Below, piece by piece: positions 1 to 64,000 of a stretch of 64,000 nt of DNA (position 1 is its first letter; each line of letters begins with the position of its first letter). The stretch is taken from assembly GCF_018219455.1 (NCBI RefSeq), contig NZ_CP056122.1:372001-436000 (forward strand), written 5' to 3'. The DNA comes from Moritella sp. 5 (GTDB lineage Bacteria > Pseudomonadota > Gammaproteobacteria > Enterobacterales > Moritellaceae). A program made the translations under genes and the position numbers. The notes below the pieces were generated by a model. It saw only the letters and a program-made list of their open reading frames with translations. It was not told the origin of the DNA and searched no databases.

Positions 1-495
1 TTTAGTGATGTTGATATGGCGTTTGCGCAGCAACATTTCCGTATTTTATCTGGTCTGTATGGTTTGTTACGACCGCTTGATTTGATTAAAGCATACCGTT
101 TAGAAATGGGTACTAAGCTTGCTAATGGACGTGGTATTAACTTGTATCAGTTCTGGGGCGATATCATCACAGACAAAGTCAATGAAACGCTCGCTGCACA
201 AGGCGATAAAGTGTTAATTAACTTAGCGTCAAATGAGTACTTTAAAGCGGTGCAAAAGAAGCGCTTAAAAGGACAGGTGATTACACCAGTATTTAAAGAC
301 TGCAAAGCGGGTAAATTCAAGATTATTAGTTTTTATGCTAAAAAAGCACGTGGCTTAATGGCGCGGTACATCATTGAGAATCAATTAACTGATGTGTCAC
401 AGCTAACGGCGTTTGATACTGATGGTTATTACTATTGTGATGCTGAATCAACGGATATTGAATTGGTGTTTAAGCGTGATGAAATCTTTAAATAA
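1..495 (+). CDS. yaaA: YaaA family peroxide-stress protein, 5' truncated by window edge
   Basis: The reading frame is open from base 1, so only the last 164 residues are present; YaaA proteins are usually about 255 residues long. The visible part carries the family-typical stretches [15 protein letters not shown] and YRLEMGT near its beginning and [13 protein letters not shown] in the middle. Family knowledge: in E. coli, YaaA lowers free intracellular iron during hydrogen peroxide stress and thereby limits Fenton damage; it is a soluble DNA-binding protein of the former UPF0246 family. A perfect hairpin with A and T tails follows the stop codon. The identification is secure; the start lies outside the window. 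Confidence 0.93.
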
Positions 496-553
496 CGAGA
501 TAGTATTATATAACCATATTTATTTTCGGTCATGATTATGAATTAGGGTTAAT

Positions 554-585
554 AAAAAAGGATATTCATATGAATATCCTTTTTT
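554..585. terminator. Bidirectional intrinsic terminator after yaaA
   Basis: A perfect 32-base inverted repeat (AAAAAAGGATATTCAT and its complement) lies between the convergent yaaA and ygiM-like genes. It has a T run on either strand and so can end both transcripts. Confidence 0.85.
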
Positions 586-650
586 GTATCTGGCGATTAG
601 CGGTGTAGTTCGTGCATCAGATTGAGTACCGCGTCAGGCAACTTACCGAA

Positions 651-1298
651 TTAGTCCCAGCCGTTATTTTTCTTTCGACGGAAGCGGATTGATGGGATGA
701 TTAACCCAGCAATTAAGCCTGCAGCAAGAATTAATGCACCTAAAATGATGAAACGATGTTGCGCATCTTCTTCTTTGGTATCTAGGCGTGCTGATAATTG
801 TTCATTCTCTTCACGTAAACGTACCGCTTCTGCCGTTAACGCGGTATTTTCAGCGGTTAATGACGCAATCTTGTTCGTTTGTGTTGCAATATCAGCTTCT
901 TTACTGACGAGCTCATCACGGTTCGCATTTGTTAACTCTGCCATTGCAGCTGAGTTATTATTGCTTATTTTTGCCAACGCGTCTTTGGTTTTTTCCAGTT
1001 CAGCTTGTAGCTTTGGTGTACGTACTTTTAAACTTACCTGGCGAGAAAGTGATTTACCGTCAATCCAAGCTGTTTTGTTTTTGCTGGTGGTGATCTGTGC
1101 AAAATTAGCATTTGCATTGGTTTGCAAGTAGGTTACAGCTTCACCGGCTTTTATCGTACCAATAATACGATACTGAGTGCCCGGACCTGAATGCATAAAT
1201 ATAGACACGTCATCACTAATATAACGTGTTTCTTTTGCCACACTCGATAAGCTAACGAGTGTTAACAATGATGCTAAAATGAGTTGTTTAATCTTCAC
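651..1298 (-). CDS. ygiM: YgiM-like SH3-domain membrane-anchored protein (TIGR04211 type)
   Basis: The gene encodes 215 residues starting at a GTG codon. The frame stays open further upstream, but this GTG is followed directly by a clear signal peptide (KIKQLILASLLTLVSLSSVA) and is preceded by GGGACAA. After the signal peptide comes a bacterial SH3 region (about residues 25-90, with GPGTQYRIIGTIKAGE). A long glutamate/alanine-rich coiled coil follows (about 100-180), then one C-terminal membrane helix (FIILGALILAAGLIAGLII) and a basic cytoplasmic end. This is the architecture of E. coli YgiM. The exact role is not known; SH3 domains of this kind usually bind the cell wall or other envelope components. 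As in E. coli, ygiF and glnE lie nearby. Confidence 0.8.
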   Translation of the reverse strand: MKIKQLILASLLTLVSLSSVAKETRYISDDVSIFMHSGPGTQYRIIGTIKAGEAVTYLQTNANANFAQITTSKNKTAWIDGKSLSRQVSLKVRTPKLQAELEKTKDALAKISNNNSAAMAELTNANRDELVSKEADIATQTNKIASLTAENTALTAEAVRLREENEQLSARLDTKEEDAQHRFIILGALILAAGLIAGLIIPSIRFRRKKNNGWD

Positions 1299-1412
1299 AA
1301 GTTGTCCCGTAGACGAAATATTCTGATAGGCATAATAAATATAAAATCGAATTTCGACAAGCCTCAGATGATGTTTTCCCACCATAAAATAGAAATTTAG
1401 TGGATTTAAAAA

Positions 1413-1439
1413 AAAAGCCATCAAAAATTGATGGCTTTT
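1413..1439 (-). terminator. Intrinsic terminator of the DUF47-pit operon
   Basis: On the minus strand AAAAGCCATCAA / TTGATGGCTTTT forms a stem followed by a long T run. It lies 18 bases after the pit stop codon. Confidence 0.85.
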
Positions 1440-1456
1440 CATAATTCTATAATCAA

Positions 1457-2731
1457 TTACAGGACAAAAATGGCCTCTAAAATCTTGTAGAAGATAATGG
1501 AAAGTATTGCACCTGCAGGTAGTGTGACGACCCAAGATACCACGATCGTTCTGACGACGTTGAGATTCAGAGCCGCAATACCACGTGCCATACCTACACC
1601 TAAAACAGCGCCTACGAGCGTTTGTGTTGTAGAAATAGGTAAACCTGAACCTGAGGCAATAACTACCGTTGTCGCTGTTGCTAGCTGTGCTGCAAAGCCA
1701 CGGCTTGGGGTTAGTTCTGTAATGCCGGTACCGATAGTAGACATTACCTTATGACCCATAGTCGCTAGACCAACCACTATACCAAGACCACCGAGTGGTA
1801 AAATCCACCACGCTAGCGCTGCTTTTTCGGCAATTTCGCCACCGTGTTGCACTATTGATACAACCGCTGCTAATGGACCAATCGCATTGGCTACATCGTT
1901 AGAGCCGTGGGCAAATGCCATTGCACAAGCAGTAATGATCATTAAGATACCAAACACTTTTTCTACATTTGAGAAATGCATGTCTTTGTCATTGCTTGGG
2001 CTGTAATTTTGTTTGCTGATGTAAATGGCGCCAGCAATAGCAACCAGTAGACTGACTACTGCCGAAGCAACTAAAGCTTCAGTTGTAGTTAAATGTAAGC
2101 CTACATGTTTTAGACCTTTTTTAATTGTAACCATTGCAATAACAAATGTTGTTAAAGCCATGTAGAAAGGCACGTAACGTTTAGCATTAGCAAGCGGATC
2201 TTTGGTATCAAATATGAGTTTTTGAATACTCATAAAAGTGACGTAAGCGATGAGTCCTGAGAGTATTGGTGTGACAACCCAGCTGCCTACGATACCACCT
2301 GCCTTACCCCACTGTACGGCTTCAGGCCCCACGCTGACTAGTGCAAAACCAACAATAGCACCCACGATTGAGTGAGTTGTTGATACCGGCCAGCCAAAAA
2401 TTGATGCGATCATTAACCAGGTGCCTGCTGCGAGTAGTGCAGCGATCATACCAAATGCTAATGCATCAGGGCGGCCTTGCTCTTTAAATACTGCAAGGTC
2501 AACAATACCTTTACGAACGGTATCGGTTACTTCACCACCGGCTAAATAAGCCCCGGCAAATTCAAAAATGATAGCGATAAAGATCGCTTGTTTTACGGTT
2601 AGTGATTTGGTACCTACAGAGGTCCCCATCGCATTTGCTACGTCATTGGCACCAATGCCCCATGCCATATAAAGGCCAAAGACAGCCGCCATAAACAGTA
2701 GATAAGGACCGTATGCTTGAATGATTTCCAT
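1457..2731 (-). CDS. pit: Low-affinity inorganic phosphate transporter, PiT family
   Basis: This 424-residue integral membrane protein has about ten hydrophobic segments. Both copies of the PiT signature are present: GANDVANAMGTSVG near residue 27 and GSNDVANAIGPLAAVV near residue 275. Family knowledge: PiT carriers move phosphate, often as a metal-phosphate complex, with protons or sodium across the inner membrane. The start has an AGGTATATAAATA Shine-Dalgarno region. It is the second gene of an operon, 23 bases after the DUF47 gene, a very common pairing in which DUF47 (PhoU-like) modulates Pit. A strong terminator follows. The length is that of the shorter bacterial Pit proteins, without the long loop of E. 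coli PitA. The substrate could in principle be sulfate in some relatives, but the DUF47 partner favours phosphate. Confidence 0.92.
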   Translation of the reverse strand: MEIIQAYGPYLLFMAAVFGLYMAWGIGANDVANAMGTSVGTKSLTVKQAIFIAIIFEFAGAYLAGGEVTDTVRKGIVDLAVFKEQGRPDALAFGMIAALLAAGTWLMIASIFGWPVSTTHSIVGAIVGFALVSVGPEAVQWGKAGGIVGSWVVTPILSGLIAYVTFMSIQKLIFDTKDPLANAKRYVPFYMALTTFVIAMVTIKKGLKHVGLHLTTTEALVASAVVSLLVAIAGAIYISKQNYSPSNDKDMHFSNVEKVFGILMIITACAMAFAHGSNDVANAIGPLAAVVSIVQHGGEIAEKAALAWWILPLGGLGIVVGLATMGHKVMSTIGTGITELTPSRGFAAQLATATTVVIASGSGLPISTTQTLVGAVLGVGMARGIAALNLNVVRTIVVSWVVTLPAGAILSIIFYKILEAIFVL

Positions 2732-2754
2732 TATTTATATACCTATTAGTGATC

Positions 2755-3435
2755 TTAATTACGCGCTAGCATTAGTTCGAGACGTGCGCCAACAGTTTCA
2801 GCTTGGTCCGCTAATCCGCCAACCCATTCTAAGATTTTGTAAAGGAACATAACATCAATTGGATTGTAGTCACTTTCAATTTTACGCAGTTTTTGACGAA
2901 GTACGATTTGCATTGAATCAGTATCATCTTCGATACAATCGAGTTCGTTGATCATATTTTCAACGAGATCAACTTCACGACCTTTAAAGCCTGTTTCTAG
3001 TAACTCATCGAGTTCATTAATGGCTTTTTTAGCCTGCGCGGTTGCATCAATGCAACGTTTTAGGTACAGCGTGAAATCATCAGCGATTTCTACTGGCAGT
3101 TGTAGATTCCGACCGATGACACGACCAGCAATATCTTTCGCACGATTGGCGATCTTATCTTGCTGAGTCAGTAGGTCTAACATATCGGTACGATCGACAG
3201 GCATAAAGATACCGCGTGGTAGCTTTAAGCGGATTTCACGTTTTAATACATCAGCATCTCGTTCACATTGTGAGATCTGTTGGCGGATAGTTTCCGCTTT
3301 ATTCCAATCTTGTTGCGTAGTTGCAGCAAAAAATGGCACAAGTAATTCACAAGTCTCATGCACTTTCGTGATGTGTTCTTGTAACGGGGTAATCGGAGAC
3401 TTAGCAAAAAGTCCTAAAATTGTATTTACTGGCAT
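2755..3435 (-). CDS. DUF47 / TIGR00153 PhoU-like partner of Pit
   Basis: This 226-residue, mostly helical cytosolic protein contains the family stretches MPVNTILGLFAKSPI at the start and MDRTDMLDLLTQQDKIAN-like sequence around residue 95. The frame stays open to 3459, but the ATG at 3435 has GGA eight bases ahead and matches the N-terminus usual for the family. DUF47 proteins resemble PhoU and are almost always encoded with a Pit transporter; in Sinorhizobium the equivalent gene (orfA) forms the orfA-pit operon that PhoB represses. A PhoB-like box lies 17 bases upstream of the start codon (see 3453-3470). Confidence 0.85.
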   Translation of the reverse strand: MPVNTILGLFAKSPITPLQEHITKVHETCELLVPFFAATTQQDWNKAETIRQQISQCERDADVLKREIRLKLPRGIFMPVDRTDMLDLLTQQDKIANRAKDIAGRVIGRNLQLPVEIADDFTLYLKRCIDATAQAKKAINELDELLETGFKGREVDLVENMINELDCIEDDTDSMQIVLRQKLRKIESDYNPIDVMFLYKILEWVGGLADQAETVGARLELMLARN

Positions 3436-3452
3436 AGCCATAATCCATGTAT

Positions 3453-3470
3453 GTGACAATAAGTTGACAC
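3453..3470 (-). promoter_or_regulatory. Candidate PhoB box just before the DUF47-pit start
   Basis: On the minus strand the sequence GTGTCAACTTATTGTCAC has two TGTCA repeats with an 11-base period, as in the Pho box consensus CTGTCATAWAWCTGTCAY. It ends 17 bases before the ATG. That is too close for a normal activator plus leader, so repression by PhoB would fit better. No test of significance was possible. Confidence 0.4.
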
Positions 3471-3711
3471 TTTTGAAGATGTCGGGAATGTTAAACCACT
3501 CTCACGAGTTTGCAATATAAAAATTGCCTTATTAGTGATTGAATGAGACCAAAATCAATATATTTTTGTTTTTATAGGAAATCTTATTCGCAAATTAAAG
3601 ATTTAACCTTAGACAGGTTTTAAAATAATTGGTAAATTTTATACTTTAAAGTGTTAGATATTCTGTTGTATCTGACATTATTTTTATCGTTTATGAGTCT
3701 AGCGAGGCCGG

Positions 3712-5205
3712 ATGAGTACGGAAGTTGAAATAAAATTTGTTGCTAAACCACAGGTTAAATCCCAATTAGTCGTGTTATTAGCGGACTATGTGATAATCGA
3801 GCAGGCTGTTAAGCCTTTATCTAATACTTATTTTGATACAACGACATCCCAATTTCGTCAGTTTGATTTTGGTTTGCGCACACGTAAAAGTTTAAATTTT
3901 GCTGAGCAAACCATTAAGACCGCAGGTATTGTCCGTGGTGGATTACATCAGCGTCCAGAATATAATTTACCATTACAAGGCGATTTTCCGACTTTAGGTG
4001 ATTTTCCGACTGAAATTTGGCCCGAAAATACCGACGTTGCCCAGTTACAAGTGGATCTAGTGGATTTATTCACCACTGATTTTGAACGTACTATGTGGCA
4101 TGTCAAGCTGCCGAATGAAGCGGAAATCGAAGTGGTTTTCGATCAGGGCATGGCGCGCAGTGGCGAACAAAGCTATCCGATTTGTGAAATTGAATTGGAA
4201 TTAGTATGCGGCGATATTGCTGATCTATTTACGTTAGCGCAGCAGATCACACAACTGGGTAATGTACGTTTGGGTAATGTGAGTAAAGCTAAACGAGGTT
4301 ATCAACTTGCAGGTTTATATACACCTAAAATTAAACCGTTAGCGCTAAAAATGCCAGTATTAGAAACTGAAAACTTAGGGGATATATTTTTAACGACATT
4401 GACTCAAAGTTATGCACATTGGCAACATCATGAGCAACAGTATTTAGAAACCCAAAATATTAATGCCTTGGTTGAAGTTGTGTCTGCGGTAGCGTTGATC
4501 CAACAAACGCTACTCAGTTATGTAAATATACTGCCTGAAATCGCGCTAAAGCAAACAGAATTGGTTTGGTTGCAGCAGCAGTTATCGGCGGTAGGTAGTG
4601 CGTCACAGTTAAAGCAAGCGATGACCAATAATAGACAGTTTATTCGTAAGTTCCCTGAATATAAACGTATTACCAAGGAATTACAGGCATTACAACAGAG
4701 TTATATTGATTTTACGGACATTGAAACGCTATTTAATACATCAAGATACGCCAGCATTATGTTATCCGTTAGCCAGTTACTGAACCAAGGTTTAAGCAGT
4801 GTAAAGCTTGATAGTGCTAATGTTCTTGCGTTTGCTAATACGCATTTAGAAGCCAGTTGGCAGAGCGTACTGGACTCGTCATTGTCTGCGCCACAACTCG
4901 ATGCCGATGCGTACTTACAATTACATGCTAAATTGAAGCAAAATTTATTAATCGGGCATTGTTTTAGCCACCATTATTCAACAGAGAAGCGTGATAAATT
5001 CCGCTTACCTTGGCAGGATATATTACAGGGTATTGATGATTTAGCGGTATTGCAGGTACTCATGGGGGTTGCAAAACAACAGCCGGAAGCAATTGCTAAA
5101 CAAATCGAAAAGGTGTTAGTGCGTAAACAATGTTCGTTATTGGATGCATTAGAGCAAACTCGCCATCAAGCATTAACGATGCGGCCGTATTGGTTGGAAG
5201 GATAA
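3712..5205 (+). CDS. ygiF: Inorganic triphosphatase with CYTH and CHAD domains
   Basis: This 497-residue protein opens with the CYTH signature ExExK (EVEIK, residues 4-8). The rest of the CYTH tunnel fold extends to about residue 205 (TYFDT, LRTRKS, CEIELELV). A helical C-terminal region of about 280 residues corresponds to CHAD, a domain that binds polyphosphate. Family knowledge: E. coli YgiF hydrolyses tripolyphosphate to pyrophosphate and phosphate. It is about 60 residues longer than the E. coli protein (433). The start has a GAGGCCGG ribosome site directly before the ATG. In E. coli ygiF lies immediately before glnE; here the yjf cluster is inserted between them on the other strand. Confidence 0.88.
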   Translation: MSTEVEIKFVAKPQVKSQLVVLLADYVIIEQAVKPLSNTYFDTTTSQFRQFDFGLRTRKSLNFAEQTIKTAGIVRGGLHQRPEYNLPLQGDFPTLGDFPTEIWPENTDVAQLQVDLVDLFTTDFERTMWHVKLPNEAEIEVVFDQGMARSGEQSYPICEIELELVCGDIADLFTLAQQITQLGNVRLGNVSKAKRGYQLAGLYTPKIKPLALKMPVLETENLGDIFLTTLTQSYAHWQHHEQQYLETQNINALVEVVSAVALIQQTLLSYVNILPEIALKQTELVWLQQQLSAVGSASQLKQAMTNNRQFIRKFPEYKRITKELQALQQSYIDFTDIETLFNTSRYASIMLSVSQLLNQGLSSVKLDSANVLAFANTHLEASWQSVLDSSLSAPQLDADAYLQLHAKLKQNLLIGHCFSHHYSTEKRDKFRLPWQDILQGIDDLAVLQVLMGVAKQQPEAIAKQIEKVLVRKQCSLLDALEQTRHQALTMRPYWLEG

Positions 5206-5211
5206 AAATAC

Positions 5212-5242
5212 ACAATCAGTGGCTGCCAATGTCACTGATTGT
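5212..5242 (+). terminator. Hairpin after ygiF, probable terminator
   Basis: ACAATCAGTG pairs perfectly with CACTGATTGT across an 11-base loop. The T tract downstream is broken (TATTCATTTG), so termination efficiency is uncertain. Confidence 0.55.
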
Positions 5243-5272
5243 TATTCATTTGTTCGCTATAAAATCGTGCTA

Positions 5273-5593
5273 TTAATTTGAAAATCTGACAAGATCTTCA
5301 ATGACTAATTTTTTAATTTCTAACTGTTGCTCTGGTTGTAAACCATATTTTTCAGCCAGCTCGATATAGTCTTGGTTATTTAAAGATACGGTTAAACGAG
5401 GCCTTTTTGGTCGTTTATTAATAGTTAAACCGAGAATATCCCGGATCTGTTCTGACGGGCTTAAATTATTATCTAATGCTGCTTTCCGGATCTTGTATTG
5501 GATTTTTTCATCCATATCGAATGCGACTTGCACTGCTTTCATCGCTTTTTGTGATGATTGCCATCTTTCCGGTAACTCACGTGATTTAACCAT
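5273..5593 (-). CDS. Small protein with two ribbon-helix-helix-like units, last gene of the yjf cluster
   Basis: This 106-residue protein is not recognised by name. It looks like two successive ribbon-helix-helix units. The first has a short strand (KAVQVAFDMD, about 21-30), helix 1 (EKIQYKIRKAALDNN) and helix 2 starting with SPSEQIRDILGL. After a basic linker (KRPKRPR) comes a second strand (LTVSLN), helix (NQDYIELAEKYG) and helix (QPEQQLEIKKLVIEDLV). Tandem RHH proteins such as TraY bind DNA as pseudo-dimers. The gene follows yjfK by 23 bases and ends the cluster, so a role as its own regulator, acting at the dyads near 7529-7580, is proposed. ATG at 5593 is preferred; a TTG two codons upstream, with AAGG ahead of it, is an alternative. 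Confidence 0.7.
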   Translation of the reverse strand: MVKSRELPERWQSSQKAMKAVQVAFDMDEKIQYKIRKAALDNNLSPSEQIRDILGLTINKRPKRPRLTVSLNNQDYIELAEKYGLQPEQQLEIKKLVIEDLVRFSN

Positions 5594-5616
5594 CTTCAAT
5601 CTGCCTTGTACTGTGT

Positions 5617-6258
5617 TTATGCTATTGGCCAGTATCCTGTAATACTGTCATTACCAAGCTGTACGGTCAAGTACACGTCAGTGTCGCCGTTATTAAGTAC
5701 CATTATATCGATTAATTTACTTTCTTTGGCATCATGTAAATGATAAAACTCAAATTGCTGACCTGGGTTTTCATCGGCATATTGTGAAGGTGCTGCTGTT
5801 CTGAAGTCTGTTCTATGGTGATAACCAACGGTGGCGATATCTTGCTGGTAATAACGGTCAGCGTGCCAGTCTCCTAACGATACCGGTTGTTCAGTACTTA
5901 ACTCGGTAAAGCCTTCTTCGAATACGTCACTAAATAATTCTAAATCAAATAATTGTGAGACTTCTTCGCGAGTAAGCTCTAGGCTTAACTGGAAATTGTT
6001 CTGGTCGTAGCCAGGTAATGATAACCAAACATAGGTTTGTTGCTCGCCTTGCAGCTTAAAGCGCGGGTAATGTTGGTGCTCAAATTCAAGTGTCTCAATT
6101 GCAATCACTTCAAATTTTTGTCGGCGTACTTCAGTCGGTAAAGTAAAGCTGTCACTAAACTCGATGATATCACCAATAATTAACTTACTGACGTGGTTGA
6201 GTTCGCGGGTTGGGGTTTCTGTTGCAGATTTTTTAAATAAATTTTTGAAGAAACTCAT
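5617..6258 (-). CDS. yjfK: DUF2491 family protein YjfK
   Basis: This 213-residue soluble protein has an N-terminal amphipathic start (SFFKNLFKKSA) and a predominantly beta body. The segment KLIIGDIIEFSDSF near residue 28 and the C-terminal LGNDSITGYWP are the kind of sequence I associate with DUF2491/YjfK. Two adjacent ATGs occur; the second (6258) gives a better distance to AGGAG. In E. coli yjfK follows yjfJ (a PspA homologue) in an operon of unknown function linked to envelope stress, and the same order is kept here. The assignment rests on gene order as much as on sequence. Confidence 0.8.
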   Translation of the reverse strand: MSFFKNLFKKSATETPTRELNHVSKLIIGDIIEFSDSFTLPTEVRRQKFEVIAIETLEFEHQHYPRFKLQGEQQTYVWLSLPGYDQNNFQLSLELTREEVSQLFDLELFSDVFEEGFTELSTEQPVSLGDWHADRYYQQDIATVGYHHRTDFRTAAPSQYADENPGQQFEFYHLHDAKESKLIDIMVLNNGDTDVYLTVQLGNDSITGYWPIA

Positions 6259-6311
6259 CATGGCTCCTAAAGTATTAAGCTATTGGCATATTAAGATATA
6301 GCAGAATGACA

Positions 6312-6351
6312 AATAGGAACAGCACGTGTTATCACGGTGACTGCTCCTATT
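6312..6351 (-). other. Imperfect hairpin between yjfJ and yjfK
   Basis: AATAGGAaCAGCAcGTG pairs imperfectly with CACGGTGACTGCTCCTATT. It lies in the 127-base gap between yjfJ and yjfK and lacks a good T run. It may reduce read-through or protect the yjfJ mRNA end. Confidence 0.4.
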
Positions 6352-6385
6352 GGGGATTAACTCACTAATTGATTAGTCGTTAAAT

Positions 6386-7078
6386 TTAGCTATTTTGCTT
6401 GGCTTTTAAACGTTCTAATACCGAGTTCGCGTTACTTTGCTGTTGGCCAATGCCCGCTTCCGCAAGTTTTGATTTTAATGATTGGTCGCTGCCTTCAGCT
6501 TGTAGTTCATCAGCTGCAAGCATACGATCATCAAAGTCTTGTTGTTTTTGCTTAATACGCTCTAACGAATCTTTCGCACTGAGTAGTTTTGAATTACTTG
6601 CGCTAAAATTGTCAGTGATAGCTGATGTTGCTTTTTGCACGCTATCAGTGGTTTTCACCATTGTTAATTGACGTTGATGCTCTGCCAATTGACGCTCACT
6701 TTTCTTGACTAAATCTTTTAGTTTTGCAGCGCTGCTCGTGAAACTATCTAAATTTTGCTGTTGTTCGATAACTTGTTGCTCTAGCTGGGCAATTTTTTCA
6801 GCTACTTCTAATGCTAGGGCTTCGTTACCGGCATTCAATGCTTGTACAGCATAACCTTCATGTTCAGTTAGGTTGGCTTTTACACGCTCCAATTCACGGC
6901 CTGATTGCATCTGCTTTGCCATTACATCCGTTAAATTACGTTTAGCATTGGTTAAATGGGTTTGGGCGTCACGAATTTCTTGTTCAAAGATACGCATTGA
7001 GTTTGCATCAACAATACCTTCACCTACTTCACGGGCGCCACCACGGATCGCGGTCATAATTTTCTTAAAAATGCTCAT
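6386..7078 (-). CDS. yjfJ: PspA/IM30 family protein YjfJ
   Basis: This 230-residue protein is almost entirely coiled coil and rich in Q, E, K and A. It begins with an amphipathic helix (MSIFKKIMTAIRGGAREVGE), like other PspA/IM30 members. PspA proteins form ring- or rod-like polymers on the inner membrane and protect it during stress. The member encoded beside YjfI, YjfK and YjfL is the YjfJ branch and not the canonical PspA, because pspF, pspB and pspC are missing. The start has a strong AAGGAG site. It sits 23 bases after yjfI, so the two are likely translated from one mRNA. Confidence 0.88.
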   Translation of the reverse strand: MSIFKKIMTAIRGGAREVGEGIVDANSMRIFEQEIRDAQTHLTNAKRNLTDVMAKQMQSGRELERVKANLTEHEGYAVQALNAGNEALALEVAEKIAQLEQQVIEQQQNLDSFTSSAAKLKDLVKKSERQLAEHQRQLTMVKTTDSVQKATSAITDNFSASNSKLLSAKDSLERIKQKQQDFDDRMLAADELQAEGSDQSLKSKLAEAGIGQQQSNANSVLERLKAKQNS

Positions 7079-7101
7079 AAACTTCTCCTTAGAAGTAGGG
7101 G

Positions 7102-7515
7102 TTAAACTAAATAATCTGATAATTCAGTAATAACTTCGAGACTGTTATCACTTAATACAACTAATTCATGTTCTACATCAGCAATGCTTGATTGCACTGA
7201 TAATGCGCCATATACCACGTACATGTTATCGATTTTAGCGAATGATGAAAGTGGCATTGGAATGTTAAGTTCTAACATCGCTTCTAGCATTTCGACACGT
7301 TTTTCTGTTTTAACTTCGTTCTCGCCCCAGAGATAAGCAATACAAAGAATTTGCTCATCAGTGACAGAAACAAAAATTGGAATTTCTTCACGCCCTTCAA
7401 CGTCGACACGCAGTACATCAACATCACCGGAAATTGGCGTACAGTCAAATTTATAGCCTGTGTCAGACTTGTCGCCAAGATCATTCAGATAATTTGCAAT
7501 TTTATGTATGTTCAT
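7102..7515 (-). CDS. yjfI: DUF2170 family protein YjfI
   Basis: This 137-residue acidic soluble protein starts MNIHKIANYLNDLGD, and the segment MLEAMLELNIPMPLSSFAKI (about residues 80-100) is characteristic of DUF2170. The frame is open 19 codons further upstream, but ATG 7515 has AGGAACAAG directly ahead and is the sensible start. DUF2170 proteins are encoded next to PspA-like YjfJ in many proteobacteria; their biochemical role is unknown. This is the first gene behind the dyad-bearing promoter at 7554-7582, and it starts the transcript yjfI-yjfJ-yjfK-RHH. Confidence 0.85.
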   Translation of the reverse strand: MNIHKIANYLNDLGDKSDTGYKFDCTPISGDVDVLRVDVEGREEIPIFVSVTDEQILCIAYLWGENEVKTEKRVEMLEAMLELNIPMPLSSFAKIDNMYVVYGALSVQSSIADVEHELVVLSDNSLEVITELSDYLV

Positions 7516-7528
7516 CTTGTTCCTTTTT

Positions 7529-7541
7529 GACATATTATGTC
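7529..7541. promoter_or_regulatory. Dyad operator candidate, copy proximal to yjfI
   Basis: GACATATTATGTC is a 13-base dyad of the form GACATA-n-TATGTC. It lies in the yjfI leader, 13 bases before the start codon. It is the exact reverse complement of the copy at 7568-7580, and the two centres are 39 bp apart. Confidence 0.6.
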
Positions 7542-7553
7542 TAAGTGAGGTTA

Positions 7554-7582
7554 ACTTTAAGCCTCGAGACATAATATGTCAA
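7554..7582 (-). promoter_or_regulatory. Candidate promoter of yjfI
   Basis: On the minus strand a perfect -35 TTGACA (7577-7582) is followed after 17 bases by TAAAGT (7554-7559), a fair -10. The -35 is shared with the distal dyad, so a protein bound there would block RNA polymerase. Confidence 0.55.
7568..7580. promoter_or_regulatory. Dyad operator candidate overlapping the yjfI -35
   Basis: GACATAATATGTC is the reverse complement of the copy at 7529-7541. It overlaps the TTGACA -35 hexamer of the yjfI promoter, the classical place for a repressor site. Confidence 0.6.
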
Positions 7583-7749
7583 GGGCATGGAACTTATTTA
7601 TTGTGTTTTATATATTATCGTTATCTTATTTTGTCCGATAAATGACCGTAAAGTTCATTGTCTATAATGACTTAGTTACGTTATAGGACTGGATGTATTT
7701 ATTATCATAAATAATCTAAAAACACACAGTATTTACAGCCAGCTCGAGA

Positions 7750-8646
7750 TTAAATTAATAACGCTGTGAGGATCAAGGCAATAGAGAGGTTGATTGCCAT
7801 GTCCATTGTCGCGACACCTATGTTATTTTGTAGGTCAACTTCTTTATTAATATCCACGCCATTAAGAATTAATTTTTTAGCTATGATAGCGAGAATAGTA
7901 AAAGCCGTTAGCATTACCAAGCTAAACACCATCCAAGAACCTAAGGTGGTCATGAGATTGGCGGTATCGTAATAAATATAGTTACTGGCTATCGTCACTG
8001 CTATCGCGACACCAATCAGGTACCCCCCGTGGCGCATGGCAACGGCAATATTATTGTCGGTAAAGGCTTGTTGCATGGTGGTGCCAAGATTGCCACGTGA
8101 ATAACGGTGCTCACGGTAGCGGGTCATGAGTAACATTAGTGTTTGGGAGATCAAAAAACCACTAAATATAGCGATAAAGGTGATGACTTCTAACCCTTCA
8201 GCCCAGATTAATGTTGAACGAATAATGATTGCGGTGGCAATTGAGGCGCAGGCATCTACAATCGCCACCGCAACATTACGCTGCGCTATTTCAGTATTTT
8301 TATCGAGTTGATTGAGCGATACTCGATCATGGATCCAACGGCCAAGTTTAATTAATACCAGTCCTGCTAAGCCGTACAGGCTCATGCCTAATATTTCGAT
8401 TGGCAGAGTTGCGGCTTTTTCGCCTGTGATGGCTCCAGAAAGTACGATACCTAAGCCAAGGATGGCTCCAGCTAAACTAATACCAAAAGCAAAATTGTCC
8501 CGCTTGGCTAATTCATCGGTGGTATCTATGTTATCGACGGCACCGGTGAAAAATCGCATCGCAGAGAGTAGGGTGAGGGCGATGATGAGGTCGGCAATTA
8601 AAAACAGTAACAGATCTGACGATAAGAGCGTTTCGAAAACAGACAT
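7750..8646 (-). CDS. yjfL: Duplicated DUF350 membrane protein (YjfL-like)
   Basis: This 298-residue inner-membrane protein has about eight hydrophobic segments. DUF350 is normally a domain of about 130 residues with four helices (E. coli YjfL is about 130 residues), so this protein is a fusion of two copies. The internal repeat shows in DNFAFGISLAGAILGLGIVLSG (first half) beside DNNIAVAMRHGGYLIGVAIAV (second half), and in RNVAVAIVDACASI beside NNIGVATMDMAINLSIALIL. The start has AAGGTAACC ahead. It lies 234 bases upstream of yjfI with a separate promoter between them. The function is unknown; context suggests an envelope-stress partner of the PspA-like YjfJ. Confidence 0.85.
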   Translation of the reverse strand: MSVFETLLSSDLLLFLIADLIIALTLLSAMRFFTGAVDNIDTTDELAKRDNFAFGISLAGAILGLGIVLSGAITGEKAATLPIEILGMSLYGLAGLVLIKLGRWIHDRVSLNQLDKNTEIAQRNVAVAIVDACASIATAIIIRSTLIWAEGLEVITFIAIFSGFLISQTLMLLMTRYREHRYSRGNLGTTMQQAFTDNNIAVAMRHGGYLIGVAIAVTIASNYIYYDTANLMTTLGSWMVFSLVMLTAFTILAIIAKKLILNGVDINKEVDLQNNIGVATMDMAINLSIALILTALLI

Positions 8647-8743
8647 TAAAGGTTACCTTCTTTTATGATTTTAGCTGCCATAATTCCCCTACTAATGATA
8701 AATTTACTAGGTTAATTTATATCGGTAAGTAATAGCATGTAAG

Positions 8744-8756
8744 ACATGGTGTGTCT
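8744..8756. promoter_or_regulatory. Degenerate third dyad upstream of yjfL
   Basis: GACATGGTGTGTC matches GACATAnTATGTC at 10 of 12 fixed positions. It abuts a possible minus-strand promoter (CTTACA, 16 bases, TATAAA) for yjfL, a placement like that of the yjfI dyad. Confidence 0.4.
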
Positions 8757-8824
8757 ATATCTCTATTCTTAATATAAATTGTTGAATTAATTGGATCACA
8801 AGCCTAATTATATGGATGTCGTTT

Positions 8825-11689
8825 ATGAGTACTGAAGGTCAAATTGTTGATGTATTAGCGGATACAGGTCGGATTTATTGGCAACGTTGGTGCGAACGTA
8901 ACAAGAGTTATTTAACCTTGTTGTCCGCAGAGCAGATAGCCCAAAGCCAGCGGGTTTTTTCGTTAAGTGATTTTATTGCTGAAAGTTGTATTAATAAGAC
9001 CGATCTATTATGTGATATTTGGCAATCAGGCTTACTCACTCAATCATCACGCACAGCGCTGGTGGAAGCGCAATTAGCCACTCAGCTTGCGGCCTGTGAT
9101 TCTGAACCTGCATTACTGCGTACTATTCGTCAATTTCGCCGTTTTCATATGTGTATTATCGCGTGGCGAGAGTTATTACAAGTTGCAACGCTGAGTGAAA
9201 GTTTAACCCATACTTCTCACCTTGCAGACTGTTTAATTGAAGGTGCTCTAGAGTGGTTATATCAACTGCAATGTAAAGAACAAGGTACACCCGTTAATCA
9301 CGAGGGCATTAAGCAGCAGTTGGTTATATTAGCCATGGGTAAATTAGGCGGCGGTGAACTCAATTTCTCATCTGATATTGATCTTATTTTTACGTATCCA
9401 GAAACGGGTGAGACAGTTGGTGCTGGACGTACTGTTGTGAATCAGAAATTCTTCCAACGTTTAGGTCAGCGGTTAATTGCGGCATTACATCAAGTCACCG
9501 CCGATGGTTTTGCTTACCGCGTGGATATGCGTTTGCGTCCGTTTGGTGATTCAGGCCCTTTAGTCATGAGCTTTAATGCATTTGAAGAATATTACCAAAA
9601 CCAAGGCCGAGATTGGGAACGCTATGCCATGGTGAAAGCCCGTGCTTTGGGTGGTAATGCAGAAACCAGAGTCGAATTGGAAAAAATGCTACGCCCGTTT
9701 ATCTATCGTCGTTATGTTGATTTTAGTGCGATTGATGCGCTGCGTAATATGAAGGCTATGATTAAAGCCGAAGTGCGTCGTAAAGGTTTGAAAGACAATA
9801 TTAAGCTGGGTAGTGGTGGGATTCGCGAAGTGGAGTTCGTGGCACAAACTTTCCAACTTATTCGAGGAGGGCGAGAGCCTATATTACAAATTAAGTCGTT
9901 GTTAGCGACGCTTAAAATCTTGCAGTCGCTGGGTGAAATATCAGCAGAAAGCTATACCGTGCTCACAGAAAGTTATTGTTATTTACGCCAGGTAGAAAAT
10001 ATCCTGCAACAAATTAATGATGCGCAAACCCAAACGTTACCGCAATCAGAATTGGATCAACGCCGCTTAATTAGCGTGCTAGGTTATGCTGACTGGGATA
10101 GCTTTTATGTTTATATCAATCAAGTGATGGCGAATATTCATCGTGAGTTTAGTCAGGTTATTGGTGGCGATGACGAGGATAATGAAGAATCACAACCAGC
10201 GTTAGATTTATGGCATTTAGAGCTCTCAACAGATGAAGCAATAACGTTGCTTGCAGAATATGGTTTGTTGGAACAAGATGCGCAGAATTTTGTTCGAGAT
10301 TTAAATCATTTTAAAACTGACTACGAACGTAAAACAGTAGGACCTAGGGGTCGACAAACTATTGAAAAATTATTACCTAAACTACTATTTTCGATCTTAA
10401 AATCGGATGATCCTGTTGCGTTATTACCGCGTATTATTGCCTTGTTATGCAAAATTTTAAACCGTACTGCTTATTTAGAATTGTTAGCCGAGAATGACTT
10501 AGCATTAACACAGTTATTACGTTTGTGTGGGGCAAGTTCGATGGTGGCGAAACAGCTGTCGAGTCACCCCATTTTATTAGATGAGTTATTAGTCCCGTCA
10601 CACTTATATCACCCAACGCCATTGCATGAATATCGTAGTGAGTTGCGCCAATTTATGCTGCGTATTCCTGAAGAAGATCACGAACAGCAATTAGAAGCGC
10701 TACGCCAATATAAACAGACTCAATTGTTACGTATTGCGGCAGCTGATATTGGTGGTGAGTTAGCATTAATGAAGGTGAGTGACCATCTTACATGGTTGGC
10801 GGAGGCCGTGATTGATAATGTGGTCAATCTAGCTTGGCAACAATTAGAAGAGAAACATGGCGTTCCCCACAATGTGGTTGAGAGCGGTGAAAAAGGGTTT
10901 GCTGTTGTCGCCTATGGCAAGCTTGGTGGTATCGAATTAGGTTATGGCTCGGACTTAGATCTGGTGTTTATCCATAATTGTGAAGCCGCAGGCGTGACCA
11001 ACGGTGCAAAAGTGATCGATAGCCGTCAATTTTATTTACGATTAGCACAACGCATTATTCATATATTTAGTACGCGTACTAGCACTGGCATTTTGTATGA
11101 AGTCGATATGCGTTTACGCCCATCGGGTAGCTCAGGGGTTCTCGCTTGTCCGGTATCTCGATTCTTGGATTATCAATGTAAAGAAGCGTGGACCTGGGAG
11201 CATCAATCATTAGTGCGTACCCGTATCGTCTATGGCGATAAGTTGATTCAAAGTCGTTTCACTGAGGTTAAGCGTAGTATTATAGCCAAACCTCGTGATA
11301 CCACAGAACTGAAAAAACAAGTGGTCGAAATGCGTTTGAAAATGCGTGAGCATTTGTTAAAAACCAATGCTGATCAGTTTGATATAAAGCAGTCAGAGGG
11401 CGGCATTACCGATATCGAATTCATGATGCAGTATATTGTATTAAATTATGCTGCGCAGATGCCGAAAATCCAACTCTGGCCTGATAATGTCCGTATTATT
11501 AGTCGTTGTGTATCTGAAGGGCTCATTACCGAGGCGTTGGGAACTAGCTTAACCGCAAGCTATTGCCAAATGCGTGATGAAATCCATCGACTTAATTTAT
11601 TAGGTAAGGAAGGCGTTGTTGCGAATAGTGAATTTGTTGTACAACGTAAAGTTGTTACTGATTACTGGCAACAGTTGTTTGCGGTGTAG
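8825..11689 (+). CDS. glnE: Bifunctional glutamine synthetase adenylyltransferase / adenylyl-removing enzyme
   Basis: This 954-residue protein contains two nucleotidyltransferase units. The N-terminal deadenylylase half shows GKLGGGELNFSSDIDLIF (about residues 172-190). The C-terminal adenylylase half shows GKLGGIELGYGSDLDLVF (about 698-715). Both are followed by VDMRLRPxGxSG. GlnE controls glutamine synthetase by adding or removing AMP on a tyrosine, in response to PII and glutamine. Full length compared with E. coli (946). The frame also has an ATG three codons upstream, but the ATG at 8825 has GGA eight bases ahead. It stands alone, with a terminator after it. Confidence 0.97.
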   Translation: MSTEGQIVDVLADTGRIYWQRWCERNKSYLTLLSAEQIAQSQRVFSLSDFIAESCINKTDLLCDIWQSGLLTQSSRTALVEAQLATQLAACDSEPALLRTIRQFRRFHMCIIAWRELLQVATLSESLTHTSHLADCLIEGALEWLYQLQCKEQGTPVNHEGIKQQLVILAMGKLGGGELNFSSDIDLIFTYPETGETVGAGRTVVNQKFFQRLGQRLIAALHQVTADGFAYRVDMRLRPFGDSGPLVMSFNAFEEYYQNQGRDWERYAMVKARALGGNAETRVELEKMLRPFIYRRYVDFSAIDALRNMKAMIKAEVRRKGLKDNIKLGSGGIREVEFVAQTFQLIRGGREPILQIKSLLATLKILQSLGEISAESYTVLTESYCYLRQVENILQQINDAQTQTLPQSELDQRRLISVLGYADWDSFYVYINQVMANIHREFSQVIGGDDEDNEESQPALDLWHLELSTDEAITLLAEYGLLEQDAQNFVRDLNHFKTDYERKTVGPRGRQTIEKLLPKLLFSILKSDDPVALLPRIIALLCKILNRTAYLELLAENDLALTQLLRLCGASSMVAKQLSSHPILLDELLVPSHLYHPTPLHEYRSELRQFMLRIPEEDHEQQLEALRQYKQTQLLRIAAADIGGELALMKVSDHLTWLAEAVIDNVVNLAWQQLEEKHGVPHNVVESGEKGFAVVAYGKLGGIELGYGSDLDLVFIHNCEAAGVTNGAKVIDSRQFYLRLAQRIIHIFSTRTSTGILYEVDMRLRPSGSSGVLACPVSRFLDYQCKEAWTWEHQSLVRTRIVYGDKLIQSRFTEVKRSIIAKPRDTTELKKQVVEMRLKMREHLLKTNADQFDIKQSEGGITDIEFMMQYIVLNYAAQMPKIQLWPDNVRIISRCVSEGLITEALGTSLTASYCQMRDEIHRLNLLGKEGVVANSEFVVQRKVVTDYWQQLFAV

Positions 11690-11695
11690 TTAAAT

Positions 11696-11745
11696 AAAAA
11701 TCCTATTGATACTTATATTACAGTGTTTTATCAATAGGATTTTAT
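11696..11745. terminator. Bidirectional terminator between glnE and lpxL
   Basis: TCCTATTGATA pairs perfectly with TATCAATAGGA. The stem is preceded by an A run and followed by TTTTATTTG, so it serves the convergent genes on both sides. Confidence 0.8.
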
Positions 11746-11769
11746 TTGTTTATTTTGTTATGTAACCGA

Positions 11770-12726
11770 TTATTTATACAAGCTTGGCTCACCTTCCGGA
11801 CGCGTTTTAAAGCGGCGATGCAACCACATGTATTGTGGCACTTGCTCTAAAATAGATTTTTCACATTCTTTATTGCAGATCGTGGCATCTTTAACTTCAT
11901 CGCCCGTTGGGAAGCTCTCCAGTGGTGCGCGAATAGTTAACTTATAACGACCATCTGGAAAGCGACTAGAAGACGCTGGGTAGGTTTTCGTATTATTACC
12001 TGAGGCGAAAAGCGTGGTGCCAGTAATGGTACAGGCTTTTTCAACCGCAAAAAACGGTACAAATACGCTTCGACGAGGACCATAATCATGATCCGGCGCA
12101 TACCATAATGGCTCACCTTCATCGAGTACGCGTAACATGCCTTTGATATCTCGGCGGTCAAGCAAACCTTTATTTGAGAGTGTGCGACCACGGCATTGTA
12201 AGTATTCCATCAATGGGTTTTTATTCGGGCGATATATTGCATAGGTTGGTCGTAATAAGCCAAAAATACGTGCCGACATTTCCAGTGATAAAAAGTGACC
12301 TCCGAGTATTAGCATACCGTTACCGTCAGTCTTTGCTTGGTCTATGTGCTCCTGACCTTCGACAACCATATTCTGCTTAATACGCCAATCTGGCCAGAAC
12401 CAAGCATTGGCAGTATCAACAACCGCTAAACCAGTATATTTAAAATTCTCTTTTGCTAGGACTTTAATTTCGCTGTCAGATTTCTCTGGGAAACTTAAGG
12501 CAAGATTTTGTTGTGCTATTTTTAGACGACGGGGTAATATTTTAGCAACCAAACGGCCTAAAGCACGACCAAATATACTTTGCGCCGTATTCGGTAATAA
12601 AGAGATAAGCCATAAAAAAGTAGCGGCGAACAATAATGGCCAGTGTTTGGGATGCAAAAAACTGAGTTTGAATTTCGTGTTTTCTTTGGTGACTATCGGC
12701 TTAGCGGTTTTAATTTTATCTGTCAT
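11770..12726 (-). CDS. lpxL: Kdo2-lipid IVA lauroyltransferase, LpxL/HtrB family
   Basis: This 318-residue protein has one N-terminal membrane anchor (WPLLFAATFLWLISLLP, about 29-45) and the acyltransferase HxxxxE motif (GGHFLSLE, about residues 143-150). The family blocks YRPNKNPLMEYLQ, RDIKGML, WYAPDHDYGP and MWLHRRFKTRPEG are all present. LpxL adds the first secondary acyl chain to Kdo2-lipid IVA at the inner membrane in lipid A synthesis. The HFxxxE sequence and the C-terminal block fit LpxL/LpxP better than LpxM. The cold-type LpxP cannot be excluded for a psychrophile. Single gene, convergent with glnE. Confidence 0.9.
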   Translation of the reverse strand: MTDKIKTAKPIVTKENTKFKLSFLHPKHWPLLFAATFLWLISLLPNTAQSIFGRALGRLVAKILPRRLKIAQQNLALSFPEKSDSEIKVLAKENFKYTGLAVVDTANAWFWPDWRIKQNMVVEGQEHIDQAKTDGNGMLILGGHFLSLEMSARIFGLLRPTYAIYRPNKNPLMEYLQCRGRTLSNKGLLDRRDIKGMLRVLDEGEPLWYAPDHDYGPRRSVFVPFFAVEKACTITGTTLFASGNNTKTYPASSSRFPDGRYKLTIRAPLESFPTGDEVKDATICNKECEKSILEQVPQYMWLHRRFKTRPEGEPSLYK

Positions 12727-12830
12727 GAAAAATTCTCATTAATACGAGTTAACTCTATTTGCATTTATAAGTGATTGATAATCAAATGTGAATAGATGCA
12801 TGTTGAGCTGGTATATGCGATTTTAGATAT

Positions 12831-12857
12831 AAAAAAGACGACACTGGTGGTCGTCTT
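12831..12857 (-). terminator. Intrinsic terminator of tolC
   Basis: On the minus strand AAGACGAC and its complement GTCGTCTT form a stem followed by TTTTTTATAT. It starts 23 bases after the tolC stop. Confidence 0.8.
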
Positions 12858-12880
12858 ATTATTCTGTATTACATTCTAAT

Positions 12881-14221
12881 TTAGTATTTTGCTTTTAACC
12901 CAGCATTAACTAAATTTACATCTTCAGCGTTCAAGGTTCCAGCGGCTTGTTTTAACTGTAACATACTAATGATGTAGTTATAACGTGATCCGGATAATGA
13001 TTGCTTCGATTGATATAAACCTTTAGTTGCATTTAACACGTCAATAATCGTACGTGTACCTACCCCAAAGCCTGCTTGAGTTGCTTCTAATGCACTTTCA
13101 GATGATTTAACCGTTTGCTCATAGGCCTTGATAGAACTTAACGCGGCCGTCACGTTGTTATAATAAGTTCGAATTTTGGTTTGTACTTCACGGCTTGCTT
13201 TGGTTAATTGTTCTTGGCTGGCTGTTACTTTATAAACGGCTTGTTTTTCTGTTGAAGTTACTGCGCCACCTGTGTATAGCGGCATACTAAATTCGATGCC
13301 CACATTACCTGACGAAACTGTATTTTCGAAGCCTGCACCACCATTGTTATTATCATCGCCATAATCCGTATATTTAGCACCGGCATTTGCGACTAAGTTC
13401 AATGACATGTTATCAGTAGAGTTCGCTAGATCGACATTACCTTCTGCAATTTGCTTAGCAATACGTTGGATCTGGATTGATAAATTTTGGTTGTTGGCAG
13501 TATCTAACCAATTATCACGCTGGCCATTTGGTGCTGTTGGGCTAAAACGCGCAGTATTCAATGGTGAAATATCGGTATGCGTTAAACCGGTTATTTCGGT
13601 TAATGACTCGTAGCTGTTGGCGAGGGTATTTTCAGCGTTAATTACTTCTGCTACTGATAAATCGAAGCTTGATTGTGCCTCTAATACGTCAGTTTTGTCG
13701 GTTAGACCCACATTGTAACGTTGGGTCGTTTGTTCTAGTTGACGTTCTACTGCGTCTTTATTACGGTTAGAAAATTCTAAAGTATCGTTGGCTCTTAATA
13801 CATTAAAGTAAGCATTCGATACGCGCAAGATAAGACTTTGCAGCTCAGCTTGAACGGCAAGTTCACTTTGCTCTGCTTGTTTAGCGGCTTGGCTAACATT
13901 AATGAAATTACTTTCTTCATATAATGACTGGGTCAAACGAAGACCAACCGTACTCGTTAACGCGTTACCATTAGAGGTTGTATTAGTTCGATAATCGCTT
14001 GTCATTGTGTAACCAAGGTCAGCATTTAAACCAATTTGTGGTAAGTTTGCTGCTTCTTGTTCAGTAATTCTTTCTAGTGCTGCATCGCGATTTGCTTGCG
14101 CTTCTAAATATAGTGGATCTTTGGTCAGGGCTTGTTCAAATATTTGTTGTAAATTATCTGCACTTGCTGAGTTTGCAAAAAATGCCAGACCGCAGGCTAG
14201 AAGAATCTTATTAAACTTCAT
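12881..14221 (-). CDS. tolC: Outer membrane efflux channel TolC
   Basis: This 446-residue protein begins with a clear signal peptide ending NSASA-DNLQQIF. Two internally similar halves rich in heptad-patterned helices follow, as in all TolC-type trimers. Family marks are NLPQIGLNADLGY near residue 58, RYNVGLTDKTDVLEAQ (about 172-187) and the matching GVGTRTIIDVLNATK in the second half (about 382-396). TolC forms the outer-membrane exit duct for tripartite efflux and type I secretion. Position and orientation, divergent from nudF-cpdA-yqiA-parE, are the same as in E. coli. The C-terminus is shorter than that of the E. coli mature protein. Confidence 0.95.
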   Translation of the reverse strand: MKFNKILLACGLAFFANSASADNLQQIFEQALTKDPLYLEAQANRDAALERITEQEAANLPQIGLNADLGYTMTSDYRTNTTSNGNALTSTVGLRLTQSLYEESNFINVSQAAKQAEQSELAVQAELQSLILRVSNAYFNVLRANDTLEFSNRNKDAVERQLEQTTQRYNVGLTDKTDVLEAQSSFDLSVAEVINAENTLANSYESLTEITGLTHTDISPLNTARFSPTAPNGQRDNWLDTANNQNLSIQIQRIAKQIAEGNVDLANSTDNMSLNLVANAGAKYTDYGDDNNNGGAGFENTVSSGNVGIEFSMPLYTGGAVTSTEKQAVYKVTASQEQLTKASREVQTKIRTYYNNVTAALSSIKAYEQTVKSSESALEATQAGFGVGTRTIIDVLNATKGLYQSKQSLSGSRYNYIISMLQLKQAAGTLNAEDVNLVNAGLKAKY

Positions 14222-14502
14222 TGGTGGTTACCTTAGTGTAAATAGTTGCCGTTATGAACTCGCATAACAATAAGTAATGATAGCTGCTTAGTCAAACTAA
14301 TAATTATCCAAATAGAGATAGCTAGATTAATCAGATGTTTTTAATTTTATACTAGGTGTTATCTCGAAGCTCGAGTTTTAAACGTTGAATCAATGCCGAT
14401 ATGGTATTATTAGTATATTTACTAGGTATCGTGCCTAAACCCTAGCTGCCAACATGGTATTCACCGTAACTTGTTATTATCAGTATATTTTAGGATATGT
14501 AA

Positions 14503-15138
14503 ATGAAAAGTCGAAAGTTAGAAATAGAATCCGAGTATGATATTACGGATATTGAGATAATAAACAAGCAGCAGGTTTTTAACGGTTTTTTTAAAATAAA
14601 CACCTATACCTTTAAACATAGGTTGTTTTCGGGTGATTGGAGTGGTGAAATTACGCGAGAAGTTTTTGAACGTGGTAACGCTGCTGCAGTCATACCTTAC
14701 GATGCGGTGAGCGATGAAGTGGTATTAATAGAACAGATTCGCATCCCTGCGATTGAATCCAGTACGCAACCTTGGTTACTGGAGTTAGTGGCTGGTATGA
14801 TAGATAAACAAGGTGAGGACTCTGCAGAGGTGGTTAAACGCGAAGCCGAAGAAGAAGCGGGCTTAACCGTTGGCCGTTGTGATTTTATTATGCAGTTTCT
14901 TGCAAGTCCAGGTGGCACGAGTGAGGCTATTGATCTGTATGTGGGCGAGGTCGATAGCAGTACTGCTGAAGGCGTTCATGGTTTAGCGTGCGAAGGTGAA
15001 GATATTCGAGTGCACGTGGTGAGCCGAGAAACTGCTTATAATATGGTGCAAACAGGGCGAATAAATAACGCGACGACTATTATTGGTATCCAGTGGTTAC
15101 AATTGAATTTTGAAACATTGCAAAAGTCTTGGCTCTAG
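14503..15138 (+). CDS. nudF: ADP-ribose pyrophosphatase (Nudix)
   Basis: This 211-residue protein holds a Nudix box around residues 103-127. The block reads GMIDKQGED...REAEEEAGL, with the catalytic REAEEEAG core intact. The loop before it has one residue more than the classical Gx5E spacing. The downstream LASPGGTSEAIDLY is typical of the ADP-ribose branch. NudF cleaves ADP-ribose to AMP and ribose 5-phosphate. The start has AGGATATGTAA before the ATG. It is divergent from tolC and first in the row nudF-cpdA-yqiA-parE; the usual second gene yqiB is not present. Confidence 0.93.
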   Translation: MKSRKLEIESEYDITDIEIINKQQVFNGFFKINTYTFKHRLFSGDWSGEITREVFERGNAAAVIPYDAVSDEVVLIEQIRIPAIESSTQPWLLELVAGMIDKQGEDSAEVVKREAEEEAGLTVGRCDFIMQFLASPGGTSEAIDLYVGEVDSSTAEGVHGLACEGEDIRVHVVSRETAYNMVQTGRINNATTIIGIQWLQLNFETLQKSWL

Positions 15139-15383
15139 GGCTACAATGCTTTGTACCCTTTAGGCTAAGTTGTTTGAATCTCTCATGATGTTACCGGTTT
15201 CTTATCCGGAATCGTGGAAGTGTGTGCTGGACAGCAGATTTATTAAGTCCTATTAGGTATCCTTTAATAGTCTTAAGGATCTTTCAATCAGACTCGCTGA
15301 TATGTGGTTACAAGTCAGTGTAGTTATTATTCGACATTACTAGGCAACAGATAACAGATAAAGGATAAGGGTTAAAGATTATT

Positions 15384-16208
15384 GTGGGCGCGGACATTTC
15401 TAAATTAACAGCAAAGCATAACGTCATTAATTTATTACAAGTGACGGATACTCATTTGTTTGCAACGGCTGAGAAGGATCTTCTTGGCGTTAAAACACAG
15501 CAGAGCTTTAGCCATGTTATCGATGCTATTTTGCAGAATCAACAACCGTTTGATGCTGTGCTTGCCACGGGCGATATTTCCCAAGATAACAGTATCGCTT
15601 CTTATCAATACTTTGCTCAGCATATTAAACGTTTAGATAAACCTTGTTATTGGTTACCTGGTAATCATGACAATATTCCACTTATGGCTGGTGCATTAAA
15701 ATCTGAAGGTGTCCTGTCGGATAAATATAAAGTTGTTGGTGATTGGCAGATTATTTTATTAGATTCGCAATTAACGGGTTCTCCGTCGGGTTATTTATCA
15801 CCTGAACAACTTGCATTACTTGACGAGCGATTGAGTTTACATCCTGATAAATATGCATTGGTGGTATTACATCACAATACTTATCCTGTGGGGTGTAAAT
15901 GGTTAGATCAGCATATTTTGCGTAATCCAGAGGCATTTTTAGCGGTGTTAGCGAAACACCCGAAAGCACGACATGTGTTATTTGGCCATGTGCACCAGCA
16001 GTTAGACCAGACTTATGATGGTATTCACTTTATGGCATCTCCGTCTACTTGCTTTCAATTTAAACCACATTGTGATGAATTTACTCTTGATGCGCGAGCG
16101 CCTGGCTGGCGTTATTTACAACTACACAGTGATGGTACTATTAATAGTCAGGTTTGGCGTTTGTCTAATCATGATTTTAATCCTGATCTCGAATCTAAAG
16201 GTTACTAA
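15384..16208 (+). CDS. cpdA: 3',5'-cyclic-AMP phosphodiesterase CpdA
   Basis: This 274-residue metallophosphoesterase shows all the metal-binding blocks in order: DTHLF (about residue 22), TGDIS (about 62), LPGNHDNIP (about 90), VLHHNTYP (about 162) and FGHVHQ (about 199). CpdA hydrolyses cAMP and so tempers CRP-dependent expression. The start is a GTG with GGG about 13 bases ahead, a weak ribosome site. No better in-frame start exists, and the N-terminus matches the family's length. It is separated from nudF by 245 bases, where yqiB would normally be, and from yqiA by 26. Confidence 0.92.
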   Translation: MGADISKLTAKHNVINLLQVTDTHLFATAEKDLLGVKTQQSFSHVIDAILQNQQPFDAVLATGDISQDNSIASYQYFAQHIKRLDKPCYWLPGNHDNIPLMAGALKSEGVLSDKYKVVGDWQIILLDSQLTGSPSGYLSPEQLALLDERLSLHPDKYALVVLHHNTYPVGCKWLDQHILRNPEAFLAVLAKHPKARHVLFGHVHQQLDQTYDGIHFMASPSTCFQFKPHCDEFTLDARAPGWRYLQLHSDGTINSQVWRLSNHDFNPDLESKGY

Positions 16209-16234
16209 CAATACTGCTAGAGGTAAATGAACAA

Positions 16235-16822
16235 ATGGCTTCCACGCTTCTACTCTATTTGCACGGTTTTAATAGTTCACCAAAATCGGTTAAAGCACAG
16301 CAAATGGCAGACTATATTGCATTGCATCACCCTGATATTACTATCGAAATACCGAATATTTCACCTTATCCTCAAGACGCTTGGCTACAGATCGAACGAC
16401 TTATTGCACGTTACCCAACGCATCAGCTTGGGGTGGTCGGCAGTTCACTCGGCGGGTATTATGCGACTAAAGTGAATCAACAATTTAATTGTCCAGCGGT
16501 GATTATTAATCCCGCCGTAAAACCTTATGAATTGCTGGTGGATTATTTAGGGGAAAATACGAACCCTTATACCCAAGTTAAATTTAATTTAACTGAGCAA
16601 CACATTGATGAGCTACGGGCATTGGATTGTCAGGCATTAGTTCACCCAGAAACTATCTGGGCACTATTACAGACCGATGATGAAGTGTTAGACTATAAGC
16701 AAGCAATAACAAAATACGAAATGGCGAGATTGACGGTAGAGCAGGGTGGCGATCATGCTTTTATTGGATTTGAACGCTATCTTAGCGATATTTTAACCTT
16801 TCTTGCATTCAAACCGATGTAA
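16235..16822 (+). CDS. yqiA: Esterase YqiA, alpha/beta hydrolase
   Basis: This 195-residue protein shows the family start LLLYLHGFNSSPKS, the nucleophile elbow GSSLGGYYAT (serine about residue 71), and the final histidine in GGDHAFIGFERY near residue 174. E. coli YqiA hydrolyses palmitoyl-CoA and aryl esters in vitro; its role in the cell is unclear. AGAGGTAAATGAACAA precedes the ATG. It sits 26 bases after cpdA and 21 before parE, so it is part of that operon. Confidence 0.92.
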   Translation: MASTLLLYLHGFNSSPKSVKAQQMADYIALHHPDITIEIPNISPYPQDAWLQIERLIARYPTHQLGVVGSSLGGYYATKVNQQFNCPAVIINPAVKPYELLVDYLGENTNPYTQVKFNLTEQHIDELRALDCQALVHPETIWALLQTDDEVLDYKQAITKYEMARLTVEQGGDHAFIGFERYLSDILTFLAFKPM

Positions 16823-16843
16823 CGAACAGCACAAAAGAAACTC

Positions 16844-18733
16844 ATGACACAAGAATATAATGCGGGCTCGATTGAAGTCCTAAATGGTCTCGAACCAGTA
16901 CGTCGTAGACCCGGAATGTATACTGATACTGTACGTCCTAATCACCTTGGCCAAGAAGTTATCGATAATAGTGTCGATGAAGCGTTAGCGGGTCATGCTC
17001 AGAACATTACGGTTACTTTACATGCCGACCAGTCGCTGGAAGTGAGTGATGACGGTCGTGGTATGCCAGTGGACATTCACCCTGTCGAAGGGGTGAGTGG
17101 TGTTGAACTGATTTTATCTAAGTTACATGCCGGTGGTAAATTTTCGAACGATAGCTATCAATTTTCTGGTGGTCTACACGGCGTTGGTATTTCGGTTGTA
17201 AATGCGTTATCTAAACGTGTAGAAATTACCATTAGACGTGGTGGCCAAATTTATCAAATCGCGTTTGAGCATGGCGATAAAGTGTCTGAACTCGAAGTGA
17301 TTGGCACCATTGGTATCCGTAATACCGGTACTAAAGTACATTTCTGGCCAGATGCGAGCTATTTTGATTCGGGTAATTTTTCGTCTAAGCGTTTGATGCA
17401 TAACTTACGTGCGAAAGCGGTATTGTGTCCCGGTTTAAACATTAAATTTGACGATAAAGTAAATAAAGAAAAACATGTATGGTGCTTCGAAAAAGGCCTG
17501 CAAGACTATTTAATGGAATCGTTACAGGGATGGGCAACATTACCCGAAGCGCCATTTGTCGGCAGTTTTTCGTCTAATAATGAAGCGGCTGATTGGGCGG
17601 TTATTTGGCTACCTGAAGGTGGTGAATCAGTTACCGAAAGTTATGTTAACTTGATCCCAACTGCGCTTGGCGGTACCCACGTGAATGGTTTACGTCAAGG
17701 TTTACTCGATGCCATGCGTGAGTTCTGTGAATTCCGTAGCTTATTGCCACGCGGAGTGAAGTTAACGCCGGATGATATTTGGGATCGTTGTTCTTATATC
17801 TTGTCGGTTAAAATGCAAGATCCACAATTTGCAGGGCAAACCAAAGAGCGCTTGTCATCACGTCAGTGTGCTGCATTTGTTTCTGGTGTGGTTAAAGATT
17901 CGTTTTCATTATGGTTAAACTCAAATACAGACTTGGCTGAATTATTGGCTGATTTGTGTATTAACAACGCCCAGAAACGCTTAAAAGCCAGTAAGAAAGT
18001 GGCGCGTAAGCGTGTGACGAGTGGACCTGCATTACCGGGTAAATTAACCGATTGTTCGGGTCAAGACCCTATGCGTTCAGAACTGTTTTTAGTGGAAGGT
18101 GACTCTGCTGGTGGCTCCGCAAAACAAGCGCGTGATCGTGAGTTTCAAGCTGTCATGCCACTGCGTGGTAAGATCTTAAATACCTGGGAAGTTGATTCTG
18201 CGCAAGTACTTGCTTCAGAAGAAGTTCATAATATTTCGGTGGCGCTGGGTATTGACCCTGACTCGGATGATATTTCTGGTTTACGCTACGGCAAAATCTG
18301 CATCTTAGCCGATGCCGATTCCGATGGTCTACACATTGCGACTTTGCTATGCGCTTTGTTCTATAAACATTTTAGAGCCATGGTTGAAGCCGGGCATGCG
18401 TTTGTCGCGATGCCGCCGCTATACCGTATTGATATTGGCAAAGAAGTTTTTTATGCATTAGATGAAGCTGAAAAAAACGGTATTATTGACCGTATTGAAG
18501 CCGAGAAGAAACGCGGTAAAATCAACGTACAACGCTTTAAAGGACTGGGTGAAATGAATCCGCTACAATTGCGGGAAACCACTATGGACCCTAATACTCG
18601 TCGTTTGGTCCGTTTAACGATTGATAACGCAGATGAAACACTGGCGATGATGGATATGCTGCTTGCCAAAAAACGTTCTGCGGATCGCCGTACTTGGTTA
18701 GAAGATAAAGGTGACATGCTCAGCGATAGCTAG
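16844..18733 (+). CDS. parE: DNA topoisomerase IV subunit B
   Basis: This 629-residue protein has the GHKL ATPase blocks (VIDNSVDEALAGHA near residue 41, DDGRGMPV about 71, GGLHGVGISVVNAL about 110). Then come the transducer domain, the TOPRIM region (EGDSAGGSAKQARDR about 413, DADSDGLHI about 487) and the C-terminal LGEMNPLQLRETTMDP. With ParC it decatenates daughter chromosomes. Length and sequence fit ParE rather than GyrB (about 800 residues). Last gene of the nudF-cpdA-yqiA-parE row; parC is not in the window. Confidence 0.97.
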   Translation: MTQEYNAGSIEVLNGLEPVRRRPGMYTDTVRPNHLGQEVIDNSVDEALAGHAQNITVTLHADQSLEVSDDGRGMPVDIHPVEGVSGVELILSKLHAGGKFSNDSYQFSGGLHGVGISVVNALSKRVEITIRRGGQIYQIAFEHGDKVSELEVIGTIGIRNTGTKVHFWPDASYFDSGNFSSKRLMHNLRAKAVLCPGLNIKFDDKVNKEKHVWCFEKGLQDYLMESLQGWATLPEAPFVGSFSSNNEAADWAVIWLPEGGESVTESYVNLIPTALGGTHVNGLRQGLLDAMREFCEFRSLLPRGVKLTPDDIWDRCSYILSVKMQDPQFAGQTKERLSSRQCAAFVSGVVKDSFSLWLNSNTDLAELLADLCINNAQKRLKASKKVARKRVTSGPALPGKLTDCSGQDPMRSELFLVEGDSAGGSAKQARDREFQAVMPLRGKILNTWEVDSAQVLASEEVHNISVALGIDPDSDDISGLRYGKICILADADSDGLHIATLLCALFYKHFRAMVEAGHAFVAMPPLYRIDIGKEVFYALDEAEKNGIIDRIEAEKKRGKINVQRFKGLGEMNPLQLRETTMDPNTRRLVRLTIDNADETLAMMDMLLAKKRSADRRTWLEDKGDMLSDS

Positions 18734-18774
18734 GCCGTGATTAACATATAAGTGAATCCTTATTACGACCCACA

Positions 18775-18801
18775 ACATGGTTGCAGTCCTTGCAGCCATG
18801 T
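18775..18801 (+). terminator. Hairpin after parE
   Basis: ACATGGTTGCA pairs with TGCAGCCATGT across a five-base loop. The T run is delayed (ATCCCCTACCTCTTTTT), so this may be a weak terminator or an mRNA end stabiliser. Confidence 0.5.
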
Positions 18802-18818
18802 ATCCCCTACCTCTTTTT

Positions 18819-18837
18819 GAGAGTTATTATCATTTAG
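18819..18837 (+). promoter_or_regulatory. Candidate Fur box upstream of fbpA
   Basis: GAGAGTTATTATCATTTAG agrees with the 19-base Fur consensus at 12 positions, including the ATCATT core. It lies 70 bases before fbpA, where an iron-regulated promoter is expected. Confidence 0.45.
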
Positions 18838-18906
18838 ACTTGTGAATCTTTTTATATTCTTATAGACTCCATTCATAATGTAAACAATTCGTATTTAGAG
18901 GTAAAG

Positions 18907-19926
18907 ATGAAAAAGGGAATATTTGGTTTATCTGCTTTGGCATTAACAACGTCACTAATGAGCGCCACTGCTTTTGCTGGTGAAGAAGTTAATATTTATT
19001 CAAATCGCCAAGCTAATTTGCTTAATCCGATCCTTGAACAATACACTAAAGATACTGGTGTGAAGGTGAACATTGTATTTGCGAAGAAAGGACTTGCAGA
19101 TAGAATGAAACGTGAAGGTCGTTTATCAAAAGCCGATCTATTATTAACAACTGATATCAGCCGTTTAGTTGAAGCTGTTGATAGCGGCGTTACTCAGCCT
19201 GTATCAAGCGACGTATTAGAAGATAACATTCCAGCGCAATACCGTGACCCAGATGGCGAATGGTTTGCACTAACAACACGTGTACGTAATATCTATACTT
19301 CACGTGAAGTTTATGGCGACGTTGCTAACATCACTTATGAAGAACTTGCAGACCCTAAATATAAAGGTCAAATCTGTACTCGTTCAGGTAAACACCCATA
19401 CAACGTAGCACTTATCTCATCGATGATCTCACATCACGGTGAAGCTGAAGCAAAAGTATGGTTAGAAGGTGTTAAAGCTAACTTAGCACGTAAACCACAA
19501 GGTAACGACCGTGCACAAGTTAAAGCGATTAAAGAAGGCGTTTGTACCGTTGCTCTTGGTAATAGCTACTACTTAGGCAAAATGTTGAAAGATCCAAAAC
19601 AAATTGCTTGGGCTGAATCTGTTAACATTAACTTCCCTAACCAAAAAAACCACGGCGCGCATGTAAACGTTTCTGGTATGGTATTAGCGAAATACGCACC
19701 GAACAAAGGTAACGCAGTTAAACTGATGGAATACCTGTCTGGCGCGAAAGCACAACAAATGTATGCTGAAGTTAACATGGAATACCCAGTTAAAGCGGGT
19801 ATTAAAGCATCTAAGCTAGTTTCATCTTGGGGTGAGTTCAATGCTGACTACATGCCTGTAGCAGAGATTGCAAAACATCGTAAAGCTGCACTAAGACTAC
19901 TTGATGAAGTTAAATTCGACTTGTAA
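18907..19926 (+). CDS. fbpA: Ferric iron ABC transporter, periplasmic binding protein
   Basis: This 339-residue protein has a signal peptide (MKKGIFGLSALALTTSLMSATAFA) and a type 2 periplasmic binding fold. The start of the mature part (EEVNIYSNRQANLLNPIL) and the paired tyrosines in GNSYYLGKM (about residues 218-226) that ligand iron are typical of FbpA/FutA proteins. It delivers Fe(III) to FbpBC. The gene has a Shine-Dalgarno AGAGG and a candidate Fur box upstream. A strong hairpin after it separates it from fbpB, which would allow more binding protein than permease to be made. The codon pattern is more regular than in its neighbours, as in highly expressed genes. Confidence 0.93.
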   Translation: MKKGIFGLSALALTTSLMSATAFAGEEVNIYSNRQANLLNPILEQYTKDTGVKVNIVFAKKGLADRMKREGRLSKADLLLTTDISRLVEAVDSGVTQPVSSDVLEDNIPAQYRDPDGEWFALTTRVRNIYTSREVYGDVANITYEELADPKYKGQICTRSGKHPYNVALISSMISHHGEAEAKVWLEGVKANLARKPQGNDRAQVKAIKEGVCTVALGNSYYLGKMLKDPKQIAWAESVNINFPNQKNHGAHVNVSGMVLAKYAPNKGNAVKLMEYLSGAKAQQMYAEVNMEYPVKAGIKASKLVSSWGEFNADYMPVAEIAKHRKAALRLLDEVKFDL

Positions 19927-20003
19927 AATAGCGTATAGACCCTATATTACATGGGGTTAACAGTTAATGTTACGGCCTGATTAGGCTGTTAACGGACTGA
20001 TTT

Positions 20004-20042
20004 AAAGGTTGGTATAGTTACTTAGTAACTGACCAGCCTTTT
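20004..20042 (+). terminator. Attenuating hairpin between fbpA and fbpB
   Basis: AAAGGTTGGT-AT-AGTTAC folds back on GTAACT-G-ACCAGCCTTTT with only small irregularities and a three-base loop. The T tail is short. It probably ends part of the transcripts after fbpA. Confidence 0.65.
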
Positions 20043-20074
20043 CGCGTATCTAAACAGGAGTTATTTTTCCGTTC

Positions 20075-21706
20075 ATGAATCATAAGTTAGCCTTTTCTTG
20101 GCATTCTAGTAGTTGGTTTATTGCGATTATGTTAGCGCTACCTATTGCCGCGTTGTTTTATCAGGCAATTGGCCCCAGTGCAGATGTTTTTCAACACCTT
20201 GTAGATACAGTTCTTCTCGACTACGTTCAAAATACCTTCATCCTTGTTTTTCTCGTTTGTTTAATCAGTAGTATTATTGCCTTACCAGCTGCTTGGCTGA
20301 TCGCCATGTGTAATTTTCCTGGACGTAAAATTTTACAATGGGCATTGATGTTACCAATGGCTATGCCTGCTTATATTGTGGCCTATATTTATACTGATAT
20401 GTTTGATTATGCAGGTCCGGTACAAATTGCCTTACGCGCTGTGTTTGACTGGCAGAGTGCCAGTGATTATTGGTTCTTTGATATCCGAACGATACCCGGA
20501 GCTGCCACTGTATTAGCGCTGGTACTATACCCTTATCTCTATTTATTAGCGCGAACTTCATTTTTGGAGCAGTCAACTAGCCTTATCCAAGCAAGCCGTG
20601 TACTCGGCAGTTCAGCACTATCGAGCTGTATTCGTGTGTCATTACCCCTTGCGCGTCCTGCAATTGCTGTTGGTTTATCGCTGATCGCGATGGAGACTGT
20701 TGCTGATTTTGCTACGGTGAATTATTTCGCGGTAAATACGTTAACCACTGCGGTTTATGATACTTGGATTGGTCACGGTAGTTTAACGGCTGCCGCACAA
20801 TTATCGGTGATGACGTTATCGGTGATCTTATTGTTTGTCGGTTTAGAGCGTTTTGCACGTCGTAAACAACAAGTATTTCAAAAAAGCATGCTGCATGAGC
20901 AAGAGGTGCGTTATCAGTTAACGGGCTGTGCCAAGTTGTTGGCGATGGTTTGGTGCTGGTTGTTGGTGTTTGCTGGTTTCTTATTACCGTTTGCGGTATT
21001 AGTTAATTATGCATGGCATTACTTTGCTGAATCTTGGACAGAGGAGTTCTTTCAATACAGTGCAAACAGCTTAATTCTTGCGGTTATCGTAGCTGGTTTA
21101 GCGGTTCTTTGTGCAATATTATTGGGTTTATACCGTCGTTTAGTCGGTTCTAAATATGCGACTATTCCTGCACGCATCAGCACCATGGGTTATGCATTAC
21201 CCGGTACTGTATTAGCTATTGGTATTATTATTCCGTTAACGTCGGCCGACTTTTTATTAAATGATATGACTGAATTGTTGTGGGACTGGACTCCGGGTCT
21301 GGTCTTTACTGGCACTAGTTTTGCGCTTATCTTTGCTTATCTTATTCGTTTTTCAGCGATCGCGGTGGGTTCTATTGAAAGCAGTATTGATAAAATATCG
21401 CCGTCACTAGATATGGTCACGCGCACGCTGGGACACCGCCCACATAGTATGATCCGTAAAATTCATATTCCCTTGATCCGGAAAGGTGTATTGGCAGCAT
21501 TTTTGTTAGTCTTCATTGAATCAATGAAAGAGTTGCCAACGGCTTTGTTATTACGTCCATTTAACTATGAAACGCTAGCGACTTACGTATTTCAGTTTGC
21601 TTCTGATGAAATGTTAGAGCAGGCTGCATTAGCGGCCATTGTGATTGTGTTAGTTGGATTAATTCCGCTTATTTTCTTGAACCGTTCTTTGGAGCAACAG
21701 CACTGA
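20075..21706 (+). CDS. fbpB: Ferric iron ABC transporter, permease
   Basis: This 543-residue protein contains about twelve membrane helices in two similar halves, as in fused FbpB permeases. Each half carries an EAA-like loop: ASRVLGSSALSSCIRVSLPLARP (about residues 174-196) and DMVTRTLGHRPHSMIRKIHIP (about 448-468). It forms the inner-membrane channel for Fe(III). A GGAG sits farther than usual (about 15 bases) from the ATG. Its stop overlaps the fbpC start by one base (TGATG), which points to translational coupling. Confidence 0.92.
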   Translation: MNHKLAFSWHSSSWFIAIMLALPIAALFYQAIGPSADVFQHLVDTVLLDYVQNTFILVFLVCLISSIIALPAAWLIAMCNFPGRKILQWALMLPMAMPAYIVAYIYTDMFDYAGPVQIALRAVFDWQSASDYWFFDIRTIPGAATVLALVLYPYLYLLARTSFLEQSTSLIQASRVLGSSALSSCIRVSLPLARPAIAVGLSLIAMETVADFATVNYFAVNTLTTAVYDTWIGHGSLTAAAQLSVMTLSVILLFVGLERFARRKQQVFQKSMLHEQEVRYQLTGCAKLLAMVWCWLLVFAGFLLPFAVLVNYAWHYFAESWTEEFFQYSANSLILAVIVAGLAVLCAILLGLYRRLVGSKYATIPARISTMGYALPGTVLAIGIIIPLTSADFLLNDMTELLWDWTPGLVFTGTSFALIFAYLIRFSAIAVGSIESSIDKISPSLDMVTRTLGHRPHSMIRKIHIPLIRKGVLAAFLLVFIESMKELPTALLLRPFNYETLATYVFQFASDEMLEQAALAAIVIVLVGLIPLIFLNRSLEQQH

Positions 21707-22776
21707 TGACACTATCTTCTTCACCTGCTTTACGTATTTCTGATCTGCATTGTAGTTATGCTGGCGTCGATATTTTAATGGGGCTTGATCTGAGTTTAGG
21801 TAAAAACGAAATTCTGTGTTTATTAGGCCCAAGTGGTTGTGGTAAAACGACGACGTTAAAATTGATCGCGGGCTTATTACCACCCACGCAAGGTCGCATC
21901 GAAATTAACGGTAATGTCGTTGATAATGGCCGATTTAATCTGGCACCAGAAAAGCGTAATGTCGGCATGATCTTTCAGGATTACGCTTTATTTCCACATT
22001 TGACAGTGACTGACAATGTGCTGTTTAGTTTGCATAAACAGAGTAAAACTAAACAACAAGAGAAACTGGATTATATGCTTAATCTCGTTAACTTAAGTGA
22101 ATTCTCCGATCGTTATCCGCACCAGCTATCGGGTGGTCAGCAACAACGCGTTGCAATTGCCCGGGCGTTAGCAAGTTCGCCAGAGTTGTTATTATTGGAC
22201 GAACCCTTTTCTAATATTGATAGCCAGGTTCGTCATCATTTAATTGAAGAGATGCGAGGTTTGCTTAAATCCTACAACATGAGCGCTATTTTTGTTACTC
22301 ACAGTAAAGAAGAAGCGTTTGCTTTTGCTGATCGTTTAGCGGTTTTTAATCAAGGCAAGATTGAGCAGCTAGGGACACCAAGTGAGCTATATAACCAACC
22401 TGCGACACGCTTTGTCGCGGATTTCTTAGGTAAGGTTAACTATTTAGATGCAGTGGTCGTAGATGAGTACAGTGTAAATACAGTATTAGGTGTTATTAGC
22501 AGTGAGCAGAAATTAGCAGCGGCGGTTGGTGAACAAAAACTGTTAGCATTAAGACCACAGCAATTAAAATTAGTTATCGCAGAGCAGGGAATTGCGACGA
22601 TCACCCAACAACAATTTTTAGGTATAACGACTCATTGTACGATTGGTATAGCCACAAGCATGTTGACTGAGAACGAGTTGGAATTATCTGTATCCATGCA
22701 GCAGCCCATGACTGTTGGTGATATGGTTAATGTGACTGTAGAAAGCCATGATTTAGTATTATTTGAGCTAGATTAA
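21706..22776 (+). CDS. fbpC: Ferric iron ABC transporter, ATP-binding subunit
   Basis: This 356-residue ATPase has Walker A GPSGCGKTT (about residues 43-51), the Q-loop MIFQDYALFPH, the signature [15 protein letters not shown] (about 143) and Walker B LLLLDEPFSNID (about 163). The C-terminal hundred residues form a TOBE-like regulatory region (LLALRPQQLKLV). It energises iron import through FbpB. Last gene of the fbp operon. Confidence 0.92.
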   Translation: MTLSSSPALRISDLHCSYAGVDILMGLDLSLGKNEILCLLGPSGCGKTTTLKLIAGLLPPTQGRIEINGNVVDNGRFNLAPEKRNVGMIFQDYALFPHLTVTDNVLFSLHKQSKTKQQEKLDYMLNLVNLSEFSDRYPHQLSGGQQQRVAIARALASSPELLLLDEPFSNIDSQVRHHLIEEMRGLLKSYNMSAIFVTHSKEEAFAFADRLAVFNQGKIEQLGTPSELYNQPATRFVADFLGKVNYLDAVVVDEYSVNTVLGVISSEQKLAAAVGEQKLLALRPQQLKLVIAEQGIATITQQQFLGITTHCTIGIATSMLTENELELSVSMQQPMTVGDMVNVTVESHDLVLFELD

Positions 22777-22838
22777 GTGATTAACTAAAATAATGTTTGG
22801 CGTGCGAATCGTCGCTGCGCCAAACATAAATACGCTGA

Positions 22839-23300
22839 TTACAGATATTCAAATAACTCTTTTACTGCACTATCTACTTCTGCAATAATAGCTGTGCTAG
22901 TAGGGGTGATGAAAATAGTATCATCGCCTGCAATAGTCCCTAAAATACCTTCAGTACGCCCTAGTGAGTCTAATAAACGAGCGATCAATTGCGCCGAGCC
23001 TGGGCTAGTTTGGATCACAATCAGACATTCATTATGGGTAATATCTAATACTAAGCTTTTTAATTGGCTGCTAATCGTTGGTACACCTAACTCTGCAGGT
23101 AGGCAATAAACCATTTCATCTTTGGCATTGCGCGTGCGTACTGCGCCAAACTTACTGAGCATTCTTGAGACTTTTGACTGGTTAACGCTGTCAAACCCTT
23201 GTTCTTTAAGCGCATCAACGATGTCACCTTGTGAACCTAAGTGCTCTTCTTTTAATAATCCTTTAAATGCTTTTACTAACTGATCTTGTTTTTCACTCAT
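22839..23300 (-). CDS. argR: Arginine repressor
   Basis: This 153-residue protein has an N-terminal winged helix ([21 protein letters not shown]..., with [19 protein letters not shown] recognising ARG boxes). The C-terminal hexamerisation and arginine-binding domain contains [14 protein letters not shown] and [13 protein letters not shown]. With arginine bound it represses biosynthesis and uptake genes. ATG 23300 (MSEKQDQ) is chosen over an ATG four codons upstream because GGTAAC lies at the proper distance and the N-terminus then fits the family. It is divergent from artPIQM, with ARG boxes in the 323-base gap. In E. coli argR faces mdh instead; here the art operon lies between the two. Confidence 0.96.
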
Positions 23301-23320
23301 ACTTGTTACCATGTCAGTTG

Positions 23321-23358
23321 ATTCATCTATAATTCAAGTTGCTAATCTTAAAATCAAT
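23321..23358 (-). promoter_or_regulatory. argR: Candidate ARG box pair in front of argR
   Basis: On the minus strand ATTGATTTTAAGATTAGC (23341-23358) and CTTGAATTATAGATGAAT (23321-23338) each match parts of the consensus TNTGAATWWWWATTCANW. They are separated by two bases, a spacing known for argR operators. The left half of the second box is complete (TTGAAT). Confidence 0.4.
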
Positions 23359-23560
23359 GTGGTTATATAATGATACCGTTATTAATTTTATCGTTCATTT
23401 ATAAAGTTTGCTACTAAGTTATTAATGCAATGAGTAAATGGATTAGGTTAGCGATGAACTGAATAATTATGCATATGATACCAGCAGGGTATATTTTATC
23501 TAGTTTATTTGGTTAATGTGGCTTTGGTGCATAAAAACCAAATTAAAGTGAATATTTATG

Positions 23561-23588
23561 TTGATATTGAAGTTTATTCGGTTACTAT
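23561..23588 (+). promoter_or_regulatory. Candidate artP promoter
   Basis: TTGATA (23561-23566) and TACTAT (23583-23588) are separated by 16 bases and lie where the ARG boxes begin. Confidence 0.4.
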
Positions 23589-23616
23589 ATTCGCATCTAG
23601 TGCAATTATATTCAGT
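23578..23616 (+). promoter_or_regulatory. ARG box pair in front of artP
   Basis: AGTGCAATTATATTCAGT (23599-23616) matches the ARG consensus well, with a complete ATTCA half. TCGGTTACTATATTCGCA (23578-23595) matches mainly in its right half. The two 18-base boxes are three bases apart, the canonical ArgR arrangement. A further half-match (AGTGAATATTTATG) begins at 23547. Confidence 0.55.
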
Positions 23617-23623
23617 TATCATT

Positions 23624-24364
23624 ATGAGCATCGAACTAAAAAACATCTGTAAATCTTGGGGTCAACTTGATGTATTACAAAACATCGACCTTAAATGTGC
23701 GAAAGGCGAGACCTTAGTGCTACTTGGTCCAAGTGGTGCAGGTAAGAGTTCCCTATTGCGTGTGCTTAACTTACTTGATACGCCAGATAATGGCACGATC
23801 AGTATTGCTGGTGAAACATTTGATTTTTCTGGCAAACTTAATGATAAGCAATTAGCTAAGCGTAGCCAGATGTTGAGACAGAAAGTAGGCATGGTATTTC
23901 AACAATACAACCTATGGCCGCATATGTCTGTGATGGATAACTTAATTGAAGCACCTGTTAAGATTTTAAAGCAAACAAAACAACACGCTCGTGAAGAGGC
24001 CATGAAGATCCTTGAGCAATTACAGCTAACTGATAAAGCCGATGTATTTCCATTAGCCTTATCAGGTGGTCAACAGCAACGTGTCGCGATTGCACGTGCT
24101 TTAATGATGAAACCAGAAGTATTGTTATTTGATGAACCGACTGCGGCGTTAGATCCAGAGGTAACTAATCAAGTGGCTGAAATAATTACATCATTAGCCA
24201 TCACAGGTATTACGCAGGTTGTTGTTACGCACGAAGTGGACTTCGCGCGTAAAGTCGCTAGTCAGGTGTGTTATCTTGAAAGCGGTGAAATTGTTGAGTT
24301 TGGGGGTGCTGAGCACTTTCAACAACCACAAACGCCACAGTTTACAAATTATTTAAAACATTAG
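23624..24364 (+). CDS. artP: Arginine ABC transporter, ATP-binding subunit
   Basis: This 246-residue ATPase has Walker [10 protein letters not shown] (about residues 36-44), Q-loop [10 protein letters not shown], signature [15 protein letters not shown] (about 144) and Walker [15 protein letters not shown]. The N-terminus [13 protein letters not shown] and the C-terminal NYLKH match ArtP closely. The frame is open upstream to 23558, but those residues look like leader DNA and the ATG at 23624 matches the ArtP start. No Shine-Dalgarno is evident there. ArtP drives arginine import and is first in artPIQM, downstream of ARG boxes. Confidence 0.93.
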
Positions 24365-24381
24365 GAATAAGGTCGTACCAA

Positions 24382-25125
24382 ATGAAAAAATTACTCACAG
24401 CATTAATTCTAACTTCTGCTGCGGCACAAGTCACAGCGGCAGAACAAATAAAATTTGTTACTGAAGCGACGTATCCTCCGTTTGAAATGATGGATGAAAA
24501 CAACGAATTCCAAGGTTTTGATATTGATATCGCCCGCGCAGTTTGTACTGAATTAAAAGCTGAGTGTAGTTTTGCTAACCAGTCATTTGATAGCTTGATC
24601 CCAAGCCTAAAGTTCCGTCGTTATGATGCGGCTATTGCAGCAATGGACGTAACGCCTGCACGTCAAAAGCAAGTTGATTTTTCTGATGTCTATTATGAAA
24701 ATTCAGCGGTACTAGTGGCTGAAAAAGGCAAATACAGTATTGTTGCTGATTTAGCAGGTAAAGCAGTAGGTGTACAAAATGGTACATCACACCAAGCTTA
24801 CATGATAGATACTTACGCAGATGAAAAAGTATTGCTACTTAACTTCCCATCATACCAAAAAGCATTTTTAGACCTTAAAAATGGTCGTGTCAATGGTGTA
24901 TTTGCAGACTCTGCAGTGGCGCACGATTGGCTAACGAAGCACAGCGGCGGTAACTACGAAACAGTCGGTAAAGCCGTGACTGATGCGAAATACTTTGGTG
25001 CTGGTTTTGCTATCGCAGTACGTAAAGGTAACACTGAATTATTAGCTAAATTGAACAAAGGTTTACAAACGATTAAAGCGAACGGCATCTACGATAAGAT
25101 TTACGCAAAATACTTTGCTAAATAA
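24382..25125 (+). CDS. artI: Arginine-binding periplasmic protein
   Basis: This 247-residue protein starts with a signal peptide (MKKLLTALILTSAAAQVTAA) and carries the amino-acid binding SBP_bac_3 fold. Visible blocks are EATYPPFEMMDENNEFQGFDIDIA (pocket) and AAIAAMDVTPARQKQVDFSD. It captures arginine and hands it to ArtQM. Whether it corresponds to E. coli ArtI or ArtJ cannot be told; its place between artP and artQ favours ArtI. A hairpin after it probably lowers artQM expression. Confidence 0.9.
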   Translation: MKKLLTALILTSAAAQVTAAEQIKFVTEATYPPFEMMDENNEFQGFDIDIARAVCTELKAECSFANQSFDSLIPSLKFRRYDAAIAAMDVTPARQKQVDFSDVYYENSAVLVAEKGKYSIVADLAGKAVGVQNGTSHQAYMIDTYADEKVLLLNFPSYQKAFLDLKNGRVNGVFADSAVAHDWLTKHSGGNYETVGKAVTDAKYFGAGFAIAVRKGNTELLAKLNKGLQTIKANGIYDKIYAKYFAK

Positions 25126-25213
25126 TAGATAACAGTGTTTAATCTCGACCTGAGTTACATTGTAATATTAGGGCATAATAGCCCTGTTATTGTGATAACG
25201 AGATAATTTATTT

Positions 25214-25246
25214 TAAAGTGCCTTTTAGGGGCATTTTTTGTTTTTA
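25214..25246 (+). terminator. Attenuating terminator between artI and artQ
   Basis: AAAGTGCC pairs with GGCATTTT (one G-T pair), followed by TTTTTTG. It lies inside the operon, as does the hairpin in fbp. Confidence 0.6.
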
Positions 25247-25260
25247 CGTCCGGAGTTTTT

Positions 25261-25935
25261 ATGGATCTTTTGCAGCTTCAATTATTATTGGATGCAACAA
25301 AAATCACCCTTGGCCTCGCGCTAACATCATTGTTGGTTGGCTTGGTTCTCGCTATTTTATTCTGTGTTGCAGAAATGCAAAAGAACCCACTTATTGCCAA
25401 GCCTATTAGCTTATTTGTTACTGTATTACGTGGTTTACCTGAGATATTGATCGTATTTTTCATTTTCTTCGGTGGTACGCATATCCTATTTTTATTAACC
25501 GATGAATTTTATGACATCAGTCCGTTCTGGAGCGGTGTGGTGGCACTGTCGCTAATTTTTGCCTCTTATGCATCGCAAACATTACGTGCGGCTATTCAAT
25601 CGGTACCGAAAGGTCAACAACAAGCTGCACAAGCGCTTGGTATGGGACCTGTGCGTTGTTTTCTGCGTATTACCTTACCGCAAGCATGGCGTTTAGCATT
25701 GCCGGGTTTAGGCAATCAGTGGATGGTACTGCTAAAAGATACCGCGTTAGTCTCTTTGATTGGTGTGACGGACTTAATGAAACAAGCTGATTTATTATCA
25801 GGTAGTACTTATAAGCCTTTTACCTTTTTGGTGGCCGCAGCAGCGATTTACCTGATTATCACTTTGATTAGTCAATGGTTGTTAAAGCACCTTGATAGTT
25901 ACATTAACCGTTTTGATGCCGGAGTAGCAAAATGA
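25261..25935 (+). CDS. artQ: Arginine ABC transporter permease ArtQ
   Basis: This 224-residue inner-membrane protein has about five helices. The permease EAA loop reads AAQALGMGPVRCFLRITLPQAWR (about residues 121-143), and LRGLPEILIVFFIFFGG (about 59-75) is typical of the HisM/ArtQ family. It forms the channel with ArtM. The Shine-Dalgarno is CGGAG. Its end overlaps artM by four bases (ATGA). Confidence 0.92.
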   Translation: MDLLQLQLLLDATKITLGLALTSLLVGLVLAILFCVAEMQKNPLIAKPISLFVTVLRGLPEILIVFFIFFGGTHILFLLTDEFYDISPFWSGVVALSLIFASYASQTLRAAIQSVPKGQQQAAQALGMGPVRCFLRITLPQAWRLALPGLGNQWMVLLKDTALVSLIGVTDLMKQADLLSGSTYKPFTFLVAAAAIYLIITLISQWLLKHLDSYINRFDAGVAK

Positions 25936-26597
25936 CGTTAGATCACTTCTGGTTATTATTTGACGGTTTGAGTACCACCCTTGAAATTACCTTTTACAGC
26001 TTATTGTTTGGGTCTATGATAGCGGCGTTGTTAACGCTGGCGATGATCAACAAGATCCCAGGATTAAACTTATTATCACGGTCTATTATTTTGGTCTTTA
26101 CCGGTACCCCGTTATTGATTCAAATCTTTTTGGTATACAGTGGTCCATCACAGTTTGAGTGGATTAAAGACAGCTTCTTATGGGATTACCTGCGTCAGGC
26201 TAAAATCTGCGCCATTATTGCGTTATCGTTTAATACGGCTGCCTATTCATCGTTACTCTTTAAAGGTGCTATTGAATCGGTACCACGTGGTGAATGGGAT
26301 GCATGTAAAGCCCTCGGCATGAACCGCTGGCAGACACTGGCGGTTATCGTGCCACATGCGATACGCCGGGTATTACCGTCTTATTCTAATGAAGTGATTT
26401 TGGTACTCAAAGGTACATCATTAGCAAGTTCGATTACGATTATGGATGTGATGGGTTATGCCAATCAAATCAATGGTCAAACCTATGATGCATTAATGGC
26501 CTTTTCTGCTGCGGGTATTATCTACTTAGGCATGAATGGTATCTTGGTATTGATCTTTAAACAGTTAGAGAAAAAAGCCCTCGCGTTCCAATCTTAA
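25932..26597 (+). CDS. artM: Arginine ABC transporter permease ArtM
   Basis: This 221-residue polytopic protein has FTGTPLLIQIFLVYSGP (about residues 56-72) and the EAA loop ACKALGMNRWQTLAVIVPHAIRR (about 123-145). It pairs with ArtQ and starts inside the artQ stop, so it is translationally coupled. Last gene of artPIQM; a 13-bp hairpin follows. Confidence 0.92.
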   Translation: MTLDHFWLLFDGLSTTLEITFYSLLFGSMIAALLTLAMINKIPGLNLLSRSIILVFTGTPLLIQIFLVYSGPSQFEWIKDSFLWDYLRQAKICAIIALSFNTAAYSSLLFKGAIESVPRGEWDACKALGMNRWQTLAVIVPHAIRRVLPSYSNEVILVLKGTSLASSITIMDVMGYANQINGQTYDALMAFSAAGIIYLGMNGILVLIFKQLEKKALAFQS

Positions 26598-26612
26598 TTT
26601 CTGCATTTCTTG

Positions 26613-26648
26613 CTCACTGATATCGTTATTGATACCGATATCAGTGAG
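26613..26648 (+). terminator. Long hairpin after artM
   Basis: CTCACTGATATCG pairs perfectly with CGATATCAGTGAG around a ten-base loop. No T run follows at once (TAAATTG), so it may protect the mRNA end rather than terminate. Confidence 0.5.
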
Positions 26649-26849
26649 TAAATTGTATTATTTCACCTGAAAGTGAATCGCTAATAGATAGAAAGCGAAA
26701 CTCTTAAAACCCATACGTAATTCATTTATTTACCGTGCATATTCGTGTTGTTAATTGTTTTTTAGTCAATGTTGCAGTAAGGTAGCAGTGATTAAAGGAA
26801 TGTGTGAATATTGTATTCTACATAAACAATTAAGATAATGGAGACGTCT

Positions 26850-27788
26850 ATGAAAGTTGCTGTATTAGGTGCTGCTGGTGGTATCGGTCAAGCTTTAGCC
26901 CTACTTTTGAAAACTCAACTACCTGCTGGTTCAGATTTATCACTCTATGATATTGCACCAGTAACTCCAGGTGTTGCTGTTGATTTAAGCCATATCCCTA
27001 CAGACGTTACTATTGCTGGTTTTGCTGGTACAGATCCTACAGATGCACTTGTTGGTGCTGACGTAGTACTTATCTCTGCGGGTGTTGCTCGTAAGCCAGG
27101 TATGGACCGTTCAGATTTATTCAATATCAATGCTGGCATTATCAAAAATCTAGCAGCTAAATGTGCTGAAGTATGTCCAAATGCATGTATCGGTATTATT
27201 ACGAATCCTGTTAACACTACTGTGCCAATCGCTGCTGAAGTACTTAAGCAAGCGGGTGTTTACGATAAGCGTAAACTATTCGGTATTACGACGCTGGATG
27301 TTATCCGTTCTGAAACTTTCGTAAGTGAGCTTAAAGGCATTTCACTTGCTGACGTTGAAGTGCCGGTTATCGGTGGTCATTCAGGTGTCACTATTCTTCC
27401 GTTACTTTCTCAAGTTAAAGGTGTTGAATTTACAGCAGAAGAAATTGCGACGCTAACACCACGTATTCAAAATGCTGGTACTGAAGTTGTTGAAGCTAAA
27501 GCGGGTGGCGGTTCTGCGACACTTTCTATGGGTCAAGCAGCAGCACGTTTCGGTCTTTCTCTTGTTCGCGCACTACAAGGTGAAGAAGGTATCGTTGAAT
27601 GTACTTATGTTGACGGTGGCTCTGAGCACGCAACGTTCTTCGCACAACCTGTACTACTAGGTAAGAACGGCGTTGAAGAAGTATTAGCATACGGTGACTT
27701 AAGCGAATTTGAAACGAACGCACGCGATGCAATGCTAGAAGAACTAAAAGCGAACATCACATTAGGTGAAGAATTCGTTGCTGGTTAA
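26850..27788 (+). CDS. mdh: Malate dehydrogenase
   Basis: This 312-residue NAD-dependent enzyme shows the N-terminal nucleotide loop [14 protein letters not shown], the active-loop block [16 protein letters not shown] with its substrate-binding arginines, and the catalytic histidine in [10 protein letters not shown] (about residue 177). It interconverts malate and oxaloacetate in the citric acid cycle. An ATG four codons upstream overlaps the ribosome site GGAG, so 26850 is the right start. The sequence resembles the Moritella enzyme closely as I remember it, which is the main support for the genus guess. A strong terminator follows. Confidence 0.97.
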
Positions 27789-27830
27789 TCATTACATTTA
27801 GCCTGTTAGGTTAAAGATGATGACAATTGA

Positions 27831-27862
27831 AACCCAAGTTATTTTTAACTTGGGTTTTTTTA
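27831..27862 (+). terminator. Intrinsic terminator of mdh
   Basis: AACCCAAGTTA pairs perfectly with TAACTTGGGTT around a TTTT loop, and the stem is followed by TTTTTA. Confidence 0.9.
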
Positions 27863-27863
27863 T

Positions 27864-27890
27864 TTAAGAAAGCGACACATCGGTCGATAT
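27864..27890 (+). promoter_or_regulatory. Candidate sigma-28 promoter of motX
   Basis: TTAAGAAA, 11 bases, GTCGATAT matches the sigma-28 consensus (TAAAGTTT-N11-GCCGATAA) at 10 of 16 positions with exact spacing. It lies 50 bases before motX; motX is known as a late flagellar gene in Vibrio. Confidence 0.4.
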
Positions 27891-27940
27891 AACTGTTACT
27901 ACAGTAGTTATTATCGCGCAAATTTTTTAGGTTGATTGAT

Positions 27941-28738
27941 ATGTTTATAACACCGACAGCTAGGTTAACGACAATTTGTCATTATGTGAAAGCGGCATTA
28001 TTAGTCATGGCGACGAGTGTGTCTTTGGCCGTTGTAATGCCAGTCTTTGCAGAAGAAAGTGTCAAGACTGTCGTGTTTAGCAAACCAGTTGGTGAAAAAG
28101 AGCAACGTATTACCGACAGTGGAGAACGTGCTGTTGCAGCGGAGAAAGCTGGTAAAACAGCATCTGCATTCAGCGAATATCCCAGTGCGATAGAGCTATA
28201 TAGTGATGATGAACTCAATCAATTAATTGCAGAAAATACCCACCTAAAAAGGGTTCTTGCAGATGAGTGCCAACTCGTTGCTGATATTAAAGCGCGTGCT
28301 GAATTAGTAAGGCTACCGACTTATCAATTTCTATGGGGTGACATGTTAGCCTGGGGTGTGTGTGTTGATAAAAATGCCGAACTTGGTATTTATTATATGC
28401 GTGCAGCAGCAAGACAGGGTCAACCTCGAGCATTAGAACAACTGGGGCGTTACTATGTACAAGGGAAATTTGTGCAGCAAGATATCGAGCGTGCTGTACC
28501 GTTATTTGAACAATCTGCTAAATTAGGTTTTTTACCGGCGAAAATACAATGGGCCGAGTTATTAATTCAAGGTTACGGTAGTCCTTATGATTATCAAATG
28601 GCTTACAGTTATTTATATAATACTGTGACGGCTGATGTTAAGATGCACAAAAAATTAACCCAGTTATTAGCACAATTAGAAAACTTAATGCCTGAACGTG
28701 TGGTTACAGCAGCAAAAAATGCCGCTAAATATCAGTAA
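27941..28738 (+). CDS. motX: Sodium-type polar flagellar motor protein MotX
   Basis: This 265-residue exported protein has a hydrophobic signal segment around residues 20-38 (ending PVFAEE). It then has Sel1-like helical repeats in which the MotX pattern is plain: DECQLVADIKARAE, YQFLWGDMLAWGVCVDKNAELGIYYM and LLIQGYGSPYDYQMAYSYLYN. The two cysteines (in DECQL and GVCVD) match those of Vibrio MotX. MotX forms the T ring with MotY and lets PomAB work around the sodium-driven polar motor. It is somewhat longer than Vibrio MotX (about 211), mainly in the N-terminal linker. ATG 27941 is preferred to a TTG three codons upstream. motX directly before rnr is a known arrangement in Vibrio and Shewanella. 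Confidence 0.9.
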   Translation: MFITPTARLTTICHYVKAALLVMATSVSLAVVMPVFAEESVKTVVFSKPVGEKEQRITDSGERAVAAEKAGKTASAFSEYPSAIELYSDDELNQLIAENTHLKRVLADECQLVADIKARAELVRLPTYQFLWGDMLAWGVCVDKNAELGIYYMRAAARQGQPRALEQLGRYYVQGKFVQQDIERAVPLFEQSAKLGFLPAKIQWAELLIQGYGSPYDYQMAYSYLYNTVTADVKMHKKLTQLLAQLENLMPERVVTAAKNAAKYQ

Positions 28739-28921
28739 GCATGACGAATTAAGTACCTCATTGAAGCTAACTGAATAGTCAATTAGAGTTAGATCCGATT
28801 CGATCCTGCGCTCATTTGGCACTATCCTTCTCGTATACCGACTTACTTATGGTACAAAACTGTATCCTGACGTAGTTTGGGTATATAATCTGACCGTTAT
28901 TACCTCCAATTTGGACCTTCT

Positions 28922-31441
28922 ATGAGTAAAGACCCTTTCCACTCGCGTGAGCAGGAAAAATATAATAATCCTATTCCTAGTCGAGAATTCATTCTTGATT
29001 ATCTTCGTAGCCTAGATAAGCCGATTAATCGTGAGCAAGTATTTGCTGGATTAAAATTACAAGGCGAAGAGCACGAAGAAGCTTTACGTCGTCGCTTACG
29101 TGCGATGGAGCGTGATGGGCAGTTGGTTTTCTGTCGTAACAGAACTTATGCACTACCTGAACGCTTAGATTTGCTGGAAGGTTTGGTATTGGGTCACCGC
29201 GATGGTTTTGGCTTCTTCCGTCCTGATGATGGTGGTAAAGATTTATTTATCTCTATCCGTCAAATGTCGACGTTATTTCATGGCGATCGTATTCTTGCAC
29301 AACCTGTAAAAGAAGAGTTTAAAGGCCGTAAAGAAGCACGTTTCGTACGTTTATTAGATGCTGAACCACTGCAACTTGTTGGTCGTGTTTATCTGGAAAA
29401 AGGGATTGCCTTTGTACGTCCAGATGACAGCCGTATTAAACAAGAAGTACGTATTAGTGATGAAGAACGTCTCGGTGCTCGTGCTGGTCAAATGGTTGTG
29501 ACAGAAATTGTAAAACGTCCAACTTATAACTTGCCTGCGTTAGGTAAAGTGATCGAGATACTGGGTGAAAATATGGCACCTGGTATGGAGATTCAAGTGG
29601 CGATCCGTACCCATGATATTCCGCATGTATGGCCAGAACATATTCTTGATGATATGGCAAAACTGTCACCAGAAGTCCCTGAAGATGCAAAACTAAATCG
29701 TGTTGATTTACGTGATCTACCGTTGTTAACTATTGATGGCGAAGATGCGCGAGATTTCGATGATGCTGTATTCTGTGAACGTAAAAAAAGCGGTGGCTGG
29801 CGTTTATGGGTAGCAATTGCTGACGTAAGTTCATATGTGCAAACTAATTCAGATTTAGACTTAGAAGCACAAGGCCGTGGTAACTCGGTTTACTTCCCTG
29901 AGCAAGTTGTCCCTATGCTGCCAGAAGTATTATCGAATGGTTTATGCTCGCTGAATCCACATGTTGATCGTTTATGTATGGTTTGTGAAATGACCATTTC
30001 TGATGCCGGTCGTTTGTCGGGTTATAAATTTTATGAAGCTGTGATGAATTCACATGCTCGCTTAACCTATACCAAAGTAGCTAATATTCTTGATGGTGAT
30101 ACAGAACTGCGTGATGAATACCAAGCGGTAGTGCCACACCTTCACGAATTACATAACATGTATAACGTGTTGAAAAAAGCACGTTCTGAACGTGGAGCCA
30201 TTGAATTTGAAACGTTAGAAACACGTTTCGTATTTAATGAACATCGTAAAATTGACAAGATCGTACCGGTTGTACGTAACGATGCGCATAAGTTAATTGA
30301 AGAATGCATGATTTTAGCGAACGTTGCATCGGCACGTTTTGTTAGCAAGCATAAAGCTGCGGCATTATTACGTGTGCACGATACTCCGGGTGAAGAAAAA
30401 CTGGTTAACTTCAGAAGCTTCTTAAGTGAGACGGGTCTAGAGTTAAAGGGTGGTTTGAAACCAACCCCGCTAGATTACGCTGATTTGATTAGTCGAATTC
30501 AAGATCGTCCGGATAAAGAACTTATCCAAACAATGCTGCTACGCTCAATGAAACAGGCAGTATATCAAGCAGAAAACAACGGTCACTTTGGTTTAGCATT
30601 AACTGCGTATGGTCACTTTACGTCACCAATTCGTCGTTATCCTGATTTAGTATTACACCGTGCGATCAAGTTTGAAATTGCTAACCAAGCGGCAGTTAAA
30701 GCAGGTAAACCCCTAACGAAACGCTGGACTAGCACTGGTGGTTATTGCTACCAAGTATCGGATGTTGAGACACTCGGAGAGCATTGCTCATTAACAGAGC
30801 GTCGTGCCGATGATGCAACGCGTGATGTATCAGATTTCTTGAAGTGTGAATACATGCAAGATCATCTTGGTGATACATTCGAAGGTGTTATTGCAGCAGT
30901 AACGGGTTTTGGTTTCTTTGTTCGAATCAAAAATCTTAACATCGATGGCTTAGTGCACGTGTCTAGTTTACGTGGTGATTACTATAATTTCGATGGTAGT
31001 CGTCAAACGCTACGTGGAGAATCAAGCGGTGTTGAATATCGTATTGGTGATCAAGTTGAGGTTAAAGTCTTAGCGATCAACATGAACGATAAGAAGATTG
31101 ATCTTGAGCTAGCGGGTGCAGTAACACATAGCCGTCGCAGTAAACGTAAACCAGCAGAATTTTCTGGTAAACGTAAACCTGAAGGCGCAAAAGCGAAGCC
31201 GAACAAAAAGACTAAATTAAAGTTAAAAACTAATAGTGATGTAGTGGTAAGTGCGGCTGATAAAGCGCGCGTTGCTGCCAAGCTACAGCCTCAAACAGGC
31301 GATGCTGTTGAAAAAGGCACATCACCGGTTGATGCAGTTAAACCGAAAGGCAAGACTAAACCAGCAAAGAAGAAAGTAAAAGCTAAGGCTAAATCACGCC
31401 CGGGCAGAGCTGAACGTTCAAAGCAAAAAGCCAATAAATAG
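28922..31441 (+). CDS. rnr: Ribonuclease R
   Basis: This 839-residue 3'-5' exoribonuclease has, in order: an N-terminal winged helix (about 20-80), two cold-shock domains, the RNB catalytic domain with the metal-binding DGEDARDFDDAVF block (about 275-287), an S1 domain (TFEGVIAAVTGFGFFVRI, about 652-669), and a long lysine-rich tail (about 730-839). RNase R degrades structured RNA without a separate helicase and takes part in rRNA quality control. Length is close to the E. coli enzyme (813). It is followed after 28 bases by rlmB, the usual pair. Confidence 0.97.
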   Translation: MSKDPFHSREQEKYNNPIPSREFILDYLRSLDKPINREQVFAGLKLQGEEHEEALRRRLRAMERDGQLVFCRNRTYALPERLDLLEGLVLGHRDGFGFFRPDDGGKDLFISIRQMSTLFHGDRILAQPVKEEFKGRKEARFVRLLDAEPLQLVGRVYLEKGIAFVRPDDSRIKQEVRISDEERLGARAGQMVVTEIVKRPTYNLPALGKVIEILGENMAPGMEIQVAIRTHDIPHVWPEHILDDMAKLSPEVPEDAKLNRVDLRDLPLLTIDGEDARDFDDAVFCERKKSGGWRLWVAIADVSSYVQTNSDLDLEAQGRGNSVYFPEQVVPMLPEVLSNGLCSLNPHVDRLCMVCEMTISDAGRLSGYKFYEAVMNSHARLTYTKVANILDGDTELRDEYQAVVPHLHELHNMYNVLKKARSERGAIEFETLETRFVFNEHRKIDKIVPVVRNDAHKLIEECMILANVASARFVSKHKAAALLRVHDTPGEEKLVNFRSFLSETGLELKGGLKPTPLDYADLISRIQDRPDKELIQTMLLRSMKQAVYQAENNGHFGLALTAYGHFTSPIRRYPDLVLHRAIKFEIANQAAVKAGKPLTKRWTSTGGYCYQVSDVETLGEHCSLTERRADDATRDVSDFLKCEYMQDHLGDTFEGVIAAVTGFGFFVRIKNLNIDGLVHVSSLRGDYYNFDGSRQTLRGESSGVEYRIGDQVEVKVLAINMNDKKIDLELAGAVTHSRRSKRKPAEFSGKRKPEGAKAKPNKKTKLKLKTNSDVVVSAADKARVAAKLQPQTGDAVEKGTSPVDAVKPKGKTKPAKKKVKAKAKSRPGRAERSKQKANK

Positions 31442-31469
31442 CAATGGTAATACAAGGTAGAGAGATACA

Positions 31470-32222
31470 ATGAGCAGTGAACTAATTTTCGGTATTCATG
31501 CAGTTAAATCATTATTGGAGCATGAACCAGAGCGCTTCATTGAAGTATATGCATTAAAAGGACGTGAAGATGATCGTCTAACACCATTAATAGCAGAATT
31601 AAATGATATTGGTATTGCAGTGCAATTGGTTAACCGTAACACACTTGATAAGAAGTGTGATGGCGGCCGTCATAACGGTGTATTAGCACGCGTTAAAGAA
31701 GGTAAAAAACTAAATGAATCTGATCTTGATACGTTACTAAACCGTATTGAAGAAAAAGAAGAACAGCCATTATTACTAATTCTTGATGGTGTTACTGATC
31801 CGCACAACCTAGGTGCTTGTTTACGTAGTGCTGATGCAGCGGGTGTTCATGCTGTTATCGTACCTAAAGATAAGTCAGTACAACTGACATCAGTGGTGCG
31901 TAAAGTAGCGTGTGGCGCAGCAGAAACAGTGCCACTGATTGCAGTGACAAACCTTGCACGTACTATGCGTGAGCTGCAAGAACGTCGTATCTGGATTGTG
32001 GGTACTGCGGGCGAAGCTACTCAAGATTTATACCAGCCTAAACTAACTGGTCCATTAGCTATTGCGATGGGTGCGGAAGAGAAAGGTCTACGTCGTCTAA
32101 CGCGTGAGCATTGTGATGAACTAATTAGTATCCCAATGGCGGGTAGTGTTTCAAGCTTGAACGTATCAGTAGCTACTGGTATTTGTTTGTTTGAAGTAGT
32201 ACGTCAACGTCAGGCTAAATAA
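31470..32222 (+). CDS. rlmB: 23S rRNA (guanosine-2'-O-)-methyltransferase RlmB
   Basis: This 250-residue SpoU-class enzyme has an N-terminal substrate-binding domain ([28 protein letters not shown]). The knotted methyltransferase domain shows [19 protein letters not shown] (about 105-123), GAEEKGLRR (about 201) and [18 protein letters not shown] (about 220). It methylates G2251 in 23S rRNA. It is in an operon with rnr and is closed by a strong terminator. Confidence 0.96.
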
Positions 32223-32310
32223 TCCTACGCGCTTGTTTGGTGAATAGGTCTAGTAAATAGGCTTAGTAAGTCGGTTTAACCAATCGGTTTTACGACAATG
32301 AGTTGATATA

Positions 32311-32341
32311 AAAAAAGCGTCCAATTAATGGACGCTTTTTT
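32311..32341. terminator. Bidirectional terminator after rlmB
   Basis: AAAAAGCGTCCA pairs perfectly with TGGACGCTTTTT around a five-base loop. A and T runs make it usable from both strands. Confidence 0.9.
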
Positions 32342-32421
32342 ATTAACTCTATTTTATTAACTAAATTTTACTGACTATAGTTTACAGCGTGATGGCACTA
32401 CTTAGCTTAATTCGCTCGCGA

Positions 32422-32988
32422 TTAAGCATCCATTACGTCTGAGGCTTCACTTTTACCGTCACTATTGATATGCGCTTCGCTACTCGCAATTTTACGGCCT
32501 CTTGGCATCTTCACTACTAATGTTTTTGCTAATTCATCATGTAGGCAGCGGCGTTGGTCACCTCTAAAAATAGCCAAGAAATTACTGATCGTAATTACAA
32601 AACCAAAAAATGGTAGGTAAGCGACAACCCAAAATGGCAGGTAACGCTTGAGGATGATGTCTTGTAGGCTGAGGCGTTGGCCATTTTCGCCGACCACTGC
32701 AATACCAACAATGCGTTTACCTAGGGTCTGACCATATTCTTTTAGTAGGTAACTGTTTAACGCCATGAATAACACAATCTCAAGTAATGATACTTTGACT
32801 TGAGTAGCAAAGGAAATCGTGAAATTTTCATCGATACCGGCACTTAAATTTAGTAAATCGAAACCGAGAATAAACGGGACTAACATTACAGTCGGAAAAA
32901 TGACTTTATCTAATATTGCTGCTTGAAAGCGTTGAGCTAACGTAGCAAGTTCAACATATTGACGTGATGACGAAGGTTCAGGTTGCAT
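32422..32988 (-). CDS. RDD family membrane protein
   Basis: This 188-residue protein opens with a hydrophilic stretch and then LAQRFQAAILDKVIF, a variant of the RDD start in which the usual arginine-aspartate pair reads A-x3-D. About three hydrophobic segments follow (32-48, 63-80, 118-138), with GQTLGKRIVGIAVVGENGQ between the second and third, a hallmark of the family. The basic C-terminal tail contains KMPRGRK. RDD proteins are inner-membrane proteins; a few are linked to sodium/proton exchange, but the function here is unknown. It stands alone, convergent with rlmB. Confidence 0.8.
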   Translation of the reverse strand: MQPEPSSSRQYVELATLAQRFQAAILDKVIFPTVMLVPFILGFDLLNLSAGIDENFTISFATQVKVSLLEIVLFMALNSYLLKEYGQTLGKRIVGIAVVGENGQRLSLQDIILKRYLPFWVVAYLPFFGFVITISNFLAIFRGDQRRCLHDELAKTLVVKMPRGRKIASSEAHINSDGKSEASDVMDA

Positions 32989-33162
32989 ATGACTTCTATA
33001 AATTAGTTAGTTAACTGGAATTCAGACATAGATGATAATCAATCCTTAGCGTATTAATCAAGATTTACTCGCACTTAATTTACAAATTCAATTTTTAATT
33101 CACAGCGTAAATAATATTGTTATTATGTTAGGTGATTTTAATTTTAGTATATGGGATTGATT

Positions 33163-33639
33163 ATGACTTGGATGTGTTATCGGTTTAGTGAGTTGTCCAG
33201 TTTGCAACTCTATGATGTATTGCAATTACGCGCAGCTATCTTTGTTGTAGAGCAAGATTGCGCTTATCAAGATATTGATGGTTTAGATATGCATCCTGAT
33301 ACGCGTCATATTCTGCATTATAGTATGAAAGGTGAGTTACTTGCTTATCTGCGTATTTTAGCGGCGGGAGTTAGTTACCCTGATGTGGCGATTGGTCGTG
33401 TTGTGACTGCTGAGTCAGCCCGTGGACAAGGTCTTGGTCATCAGTTGCTTAAACGCGGAATGAGTGTGGCCAAATCAACATGGCCTAATCAAGATGTATA
33501 CCTTTCTGCACAGGCTCATTTGCAGCATTATTATCAAGGTTATGAGTTTGCTACTGTGACGGCAGAATATTTGGAAGATGGAATTCCCCACGTTGGTATG
33601 CGCTGGCAAGCGAATTCTGAGCATTTTAAAAGCTCATAA
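33163..33639 (+). CDS. elaA: GNAT acetyltransferase ElaA
   Basis: This 158-residue protein shows the ElaA blocks LQLRAAIFVVEQDCAYQDIDGLD (about residues 22-44), the acetyl-CoA loop RGQGLGHQLL (about 88-97) and YLSAQAHLQHYYQGYEF (about 113-129). ElaA is a predicted GNAT acyltransferase of unknown substrate. The ATG at 33163 has GGGA six bases ahead; an ATG four codons upstream overlaps that site and is less likely. Single gene, 207 bases before rpsF. Confidence 0.88.
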   Translation: MTWMCYRFSELSSLQLYDVLQLRAAIFVVEQDCAYQDIDGLDMHPDTRHILHYSMKGELLAYLRILAAGVSYPDVAIGRVVTAESARGQGLGHQLLKRGMSVAKSTWPNQDVYLSAQAHLQHYYQGYEFATVTAEYLEDGIPHVGMRWQANSEHFKSS

Positions 33640-33788
33640 CAAACAAGACTAATAACATGTACGATACCCAAGTTACTTTAAGTATTAATGTAACTATTTA
33701 CGATTATCTTCATTGTCGAGTTGTATTATGGGGAGTGACACTATATAATTCGCGGTCTCAAAATTAGTCAATTTTTTATACGTTCCTT

Positions 33789-33821
33789 GCCTCGATGGAC
33801 CGACTAAGCCAGAGCCGAGGC
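33789..33821 (+). promoter_or_regulatory. rpsF leader hairpin, possible S6:S18 binding motif
   Basis: GCCTCG (33789-33794) pairs perfectly with CGAGGC (33816-33821) around a loop with GGACCGACTAAGCC. A comparable structure with a CCG element in the rpsF leader is bound by the S6:S18 complex in many bacteria. The match to the published motif is judged by eye only. Confidence 0.45.
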
Positions 33822-33846
33822 TGATTAAACCCGTGAGGAGCTTACG

Positions 33847-34215
33847 ATGCGTCATTACGAAATCGTATTTATGGTTCACCCAGATCAAAGTGAACAAGTT
33901 TCAGGCATGATCGAGCGTTACAGCGCTGTAATCACTGAAGCAAATGGTACTATCCACCGTCTAGAAGACTGGGGTCGTCGCCAATTAGCATACCCAATCA
34001 ACAAACTTCATAAAGCTCACTATGTTCTTATGAACATTGAAGCTGGCCAAGATGTTATTGATGAGCTAGAAAATAACTTCCGCTTTAACGACGCAGTGAT
34101 CCGCAACATGATCCTACGTACTAAAGGTGTAGTTACTGAAGCTTCTCCAATGGCTAAAGCTAAAGAAGAACGCCGTGAAGCGCCTGTTGCTACTGAAGCA
34201 CCAGCTGCTAAATAA
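33847..34215 (+). CDS. rpsF: 30S ribosomal protein S6
   Basis: This 122-residue protein matches S6 from start to end: [33 protein letters not shown] and [11 protein letters not shown]. An acidic/alanine-rich tail follows. S6 binds S18 in the central domain of the 30S subunit. The ATG follows TGAGGAGC. First gene of rpsF-rpsR-rplI; the usual second gene, priB, is absent. Confidence 0.98.
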
Positions 34216-34242
34216 TAGCGTTTTAGCTATAGGTATTTGTTT

Positions 34243-34267
34243 ATTGGATAGCATTTAGTTATCCAAT
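34243..34267 (+). other. Hairpin in the rpsF-rpsR gap
   Basis: ATTGGATA pairs perfectly with TATCCAAT in the 82-base gap where priB would stand in E. coli. It has no strong T run and may act as a weak attenuator or processing site. Confidence 0.4.
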
Positions 34268-34285
34268 TATTTGAGAAGATTTTAG

Positions 34286-34525
<240 letters not shown>

Positions 34526-34573
34526 GCTATTGTTTGGTCGTCAAGACTAACTCTATATTTTTGAGGAAAGGTA

Positions 34574-35026
34574 ATGAAAGTAATTTTATTAGACAAGATC
34601 GCTAAATTAGGTAAATTAGGCGAGACTGTTAACGTTAAAGCTGGTTATGCTCGTAACTTCCTTTTACCGAAAGGTAAAGCGGTTCTAGCAACTAAAGCAA
34701 ACGTTGAATCTTTCGAAGCACGTCGTGCTGAACTAGAAGCTAACGTAGCTGCTGTTAAAGCAACTGCTGAAGCTAAAGCTGCAACAATCAACGCTCTAGA
34801 AGCTGTTGTAATTGCAACTAAAGCTGGTGACGAAGGTAAGATTTTCGGTTCTATCGGTACTCGTGACATCGCTGATGCGATCGTTGCTGCTGGTGTTGAA
34901 GTTGCTAAAAGTGAAGTTCGTCTTCCTGAAGGCGCTTTACGTACTCTTGGTGCGTTCGAAATCAGCATCCAAGTACACAGCGAAGTATTCGCTACAGTGA
35001 ACTTAGAAGTTGTAGCTGAAGCTTAA
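34574..35026 (+). CDS. rplI: 50S ribosomal protein L9
   Basis: This 150-residue protein has the L9 N-terminal domain ([30 protein letters not shown]), the long connecting helix (about 41-78, rich in A, E, K) and the C-terminal domain ([15 protein letters not shown]). L9 binds 23S rRNA near the L1 stalk. GAGGAAAGGTA precedes the ATG. Last gene of the ribosomal operon, followed by a strong terminator. Confidence 0.98.
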
Positions 35027-35058
35027 TTTAAAGTTTAACTTTAGATTAATCTCAGTAT

Positions 35059-35088
35059 AAAGCCATGGTGTATACCATGGCTTTTTTT
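35059..35088. terminator. Terminator after rplI
   Basis: AAAGCCATGGT pairs perfectly with ACCATGGCTTT around four bases and is followed by a seven-base T run. It could also catch transcripts of the convergent kinase gene. Confidence 0.9.
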
Positions 35089-35111
35089 ATACCTGTCATT
35101 TGAGGATATCA

Positions 35112-36716
35112 CTATTTTGGGTAGCCAGTGATGGTACGAATCGATTGGTATAACGGCTGTAATTGTGTATACATTTTCAAATAGACTTGATTATAAAGTG
35201 CATCATAAGTCGCCACGATCTCTGGCTGCGGTTGAAAGACTTTATTTACTCGTGTCATTCCTGAAATTGCCTGATCAAAGTCGGCATAAATACCTAGCCC
35301 AACTGCAGTGACAATCGCAGCCCCTAATCCCGATGTTTCGAATGTATGTGGGCGTTCTGCTGGCATATTAAAAATATTGGCCGTTAACTGCATCGCCACA
35401 TCACTTTGAGAACCGCCTCCTGATACCCGCAATGTGGTTATTTTGACCTTGTTACGTTTACTGATACGTTCTTTACCTTCTCGTAATGAATAGGCAAGTC
35501 CTTCTAATATCGCACGATAGATATGGGTACGGGTATGTACATCACCAAAACCAATAATACCGCCTTTGGCTTCAGGTCCGGGATCGCGTGCGCCAGGTGT
35601 CCAATAGGGTTGTAACATCAGCCCCATAGAACCAGCTGGAATTTCTGCGACTAAGCGATCGAATAATACTTCTGGTGCGATACCTTCAGCATCAGCGAGA
35701 TGCTGTTCCCGTAAACCAAACTCTTTTTTAAACCAACTGATTAGCCAAAAACCACGATAAATCATGACCTCTGAAGAATAGTGACGCGGTATCGCGGAAG
35801 GAAATGGCGGTAAATGTGGCGTGGCTTCCACATATTTGTCTGTGGTGATGTTAATCGTTGCAGTAGTGCCATAACTTAAACACGCGATGTTAGGGCGGTT
35901 ACCACCAGATCCGATAATTTCGCAAGCTTTGTCTGATGCCGAGGCTATCACGGGTAATCCAGCTGGAATACCTGTATAGGCCGCGGCATCGTCGGTAACA
36001 TGACCGACAAGCTCTCCAGCTTCGACCAGCTTAGGTAGCATTTTCGGGTCTATCGCTAACATATCCCAACGCCAATCCGATTTTTTCAACCAAGCCAGCT
36101 TTTTATAATCAAACGGGATATAACCAACTTGGCTACCAATTGAATCAACTACGTTATCGGTGAACTTATAATTTAAAAACCCTGATAGCAGTAGGTATTT
36201 GGATGTATCACGCCATATTTCGGGTTGATTTTGACGGATCCAAATGGCTTGTGACTTTTCTTGAAAACGCTGAATAATATCTTCGACACGGGCAATTTTA
36301 AATAACCAGTTCCAAGGCCATTGAATGCTTTCTTGTTGCGCATGACGTTGATCTAACCAGATGATCGCCGGCCGTAATGCTTTGCCTTCAGCATCAAGAT
36401 TGATCACGGTACCACGTTGGGTCGTGATCGACATACCAGCAATATGCTGTTTATCGATCGCCGGGTATTTTTTAAGATCTTGCCAAAGTAAGTCACAGGC
36501 CTGCTTGACGGCTAGCCAGTAGTAATCAGGATCCTGTTCTGCCCAACCAGGCTGCGCTGAAAAATAAGGAGTGATTACTTGTTGTCCTTTGGCGATCAAA
36601 TTGCCTTGGTTATCAAAAAGTAGTGCGCGAACACTTTGGGTTCCATTATCAATACTCAACAAATAGCGTTGCTGCTCCGATGCTAATGGTGATGATGTTG
36701 GAGTAAGACTATCCAT
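35112..36716 (-). CDS. FGGY-family carbohydrate kinase, GlpD/ADPS-linked
   Basis: This 534-residue sugar kinase has both ATPase-fold domains. The phosphate-1 loop is SIDNGTQSVRALLFD (about residues 21-35), WLDQRH marks the substrate side (about 119), and the second nucleotide block is LRVSGGGSQSDVAMQLTANI (about 433). It is not a standard GlpK, which begins with a DQGTTSSR motif. Its partners suggest glycerol, dihydroxyacetone or a glycerol-like substrate, but this is inference. It is the third gene of an operon read leftward (38428-40101, 36737-38419, 35112-36716), with 20 bases between it and the GlpD-like gene. Confidence 0.85.
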   Translation of the reverse strand: MDSLTPTSSPLASEQQRYLLSIDNGTQSVRALLFDNQGNLIAKGQQVITPYFSAQPGWAEQDPDYYWLAVKQACDLLWQDLKKYPAIDKQHIAGMSITTQRGTVINLDAEGKALRPAIIWLDQRHAQQESIQWPWNWLFKIARVEDIIQRFQEKSQAIWIRQNQPEIWRDTSKYLLLSGFLNYKFTDNVVDSIGSQVGYIPFDYKKLAWLKKSDWRWDMLAIDPKMLPKLVEAGELVGHVTDDAAAYTGIPAGLPVIASASDKACEIIGSGGNRPNIACLSYGTTATINITTDKYVEATPHLPPFPSAIPRHYSSEVMIYRGFWLISWFKKEFGLREQHLADAEGIAPEVLFDRLVAEIPAGSMGLMLQPYWTPGARDPGPEAKGGIIGFGDVHTRTHIYRAILEGLAYSLREGKERISKRNKVKITTLRVSGGGSQSDVAMQLTANIFNMPAERPHTFETSGLGAAIVTAVGLGIYADFDQAISGMTRVNKVFQPQPEIVATYDALYNQVYLKMYTQLQPLYQSIRTITGYPK

Positions 36717-36736
36717 GTAAATTATCTCCGACTGAG

Positions 36737-38419
36737 CTAGCTTGCCGCTACGTGAGGTGAGCTATCATTATGTTTTGGTAAACAATGACTATGTTTTGGC
36801 AAACTATAGTAACGCTGAATGATGGCTTGATAGCGATCGACTTCGTGTAGCCATTGTGCTTCATTCCAGTGTAACGCTGCTTGGCAAAGAGGCTGTAATT
36901 GCACGAATAACTGCTCACCACCTTTTGGCAATAATAACCCGATGCGACAACGACGTAGCAATAGGTCATCAAGATGAATAACCATTTCGTGCTGTAATAT
37001 CCACTTTAGTTCAGCAAAAAATGTATTTGTGCTACCAACCAACTTGAGGTCACCGTGACTGGCGTTATTGATCAAATGGCTATAATGGTTACCATAGTGA
37101 CTTTTTAAACGCTGTATTTGCTGCGGGTTCAAGGTACTATCGATTGGCTTAGCTGTGATAGGTTTAAATAGTTTAGCTGCTTGTAACTCGATGATATTTA
37201 TATCTGGCAAGTAATGTTGTGCGACCTTTAATACATCGAGAGCGATCAACCTGAAGGTGGTGAGCTTACCACCTGCGACACTGATCAAGCCTTGTTCATT
37301 CCAGATCGAATGCTCACGTTTTTCATCTGACGGTTTGGTCTCTTTTACCTTACTTCTGGTATTGGCACTGCTACTTGTACTGACTACTGGGCGGATCCCG
37401 GCGTAGGTGGATATCACATCGTCTTCGCTAATATTAGCTTGCGGAAACTGCTTGTTGATCCCGGTAAGTAAATAATCAACCTCGCCTTGGCTAATGCAAG
37501 GTTGTTGATCTAAATCGGTGTCATGATCAAGATCCGTGGTCCCAATCACAGTGCTATTCTCCCAAGGGAAAGCAAAGATAGGACGCTTGTCTTCGGGGTG
37601 GAAGTAGCTAACCGAATAGGCGAGTGGTAATCGCCAGCTTGGGATAATTAAATGACTACCTCGCAATGGCCTAATGGCTTTTTTGGCTTGCAGTTGCTGG
37701 CGTAATTTGTCTGTCCAAGGGCCCGTCGCATTGATCACAACGTTGGCCTTTAAGCTAAATACTTGTCCAGATACCTGATCAGACACTTTAATGCCGGTGA
37801 CTTTATCGGCGGTTTTAATGAGATGCTCTGCGCTGAGATAATTGATGGCACGGCCACCAAGTTCTTGCGCTTCTTGTAATACTCGCATGACCAAACGAGC
37901 ATCGTCAGTGACCGCATCGGCAAACTGTGTCGCACCCTGTAATTTATTCTGCTCAATCCCCGGCACATGAAAATCATTAATACCGTGATTAATATAACTG
38001 TGATTACGTTTCCCACCAATCCAATCATAGATGGTTAGCAAGCTATTAAACACAAAGGGGCCAGGAAATTGAGATTTATAATGACCCATCAAAAATTGCA
38101 ATGGGTTCACTAAACCGGGTAACTCGTTAAGCAATTTTTCACGTTCAGTCACGGCATCTTTGGTCATATTATATTGACCACTACCAAGATAACGCAGACC
38201 GCCGTGTACCATTTTTGAAGACTTGCTGGATGCCCCCCAAGCAAAATCTTGTTGCTCAACTAATAATACTTTCAGGCCTGACTGGCTGGCGCTTAACAAT
38301 ATGCCAGCTCCCGTGATGCCCCCACCAACAACGATCATATCCCAAACGGTATTATCAGCACTTTGTTGGATCTGAGAGAGATGCTGCTTACGACTCAAGC
38401 TGGTTAATATATGGCTCAT
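36737..38419 (-). CDS. GlpD-like FAD-dependent glycerol-3-phosphate dehydrogenase
   Basis: This 560-residue flavoprotein has the FAD-binding motif IVVGGGITGAGILL (about residues 29-42), the family block SSKSSKMVHGGLRYL (about 64-78), VVINATGPWTDKLR (about 226) and a C-terminal GlpD helical region. GlpD-type enzymes oxidise sn-glycerol-3-phosphate to DHAP and pass electrons to quinone at the inner membrane. It is encoded between an alkyl-DHAP-synthase-like gene (8-base gap) and an FGGY kinase, so its substrate may be an unusual glycerophosphate. No glpF, glpK or glpR is near, which argues against plain glycerol use. The C-terminus shows a low-complexity repeat of K/H/S/L/P (SLPKHSHCLPKHND). 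Confidence 0.87.
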   Translation of the reverse strand: MSHILTSLSRKQHLSQIQQSADNTVWDMIVVGGGITGAGILLSASQSGLKVLLVEQQDFAWGASSKSSKMVHGGLRYLGSGQYNMTKDAVTEREKLLNELPGLVNPLQFLMGHYKSQFPGPFVFNSLLTIYDWIGGKRNHSYINHGINDFHVPGIEQNKLQGATQFADAVTDDARLVMRVLQEAQELGGRAINYLSAEHLIKTADKVTGIKVSDQVSGQVFSLKANVVINATGPWTDKLRQQLQAKKAIRPLRGSHLIIPSWRLPLAYSVSYFHPEDKRPIFAFPWENSTVIGTTDLDHDTDLDQQPCISQGEVDYLLTGINKQFPQANISEDDVISTYAGIRPVVSTSSSANTRSKVKETKPSDEKREHSIWNEQGLISVAGGKLTTFRLIALDVLKVAQHYLPDINIIELQAAKLFKPITAKPIDSTLNPQQIQRLKSHYGNHYSHLINNASHGDLKLVGSTNTFFAELKWILQHEMVIHLDDLLLRRCRIGLLLPKGGEQLFVQLQPLCQAALHWNEAQWLHEVDRYQAIIQRYYSLPKHSHCLPKHNDSSPHVAAS

Positions 38420-38427
38420 ATTACCTC

Positions 38428-40101
38428 CTAGCTGACCTGTTCTTGATGTTGCGTGCTATCACCGCTTGATTGTAGATTCAGTGTTGATGCTGGTTTTGAT
38501 GCAATGAGGCAATGTGGATTCATTATCTGCTGTGGATCAAATGTGTCGCACAAAGACTGAATGGCTTTGATCGTCAATTCTCCTTTCTCTGTAGTTAAGT
38601 AAGGTTGGTGATCTTTACCGACGCCATGCTGATGGCTTATGGTGCCTTGGTTGTTAACGATGATCTCTGAGGTTGTGTGTTTTAACTTTGCCCATTGAGC
38701 TAGGGTTTGCTGGTAGTTGTCACCTGCTGTGAAAATATAGGTGGTGTAAATACTAGAGCCTTGTTGGTAAAAATGAGATAAATGAGTAAACACGTGCATT
38801 TGCGGTGCGCCAGCGGTTGGATCTTGATTTAATACTGTGCGTAGATTGGTTTCTATTTTGGTTAATAGATTATCGACGTTATGCCAGTCCGTTGCTGTTT
38901 CTAGGGTATCTACGACATAGCCTTTTTGCCATAACGCTTCGCGGAAGTAGGGCATGGTAAATCGTTTTTCAGCCCATTTATTACCCATGAACGACCCTGT
39001 GTATAAGCCTTGGTACGCTTTGGTGATCTTTTTTAGTTGCTTTAATGCGCTGCGACATTGGAACTTGGTCCCTGTTAAGCCAAATGTCATCATGCATTTA
39101 CCTTCTTTTGCCCCAAATACAACGAGGGCTTTTTCGAGTAAGGCGATTTGTTTTTCATGTCCGGCTAAGGCAAGTTGGGTTTCGGTCTCGATAGCATTGC
39201 TTAAACGTAGCATAGACAGTTGTATATCGGATTGGACGAGTGTTTTGGCTGCTTCTTTGGCTTGCTGCCAGCTTGGGAAGAAGGTCACATAAAAGTTCTC
39301 TTGTGCTGCGAGTTTACGCACCCGGACTTTGACTTCGGATAAGATACCAATACGGCCTTCTGACCCCATCAACAACGCTTTAATATCAGGGCCTGCTGCC
39401 GAAGCGGGGAAAGTTGGAATATTTAATCGACCAACTGGTGTGATGACTTCACCACCGGCAAACAGCTCTTCAATGCGGCCATAACGTAAAGACTGTTGAC
39501 CACTCGATCGCGTGACAACCCAGCCGCCAATAGTTGAAAGTTCGAAAGATTGTGGGAAGTGCCCTAAGGTATAACCTTGCGCACGTAGCTGTGCTTCGAC
39601 TTGTGGTCCCGGAGTACCTGCACCAAATGTGGCGAGCTGGCTTTCGGTATCGAGTGCGATGAGTCGGTTCATACGGCCCATATCGACGGTTAAAATAGCG
39701 TGTTCTGATGCAAATGGATTGATGTGACCTGCGACACTGGTGCCACCACCATAGGGGATGACGAGAATATTGTGTTGCTGACAGACGTGGAGAATCTCGA
39801 CTAAATCATCACTATTTTCTGGAAAGGCTACCCCATCCGGGAAATATTCAAAATCACCACTGCGCATGGCTAACCAGTCCGGTAAACTCTGTCCCCGAGC
39901 GTGACGAATACGCACTTCAGGATCGAGATTAAATAACGGGTGATGGGGCAACCGGGAGGCTGGTACTTGTTTCATCACATCCTCAATCTGCGCATCGACG
40001 AGTGGTGTTGTTGCCCCGACTTTTGAAAGTAAAAAATCATCAGCAGTACTCGGTAGATCTAATTTATTGGCTTCATCGCCCCAACCATTCCAACGTTTCA
40101 T
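38428..40101 (-). CDS. FAD-binding oxidase resembling alkyldihydroxyacetonephosphate synthase
   Basis: This 557-residue protein begins MKRWNGWGDE, a start typical of alkyl-DHAP synthase (AGPS). The FAD-binding PCMH domain shows VIPYGGGTSVAGHI (about 114-127) and STIGGWVVTRSSGQQSLRYG (about 189). GPDIKALLMGSEGRIGIL (about 235) corresponds to the GPDIHHFIMGSEG block of AGPS. Near the C-terminus SHQHGVGKDH stands for the HHHGVGK active-site motif, with Q in place of the middle histidine. AGPS swaps the acyl chain of acyl-DHAP for a fatty alcohol to make the ether bond. The bacterial homologues are mostly uncharacterised, so ether-lipid synthesis is a hypothesis. First gene of the operon, divergent from the AraC-type regulator. 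Confidence 0.82.
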   Translation of the reverse strand: MKRWNGWGDEANKLDLPSTADDFLLSKVGATTPLVDAQIEDVMKQVPASRLPHHPLFNLDPEVRIRHARGQSLPDWLAMRSGDFEYFPDGVAFPENSDDLVEILHVCQQHNILVIPYGGGTSVAGHINPFASEHAILTVDMGRMNRLIALDTESQLATFGAGTPGPQVEAQLRAQGYTLGHFPQSFELSTIGGWVVTRSSGQQSLRYGRIEELFAGGEVITPVGRLNIPTFPASAAGPDIKALLMGSEGRIGILSEVKVRVRKLAAQENFYVTFFPSWQQAKEAAKTLVQSDIQLSMLRLSNAIETETQLALAGHEKQIALLEKALVVFGAKEGKCMMTFGLTGTKFQCRSALKQLKKITKAYQGLYTGSFMGNKWAEKRFTMPYFREALWQKGYVVDTLETATDWHNVDNLLTKIETNLRTVLNQDPTAGAPQMHVFTHLSHFYQQGSSIYTTYIFTAGDNYQQTLAQWAKLKHTTSEIIVNNQGTISHQHGVGKDHQPYLTTEKGELTIKAIQSLCDTFDPQQIMNPHCLIASKPASTLNLQSSGDSTQHQEQVS

Positions 40102-40274
40102 AATCTCATCTTCCTCTGTAATATTACGGTATGTTATCTAGTTTAGATGTAAAGGGCGGTTGATAGCATTGTCGTATTAAGCCAAGATAAGTATCAAATT
40201 AGGACTAACTCACAATACCTCAGGGTAAAGCTCGTTATACTCATAAATACGTATTGAATAAGGATGATTCAGTT

Positions 40275-41303
40275 ATGGTAGGGCTAGGTTCAGTATCAGT
40301 GCCAGTAATAAAACAGTATTTACGTTATGTGGAAACGTTGGATATCGATGTACCAGCGTTATTGTCACGCAGTAATATTACAGTAGCCACGCTTGCCCAA
40401 GAAAGTGAGCGTATTACTGGTGAGCAATTGCAGGCATTTTTGGCCAACCTTATTATTGCCACTGATGACCCCTTATTCGGATTGAAAAGTGGTGCCTTTG
40501 TTGAGCCAAGTTCGTACAGTGTTCTGGGTTATATCACGATGACGTGTGCGACGCTTGAACAAGCGCTTGAACGTATTCAGCCTTATGAAAAATTGGTGGG
40601 CGACATGGGCGTGACATCAATAAACTATCAATCTAAGCAGCTATGTATCAATTGGCATTGTGCCTATACCTTTGAAGATGTACGAGAGCAAATGGTCGAT
40701 AATGTATTTGCTTCTTGGCTTGCTTATGTCCGTTGGTTGTCAGGGCAAGATTTAGGACCTTTGGAAGTACATCTGCAACGTGCAGCGCCAGCGCCAGAAC
40801 TTATGCATCACTATCAGCAGGTATTTTCTTGTCCGGTACTATTTTCACAATCAAGTAATAGTCTTATTTTACCGCGTGAATACCTTGGTATCCCGTTACG
40901 GCAGCCAGACTGTAACTTGTTGAAAACACTTGAGATGCATGCCGCGGTACAAGTTTCTGCCCTTGGCGATACGCATAGTTTTAGTGTCCAAGTTAAAGAT
41001 ATTATTCGTATTTTATTATCGAAAGGTATTACTCGCAAAGATATGGTCGCTGGGCAGTTAAACATGAGTGAAAGAACGTTGCAGCGGAAATTGCAGCAAG
41101 AGCAAACCAGTTATCAGAAATTATTGGATGAGGCGCGTTTATCACTGGCTCAGCAGTATTTAATTGAAACACAGCTGGCGGTGGATGATATTGCTATGCA
41201 ACTTGGATTTAGTGAAACACGATCTTTTTTTCGAAGTTTTAAGCGTTGGACAGGGCAAACTCCGAGTGTTTATAGAGAATGTAGTTCACAGAAATTAGGT
41301 TAA
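40275..41303 (+). CDS. AraC-type regulator of the divergent ADPS-like operon
   Basis: This 342-residue protein has an N-terminal Arabinose_bd-like sensing domain (about 10-200, with SVLGYITMTCATLEQAL) and a C-terminal AraC DNA-binding region. The two helix-turn-helix motifs are DMVAGQLNMSERTLQRKLQ (about 255-273) and VDDIAMQLGFSETRSFFRSFKRWTG (about 305-329). It faces the three-gene operon across about 170 bases, so it very likely controls it. A GTG/TTG in-frame extension exists, but ATG 40275 lies a suitable distance from AAGGA. The ligand is unknown; regulators of this type often sense fatty or hydroxy acids. Confidence 0.85.
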   Translation: MVGLGSVSVPVIKQYLRYVETLDIDVPALLSRSNITVATLAQESERITGEQLQAFLANLIIATDDPLFGLKSGAFVEPSSYSVLGYITMTCATLEQALERIQPYEKLVGDMGVTSINYQSKQLCINWHCAYTFEDVREQMVDNVFASWLAYVRWLSGQDLGPLEVHLQRAAPAPELMHHYQQVFSCPVLFSQSSNSLILPREYLGIPLRQPDCNLLKTLEMHAAVQVSALGDTHSFSVQVKDIIRILLSKGITRKDMVAGQLNMSERTLQRKLQQEQTSYQKLLDEARLSLAQQYLIETQLAVDDIAMQLGFSETRSFFRSFKRWTGQTPSVYRECSSQKLG

Positions 41304-41421
41304 ATAAGCCATTTATGTACGCAATGCTTTCATTTTTCGAGTATGAGGTCTAATATTTTCCAAAAAGAATAAAATTAACCTTTATACTGCTTCACAGCAG
41401 GATGCAATTAGTGAGTATATG

Positions 41422-41736
41422 ATGAAAAAAATTACAACAATGATTGTTGCGTTAGCATGTTTAGTCCCTTCTTTGTCTATGGCTGCGGGTGATGTTGCTG
41501 CTGGTAAAGCCAAAGCTGTAGTGTGTGCAGCTTGTCATGGTGCGTCAGGTATTTCTGCTATTCCTATGTACCCAAATCTAGCGGGTCAGAAAGAAATGTA
41601 TTTAGTTAATGCATTGAAAGCATACAAAGCTGGTCAGCGTACAGGCGGTATGGCACCTGTGATGGCCGGCCAAGCTGCTGCATTATCTGATGCTGATATT
41701 AATAACGTAGCAGCGTACTTCTCAAGCCTTAAATAG
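41422..41736 (+). CDS. Periplasmic c-type cytochrome (c553-like)
   Basis: This 104-residue protein has a signal peptide ([23 protein letters not shown]) and one haem c site (VCAACHG, about 37-43). A methionine in [10 protein letters not shown] probably serves as the sixth ligand. The final helix ([13 protein letters not shown]) is that of class I cytochromes c. It carries single electrons in the periplasm; partners are not evident. A second ATG one codon upstream is less likely. A terminator follows. Confidence 0.9.
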
Positions 41737-41768
41737 TATTGAGTTAATCCCTACGCTGGTAAGTGCAT

Positions 41769-41792
41769 AAGCCTCATTGTGAGGCTTTTTTA
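41769..41792 (+). terminator. Terminator after the cytochrome gene
   Basis: AAGCCTCA pairs with TGAGGCTT around three bases and is followed by TTTTTA. Confidence 0.85.
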
Positions 41793-41917
41793 TTAACCAA
41801 AAAACCAGCAAACGATCCCTTCATATAAATTTTTACCACTTCTCTGGTTATTTCATTTCCCCTACAGGGATATTTTTAGGATAATGGTTAATCACACTAA
41901 ATTTCGTGAGTGCTAGC

Positions 41918-43345
41918 ATGGCCGAAAAACGTCAAAACCAGTTTCAAAATCAGTTTTCAAAAGACAAAAATAAAAAAGACAGTGCTGTTGATGCGCTAAA
42001 AGTGCCGCCGCATTCGTTTGAGGCTGAGCAATCGGTTTTAGGTGGCTTATTCATTGATAATGAAGCTTGGGATCGTGTAACCGAATTTATTGTAGCAAAA
42101 GATTTTTACAGTCGCCCACATCAACTTATCTTCGAAGGAATGGCAAAGCTGGTGGATCAGCATATCCCACTGGATATTATTACCGTTTCTGAATGGCTAG
42201 ATAACGAAGAACTGCTTGATGATGCTGGTGGCTTTGCGTATCTGGGTGATATTGTTAAAAATACCCCAAGTGCGTCGAACATTACTGCTTATGCTAACAT
42301 TGTGCGTGAGCGTGCAGTGATACGTGAACTTATTGCGGTTGCCAGCGATATCAGTGAATCAGGTTATGAGCCGCAAGGGCGTAAAAGTACCGACCTACTT
42401 GATTTAGCTGAAAGCAAAGTATTTCAAATTGCAGAATCAAGACAGAGCGAAGGCCAAGGCCCGAAGAACTTAGAAAGCGTTCTGCAAGAAACCGTTGATA
42501 AAATCGAAGAACTTTATCAAACCCCGCATGACGGTGTGACAGGTGTTGCATCTGGGTATAACGACCTTGATGGCATGACGACAGGATTCCAACCATCTGA
42601 TTTAATTATTGTCGCAGCGCGTCCATCCATGGGAAAAACGACTTTCGCGATGAATTTATGTGAACACGCGGCACTAAATGAAGATAAACCTGCGGTTATT
42701 TTTTCACTGGAGATGCCTGCAGAACAGATTATGATGCGTATGCTCGCGTCACTGGGTAAAATTAACCAAACCAAAGTACGTACTGGTCAATTAGATGATG
42801 ATGATTGGGCGCGTTTATCTGCGACCATGAAGAGTATGCTAGAGCAGGGTAAGATGTATATCGATGATAGTTCTGGTTTGACCCCTACCGAGGTTCGTTC
42901 GCGCTCTCGCCGTATTGCTCGTGATCATGGTGGCATCAGTATGATCATGATTGACTACCTACAATTAATGCGCGTACCTGCATTAAGCGAAAACAGAACC
43001 TTGGAGATCGCTGAAATATCGCGTTCATTGAAGTCCCTTGCTAAGGAACTTAAATGCCCTGTGATTGCCTTATCTCAGTTGAACCGCTCGCTGGAGCAAC
43101 GTGCTGATAAGCGCCCGGTTAACTCGGATCTTCGTGAATCAGGATCTATTGAGCAGGATGCCGATTTAATTATGTTTATTTATCGTGATGAGGTTTATAA
43201 CGACGATTCACCAGATAAAGGCACGGCCGAAATTATTATCGGCAAACAACGTAATGGCCCGATTGGTAAAGTCAGACTGACCTTTAACGGTGAATTCTCA
43301 CGCTTTGATAACTTTACCGGCCCTGCTTATGATGATGATTATTAA
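41918..43345 (+). CDS. dnaB: Replicative DNA helicase
   Basis: This 475-residue helicase has the N-terminal collar domain (VPPHSFEAEQSVLGGLFIDN, about 26-45) and the RecA-like domain. The latter shows Walker A ARPSMGKTTFAMN (about 229-241), MIDYLQLMRVP (about 344) and LSQLNRSLEQRADKRPVNSDLRES split over the DnaB4 motifs. It unwinds DNA at the fork and recruits primase. Four codons of frame open upstream from a GTG; ATG 41918 is chosen because GTGAG lies eight bases ahead. No intein is present. It is followed by alr after nine bases, as in E. coli. Confidence 0.97.
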   Translation: MAEKRQNQFQNQFSKDKNKKDSAVDALKVPPHSFEAEQSVLGGLFIDNEAWDRVTEFIVAKDFYSRPHQLIFEGMAKLVDQHIPLDIITVSEWLDNEELLDDAGGFAYLGDIVKNTPSASNITAYANIVRERAVIRELIAVASDISESGYEPQGRKSTDLLDLAESKVFQIAESRQSEGQGPKNLESVLQETVDKIEELYQTPHDGVTGVASGYNDLDGMTTGFQPSDLIIVAARPSMGKTTFAMNLCEHAALNEDKPAVIFSLEMPAEQIMMRMLASLGKINQTKVRTGQLDDDDWARLSATMKSMLEQGKMYIDDSSGLTPTEVRSRSRRIARDHGGISMIMIDYLQLMRVPALSENRTLEIAEISRSLKSLAKELKCPVIALSQLNRSLEQRADKRPVNSDLRESGSIEQDADLIMFIYRDEVYNDDSPDKGTAEIIIGKQRNGPIGKVRLTFNGEFSRFDNFTGPAYDDDY

Positions 43346-43354
43346 GGAATAACT

Positions 43355-44428
43355 ATGCGTTCAGCAACGGCTGAAATATGCTTGCAGTCATTGCAGCATA
43401 ACGTTCAACAAATAAAAAGCATTGCCCCTAACAGTAAAATAATGGCTGTTGTGAAGGCGAATGCTTATGGCCATGGTCTACTTGCCGTCGCATCTGCGCT
43501 TACTGATGTCGATGCATTTGCGGTGGCTCGTGTTGAAGAAGCCTTAACCCTGCGCAGTGGTGGTATTGTAAAACCGATCTTATTACTGGAAGGTTTCTTC
43601 TCGACTGATGAATTACCGATCTTGGTGGCGAATAATATCCAAACATCGGTACATATCGAACAACAACTTGATGAATTAGAACAAGCAGATTTAGATGCGC
43701 CTATCCATGTTTGGTTGAAAATGGATACCGGTATGCATCGTTTGGGTATACGTCCTGACAACTGTAAACGTGCGATTGAGCGCTTGAAGAATAACCCTAA
43801 TGTAGTGCAACCAGCACGGTTGATGACGCATTTTAGTTGTGCCGATGAAGCCGATCCAACTATCACCCAACGCCAAATTGATTTATTTGATGAGTTAGTT
43901 GTTGGTGAAGAAGGTGAGCATTCAATTGCTAACTCTGCTGGTCTGTTAGCTTGGCCTGCTGCACGCCGAGAATGGATCCGTCCAGGTATCATGCTGTATG
44001 GTGTATCACCTATGATCGGCGCGACAGCCGTAGATCATGATTTAAAGCCAGTAATGACCTTAACCACAGATTTAATTGCAGTACACGATATTAAAAAAGG
44101 TGAAACAACGGGCTATGGTGGTATCTGGAGTGCGTCAGAAGATACACGCTTAGGCGTTGTTGCTGTGGGTTACGGTGATGGCTACCCACGCATGGCGCCA
44201 GAAGGAACGCCGGTATTAATTAATGGCCGTATCGTGCCGATTGTTGGCCGTGTCTCGATGGATATGTTAACGGTAAATTTAGGCGCCGAATGCCAAGATA
44301 AAGTGGGTGATAAAGTGATTATGTGGGGCGCAGGTTTACCAGCAGAATTAGTGGCAGAACACATAGGAACCATTGCATATGAACTTGTTACTAAGCTTAC
44401 CCAACGGGTTACACTTAAATATTTATAA
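43355..44428 (+). CDS. alr: Alanine racemase, biosynthetic
   Basis: This 357-residue PLP enzyme has the cofactor lysine in AVVKANAYGHGLL (about residue 34) and the catalytic tyrosine in TGYGGIW (about residue 253). WIRPGIMLYGVSP and VSMDMLTVNLG are typical of the family. It makes D-alanine for peptidoglycan. The gene is coupled to dnaB and ends in a terminator that overlaps its stop codon. Confidence 0.96.
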   Translation: MRSATAEICLQSLQHNVQQIKSIAPNSKIMAVVKANAYGHGLLAVASALTDVDAFAVARVEEALTLRSGGIVKPILLLEGFFSTDELPILVANNIQTSVHIEQQLDELEQADLDAPIHVWLKMDTGMHRLGIRPDNCKRAIERLKNNPNVVQPARLMTHFSCADEADPTITQRQIDLFDELVVGEEGEHSIANSAGLLAWPAARREWIRPGIMLYGVSPMIGATAVDHDLKPVMTLTTDLIAVHDIKKGETTGYGGIWSASEDTRLGVVAVGYGDGYPRMAPEGTPVLINGRIVPIVGRVSMDMLTVNLGAECQDKVGDKVIMWGAGLPAELVAEHIGTIAYELVTKLTQRVTLKYL

Positions 44429-44463
44429 AAATTAGTTGACCATGACGCCCTAATTTTTATTGC
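44425..44463 (+). terminator. Terminator overlapping the alr stop codon
   Basis: ATAAAAATTAG pairs perfectly with CTAATTTTTAT. The stop codon TAA lies within the left arm. Confidence 0.65.
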
Positions 44464-44773
44464 CTAAGCCAACTAAAGTTAAGCTATATCAAGGTATTAT
44501 GTTATAGGTAACATGGGATCATGAATTATAATACATTTAAGTAAATGTAAATATGAGCATTTCATCTGCAATTTACTCATTAATTACGTTATGATTAACT
44601 AGAGTTCAAGCTCTATGTGGGTTTGACAGAGATTTGAATATATAAAGTAACTTATTGTTTTATTTCTGAATTCACTAATAAATATAAAATTGATTTATGT
44701 GACTAGTGGCTACGACTAAACTTATTTAATCTTACTTTTATCATTTAGTTTGTATAGCAGTAAGGGGCGGCAT
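44464..44773. other. AT-rich gap between alr and the TetR gene
   Basis: No gene is seen. The gap holds an 18-base palindrome, TACATTTA-AG-TAAATGTA (44532-44549), of the size of a TetR-family operator, 225 bases before the TetR start codon. Otherwise only AT-rich leader DNA is visible. Confidence 0.4.
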
Positions 44774-45424
44774 ATGACAGATAATACGATACAAAGAAAT
44801 CTTCCTAGACAAGAAAGAAGCCTTGAAAGAGTAAAGCAAATCATTGATTCAGCAGCAATCTTATTTGATGAGATTGGTATTGCTAATGCGACGCCTTCAG
44901 ATATTGCCAAAGCATCGGGTTTAACTAGAACATCGCTATATCGTTACTTTCCGAACAAAGCATCGATTATCCGTGCGCTGGCAGAACGCCATTTACAAGC
45001 GTTGCAATTACGCTTCTCAGCAGTACCAAGTGATTTACCGCTTGAAGAGCGTATTGAGTTGGTCATTGAGACATACGCTGAGTTTTACCGTAATGAACCG
45101 GGTTACATGGCCGTTTGGTCGGGCGTTGATTCACTGCCAGAACTGAAAAGTATTGATCAGTCAGCCCTCGATTTTCATTCTGCGGTTATTCAAAAGCAAA
45201 TGGCGAGTATTGTTTCTGATGATATCAGTAGCGAGCAAGTTAAAATGATCTCGGTTATCCTACCACGTACTGTAGGTTCTATTTTACGCTTGGCAGTGCA
45301 AGAACCTGAATTGGCAGATAAATACGTACGCGAAGCAAAAGTGTTAGCGACGGTATACTTGACTCATTATGCCCACCTTGCTGGTTATGACCTTAAAGAA
45401 AATCCAAGTTCAAGCCCTGCATAA
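44774..45424 (+). CDS. TetR/AcrR family transcriptional regulator
   Basis: This 216-residue protein has an N-terminal TetR helix-turn-helix (IGIANATPSDIAKASGLTRTSLYRYFPNKASI split over about residues 35-66). The helical ligand domain does not identify a ligand. The start ATG 44774 follows AAGGGGCGGCAT; upstream in-frame codons are leader. The next gene, 97 bases downstream, encodes a radical SAM protein, but joint control is only a guess. The C-terminus ends in a short serine/proline stretch. Confidence 0.87.
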   Translation: MTDNTIQRNLPRQERSLERVKQIIDSAAILFDEIGIANATPSDIAKASGLTRTSLYRYFPNKASIIRALAERHLQALQLRFSAVPSDLPLEERIELVIETYAEFYRNEPGYMAVWSGVDSLPELKSIDQSALDFHSAVIQKQMASIVSDDISSEQVKMISVILPRTVGSILRLAVQEPELADKYVREAKVLATVYLTHYAHLAGYDLKENPSSSPA

Positions 45425-45521
45425 TATCCGAACAAACTAGCGGTGCTGAATAATTTAGTCACTGCTAGATACCTTCCTAAATTAGCAGCGGATGCTGATT
45501 ATTAAATAACGGAATTGTTAC

Positions 45522-46409
45522 ATGCCTATCTCTTATGTTGAACCTGTATTTCGTCCGCCGAGTGAATGGCGATCGTTGATCTTACAAGTCGCAAATGGTT
45601 GTTCTTGGAATAACTGCACTTTTTGCGATATGTATACGCAACCTCAGAAAAAATTTCGAGCTAAAAAGATAGCTGATATCGAAGCCGAAATTTTGAGTGT
45701 CGTTGCTAGCGGGCAAAAACATCAGCGCGTTTTCCTGGCTGATGGTGATGCCATGACATTACCGTTTAAACGGTTAAAAGAGATCTTGTTACTTATTCGT
45801 AAACACATGCCAGATGTTCAAAGAGTCAGTGCATATTGTTTACCACGTAATATCAAAAGCAAATCATTAGCAGAGCTTTATGAGTTATGTAATTTAGGTT
45901 TGGGCATTGTTTATGTTGGTTGTGAAAGTGGTGATGATGAGGTTCTCGCATTAGTAGAGAAAGGGGAGACTTATGATTCGCAACTTGATGCTCTCTACAA
46001 GCTGAAAGGTGCGGGTATTAAAACTTCAGTGATGATACTTAATGGTCTGGGTGGTACTGAGTTTACCGAGCAGCATGCATTAAACTCTGCGCGCTTAATG
46101 AATGCTGCACAGCCAGACTATTTATCGACGTTAGTGGTGTCTTTTCCACTAGGGCAAGCTAAGTTTTCCCAAAATTTTGTTAATGGTTTCCAGTTACCTG
46201 ATCAGCAGGGCTTGTTTTTGGAAATGCAAATGTTGTTAGAAAATTTGGAACTTAAGAATACCATATTCAGGTCTGACCACGCCTCTAACTACTTGTCTTT
46301 AAAAGGGGTTCTGGGGCAAGATAAAAGCAGATTACTAGCACAGATATGTAGTGCCATTGAAACCCCTGAGCAGAGCCATTTACGTAAAGAATGGCAGCGT
46401 GGGTTATAA
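45522..46409 (+). CDS. Radical SAM protein of unknown function
   Basis: This 295-residue protein has the iron-sulfur motif GCSWNNCTFCDMY (about residues 27-39), a C-x4-C-x2-C spacing instead of the usual CxxxCxxC. The barrel strands follow: FLADGDAMTLPF (about 68), RVSAYCLP (about 100) and LGIVYVGCESGDDEVL (about 129). ILNGLGGTEFTEQHALNSARL (about 172) is also present. It lacks an obvious C-terminal extra domain. Such proteins cleave SAM to start radical reactions, but the substrate here is not identifiable. A small NTF2-like gene follows after 32 bases and may be co-transcribed. Confidence 0.82.
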   Translation: MPISYVEPVFRPPSEWRSLILQVANGCSWNNCTFCDMYTQPQKKFRAKKIADIEAEILSVVASGQKHQRVFLADGDAMTLPFKRLKEILLLIRKHMPDVQRVSAYCLPRNIKSKSLAELYELCNLGLGIVYVGCESGDDEVLALVEKGETYDSQLDALYKLKGAGIKTSVMILNGLGGTEFTEQHALNSARLMNAAQPDYLSTLVVSFPLGQAKFSQNFVNGFQLPDQQGLFLEMQMLLENLELKNTIFRSDHASNYLSLKGVLGQDKSRLLAQICSAIETPEQSHLRKEWQRGL

Positions 46410-46441
46410 TTTCTATCTTTCTCACCGAAAAAGGAAAAACG

Positions 46442-46810
46442 ATGTCTTTAAAGGACCAGATTATCATTAGTGAAAAAAGTTTGCATAAACACGTAATGAA
46501 TAATGAAGTTGAGGAATTAATCCCGTTTATTGATGATGAATTTATTGTACTATCGGGAAGAGGCGTTAAGTTTAATAAATTAGAAGTACTTGATGTGATA
46601 ACAAGGGAAACGGGGTTAAGAGTCACTACTGGAAGTCAGTCTTTTGAATTCAGAGAAATATCCACAGATGTTGTTCAGCTATGCTACAAAGGCTGGATGG
46701 ACTATGGTAATGATAAGAAAACTTACTCTCTCCGTACTTCTATTTGGAAAAAAAATCTGACAGGATGGAAAATAATATTTCATCAAGGAACCCCGTGTAA
46801 ACCATTTTAA
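46442..46810 (+). CDS. NTF2-like (DUF4440) small protein
   Basis: This 122-residue soluble protein has an alternating helix-strand pattern typical of the cystatin-like NTF2 fold: EKSLHKHVMNNEVEELIPFIDDEFIVLSG at the start and WKIIFHQGTPC at the end. DUF4440 proteins are small enzymes or binding proteins of mostly unknown role. The ATG at 46442 follows AAGGAAAAACG. It lies 32 bases after the radical SAM gene. Confidence 0.75.
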   Translation: MSLKDQIIISEKSLHKHVMNNEVEELIPFIDDEFIVLSGRGVKFNKLEVLDVITRETGLRVTTGSQSFEFREISTDVVQLCYKGWMDYGNDKKTYSLRTSIWKKNLTGWKIIFHQGTPCKPF

Positions 46811-46929
46811 CATTAAGCGCTGTTATTATCACAGCCTTAACAAAAATCGGCTACACAAGATGACAACCAGAAAGTGCGGTGCTATGGTTATATTTCAATA
46901 ACGTTTATCTTATAATCAGCAAATATTCG

Positions 46930-46966
46930 ATAGTTTTTTCCTATCAAAATGATTGTCTAAAGCAAT
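46930..46966 (+). promoter_or_regulatory. OxyR binding site upstream of the peroxiredoxin gene
   Basis: ATAG-N7-CTAT-N7-ATTG-N7-CAAT follows the OxyR pattern ATAG-N7-CTAT-N7-ATAG-N7-CTAT with exact spacing and two changed bases. A weak promoter (TTGTCT, 16 bases, GATTAT) starts within it, where OxyR would contact polymerase. Confidence 0.65.
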
Positions 46967-47040
46967 TGGTTTAAGATTATATTTAATGTAAAAATTATGC
47001 CGTAAAATAAGCAAATATTTAATTAATTTAGGAGATTAAA

Positions 47041-47643
47041 ATGGTTTTAGTAGGACGTCAAGCACCAGACTTTACAGCTGCAGCAGTACTAGGTAACGGC
47101 GAAATCGTTGATAGCTTTAACTTTGCTGAATTCACTAAAGGTAAATCAGCGGTTGTATTTTTCTACCCACTTGATTTCACATTTGTTTGCCCATCAGAGC
47201 TAATCGCTTTTGATCACCGTCTAGAAGATTTCCAAAAACGTGGTGTTGAAGTTATCGGTGTTTCAATCGATTCACAATTCAGCCACAACGCATGGCGTAA
47301 CACTTCTATTGAAGATGGCGGTATCGGTCCAGTTAAATACCCACTAGTAGCAGACGTTAAACACGATATTTGTCAAGCATATGGTGTTGAACATCCAGAA
47401 GCTGGTGTGGCTTTCCGTGGTTCTTTCCTAATCGACACAAACGGCGTTGTTCGTCACCAAGTTGTTAACGACCTTCCATTAGGCCGTAACATCGATGAAA
47501 TGCTACGTATGGTTGATGCACTAAACTTCCACGAGAAAAACGGTGAAGTTTGTCCTGCACAATGGGAAGCTGGTAAAGAAGCTATGGAAGCATCACCTGA
47601 AGGCGTTGCTAAATACCTAAGCAAAAATGCTAAAGGCCTATAA
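47041..47643 (+). CDS. Typical 2-Cys peroxiredoxin (AhpC/Prx1 type)
   Basis: This 200-residue peroxidase has the peroxidatic cysteine in DFTFVCPSE (Cys50) and the resolving cysteine in GEVCPAQW (Cys171). The GGxGP-like EDGGIGPVKYPL motif of sensitive, eukaryote-like Prx1 enzymes is also visible (about 91-102). It reduces hydrogen peroxide and organic peroxides; no ahpF lies nearby, so thioredoxin is the likely donor. Codon use is strongly biased to preferred codons, a sign of high expression. It has an AGGAG start and the OxyR site above. Confidence 0.95.
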   Translation: MVLVGRQAPDFTAAAVLGNGEIVDSFNFAEFTKGKSAVVFFYPLDFTFVCPSELIAFDHRLEDFQKRGVEVIGVSIDSQFSHNAWRNTSIEDGGIGPVKYPLVADVKHDICQAYGVEHPEAGVAFRGSFLIDTNGVVRHQVVNDLPLGRNIDEMLRMVDALNFHEKNGEVCPAQWEAGKEAMEASPEGVAKYLSKNAKGL

Positions 47644-47681
47644 TTTTCACTTAACTTATTAAGTAAAAATTAAGTCTAATA

Positions 47682-47712
47682 AAAAAGCCAATCTCAGTGA
47701 GATTGGCTTTTT
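47682..47712. terminator. Bidirectional terminator between prx and cheX
   Basis: AAAAAGCCAATCTCA pairs perfectly with TGAGATTGGCTTTTT, with a one-base centre. It serves both convergent genes. Confidence 0.9.
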
Positions 47713-47751
47713 AGTATTGAATGATTTTGTTTTAAATAACGTTAAATTGAA

Positions 47752-48216
47752 TTAGCTATCAAAGCATATCTCAATAGACGCACTACCGAATGCACTGGTT
47801 AGTGGCAGCAACAATTTAGGACCTTCTGCTTTGTGAGTAACTGTATGCCCTTTACCTGACACCACAATCGGTGTCGACATATCAAAATCAAAGCCTTTAT
47901 CAGCTAAAATACGCTTTGCCCCACCTGTTACCATGTTGGTGATCTCACCTACCATATCAATTACTTCAGCGTCAATTTTAGCGGGTTTCTCACCCAGCAT
48001 ATTATTCATGATCGCTAAGGCTAATGACTCATCAAAGGTAAGTGAAAATGAGCCTTTTGCTTGCGTTGACATCATTCCCATGATGCCAGTAATATCACCT
48101 TTGGCTTTATCATCTTTTTTGAGTCTTGGCTTACCGGGTGTTAATTCCACTTGTGCCATGGTATTTAATACATTTAATAAAGATGAGATAAATGGATTGA
48201 TAAACTCTACGCGCAT
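47752..48216 (-). CDS. cheX: CheX-like chemotaxis protein (CheY-P phosphatase family)
   Basis: This 154-residue protein follows the CheC/CheX/FliY pattern. The phosphatase signature E-x2-N is in VGEITNMVTGGAKR (about residues 93-106), and SLTFDESLALAIMNNML (about 59-75) is typical of CheX. CheX dephosphorylates CheY-P and resets flagellar signalling. AGGAACAACAAACA precedes the ATG. It lies 24 bases after zur on the same strand, so it may be read from the zur transcript, an unexpected pairing. Confidence 0.87.
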   Translation of the reverse strand: MRVEFINPFISSLLNVLNTMAQVELTPGKPRLKKDDKAKGDITGIMGMMSTQAKGSFSLTFDESLALAIMNNMLGEKPAKIDAEVIDMVGEITNMVTGGAKRILADKGFDFDMSTPIVVSGKGHTVTHKAEGPKLLLPLTSAFGSASIEICFDS

Positions 48217-48240
48217 TGTTTGTTGTTCCTGAAAATTTAA

Positions 48241-48690
48241 TTATTCACGGCAATCAGCACAGATACCGTGTGCTTCGACTGTCTTAGTCGTAATTGCAAA
48301 ACCATGCTCATCGGCAAGTGATTGTAGTAACTCTTCTATTTCTGCATTGTGTAATTCAATAACACCACCACAACTCTTACATAAGAGTAGTTGAGAAGGG
48401 TGTTTTTCACCAAAATGTGGGCACAAAATAAATGCATTACTCGATTCTATCTTATGAATAAAACCTTCTTCGAGTAGAAAATCGAGCGCGCGATAGACGG
48501 TCGGTGGTTTTGCGTTTGGTTCTAACAGCTGCAATTGAGCAAGCAGATCATAAGCACTAATCATGGCGTTGTGCTGTGCCATTAACAGAAAAATTTGCTG
48601 CCTAATTGGGGTGAAGCGAACGGCACGGGTAATACAGAGTTGTTGTGCTCTGTAGAGTAAATTGTTCGCTGAATCTGTCATAGGGATCAT
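48241..48690 (-). CDS. zur: Fur-family zinc uptake regulator Zur
   Basis: This 149-residue protein has the Fur-type winged helix (RFTPIRQQIFLLM..., PPTVYRALDFLLEEGFIHKIES) and zinc-site cysteines in CPHFGEKH, CKSCG and the terminal CADC. The CPHFG...H form and position of these ligands fit Zur rather than Fur. Zur represses zinc import genes when zinc is replete. Two ATGs (48690 and 48681) are possible and neither has a good Shine-Dalgarno. It precedes cheX by 24 bases. Confidence 0.88.
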   Translation of the reverse strand: MIPMTDSANNLLYRAQQLCITRAVRFTPIRQQIFLLMAQHNAMISAYDLLAQLQLLEPNAKPPTVYRALDFLLEEGFIHKIESSNAFILCPHFGEKHPSQLLLCKSCGGVIELHNAEIEELLQSLADEHGFAITTKTVEAHGICADCRE

Positions 48691-49075
48691 TCAAGTAGCT
48701 GAGAAAGGATAATGCTAACACACTAGGAGGGCTTTTCTAATTGCAATATACTAAAAATAGCAAAGCAAGCGATCTTTATAGTGGTTTTAAGGGTATTTCG
48801 TTGGGTTGGTTAACGTATTCATAAATTAGTGATGGCTAAGTTTATAATTGAGTCGTGAAAGGTACTGTTTTTATCAGAGAACTCGCGCTGCTTTAAGCTA
48901 AAGCGAGTTTGTGGTGTGGTGCCATCGTTGAACAAGATCTTTAGTTTTGAAAGTGAAGCGCGCAAGGTGTATGATCGCCCCCTTGTTTTTCGTCGTAGTT
49001 GCCACGCTGCTGCACGAATTTAAAAACAATTTAACGTAATTTAGCGCGATGCGCACCGAGATAAGAGATAAAGCA
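48691..49075. other. Intergenic region between zur and dusA
   Basis: No gene is seen in these 385 bases of divergent leader DNA. One hairpin, AACTCGC (48880-48886) with GCGAGTT (48903-48909), stands in the middle. It lacks a T run and I cannot assign it. Confidence 0.4.
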
Positions 49076-50068
49076 ATGACAAAGCCAGTTACCACCAGTG
49101 TTCATGCCCCTGGACGTTTTTCGATTGCCCCTATGTTGGATTGGACAGACCGTCATTGTCGTTACTTTCATCGCCTACTGACCAAAAACACCTTACTGTA
49201 TACAGAAATGGTGACAACCGGTGCAATCATTCACGGCCGAGGTGATTATCTTGCCTATAACCAAGAAGAGCACCCTGTGTCTTTGCAGTTAGGTGGCAGC
49301 AACCCGCTAGATCTGGCACAAAGCGCTAAACTGGCACAAGAACGTGGTTATGACGAAATTAATCTGAACGTGGGTTGTCCGTCTGATCGCGTTCAAAGTG
49401 GTAAATTTGGTGCCTGTCTAATGGCGGAACCTATGCTGGTGGCGGATTGCGTTAAAGCAATGCAAGACGTGGTAGATATTCCAATTACCGTTAAAACTCG
49501 TATTGGTATTGACGATCAAGATTCGTATGAATTTTTACAAACATTTATTGATACAGTCGCGGCAACGGGTTGTAAGGACTTTACTTTGCATGCCCGTAAA
49601 GCTTGGTTAAGTGGCTTAAGCCCGAAAGAAAACCGTGAGATCCCAGAACTTAATTATCAACGTGTTTACGATATTAAGCAGGATTTTCCGGGATTGTTTA
49701 TTGCGATTAACGGTGGCGTTAAAACGTTAGCAGAGACAGAATCGCACCTTACGCACATTGATGGTGTGATGATGGGGCGTGAAGCGTATCATAATCCTTA
49801 TCTATTGAGCCAAGTTGATGAACTTGTTTACGGTGCTGAGAAGTCGACTTATAGTCGTCATGATTATGCTGAAATGATGCTACCGTATATTGATAATCAT
49901 ATTCGTAATGGTGGGAGCTTAACGCATATTTATCGTCATATACTGGGGTTATTCCTTGGTCAGCCTGGTGCGAGAGCGTGGAAACGTTACTTGAGTGAAC
50001 AAGGACATAAAAAAGGCGCTGGTGTTGATGTTGTTGAAGCTGCGCTCAAGTTAGTGCCAAAAGTATAG
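49076..50068 (+). CDS. dusA: tRNA-dihydrouridine synthase A
   Basis: This 330-residue flavoenzyme shows [20 protein letters not shown] near the start (FMN binding), [21 protein letters not shown] (about 93-113) with the catalytic cysteine, and [15 protein letters not shown] (about 233-247). DusA reduces uridines 20 and 20a in the D loop of tRNAs. ATG 49076 is taken because it has GAGATAAAG ahead and the upstream codons look like leader. A terminator follows. Confidence 0.94.
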
Positions 50069-50096
50069 TTTATTGATTTAAAAAGATTAAAAAATT

Positions 50097-50131
50097 AAAA
50101 AGCCTATTATTATTTATATGATAGGCTTTTT
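50097..50131 (+). terminator. Terminator of dusA
   Basis: AAAAAGCCTAT pairs perfectly with ATAGGCTTTTT and is followed by TTG. A and T runs flank it. Confidence 0.88.
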
Positions 50132-50251
50132 TTGTATGATTTGTAAGTGCTGGTTATTTATTAACTAATGCCTCTCGTTTGGGCTAGTTTATTCAGGTAG
50201 TATGAAAACACTAATGCGAATGGTTTAATAAGATAAAGATCCAAAAAATGG

Positions 50252-50278
50252 TCATGATTTTGATTATGAAGCCGATAA
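50252..50278 (+). promoter_or_regulatory. Sigma-28 promoter of the chemoreceptor gene
   Basis: TCATGATT, 11 bases, GCCGATAA: the -10 is identical to the FliA consensus and the -35 agrees at 5 of 8 positions, with exact spacing. It lies about 110 bases before the chemoreceptor start. Confidence 0.65.
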
Positions 50279-50294
50279 GCTATTAGGATTCTAA

Positions 50295-50322
50295 GGACGT
50301 TGTCCGATCTATAAGTTAGATC
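50295..50322 (+). other. Two small hairpins in the chemoreceptor leader
   Basis: GGAC-GTT-GTCC (50295-50305) is followed at once by GATCTA-TAAGT-TAGATC (50306-50322). They would fold in the 5' leader started by the sigma-28 promoter. No known riboswitch matches. Confidence 0.4.
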
Positions 50323-50388
50323 AGAGGGACGGGATTGGTATTGTAATAATACTATCAAACTAACTTGTAAACGCTACAGAGGTATTAA

Positions 50389-52008
50389 ATGGGACTATCA
50401 ACCCAACTAAAAATCAAGCATAAAATCGGCATTCTTTCGGCGGTTGTTGTCGTTAGTTTTTTAACTTATCTTTTCGCGAATATCCTCGTTGTAAAAGAAA
50501 ACAAAGAACGTTTATCACAACTGTCTGCTATTTATTATCCAGTACTTGAAGCCGCCACGATTAGTAACAGTAAAATTGCTGAATTAACGCAAGCAATTGA
50601 AACATCGGTCACGATTGGCGATGAAGATATGCTGCTGAGTGCAGACGATGTTTATGTTGATCTGATTGCACAACTCGATTTAATTAATTCGATCCATCCC
50701 GACAAAAATCGTGAATTATTATTAATTAAAAATGAAGCTTCTGAATATTACAAATCAGCTAAATATTTGGCTAATGGCTTGATTAGTGGCTCGATTTCTA
50801 TTGATAGTTTATCTGTATTAGCAGAGAGGAATAGTCTTAAATTAGACAAATTATTGGCGGAGCTGGATCAATTTAAACAAGACAGCCAATCTGACTTTAC
50901 CGCGTTAATTGATGCCTCATTAGAAAGCTCAGATAGCAGCCGTAATAAAGGTGTTTTATTGGGTGTTGGCGTTATTATTTTAGTGCTTGCAGTGTGTTAT
51001 TGGCTGACTGTGTCTATTACGGGTAGCATTCGTAAAGTATCTGATTCTTTAAAAGAGATCGCACAAGGTGATGGTGATCTGACAATACGTATTGATTACA
51101 CCAATAAAGATGAAATTGGTGACCTAGTGCATTGGTTTAATCAGTTCCTGAATAAGTTGCATGGCAGTATCTCCGAAACTATCCAATCTATTGATTCGTT
51201 ATCACAAGTGTCGACGCAATTAGCGACATCAAGCTGCACGTCTAAATCTCGAATTCAAGAGCAAAGTAAGTCGATTGATCAGGTCTCTCGCTCGATGAAC
51301 GAAATGTTTGATACTGTCAGGCATATTGCTGATTATGCATCTAATGCTTCTTTGGAAGCAAGTAGTGCAAACAAGGAAGCGGAGACTGGAACAGTGGTTG
51401 TCGAGAAGACTATTGAAGCTATACATGACCTAGCTAATGAGGTCAAAACAGCATCAAAAGTGATTGATGAATTAGACTCTCATACGAGCAATGTAGGTGT
51501 TATTCTCGATACTATCCGTGGTATCGCCGATCAGACCAATCTGTTAGCATTAAATGCAGCCATTGAAGCGGCGCGTGCGGGCGAACAAGGACGAGGTTTT
51601 GCTGTCGTTGCTGATGAAGTTCGAACTTTAGCATCTCGCACACAAGACTCAACCCAAGAGATCCAACAAGTACTGGAAGAATTGCAACGCGCTTCACGAG
51701 GTGCTGTGGAAGCGATGCAACGTGGGATGAGTAAAGCGGAGATGGGCGTAGAGCAATCATCGAGTGCGAGTGACTCTCTTATCAGTATTTCGGGTAAAGT
51801 TGACGCGATTAACGTCGTCAACGAGCAAATTGCGTCGGCGACAGAAGAGCAAGCGCAAACCAGCAAATTGATAAATGGTTATATTGATGAAACCCATGCG
51901 ATAGCAACGCAAGTATCTCAAGATACCGTGGTGCTTGACGACATAACACGCGCTATCGAGGTTGCAACACAACATTTAAGGCAAGCAACAAATCAATTTA
52001 GTGTGTAG
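50389..52008 (+). CDS. Methyl-accepting chemotaxis protein
   Basis: This 539-residue transducer has a first membrane helix ([21 protein letters not shown], about 13-33). A periplasmic helical sensor domain of about 150 residues follows, without a recognisable Cache or PAS fold. Then come a second helix ([19 protein letters not shown], about 188-206), a HAMP domain, and a long cytoplasmic signalling region. The hairpin tip [32 protein letters not shown] (split; about 378-410) is diagnostic. It signals to CheA/CheW; the ligand is unknown. No C-terminal NWETF-type CheR tether is seen. Its sigma-28 promoter fits flagellar control. Confidence 0.93.
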
Positions 52009-52059
52009 TGAGTAACTACAATTTGCTTGTTACACGAAATTTCTAAGGAGAGAAATTTT

Positions 52060-52221
52060 ATGATCAAGCAAATTGATATCGATGGCTCAAACATTTTATC
52101 AAAAACAGTATCAACAATTAGATCAACCCAATTACAGAACACCACCGAAAAACTATCTTTAGCTGCTTGTATTTCAGTTGCACAATTCAATACCGAATAC
52201 CTAATTACCTCCGCAGAGTAG
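52060..52221 (+). CDS. Small protein of unknown function after the chemoreceptor
   Basis: This 53-residue frame starts 51 bases after the chemoreceptor stop with a strong AAGGAGAG eight bases ahead of the ATG, better than most genes here. The product begins MIKQIDIDGSNILSK and ends NTEYLITSAE. It has no signal peptide, membrane helix or known motif; it has one cysteine (AACISV). A longer frame to 52027 would put the ribosome site inside the gene, so this start is preferred. I do not recognise it. It might be co-transcribed with the receptor. Confidence 0.6.
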   Translation: MIKQIDIDGSNILSKTVSTIRSTQLQNTTEKLSLAACISVAQFNTEYLITSAE

Positions 52222-52461
52222 CTAGGTCGCGTTCAATTACTCGACTCATCTAGTGCTATCCCGTTAACGTCCTGTTTGTTTTATATACGCATAGCGTATG
52301 TTTAGAGTGATTATCCAGCATTTTTGTAAGCGGGTGTCATATCACCAGTGTCCTCTGTTTCCTTAGTGTAAGTTGTTGTTTGAAATGGCTATATTCATCT
52401 TCATACATTTTGATTATGGGGTGGTAGTCATTTATATTCGTTATATACCTAGGATAAATGG

Positions 52462-53646
52462 ATGAAAAAAGTATTTACGTTGTTACCACTGGCTGTAGTT
52501 TGTGCAACGCAATTTGCTCATGCAGCGACGGATGCAGAGCGCCTAGCGCAAGTTGAACAAAAGCTTGCGATGTTACAAGAACAAAATGAGTATGATTCAT
52601 TAGCTGAACGTATGTCTATTAATGGCTTCTTTACCGGTAAAATGGTTGCCGCTAATAATGATGCTGGCTTTGAAAGTGCCACGACTAACCCAAACTTTGC
52701 TGACGGTAGTAAATTGGGTCTGCAAGGTACATTTGCGATTTCAGATCAAACTCAAGTCGTGGCTCAAATTGTTGGTCGTGGCTCTGATGATTGGACGCCT
52801 GAAATGGAATGGGCTTTTTTAAGTCACGATTTTGATAACGGCTTCTTGGCGCGTGTGGGTCGTTTACGTTTACCGCTATATATGTATTCTGACTTTTTAG
52901 AAGTGGGCTATGCACAACCTTGGGCTACACCTCCTGCTGATGTTTATACCATTGCACCTATTAGCTCATTCAATGGCGTTGATGTTACGTATCAACGTGA
53001 TGTGGGTGACGCGACACTGGCGCTGCAAGTAAGTTACGGTAATGACAGCTCATCGGGCGAAGATAACTCAGTAGGAAAAGATGTAGATTTCAGCGATATT
53101 GCTGGTTTATCTGCAACCTTGAGTTACGAAGAGTGGGTATTCCGCGGGACTTATTTCCAAACCGATTTAAATTCGAAAGATACAGGATTGCCTTTACTTG
53201 GTGCATTCGAAAAGAATAAAGCTCAGTTTGTTGGTGCCGGTATTAGCTATGACAACGGTTCGTTAATTGCTATTTCAGAATATACCATATCGAAAGTAGA
53301 AGGTACGTATGCGGACACTGAGTCTGCTTATATTACTCTAGGTTACCGCATCGAGGCTTTCACTCCGTATGTGAGTTATTCTTATTTGAAGACAACGGAT
53401 GATGAGAAGCGTGCAGGAAGTCCTCCTGATATGGCGTTACTTAATTGGCAGCGTACGACTTATAGTGCTGGGACGCGTTATGATATTAGCGCTAATTTAG
53501 CATTAAAACTAGATGTAACCTATGCGGATGATTTTGGTGGTACGAGCGGAGCGTTAACATCAAACATTGATTCTAAAACGTATGCGAATACGAAAGAATT
53601 CGATGACACTATCGTTTATACCGTTTCTTTTGACGCTGTATTTTAA
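52462..53646 (+). CDS. Outer membrane porin, first copy
   Basis: This 394-residue protein has a signal peptide ending HAATD and a short coiled coil (LAQVEQKLAMLQEQ, about 29-42). A beta-barrel follows, ending in phenylalanine (TVSFDAVF), as outer membrane proteins do. Strands such as WVFRGTYFQ, YITLGYRIEAF and LALKLDVTYA alternate as in 16- or 18-stranded porins. The coiled-coil head resembles phosphate-selective or OprO-type porins. It is followed after 11 bases by a PstS-like protein. The pair is repeated at 54354-56011, where the second porin is identical at most positions in the barrel. The substrate is unknown. Confidence 0.83.
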   Translation: MKKVFTLLPLAVVCATQFAHAATDAERLAQVEQKLAMLQEQNEYDSLAERMSINGFFTGKMVAANNDAGFESATTNPNFADGSKLGLQGTFAISDQTQVVAQIVGRGSDDWTPEMEWAFLSHDFDNGFLARVGRLRLPLYMYSDFLEVGYAQPWATPPADVYTIAPISSFNGVDVTYQRDVGDATLALQVSYGNDSSSGEDNSVGKDVDFSDIAGLSATLSYEEWVFRGTYFQTDLNSKDTGLPLLGAFEKNKAQFVGAGISYDNGSLIAISEYTISKVEGTYADTESAYITLGYRIEAFTPYVSYSYLKTTDDEKRAGSPPDMALLNWQRTTYSAGTRYDISANLALKLDVTYADDFGGTSGALTSNIDSKTYANTKEFDDTIVYTVSFDAVF

Positions 53647-53657
53647 GGAAAGTAAAA

Positions 53658-54071
53658 GTGAAATTATTAGCTAAAATCGTACTTACGACAGCGTTATTTT
53701 CTGGTGTTGCACAAGCGGGATTGGTTGTTATTGTTAATCCGTCAGGTCCGGATTCACTATCTAAATCACAGGTTTCTAAGCTGTATTTAGGTAAGTCTAA
53801 AAGGTTACCGAGTGGTGAGAAAGTTAAAGTGTTCGAGCGTGCTAATGGTAGTGCTGAACGTCAAGCGTTTCATGCTGCGATAACAGGGAAAAGCGAGTCT
53901 CAGTTACAAGCGTATTGGTCGCGTCTTGTTTTTACCGGCAAAGGTAAGCCTCCTAAAGTATTAGGTTCGGCATCATTAATCAAAAATCAGGTTGCAGCGA
54001 ATTCTGCGGCGATTGGTTATATTGATGAAGCTGACGTTGATAGTTCTATTAAAGTGCTATTCAAACTTTAA
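53658..54071 (+). CDS. Small PstS-like (phosphate ABC) periplasmic protein, first copy
   Basis: This 137-residue protein starts at a GTG with AAGGAAAG ahead; the paralogue at 55598 has ATG in the same place. A signal peptide ending VAQAG is followed by one PstS-like lobe. VVIVNPSGPDSLSKSQVSKLYLGKSK matches the start of phosphate-binding proteins, and the substrate stretch of full-length PstS (about 270 residues or more) is missing. Such short proteins occur widely in marine gammaproteobacteria, and their function is unclear. It is in a transcription unit with the preceding porin. Confidence 0.78.
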   Translation: MKLLAKIVLTTALFSGVAQAGLVVIVNPSGPDSLSKSQVSKLYLGKSKRLPSGEKVKVFERANGSAERQAFHAAITGKSESQLQAYWSRLVFTGKGKPPKVLGSASLIKNQVAANSAAIGYIDEADVDSSIKVLFKL

Positions 54072-54096
54072 CGTCTTTATTTCATGTTTTTATTTT

Positions 54097-54127
54097 TAAA
54101 TACCGTGCTTTATGTACGGTATTTTTT
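54097..54127 (+). terminator. Terminator after the first porin pair
   Basis: AAATACCGT pairs with ACGGTATTT around a nine-base loop, followed by TTTTG. It separates the two copies of the module. Confidence 0.85.
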
Positions 54128-54208
54128 TGTCTGATTCTGGCTGCCCTTAGAAGTAAATCGCAATAAGTTCAATCTAAATACTGATGATTTCATCACAACT
54201 TGTCTCGG

Positions 54209-54224
54209 TGTGATCTATGTCACG
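54209..54224 (+). promoter_or_regulatory. CRP site before the second porin
   Basis: TGTGA-TCTATG-TCACG matches the CRP consensus TGTGA-N6-TCACA in all but the last base. It lies about 130 bases before the start. I see no such site before the first porin. Confidence 0.65.
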
Positions 54225-54353
54225 CAAGTAAACTCGATAACCATTAGCAATCCCGTCATACTAATGAATTGATTAATAGTAAGTTTATATGTTTTACGGC
54301 GACTTGCTGATAAATTTCATATGGATGAAATGTTTAATACAAGGAGTGTTTTG

Positions 54354-55586
54354 ATGAAAAAAGCATTTATAATGCTACCGCTTGCCGTTGCCTGTGCTTC
54401 GCAATTTGCGATTGCGGCAACAACAGATGCACAGCGTCTTGCCCAGCTCGAACAAGAACTTGCGATCTTACAAGAGGCGAGTTCTTATGATTCGTTATCT
54501 GACCGCATGTCTATTAATGGTTTCTTCACTGGTCAAATGGGTGTTGCGAATAATGATGCGGGTTACGGTAACCGTCCTGGTGTAGAAGGTTACACTTCGG
54601 ATCCTAATTTCTCATTAGGCAGCAAGCTTGGTTTACAAGGTACTTTTGCGCTAACAGAGCAAACTCAAATTGTGGGTCAACTTGTTTCTCGTGGTGTGGA
54701 TGATTGGACTCCTGAGATGGAATGGGCTTTCTTAAGCCATGAATTTGATAACGGTTTCACTACGCGTATCGGTCGCTTACGTGTACCTCTGTACATGTAT
54801 TCTGATTATCTAGAAGTGGGCTATGCACAACCTTGGGTCAATCCACCTGCGGACGTATATACTATCGTACCTGTAAGTTCATACGATGGTATCGATATTA
54901 TTTATGATACTGACCTAGGTGATGCAAGTTTATCATTACAGGCGAGTTATGGTCATGACACGGATGATGCAAAATCTAACCCTTTAGGTGTCGATGTTAA
55001 GTTTGATAATACGATTGGTTTTTCTGCGACACTTTCTTATGAAGAGTGGGTATTCCGTGGTACTTACTTCCAAAGTAAATTGAAATCTGGCAAGATCATG
55101 GGAGGAGCTTTATCTTCATTACAAAGTTTTGAAGATGACGAAGCTCAATTTGCTGGTGTTGGTATTAGCTACGATAATGGCTCATTTTTAGCTATTTCTG
55201 AATATACAATGTCTAAAGTTGAAGGCGGTTATTCTGATACTGATTCTGCTTATATCACGTTAGGATATCGTATTGATGCGTTTACCCCTTATGTTAATTA
55301 TTCTTATTTGAAAACGACCGATGATTCAGATAGAGCATTAGACCCGATTGGTAGTGCATCACTAAATTGGGAACGTACGACTTATAGCATAGGCACACGT
55401 TATGATATTAGCTCGAACCTAGCATTAAAACTTGATGTTACTTATGCTGGCGATTTTGGTGATAGCAGTGGTGGTTTAGAAGCAAATAGCCATAATCAAA
55501 TCACAAACCTTAAAGCTGGTCAGTCACCACTTAATGAGTTCGATGACACTATCGTTTACACTGTTTCATTTGATGCAGTATTTTAA
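54354..55586 (+). CDS. Outer membrane porin, second copy
   Basis: This 410-residue paralogue of the porin at 52462 has the same signal peptide plan, the same coiled-coil head (LAQLEQELAILQEA) and the same end (TVSFDAVF). It carries short insertions, notably before WVFRGTYFQSKLKSG and near the C-terminus (SHNQITNLKAGQSP). ATG 54354 follows AAGGAGTGTTTTG and is preferred over an upstream in-frame ATG at 54321. A CRP site upstream suggests carbon control of this copy. Substrate unknown. Confidence 0.83.
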   Translation: MKKAFIMLPLAVACASQFAIAATTDAQRLAQLEQELAILQEASSYDSLSDRMSINGFFTGQMGVANNDAGYGNRPGVEGYTSDPNFSLGSKLGLQGTFALTEQTQIVGQLVSRGVDDWTPEMEWAFLSHEFDNGFTTRIGRLRVPLYMYSDYLEVGYAQPWVNPPADVYTIVPVSSYDGIDIIYDTDLGDASLSLQASYGHDTDDAKSNPLGVDVKFDNTIGFSATLSYEEWVFRGTYFQSKLKSGKIMGGALSSLQSFEDDEAQFAGVGISYDNGSFLAISEYTMSKVEGGYSDTDSAYITLGYRIDAFTPYVNYSYLKTTDDSDRALDPIGSASLNWERTTYSIGTRYDISSNLALKLDVTYAGDFGDSSGGLEANSHNQITNLKAGQSPLNEFDDTIVYTVSFDAVF

Positions 55587-55597
55587 GGAGAACTTTG

Positions 55598-56011
55598 ATG
55601 AAATTATTAGCTAAAGTTGCCTTAACAGCAGCATTGATATCTGGTGTAGCACAAGCGGGTGTTGTGGTTATTGCTAACCCAACAGGCCCTGACTCGTTAT
55701 CGAAATCACAAGTATCTAAATTATATTTAGGTAAGTCTAAAAAATTACCAAACGGCGCAAAAGCTGAAGTGATTGAGCAAGCGACAGGTAGTTTTATCCG
55801 CGGTGAATTTCACGACAGTGTCACTGGTAAGAGTGATTCACAGTTACAAGCTTATTGGTCACGCTTAATATTTACTGGTAAAGGCAAACCGCCGAAGACA
55901 ATTGGCTCATCAGCACTGATCAAAAGCCAAGTTGCATCACATGCTAATGCAATTGCTTATATCGATTCGTCAGAAGTCGATGACTCAGTAAAAGTGGTCT
56001 TTACACCGTAA
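55598..56011 (+). CDS. Small PstS-like periplasmic protein, second copy
   Basis: This 137-residue paralogue of the gene at 53658 has the same length and the same blocks (GPDSLSKSQVSKLYLGKSKK, LQAYWSRLIFTGKGKPPK). A TTG one codon earlier is ignored because AAGGAGAAC lies at the right distance from ATG 55598. It follows the second porin by 11 bases. Same uncertain function as its paralogue. Confidence 0.78.
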   Translation: MKLLAKVALTAALISGVAQAGVVVIANPTGPDSLSKSQVSKLYLGKSKKLPNGAKAEVIEQATGSFIRGEFHDSVTGKSDSQLQAYWSRLIFTGKGKPPKTIGSSALIKSQVASHANAIAYIDSSEVDDSVKVVFTP

Positions 56012-56062
56012 TATTAGTGCATTGTTATTGCTAAATTATCGGTTTGGCATATTTTTTACGAT

Positions 56063-56092
56063 AAAACCTCCGCTTAATACGGAGGTTTTTTC
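56063..56092. terminator. Bidirectional terminator between the porin module and PBP2
   Basis: AAAACCTCCG pairs perfectly with CGGAGGTTTT around seven bases, followed by TTC. It serves both convergent units. Confidence 0.88.
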
Positions 56093-56094
56093 AT

Positions 56095-58023
56095 TTAACT
56101 TGTCTTATGCCCAAGTGTCGATTGCGGATCCAGTGTCGGTTTAATTAACACATAATCCATTATTTTTCTGACCATTGGCGCCGCGCGTCTGCCCCAGCCA
56201 CCATTTTCTAAAACCGCGGTAACTAATACTTTAGGTGATTTTAGTGGCGCAAATGCAGTAAATAATGCATGGTCTCTCAAACGCTCAGTTAATTCCTCGG
56301 CATTATAATTCTCTCCATGATCAAGACCAAATACCTGACTTGTGCCTGATTTTCCCGCTGCGTCATATGAAATATGACTAAACGCTTGCCGACCAGTACC
56401 TGTCACAAGTACACGTCGCATCCCTTCCTGCACAATATTCCATGTTTCTTGTTTTACACTGCCCATTTTAGAAAAATCGTTGAATGCAATATCGGTTTCA
56501 ACATCGTTTTCAACAATACTTCTGACGATATGTGGCCTATGTACCAAGCCTTTATTGGCTATAACGGATGTCGCTTTTGCAATTTGTAATGGTGTTGCCG
56601 TCCAATAGCCTTGCCCAATGCCAATCGGGATCGTATCACCTTGATACCAAGATTGATGGTAATGAACGCGTTTCCATTCTCTGGTCGGCATATTAGCGCG
56701 GCTATCTTCTTTAATATCAATCCCTGAGGGTAGACCATAGCCAAATTTATTCATCCAGACCGATAATCGGTCAATGCCCATGTCAAAGGCGATTGGGTAA
56801 AAGTAGGTGTTCACCGATTTCTCTATCGCTTTGTAAATATTAACCTCACCAAAACCCCCGCGCACATCATCACGCCATTTTCGACTCTTAGTATTGGGGA
56901 TCTGCCACCAACCAGAGTCATTTCTTGTTGTACCTGGTGTAATGACCCCTTCGGTTAAGGCTGCTGCTGCAATCATAGGTTTAGCAGTAGAACCGGGTGA
57001 GTAAGCGCCCAAAGTAACGCGATTGAATAAAGGTTTATCGGGATCAGATAGCAGGGCTTTATACCTTGCAGATGAAATACCATGAACAAACCAATTTGGA
57101 TCATAGCTTGGACTTGATACCATCGCGAGAATTGAATCATCTCTTGGATCTAATACCACCAAGGCACCACGTTTATGCTTCAGAATTGATTTTCCTGTTG
57201 CTGGGTCAATTTTTTTCTCGGTAAGTAATTTATTTGCATATAGCTGCAGGTTAATATCTATATTCAGTTTTATATCTTTACCCGGAATTGGCGGTACTGT
57301 TTCTAATGTCCGTATTACTCTGCCTTGACTATTAACTTCGACTTTAGCAAAGCCTGATTGACCATGAAGAATATCTTCATAAGACCGTTCAATACCCAAT
57401 TTACCGATCGTTCTCGTCGCTTTATATTGGTTATATTTATGTTGTTGCTTTAATCGATTTATATCCCGATCATTAATTTTTGCTACGTAGCCCAAAATAT
57501 GCGTTAAATTTTCTTTATACGGATAATAGCGTTCAAGAAAAGCATCAACGAACACGCCAGGAAATTGATGTTGATGAACGGTAAACATAGCCACTTGTTT
57601 TTCTGTTAACTGAGCTGTAAACGTAACGGATTTAAAGTGTCTTGTTTGCTTCATCGATTGTTTAAATTCGATGATATCGTTATCACTTAACCCAAGCAGA
57701 TTTTTTAATTTAATTAAGGTTGGCTCTATATCCTTTATTTTTTCAGGTATGATTTCAAGAGAATAAATAGGCACATTCTTCGCTAACAGTATACCGTTAC
57801 GATCGTAAATGAGCCCTCTGTTGGGTGCTATTGGCACAATCTTAATTCGGTTGTTATTCGCGCGACCAGTATACCTTTGATAACCAGAGACTTGTAAATG
57901 ATATAAATTAACTAAGAGAGCAGCAGTCATTAGCAGTATCATAAAAAAAGAAGCTGCTGTTCTACGTGAAAAAAGTGCTAACTCTTCTTGATGGTTTGGG
58001 ATTTCAATGCGTTTTTTTATCAC
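56095..58023 (-). CDS. Penicillin-binding protein 2 (MrdA-type transpeptidase), stand-alone
   Basis: This 642-residue class B PBP has an N-terminal membrane anchor (ASFFMILLMTAALLVNL, about 24-40), a pedestal domain, and the transpeptidase domain. The catalytic SxxK is STAK (Ser345, Lys348), the SxN triad is SVN (403-405), and the KTG box is KSGT (558-561). MrdA builds the lateral wall together with RodA. Here no rodA, mreB, dacA or rlpA lies beside it; the gene is isolated, so it may be a second PBP2 beyond the one in the usual mrd operon. A hexanucleotide repeat lies in its ribosome-binding region. No gene symbol is given because it may not be the main mrdA. Confidence 0.88.
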   Translation of the reverse strand: MIKKRIEIPNHQEELALFSRRTAASFFMILLMTAALLVNLYHLQVSGYQRYTGRANNNRIKIVPIAPNRGLIYDRNGILLAKNVPIYSLEIIPEKIKDIEPTLIKLKNLLGLSDNDIIEFKQSMKQTRHFKSVTFTAQLTEKQVAMFTVHQHQFPGVFVDAFLERYYPYKENLTHILGYVAKINDRDINRLKQQHKYNQYKATRTIGKLGIERSYEDILHGQSGFAKVEVNSQGRVIRTLETVPPIPGKDIKLNIDINLQLYANKLLTEKKIDPATGKSILKHKRGALVVLDPRDDSILAMVSSPSYDPNWFVHGISSARYKALLSDPDKPLFNRVTLGAYSPGSTAKPMIAAAALTEGVITPGTTRNDSGWWQIPNTKSRKWRDDVRGGFGEVNIYKAIEKSVNTYFYPIAFDMGIDRLSVWMNKFGYGLPSGIDIKEDSRANMPTREWKRVHYHQSWYQGDTIPIGIGQGYWTATPLQIAKATSVIANKGLVHRPHIVRSIVENDVETDIAFNDFSKMGSVKQETWNIVQEGMRRVLVTGTGRQAFSHISYDAAGKSGTSQVFGLDHGENYNAEELTERLRDHALFTAFAPLKSPKVLVTAVLENGGWGRRAAPMVRKIMDYVLIKPTLDPQSTLGHKTS

Positions 58024-58030
58024 AATAACT

Positions 58031-58057
58031 CTTTCTCTTTCTCTTTCTCTTTCTCTA
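58031..58057. repeat. Hexanucleotide repeat (TCTTTC)4.5 before the PBP2 start
   Basis: Four perfect TCTTTC units plus TCT. On the coding strand the mRNA reads as repeated GAAAGA ending seven bases before the ATG at 58023, so the repeat itself supplies the purine-rich ribosome site. Repeats of this kind change length by slippage. Confidence 0.85.
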
Positions 58058-58372
58058 GTTCTAATGCATTATACAATACACCAAATCATTTATGTCTGTA
58101 TTTGGGTAATGTGACACAATATCAATCTGAGGTGTAGACAATATTGTTTTACTTAAGTGCCGAGACAGATATGAAAGAGTTGTAACAATTCTCTCAAGCT
58201 ACGCTATCGCGCTACTATTACCAGTATTTATCTTACGGCATTATGACCTTGAATTTAATGCTGCCGTGTTATCTAGTCCTATGTTTGGCATTTTTTTTTG
58301 GGTATAATTTAATGGCATGAATATTAAAACCAGAGTATTCTTTCATACATCATAACTAAAGAGATTAACCTA
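58058..58372. other. Divergent leader region between PBP2 and rraB
   Basis: No gene is seen. A nine-base T run (58291-58299) and a perfect -10 TATAAT (58303-58308) occur 65 bases before rraB, but no matching -35 at 16-18 bases is visible. The rest is AT-rich. Confidence 0.4.
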
Positions 58373-58735
58373 GTGGATTTTGAAAAAGAATTTGCCGAGC
58401 TGAAAGTCGAAGCTGAAGAGATCATTGATAACTTATTAGAAGATGGCAGTGATCCTGATGCTGTGTATTCAATTGAGCATCACTTTGCTGGGGATGATTT
58501 TGCACAGTTAGAAAAAGCCGCTATTGCAGCATTTAAACTGGGCTACGATGTATCAGACCCAGAAGAAGTTGAACTTGAAGACGGACAAACAGTATTCGCA
58601 TTCGATTGTATTGTTGAAACTGAACTTGATATCGATACGATCACGCGTGATATCGAAGCGTTACTTAAAATGTCTATCGAACAAGACGTTACTTATGATG
58701 GCTGGGGTACTTACTTCGAAGAAGACGCCTCATAG
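58373..58735 (+). CDS. rraB: Regulator of ribonuclease E activity B
   Basis: This 120-residue acidic protein matches RraB: IIDNLLEDGSDPDAVYSIEHHFA (split; about 17-39), KAAIAAFKLGYDVSDPEE and the C-terminal YDGWGTYFE. RraB binds RNase E and alters its RNA-decay activity. It starts at a GTG after AAAGAGATTAACCTA. It is shorter at the C-terminus than E. coli RraB, lacking the acidic tail. Confidence 0.92.
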   Translation: MDFEKEFAELKVEAEEIIDNLLEDGSDPDAVYSIEHHFAGDDFAQLEKAAIAAFKLGYDVSDPEEVELEDGQTVFAFDCIVETELDIDTITRDIEALLKMSIEQDVTYDGWGTYFEEDAS

Positions 58736-58743
58736 TACTTACA

Positions 58744-60861
58744 TTATAGTACTGGCATAGACAGCGTTGTTTCTGTGTGTTGTAGATAAGTCATATTATT
58801 GTGTGTGGCATGATGTTTTTTGTACCATAGACAAAATTTGTCGCTCGGTAACGGGCGACTAAATAAATACCCCTGAAGTTGATCACATTGTTGTGCTTGT
58901 AGCCATTCCATTTGTGATTCTTCCTCGATCCCTTCTGCTGTTACTGTAATGTTTAATTCTCTTGCTAGGCTGATAACAGAGCGTGTTATTGCTGTTGTCG
59001 TTTTATCTATTTCTAATTCATCCACAAAAGATTTATCTATTTTTATTTTATGTGCAGGCATATTTTTTAGATAAGACAATGAACAATAACCTGTGCCAAA
59101 ATCATCAATAGAAAGACGTACGCCAAGTTTTATTAATTCTTCTAGCATTTGGTCTGCGGTCTTGTTTGATTCCATTAAGGCGCTTTCAGTGACTTCTATT
59201 TCGAGTCGGTGAGCTGGTACCTGGTAATAGTCGATACAGTGTTTAATTTTATTGATGAGCTGTGGATCATTAAATTGAATCGGTGACAAATTGACGGCCA
59301 TAAAGATATCGATATCGTGGGCGCGCCATTGGGCTAATTGCTGACAGGCTTTTTCTAATACGACTTCACCAAGCTGTCCAATTAAATTATTTTTTTCGGC
59401 CAGCGCAATGAATTTAATCGGCATAATAAGCCCTTGTTTAGGATGATGCCAACGCGCAAGCGCTTCAACACCCAATACTACTTTTGTTTTACTATCAATA
59501 ATGGGTTGGTAATATAAGTCGATGTTCTTCTTTTGTATGGCGTACTTTAAGTCTTCTGTCAGTCGCCTCTCTGCTTCGGCATGGGCTTCTAAGACGGGGT
59601 CAAACAAACTGTAACTTTGCCCAAGGTGTTTACGTGAGCGCTGTAAGGCTTGTTCACTGCAAGTCAGCAGGTGTTTGGTATTTTTAATGCTATCGGGGTA
59701 ATTGGCTGCGCCAATACAAATAGCCAGATCTATCACATGTCCTTGAATCGCAAATTTTTTGTTAAGCTTATTCGTTAATGTATTGCATAAATTATCAAGT
59801 TGTTGGGGGGAACTGGCTTGGTCACTGAGAATCGAAAATCGATCACCTTGAATTCGCGCTAAGTAAGCATGTTCAGGTGCTATTTTTTTAATTGTCTCGC
59901 CGACATAAAAAATTACTTGATCCCCAATGTCGGTACCGTGATGGCTGTTTATATACCCCATCTTTTTGATATCGATGAGTAGCATACCCCACTTAGAATC
60001 TGGTTTTATTTTATCGATTCTCTTCAGGAATGTGGCGCGGTTTAATAGGTTTGTTAGTTGATCGTGTTTTGTTAATCTATCAATTTTTTGTAAGGTAATA
60101 CGGCGTTCTTTAAGGTCGCGAGATATGCTGACCGTCCCGACTAATTCATTATTCTTAATGACTGGGTGCTTATGTACATCCACGTATATGTCTCGGCCTT
60201 CGAGCGTGAATTCCATCTTGTAGTTGGCACTTTTATAATTTGATTTGAGCTGGCTATCATAATCGAGACTTAATTTAGCTGTTGTTTCAGGCAATAATTG
60301 TTCAATGGTTTTACCAATTACATCGGATTTTTTCTTGTTGGCCAACTTAAGCGCGGTACGGTTGCATTCGACTACTCGCCCTTGCATGTCTTTGTATATG
60401 ACGAAATCAGGCAGGGCATCAAAAATAGAATTCAGTAATGCAGTTTTTTCTTGTAGCTTCTGCTCGGAGCGACATTTACTGGAGACATCCACGGCAATGC
60501 CAAGTAAACCAGTGATTTTACCTGCTTTGTTTTTAAGGGGGATCTTGGTTATTTCATATTGACCGTCGCCGTATATGGTTTCCATGGTCATTTTTTTTGC
60601 AATGACACTACGGCCGTATTTTAACGCCTGCTTGTCGGTTTGATAGAGCTCGTCGTTGGGAAGTTTTTTTTCTTGGAATGCCGGTTTTAGCTGAACATCG
60701 GTTTTCCCAATAATAAATTGTTCAGAAGGCAGATCGAATAATTCTAGGCAGTGCTTATTGCAACCGAGATATTGGCCATGTATGTCTTTCCAGAATATAC
60801 CTATAGGTAAATGCTGAATAGCGGCAATTAATATGTGATTTAGCGGTTCCTTGCTGCCCAT
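58744..60861 (-). CDS. PAS-PAS-GGDEF-EAL cyclic-di-GMP phosphodiesterase
   Basis: This 705-residue protein has two PAS domains (about 8-130 and 140-255), a GGDEF domain (about 262-425) and an EAL domain (about 435-685). In the GGDEF domain the signature reads QGDRF instead of GGDEF, so it probably makes no cyclic-di-GMP. The EAL domain keeps its catalytic set: EALARW (about 468), NLSPIQF, EVTESALM, IDDFGTGY and KIDKSFV, and AEGIEE near the end. It should cleave c-di-GMP, perhaps with the GGDEF part as a GTP sensor. It has no membrane helix. AGTGATAGGTT precedes the ATG. Confidence 0.9.
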   Translation of the reverse strand: MGSKEPLNHILIAAIQHLPIGIFWKDIHGQYLGCNKHCLELFDLPSEQFIIGKTDVQLKPAFQEKKLPNDELYQTDKQALKYGRSVIAKKMTMETIYGDGQYEITKIPLKNKAGKITGLLGIAVDVSSKCRSEQKLQEKTALLNSIFDALPDFVIYKDMQGRVVECNRTALKLANKKKSDVIGKTIEQLLPETTAKLSLDYDSQLKSNYKSANYKMEFTLEGRDIYVDVHKHPVIKNNELVGTVSISRDLKERRITLQKIDRLTKHDQLTNLLNRATFLKRIDKIKPDSKWGMLLIDIKKMGYINSHHGTDIGDQVIFYVGETIKKIAPEHAYLARIQGDRFSILSDQASSPQQLDNLCNTLTNKLNKKFAIQGHVIDLAICIGAANYPDSIKNTKHLLTCSEQALQRSRKHLGQSYSLFDPVLEAHAEAERRLTEDLKYAIQKKNIDLYYQPIIDSKTKVVLGVEALARWHHPKQGLIMPIKFIALAEKNNLIGQLGEVVLEKACQQLAQWRAHDIDIFMAVNLSPIQFNDPQLINKIKHCIDYYQVPAHRLEIEVTESALMESNKTADQMLEELIKLGVRLSIDDFGTGYCSLSYLKNMPAHKIKIDKSFVDELEIDKTTTAITRSVISLARELNITVTAEGIEEESQMEWLQAQQCDQLQGYLFSRPLPSDKFCLWYKKHHATHNNMTYLQHTETTLSMPVL

Positions 60862-61040
60862 AACCTATCACTCCATTCCTTGGTGTCGACATGTATAGTT
60901 AAGCGGTGTTGTTTTCCATAACAACAACACACTGTTACGAATAAAGATGTTACATCGTAAGTGCTGATATGGAAATGTTTTTACAAGATATGAAGAAATA
61001 ATTGTGACGTTGATTTAGTATTTAGTTGTATTTAAAAACA

Positions 61041-61075
61041 ATAAAGGGAGGGTTGATTACTCAACCCCCCTTTAT
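61041..61075 (-). terminator. Terminator of valS
   Basis: On the minus strand ATAAAGGGGGGTTGA pairs with TCAACCCTCCCTTTAT with one bulged base, then TTGTTTTTAAA. It lies 22 bases after the valS stop. Confidence 0.75.
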
Positions 61076-61096
61076 AGGTAAGTACGATTTTAACGA

Positions 61097-63958
61097 CTAG
61101 ATCGATTCAATTCGTGCTTTTTGTGCTTTAAATTTAGCAATCGTATTTTCAAACTCCGCTTGTTTCTCACGTTCTTTCGCGATAACAGCTTCTGGCGCTT
61201 TACCAACGAATTTTTCGTTGTTTAGTTTGCCTGCAACACGGTCTAAGTCTTTTTGTACTTTTTCCATTTGCTTGTTGATACGCGCAATTTCAGCATCTTT
61301 ATCGATTAGGCCAGCCATTGGAATTAAGATTTCCATGTTGCCTAATAGTGATGTTGCTGAGATTGGTGCTTCTTCATTTTCGCTAAGTAATGTTATTGCT
61401 TCTAGTTTTGCTAGTGAGCTAAGGAACTGTTGGTTTTCGTCTAGACGACGTTGTTCTTCAGTGCCTACATTTTTAAGCAAAATCGAGATTGGCTTGCTTG
61501 GGCTGATGTCCATTTCGCCGCGGATGTTACGGATAGCGATAATGAATTGTTTCACCCACTCAAGATCTTGCATTGATTGTGCATCAACTTTAGCCGCATC
61601 ATATTCAGGGAATGCCTGTAGCATGATTGTTGCGCCTTCGGTGTGCTTACCAGCAAGTGGTGCAACACGCTGCCAAATCTCTTCAGTGATGAATGGCATG
61701 ATAGGGTGCATTAAACGTTGTAACTCTTCTAGAATTGTTACTAGCGTATGACGCGTAGCACGCAGTTGTGCTTCTGTACCGTGTGCGAATACAGGCTTAG
61801 TTAATTCTAAGTACCAATCACAGAATTGGTTCCAAGTGAATTCGTAAGCAATGTTTGCAGCAAGATCGAGACGGTAAGTATCAACTGCTTCACGGTATGT
61901 CTTGATGGTTTCTTGGAATTGACCTTGGATCCAACGATCCGCTAGGCTGAATTCCATGTCGCCGCCATTTTGGCCGCAATCATGTTCTTCTGTGTTCATT
62001 AATACGTAACGGCTTGCGTTCCATAGTTTGTTACAGAAGTTACGGTAACCGTCAAGGCGCTTCATATCCCAGTTAATGTCACGACCAGTCGATGCCATTG
62101 CTGCTAATGTGAAACGTAGTGCGTCAGTACCGTGAGCTTCAATGCCGCCTTCAAATTCTTTACGCGTTGCTTTTTCAATTTTCTTAGCAAGTTGTGGCTG
62201 CATCATGTTGCCAGTACGTTTTTGTACTAGCGACTCAAGGTCGATACCGTCGATCATGTCTAGTGGATCAAGTACGTTACCTTTTGATTTTGACATTTTA
62301 TCGCCAGCTTCATCACGTACTAAACCAGTCACATAAACCGTTTTGAATGGTACTTGTGGCTTGCCGTTTTCATCTTTAATGAAGTGCATGGTCATCATGA
62401 TCATACGTGCAACCCAGAAGAAGATGATGTCGAAACCTGTTACCAGTACATCACTTGGGTGGAACACTTTAAGATCTTGAGTTTGCTGTGGCCAGCCTTG
62501 CGTTGAGAATGTCCAAAGCGCAGATGAGAACCAAGTATCGAGTACATCGTCGTCTTGACGTAGTGCAATCTCTGGACCTAAGTTGTTTTCTGCACGTACT
62601 TCAGCTTCATCACGACCAACGAATACATTACCTTCGTTATCATACCAAGCTGGAATACGATGACCCCACCAAAGCTGACGTGAAATACACCAATCTTGTA
62701 CGTCGTTCATCCACGAGAAGTACATGTTTTCGTATTGTTTTGGTACGAATTGAATTTCGCCGTCTTTTACTGCGTCAGTTGCTACTTTCGCCATTGGACC
62801 AACACTTACATACCATTGGTCTGTTAGTAGTGGCTCAATCACAACGCCACTACGATCGCCGTAAGGTACTTGTAGTGTATGTGGTTCAATTTTTTCTAGT
62901 AGGCCAAGTTCTTCAAACTTAGCAACGATTGCTTTACGCGCAGCAAAACGCTCCATGCCTTGGTATTCAGCAGGGATAGTGAAGGTTAGTTCAGTGTTTT
63001 CTGTGCCGTCTGAGTTGATGATTTCCGCTTCTTCACGAATATCAGCATTTTCAGTTAGGATGTTGAACATTACTAAGTTGTTACGTTTACCAACTTCGTA
63101 ATCGTTAAAGTCATGAGCAGGTGTAATTTTTACACAACCTGTGCCTTTTTCCATGTCAGCATAGTCATCAGCAACAATTTTGATGCGACGGCCAACAATT
63201 GGAAGAATAATGTCTTTGCCTACAAGCGCTGCATAGCGTTCGTCTTTCGGGTGTACTGCAACCGCAGAGTCACCTAGCATTGTTTCTGGACGTGTCGTTG
63301 CTACAACGATGTAATCTTTACCGTCAGCAGTTGTTTCGCCGTCTGCTAATGGATAGCGGAAGTACCACATGCTACCTTGTTTTTCTTTGCTTTCTACTTC
63401 TAGATCAGAAATGGCAGTGTGGAATTTTGGATCCCAGTTTACTAGGCGTTTGCCACGGTAAATTAGATCTTCTTTAAATAAACGTACGAATACTTCTTTT
63501 ACTGCTTCAGACAGACCGTCATCCATCGTAAAACGTTCGCGATCCCAATCTACAGATGTGCCTAAACGACGCATTTGACGAGTTATATTACCGCCTGATT
63601 CGTTTTTCCAATCCCAGATCTTGTCTATGAATGCATCACGGCCATAATCGTGGCGTGTTTTACCTTCTTCAGCAGCAATCTTACGTTCAACAACCATTTG
63701 TGTTGCGATACCGGCGTGATCGGTACCCACTTGCCATAACGTATTGTTACCTTGCATACGCTTATAACGAGTTAGCGCATCCATAATTGTTTGTTGGAAG
63801 GCATGACCCATGTGCAGGCTACCAGTAACATTTGGCGGTGGGATCATGATGCTGTATGCATCTTTTGTTAGATCGCCGTTTGGCTTGAAGTAACCTTGCT
63901 CTTCCCAGTTCTGGTAAAGCGCTTGCTCAATGGCTTGGGGATTGTATATTTTTTCCAT
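61097..63958 (-). CDS. valS: Valyl-tRNA synthetase
   Basis: This 953-residue class I synthetase has the HIGH-type motif [15 protein letters not shown] (about 41-55) and the KMSKS motif [13 protein letters not shown] (about 556-568). An editing (CP1) domain lies between them, followed by the anticodon-binding domain and a C-terminal coiled coil ([22 protein letters not shown], split, about 886-907). It charges tRNA-Val. Full length for the family (E. coli 951). It reads leftward and is complete; the sequence beyond 63958 is its leader. Confidence 0.97.
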
Positions 63959-64000
63959 AGGTCTGCTTTCTAATTCTCAATGGTTGATTGATTATTCGGC

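Follow-up and report, generated by a model that had tools for sequence, protein, structure and literature searches.

Paired dyads at the yjfI promoter of Moritella sp. 5 as the probable double operator of a tandem RHH repressor

Two 13-base dyads at the promoter of the yjfI operon in Moritella sp. 5 very probably form the double operator of a tandem RHH autorepressor, which would be the product of the operon's own terminal gene and would cover a sigma-70 promoter. They are located in the window, i.e. the whole stretch of 64,000 nucleotides analysed here. Genome comparison, in which the dyads and the RHH gene were present together or missing together, points to the site, the promoter geometry, the partner gene and the targets in trans, and the placement of the operator in the promoter of the regulator's own operon is suggested by position and co-occurrence. 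A widespread and uncharacterised PspA-family operon would gain a probable regulator, operator and promoter, along with a 13-bp motif that makes the regulon readable from sequence. The control of PspA without PspF also becomes a testable question, the source genome having a single PspA-family match and PspF matches that all fall below the cut-off.

Dyads and promoter of the yjfI operon

The features concerned, in window coordinates, are as follows.

5273..5593, minus strand: gene of the 106-aa tandem RHH protein, the proposed repressor, from its presence in 50/53 related loci, its operator co-occurrence and a model like AvtR, an F-relaxosome chain and single-chain Arc
5617..6261, minus strand: third gene (called yjfK in the earlier note), no Pfam family at E 0.01, product 23-45% identical in matched relatives outside Moritella
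6386..7078, minus strand: yjfJ, PspA/IM30 family (PF04012, E=1.8e-41, 142.6 bits against a cut-off of 33.9)
7102..7515, minus strand: yjfI, first operon gene, DUF2170 (Pfam PF09938, E=1.3e-36), CesT/Tir-like according to the literature
7529..7541, no strand assigned: putative operator O2, dyad GACATATTATGTC on the plus strand, just beyond the expected transcription start
7554..7559, minus strand: -10 box TAAAGT, from sequence, 17-nt spacer from the -35 box
7568..7580, no strand assigned: putative operator O1, dyad GACATAATATGTC on the plus strand, overlapping the -35 box
7577..7582, minus strand: -35 box TTGACA, from sequence, its GACA shared with O1, conserved in 52/52 upstream regions with two dyads

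The two 13-mers are exact reverse complements of each other with centres at 7574 and 7535; the earlier note had described such dyads 39 bp apart, one overlapping a TTGACA -35 box and the other in the leader, and both points were borne out, with the transcription start itself, and hence the position of O2 relative to it, deduced from the place of the promoter boxes. O2 starts about a dozen bases past the -10 box and stops 13 nt short of the yjfI ATG at 7515, which is the conserved start (MNIHKIANYL); the mechanical open reading frame start, at 7572, falls within a dyad.

A single dyad at up to two mismatches is unremarkable, with four in the window versus 3.13 expected. The exact 13-base core, by comparison, occurs solely at O1 and O2 in the 5-Mb Moritella-type genome, according to a search with the 15-mer TTGACATANTATGTC at up to two mismatches, which must catch every exact core and of which all 61 strand matches were listed. 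One-mismatch places elsewhere in this genome number seven and, as two of the five inspected are inside long open frames, a wider regulon is not claimed for the source genome. A global regulator of the dyads was rejected in view of just two exact cores.

Within the same genome, yjfJ is the sole PspA-family match, and the 12 matches to the PspF model TIGR02974 all stay below its cut-off (298 bits at most, where 443.55 are required); given these two results, the RHH repressor may be the only pspA-specific control in the genome. Sigma-54 control of the yjfI operon was rejected since a -24/-12 match is absent near the gene, none of the 34 window matches (up to two mismatches to TGGCACNNNNNTTGCW) being situated between 7102 and 7750. 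A DUF350 gene (window 7750-8646) directly precedes yjfI in Moritella; in other listed loci with DUF350 upstream (such as L025, L072, L140, L147, L151, and L194), a gene for a protein of ~570-590 aa stands in between.

Conservation of the paired dyads

A protein search of genome records yielded 53 loci from Moritella, Psychrobium, Marinifaba, Shewanella, Psychromonas, Thalassotalea, Colwellia, and others, metagenome bins included. One direct reading of upstream regions left out six of the 11 genus loci (L009, L011, L013, and L017-L019), and the exact-pair genome search described below covered all 11 genus genomes. Two dyads, each within one mismatch of GACATWNWATGTC, were found in 52 of the 54 yjfI upstream regions (53 loci and the window), compared with none of 10,800 mononucleotide-shuffled upstream regions. 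The earlier note had staked its operator reading on the motif being present ahead of orthologous yjfI genes in close relatives, which it is. The two exceptions, L025 and L069, have one dyad each, and L025 still has the RHH gene.

In all of the two-dyad regions, the upstream dyad is fused to TTGACA (up to one mismatch), followed at 16 nt (n=23) or 17 nt (n=29) by a -10-like hexamer with two mismatches to TATAAT in 51/52 cases and three in 1/52. The spacing of the dyad centres was 34 bp in 2, 35 bp in 10, 36 bp in 11, 37 bp in 6, 38 bp in 10, 39 bp in 12, and 40 bp in 1, a variation that speaks for the absence of a fixed helical phase.

The O2 dyad is able to form a 5-bp hairpin in the leader, as would suit dyads that work as hairpins in leader RNA or that are inverted repeats arisen by chance, a reading which is barely credible and already largely refuted. 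O1 holds the -35 box, and its transcription from the same promoter is not expected; an RNA element at the leader was itself rejected on account of a weak and unremarkable fold (z -1.38, with 21 of 200 shuffles folding as well). Both the spacing and the distance of the dyads to the ATG (12-72 nt) vary among relatives while the dyads are retained, and chance is excluded by the comparison of the 54 upstream regions.

The reading as a double operator of the RHH protein is further backed by Psychromonas, in which O2 reads GACATTnAATGTC with both half-sites altered together, and O1 usually keeps its -35 half with one base altered in the other. Alongside the altered O2, the strands of the RHH protein change from V to I and, in most rows, from R to K; this coordinated change of site and protein represents one clade and one event. 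In one Psychromonas metagenome-assembled genome (L069), the RHH gene and the O1 dyad are absent and O2 is retained, an apparent natural loss of the RHH gene together with O1; tblastn of four RHH proteins against this locus returned chance matches only (E 2.9 or more). A gap of ~650 bp separates yjfJ from the third gene in L069.

Co-occurrence of the dyads and the RHH gene

The RHH gene is present in 50 of the 53 related loci, 49 times directly after the third gene and once (L072) ~3 kb farther; besides L069, the loci without it are L024 and L027, short contigs that end ahead of the RHH position. Across the order (394 genomes), 115 genomes were RHH-positive, 79 had the exact dyad pair and 162 had DUF2170, with pair and RHH gene together in 78, the RHH gene only in 37, the pair only in one, and neither in 278. 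All 115 RHH-positive genomes have yjfI, so that yjfI alone is no predictor of the dyads, and within the 162 yjfI-positive genomes the corresponding numbers are 78, 37, 1, and 46. Co-occurrence was counted per genome, the place of the pair at the RHH cluster being established for part of the pair-bearing genomes, and a reversed-pattern control gave zero in every listed genome of the order and class sets. The co-occurrence of the motif with the small RHH gene, set beforehand as a test by the earlier note, thus holds in 78 of 79 exact-pair genomes. The pair-only exception (G115) is an 88% complete genome and probably corresponds to L027, whose contig measures 4,394 bp. Fisher's exact test returned 2e-52 (all 394 genomes) and 3e-16 (within the yjfI-positive genomes), values that ignore descent, are descriptive only and overstate the evidence, because gene and site are mostly co-inherited and the genome counts are not independent. 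Five genera (g7, g74, g87, g89, and g107) hold genomes with both beside genomes with neither, and none with just one.

Counted against the RHH reading are the 37 of 115 RHH-positive genomes without an exact pair. Thirteen of the 37 were fetched (L154-L157, L159, L161, L163, L164, L166, L168, and L170-L172). The three fetched f11 genomes have the pair with one mismatch in O1, all seven from f25 have a single GACTTATTATGTC (a one-mismatch dyad) just ahead of the RHH-linked yjfI, and in both from f15 one exact dyad stands alone; the remaining one, from f17, was cut by a contig end. The L170 upstream region, at 99 bp, was uninformative.

It is unlikely that the dyads are bound by another protein, e.g. 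YjfI itself or a global regulator, with the RHH gene just a linked neighbour. Since gene and site occur together, linkage could be misleading, and a precedent is available in Pseudomonas, where, according to PMC10948618, BacA, a DUF2170 protein, appears to keep its own operon low (a sigma-54 site being proposed) and a P. aeruginosa bacA mutant accumulated the other bac proteins. Against this, 46 of the 47 yjfI-positive but RHH-negative genomes are without the exact pair, and none of the 20 yjfI upstream regions read in 20 of these 47 genomes has a dyad within one mismatch, with one (L183) holding a two-mismatch match. A second, RHH-unlinked DUF2170 gene in f25 has no dyad within two mismatches in any of six cases, the yjfI of G032 has no dyad either, and the two exact cores of the source genome tell against the global-regulator variant. 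By sequence comparison, then, the dyads follow the tandem RHH gene at the operon end, not yjfI. The operator reading with the product of 5273-5593 as suspect, as put forward in the earlier note, thereby gains support from conservation and co-occurrence.

Pairs away from the RHH gene

In at least seven RHH-positive genomes, a dyad pair is found on a different contig from the RHH gene, and in four of them it stands ahead of a pspA-like gene. The four comprise PspA-family genes in G302 and G366 (L134 assigned through Pfam, L135 through its BLAST similarity to yjfJ), a gene that matches PspA weakly in G272 (E 4e-4, below cut-off), and a lone yjfJ (by Pfam) in G032, where the placement of the pair ahead of yjfJ instead of yjfI was also counted against the RHH reading. 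In G045 and G064 the pair precedes a gene for a 98-aa protein (the G064 copy without a Pfam family), a candidate new target of the RHH regulator, and in G159 a gene for a 111-aa protein with a hydrophobic start. Such pairs in trans are the trace that would be expected of a diffusible regulator with PspA-type targets. A rhomboid-family gene comes next after the PspA-family gene in L134. The two genomes with the 98-aa protein behind the pair belong to a single genus (L137:3017-3313 and L138:3449-3745), the L137 copy having no Pfam family.

The tandem RHH protein

The RHH protein is 57-72% identical to the window copy outside Moritella, above the 36-45% of the third gene product in the same loci. 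The window protein has no match in Pfam (E 0.01) or NCBIfam (E 1), one of three relatives scanned (L140) has a weak NikA-like match below cut-off (E=0.0027), and a sequence search of solved structures with the protein yielded no useful match (best E 0.39). Both TraY and AvtR belong to the RHH proteins of tandem type. An AF2 model (pLDDT 75, pTM 0.63) predicts strand-helix-helix twice per chain, with strand or bridge residues 22 and 69 and helices at 29-41, 46-54, 73-83, and 90-105; a two-unit RHH fold is thus predicted, its first strand at low confidence (residues 13-24, which include it, score below 50).

Foldseek E-values were ~1, with AvtR, F-plasmid relaxosome chains, and single-chain Arc among the top ranks and the unrelated HigA at rank 2. 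With VIA-align, rows 1-7 (Z 6.2-5.7) were taken by AvtR, F-relaxosome chains, and single-chain Arc; DndE followed at 4.4 and a further entry at 3.2, on a scale where Z under 8 may reflect merely a common arrangement and Z values alone prove little. The F-relaxosome chain we take to be TraY, the structure entry naming the F relaxosome only. These best structural matches (F TraY, AvtR, and the engineered single-chain Arc) have two RHH units per short chain, as predicted for the 5273-5593 product; TraY belongs to a plasmid and AvtR to a virus, whereas the RHH family of the window is found on many chromosomes and tied to one operon. Q22 in the first strand and R66 and L67 in the second are invariant in a 30-row alignment, and in a wider set every row shown has Q22 and most have R66 and L67, a conservation that fits a DNA-reading ribbon.

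Proposed regulation and known systems

The RHH protein would bind each GACATA-n-TATGTC dyad via a beta-ribbon of the strands KAVQVAF and RPRLTVS, and the bound protein would occlude sigma-70 RNA polymerase. Negative feedback would then keep yjfI, the pspA-like yjfJ, the third gene, and rhh low. The least certain step is that membrane stress may lift repression, perhaps via YjfI/YjfJ; a role as an envelope-stress switch is proposed by analogy, from the homology of yjfJ to PspA. On a broader and rather doubtful view, the PspA response of much of the marine Gammaproteobacteria might be run, in place of PspF and sigma-54, by a dedicated tandem RHH repressor whose double operator is built into the -35 box, with membrane partner switching of YjfI/YjfJ releasing the repressor, and unlinked PspA paralogues and small membrane proteins might be controlled as well, amounting to a new stress regulon.

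In the Psp system, a PspA-family protein is controlled by PspF and sigma-54. The control proposed here likewise concerns a PspA-family protein, yet it differs in its sigma-70-type promoter, in the lack of a -24/-12 match around yjfI and in PspF matches that all stay below the cut-off. The E. coli yjfIJKLMC cluster has yjfI and a pspA-like yjfJ, as here; at E. coli K-12 yjfI, the RHH gene is absent among the annotated neighbours and no dyad was seen by eye in the 174 bp upstream. In heat-evolved E. coli, PMC12492005 attributes a rise of yjfIJKL to a one-base promoter deletion.

The RHH gene was described as the final gene of some CesT/Tir-PspA operons by Ravi et al. in 2024 (PMC11237479), and these CesT/Tir(YjfI)-PspA(YjfJ) operons, closed by an RHH gene, represent the same kind of gene neighbourhood as here. 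Unlike the present analysis, the passages on these operons mention no operator, promoter, regulon, or tandem RHH, and "operator" and "palindrom" occur zero times in the main text. No report of an operator of yjfI/yjfJ-PspA operons was found in open-licence full text. The paired operator and the putative RHH control of a PspA operon would be an unrecognised mode of PspA control, the operon place of the RHH gene being already in print.

Other orders of the class

A set of 369 genomes of the class contained 13 with the RHH gene and three with the exact pair, all three RHH-positive; G000 and G015 were already in the order set, leaving G445 as the sole new pair genome. Seven of the 11 new RHH-positive genomes have dyads within one mismatch near the cluster, namely three dyads in G445, two at 15 bp in G632, G757, G698, and G470, two at 18 bp in G589, and one in G571. 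In the other four (G675, G468, G595, and G625), no dyad within one mismatch was found near the cluster, G468 and G595 having CCATAATATGTC and CCATATTATGTC ahead of yjfI and G675 and G625 nothing. The gap in the pair pattern excludes the adjacent 15-18 bp arrangement of these orders, the RHH-negative frequency of which falls outside the counts.

TTGACA is fused to a dyad, with a second dyad directly upstream, in L194, L195, L196, L202, and L203 (in the GC-rich L196, gene labels failed and the location of the dyad relative to yjfI is not established), and in L201 (G589) it is fused to the first dyad with the partner after it. As the TTGACA-fused dyad recurs with its partner on either side, the -35 dyad appears constant, and the second site switches sides between lineages. 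The layout that emerges from the comparison is a -35-embedded dyad in a sigma-70-type promoter, accompanied by a second dyad either immediately upstream or in the region of the expected transcription start.

The same genomes bear on whether the RHH protein acts on the dyads as an activator instead of a repressor, which is very unlikely. The extra dyad directly upstream of the -35 dyad in G632, G757, G698, G470, and G445 occupies a possible activator position, but what the genomes have in common is a dyad that overlaps a good -35 box, its partner in the order lies around or past the expected start, and both positions would block polymerase. The RHH-less L069 keeps TTGACT and TAAATT at 17 nt, but not the O1 dyad.

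Apart from the proposed repressor of the yjfI operon, second and diverged RHH copies are found outside the pspA cluster at L207:4539-4904 and L208:329-778. Immediately ahead of the L208 open reading frame stands a one-mismatch dyad, GATATTTAATGTC, for which reason this copy may regulate itself.
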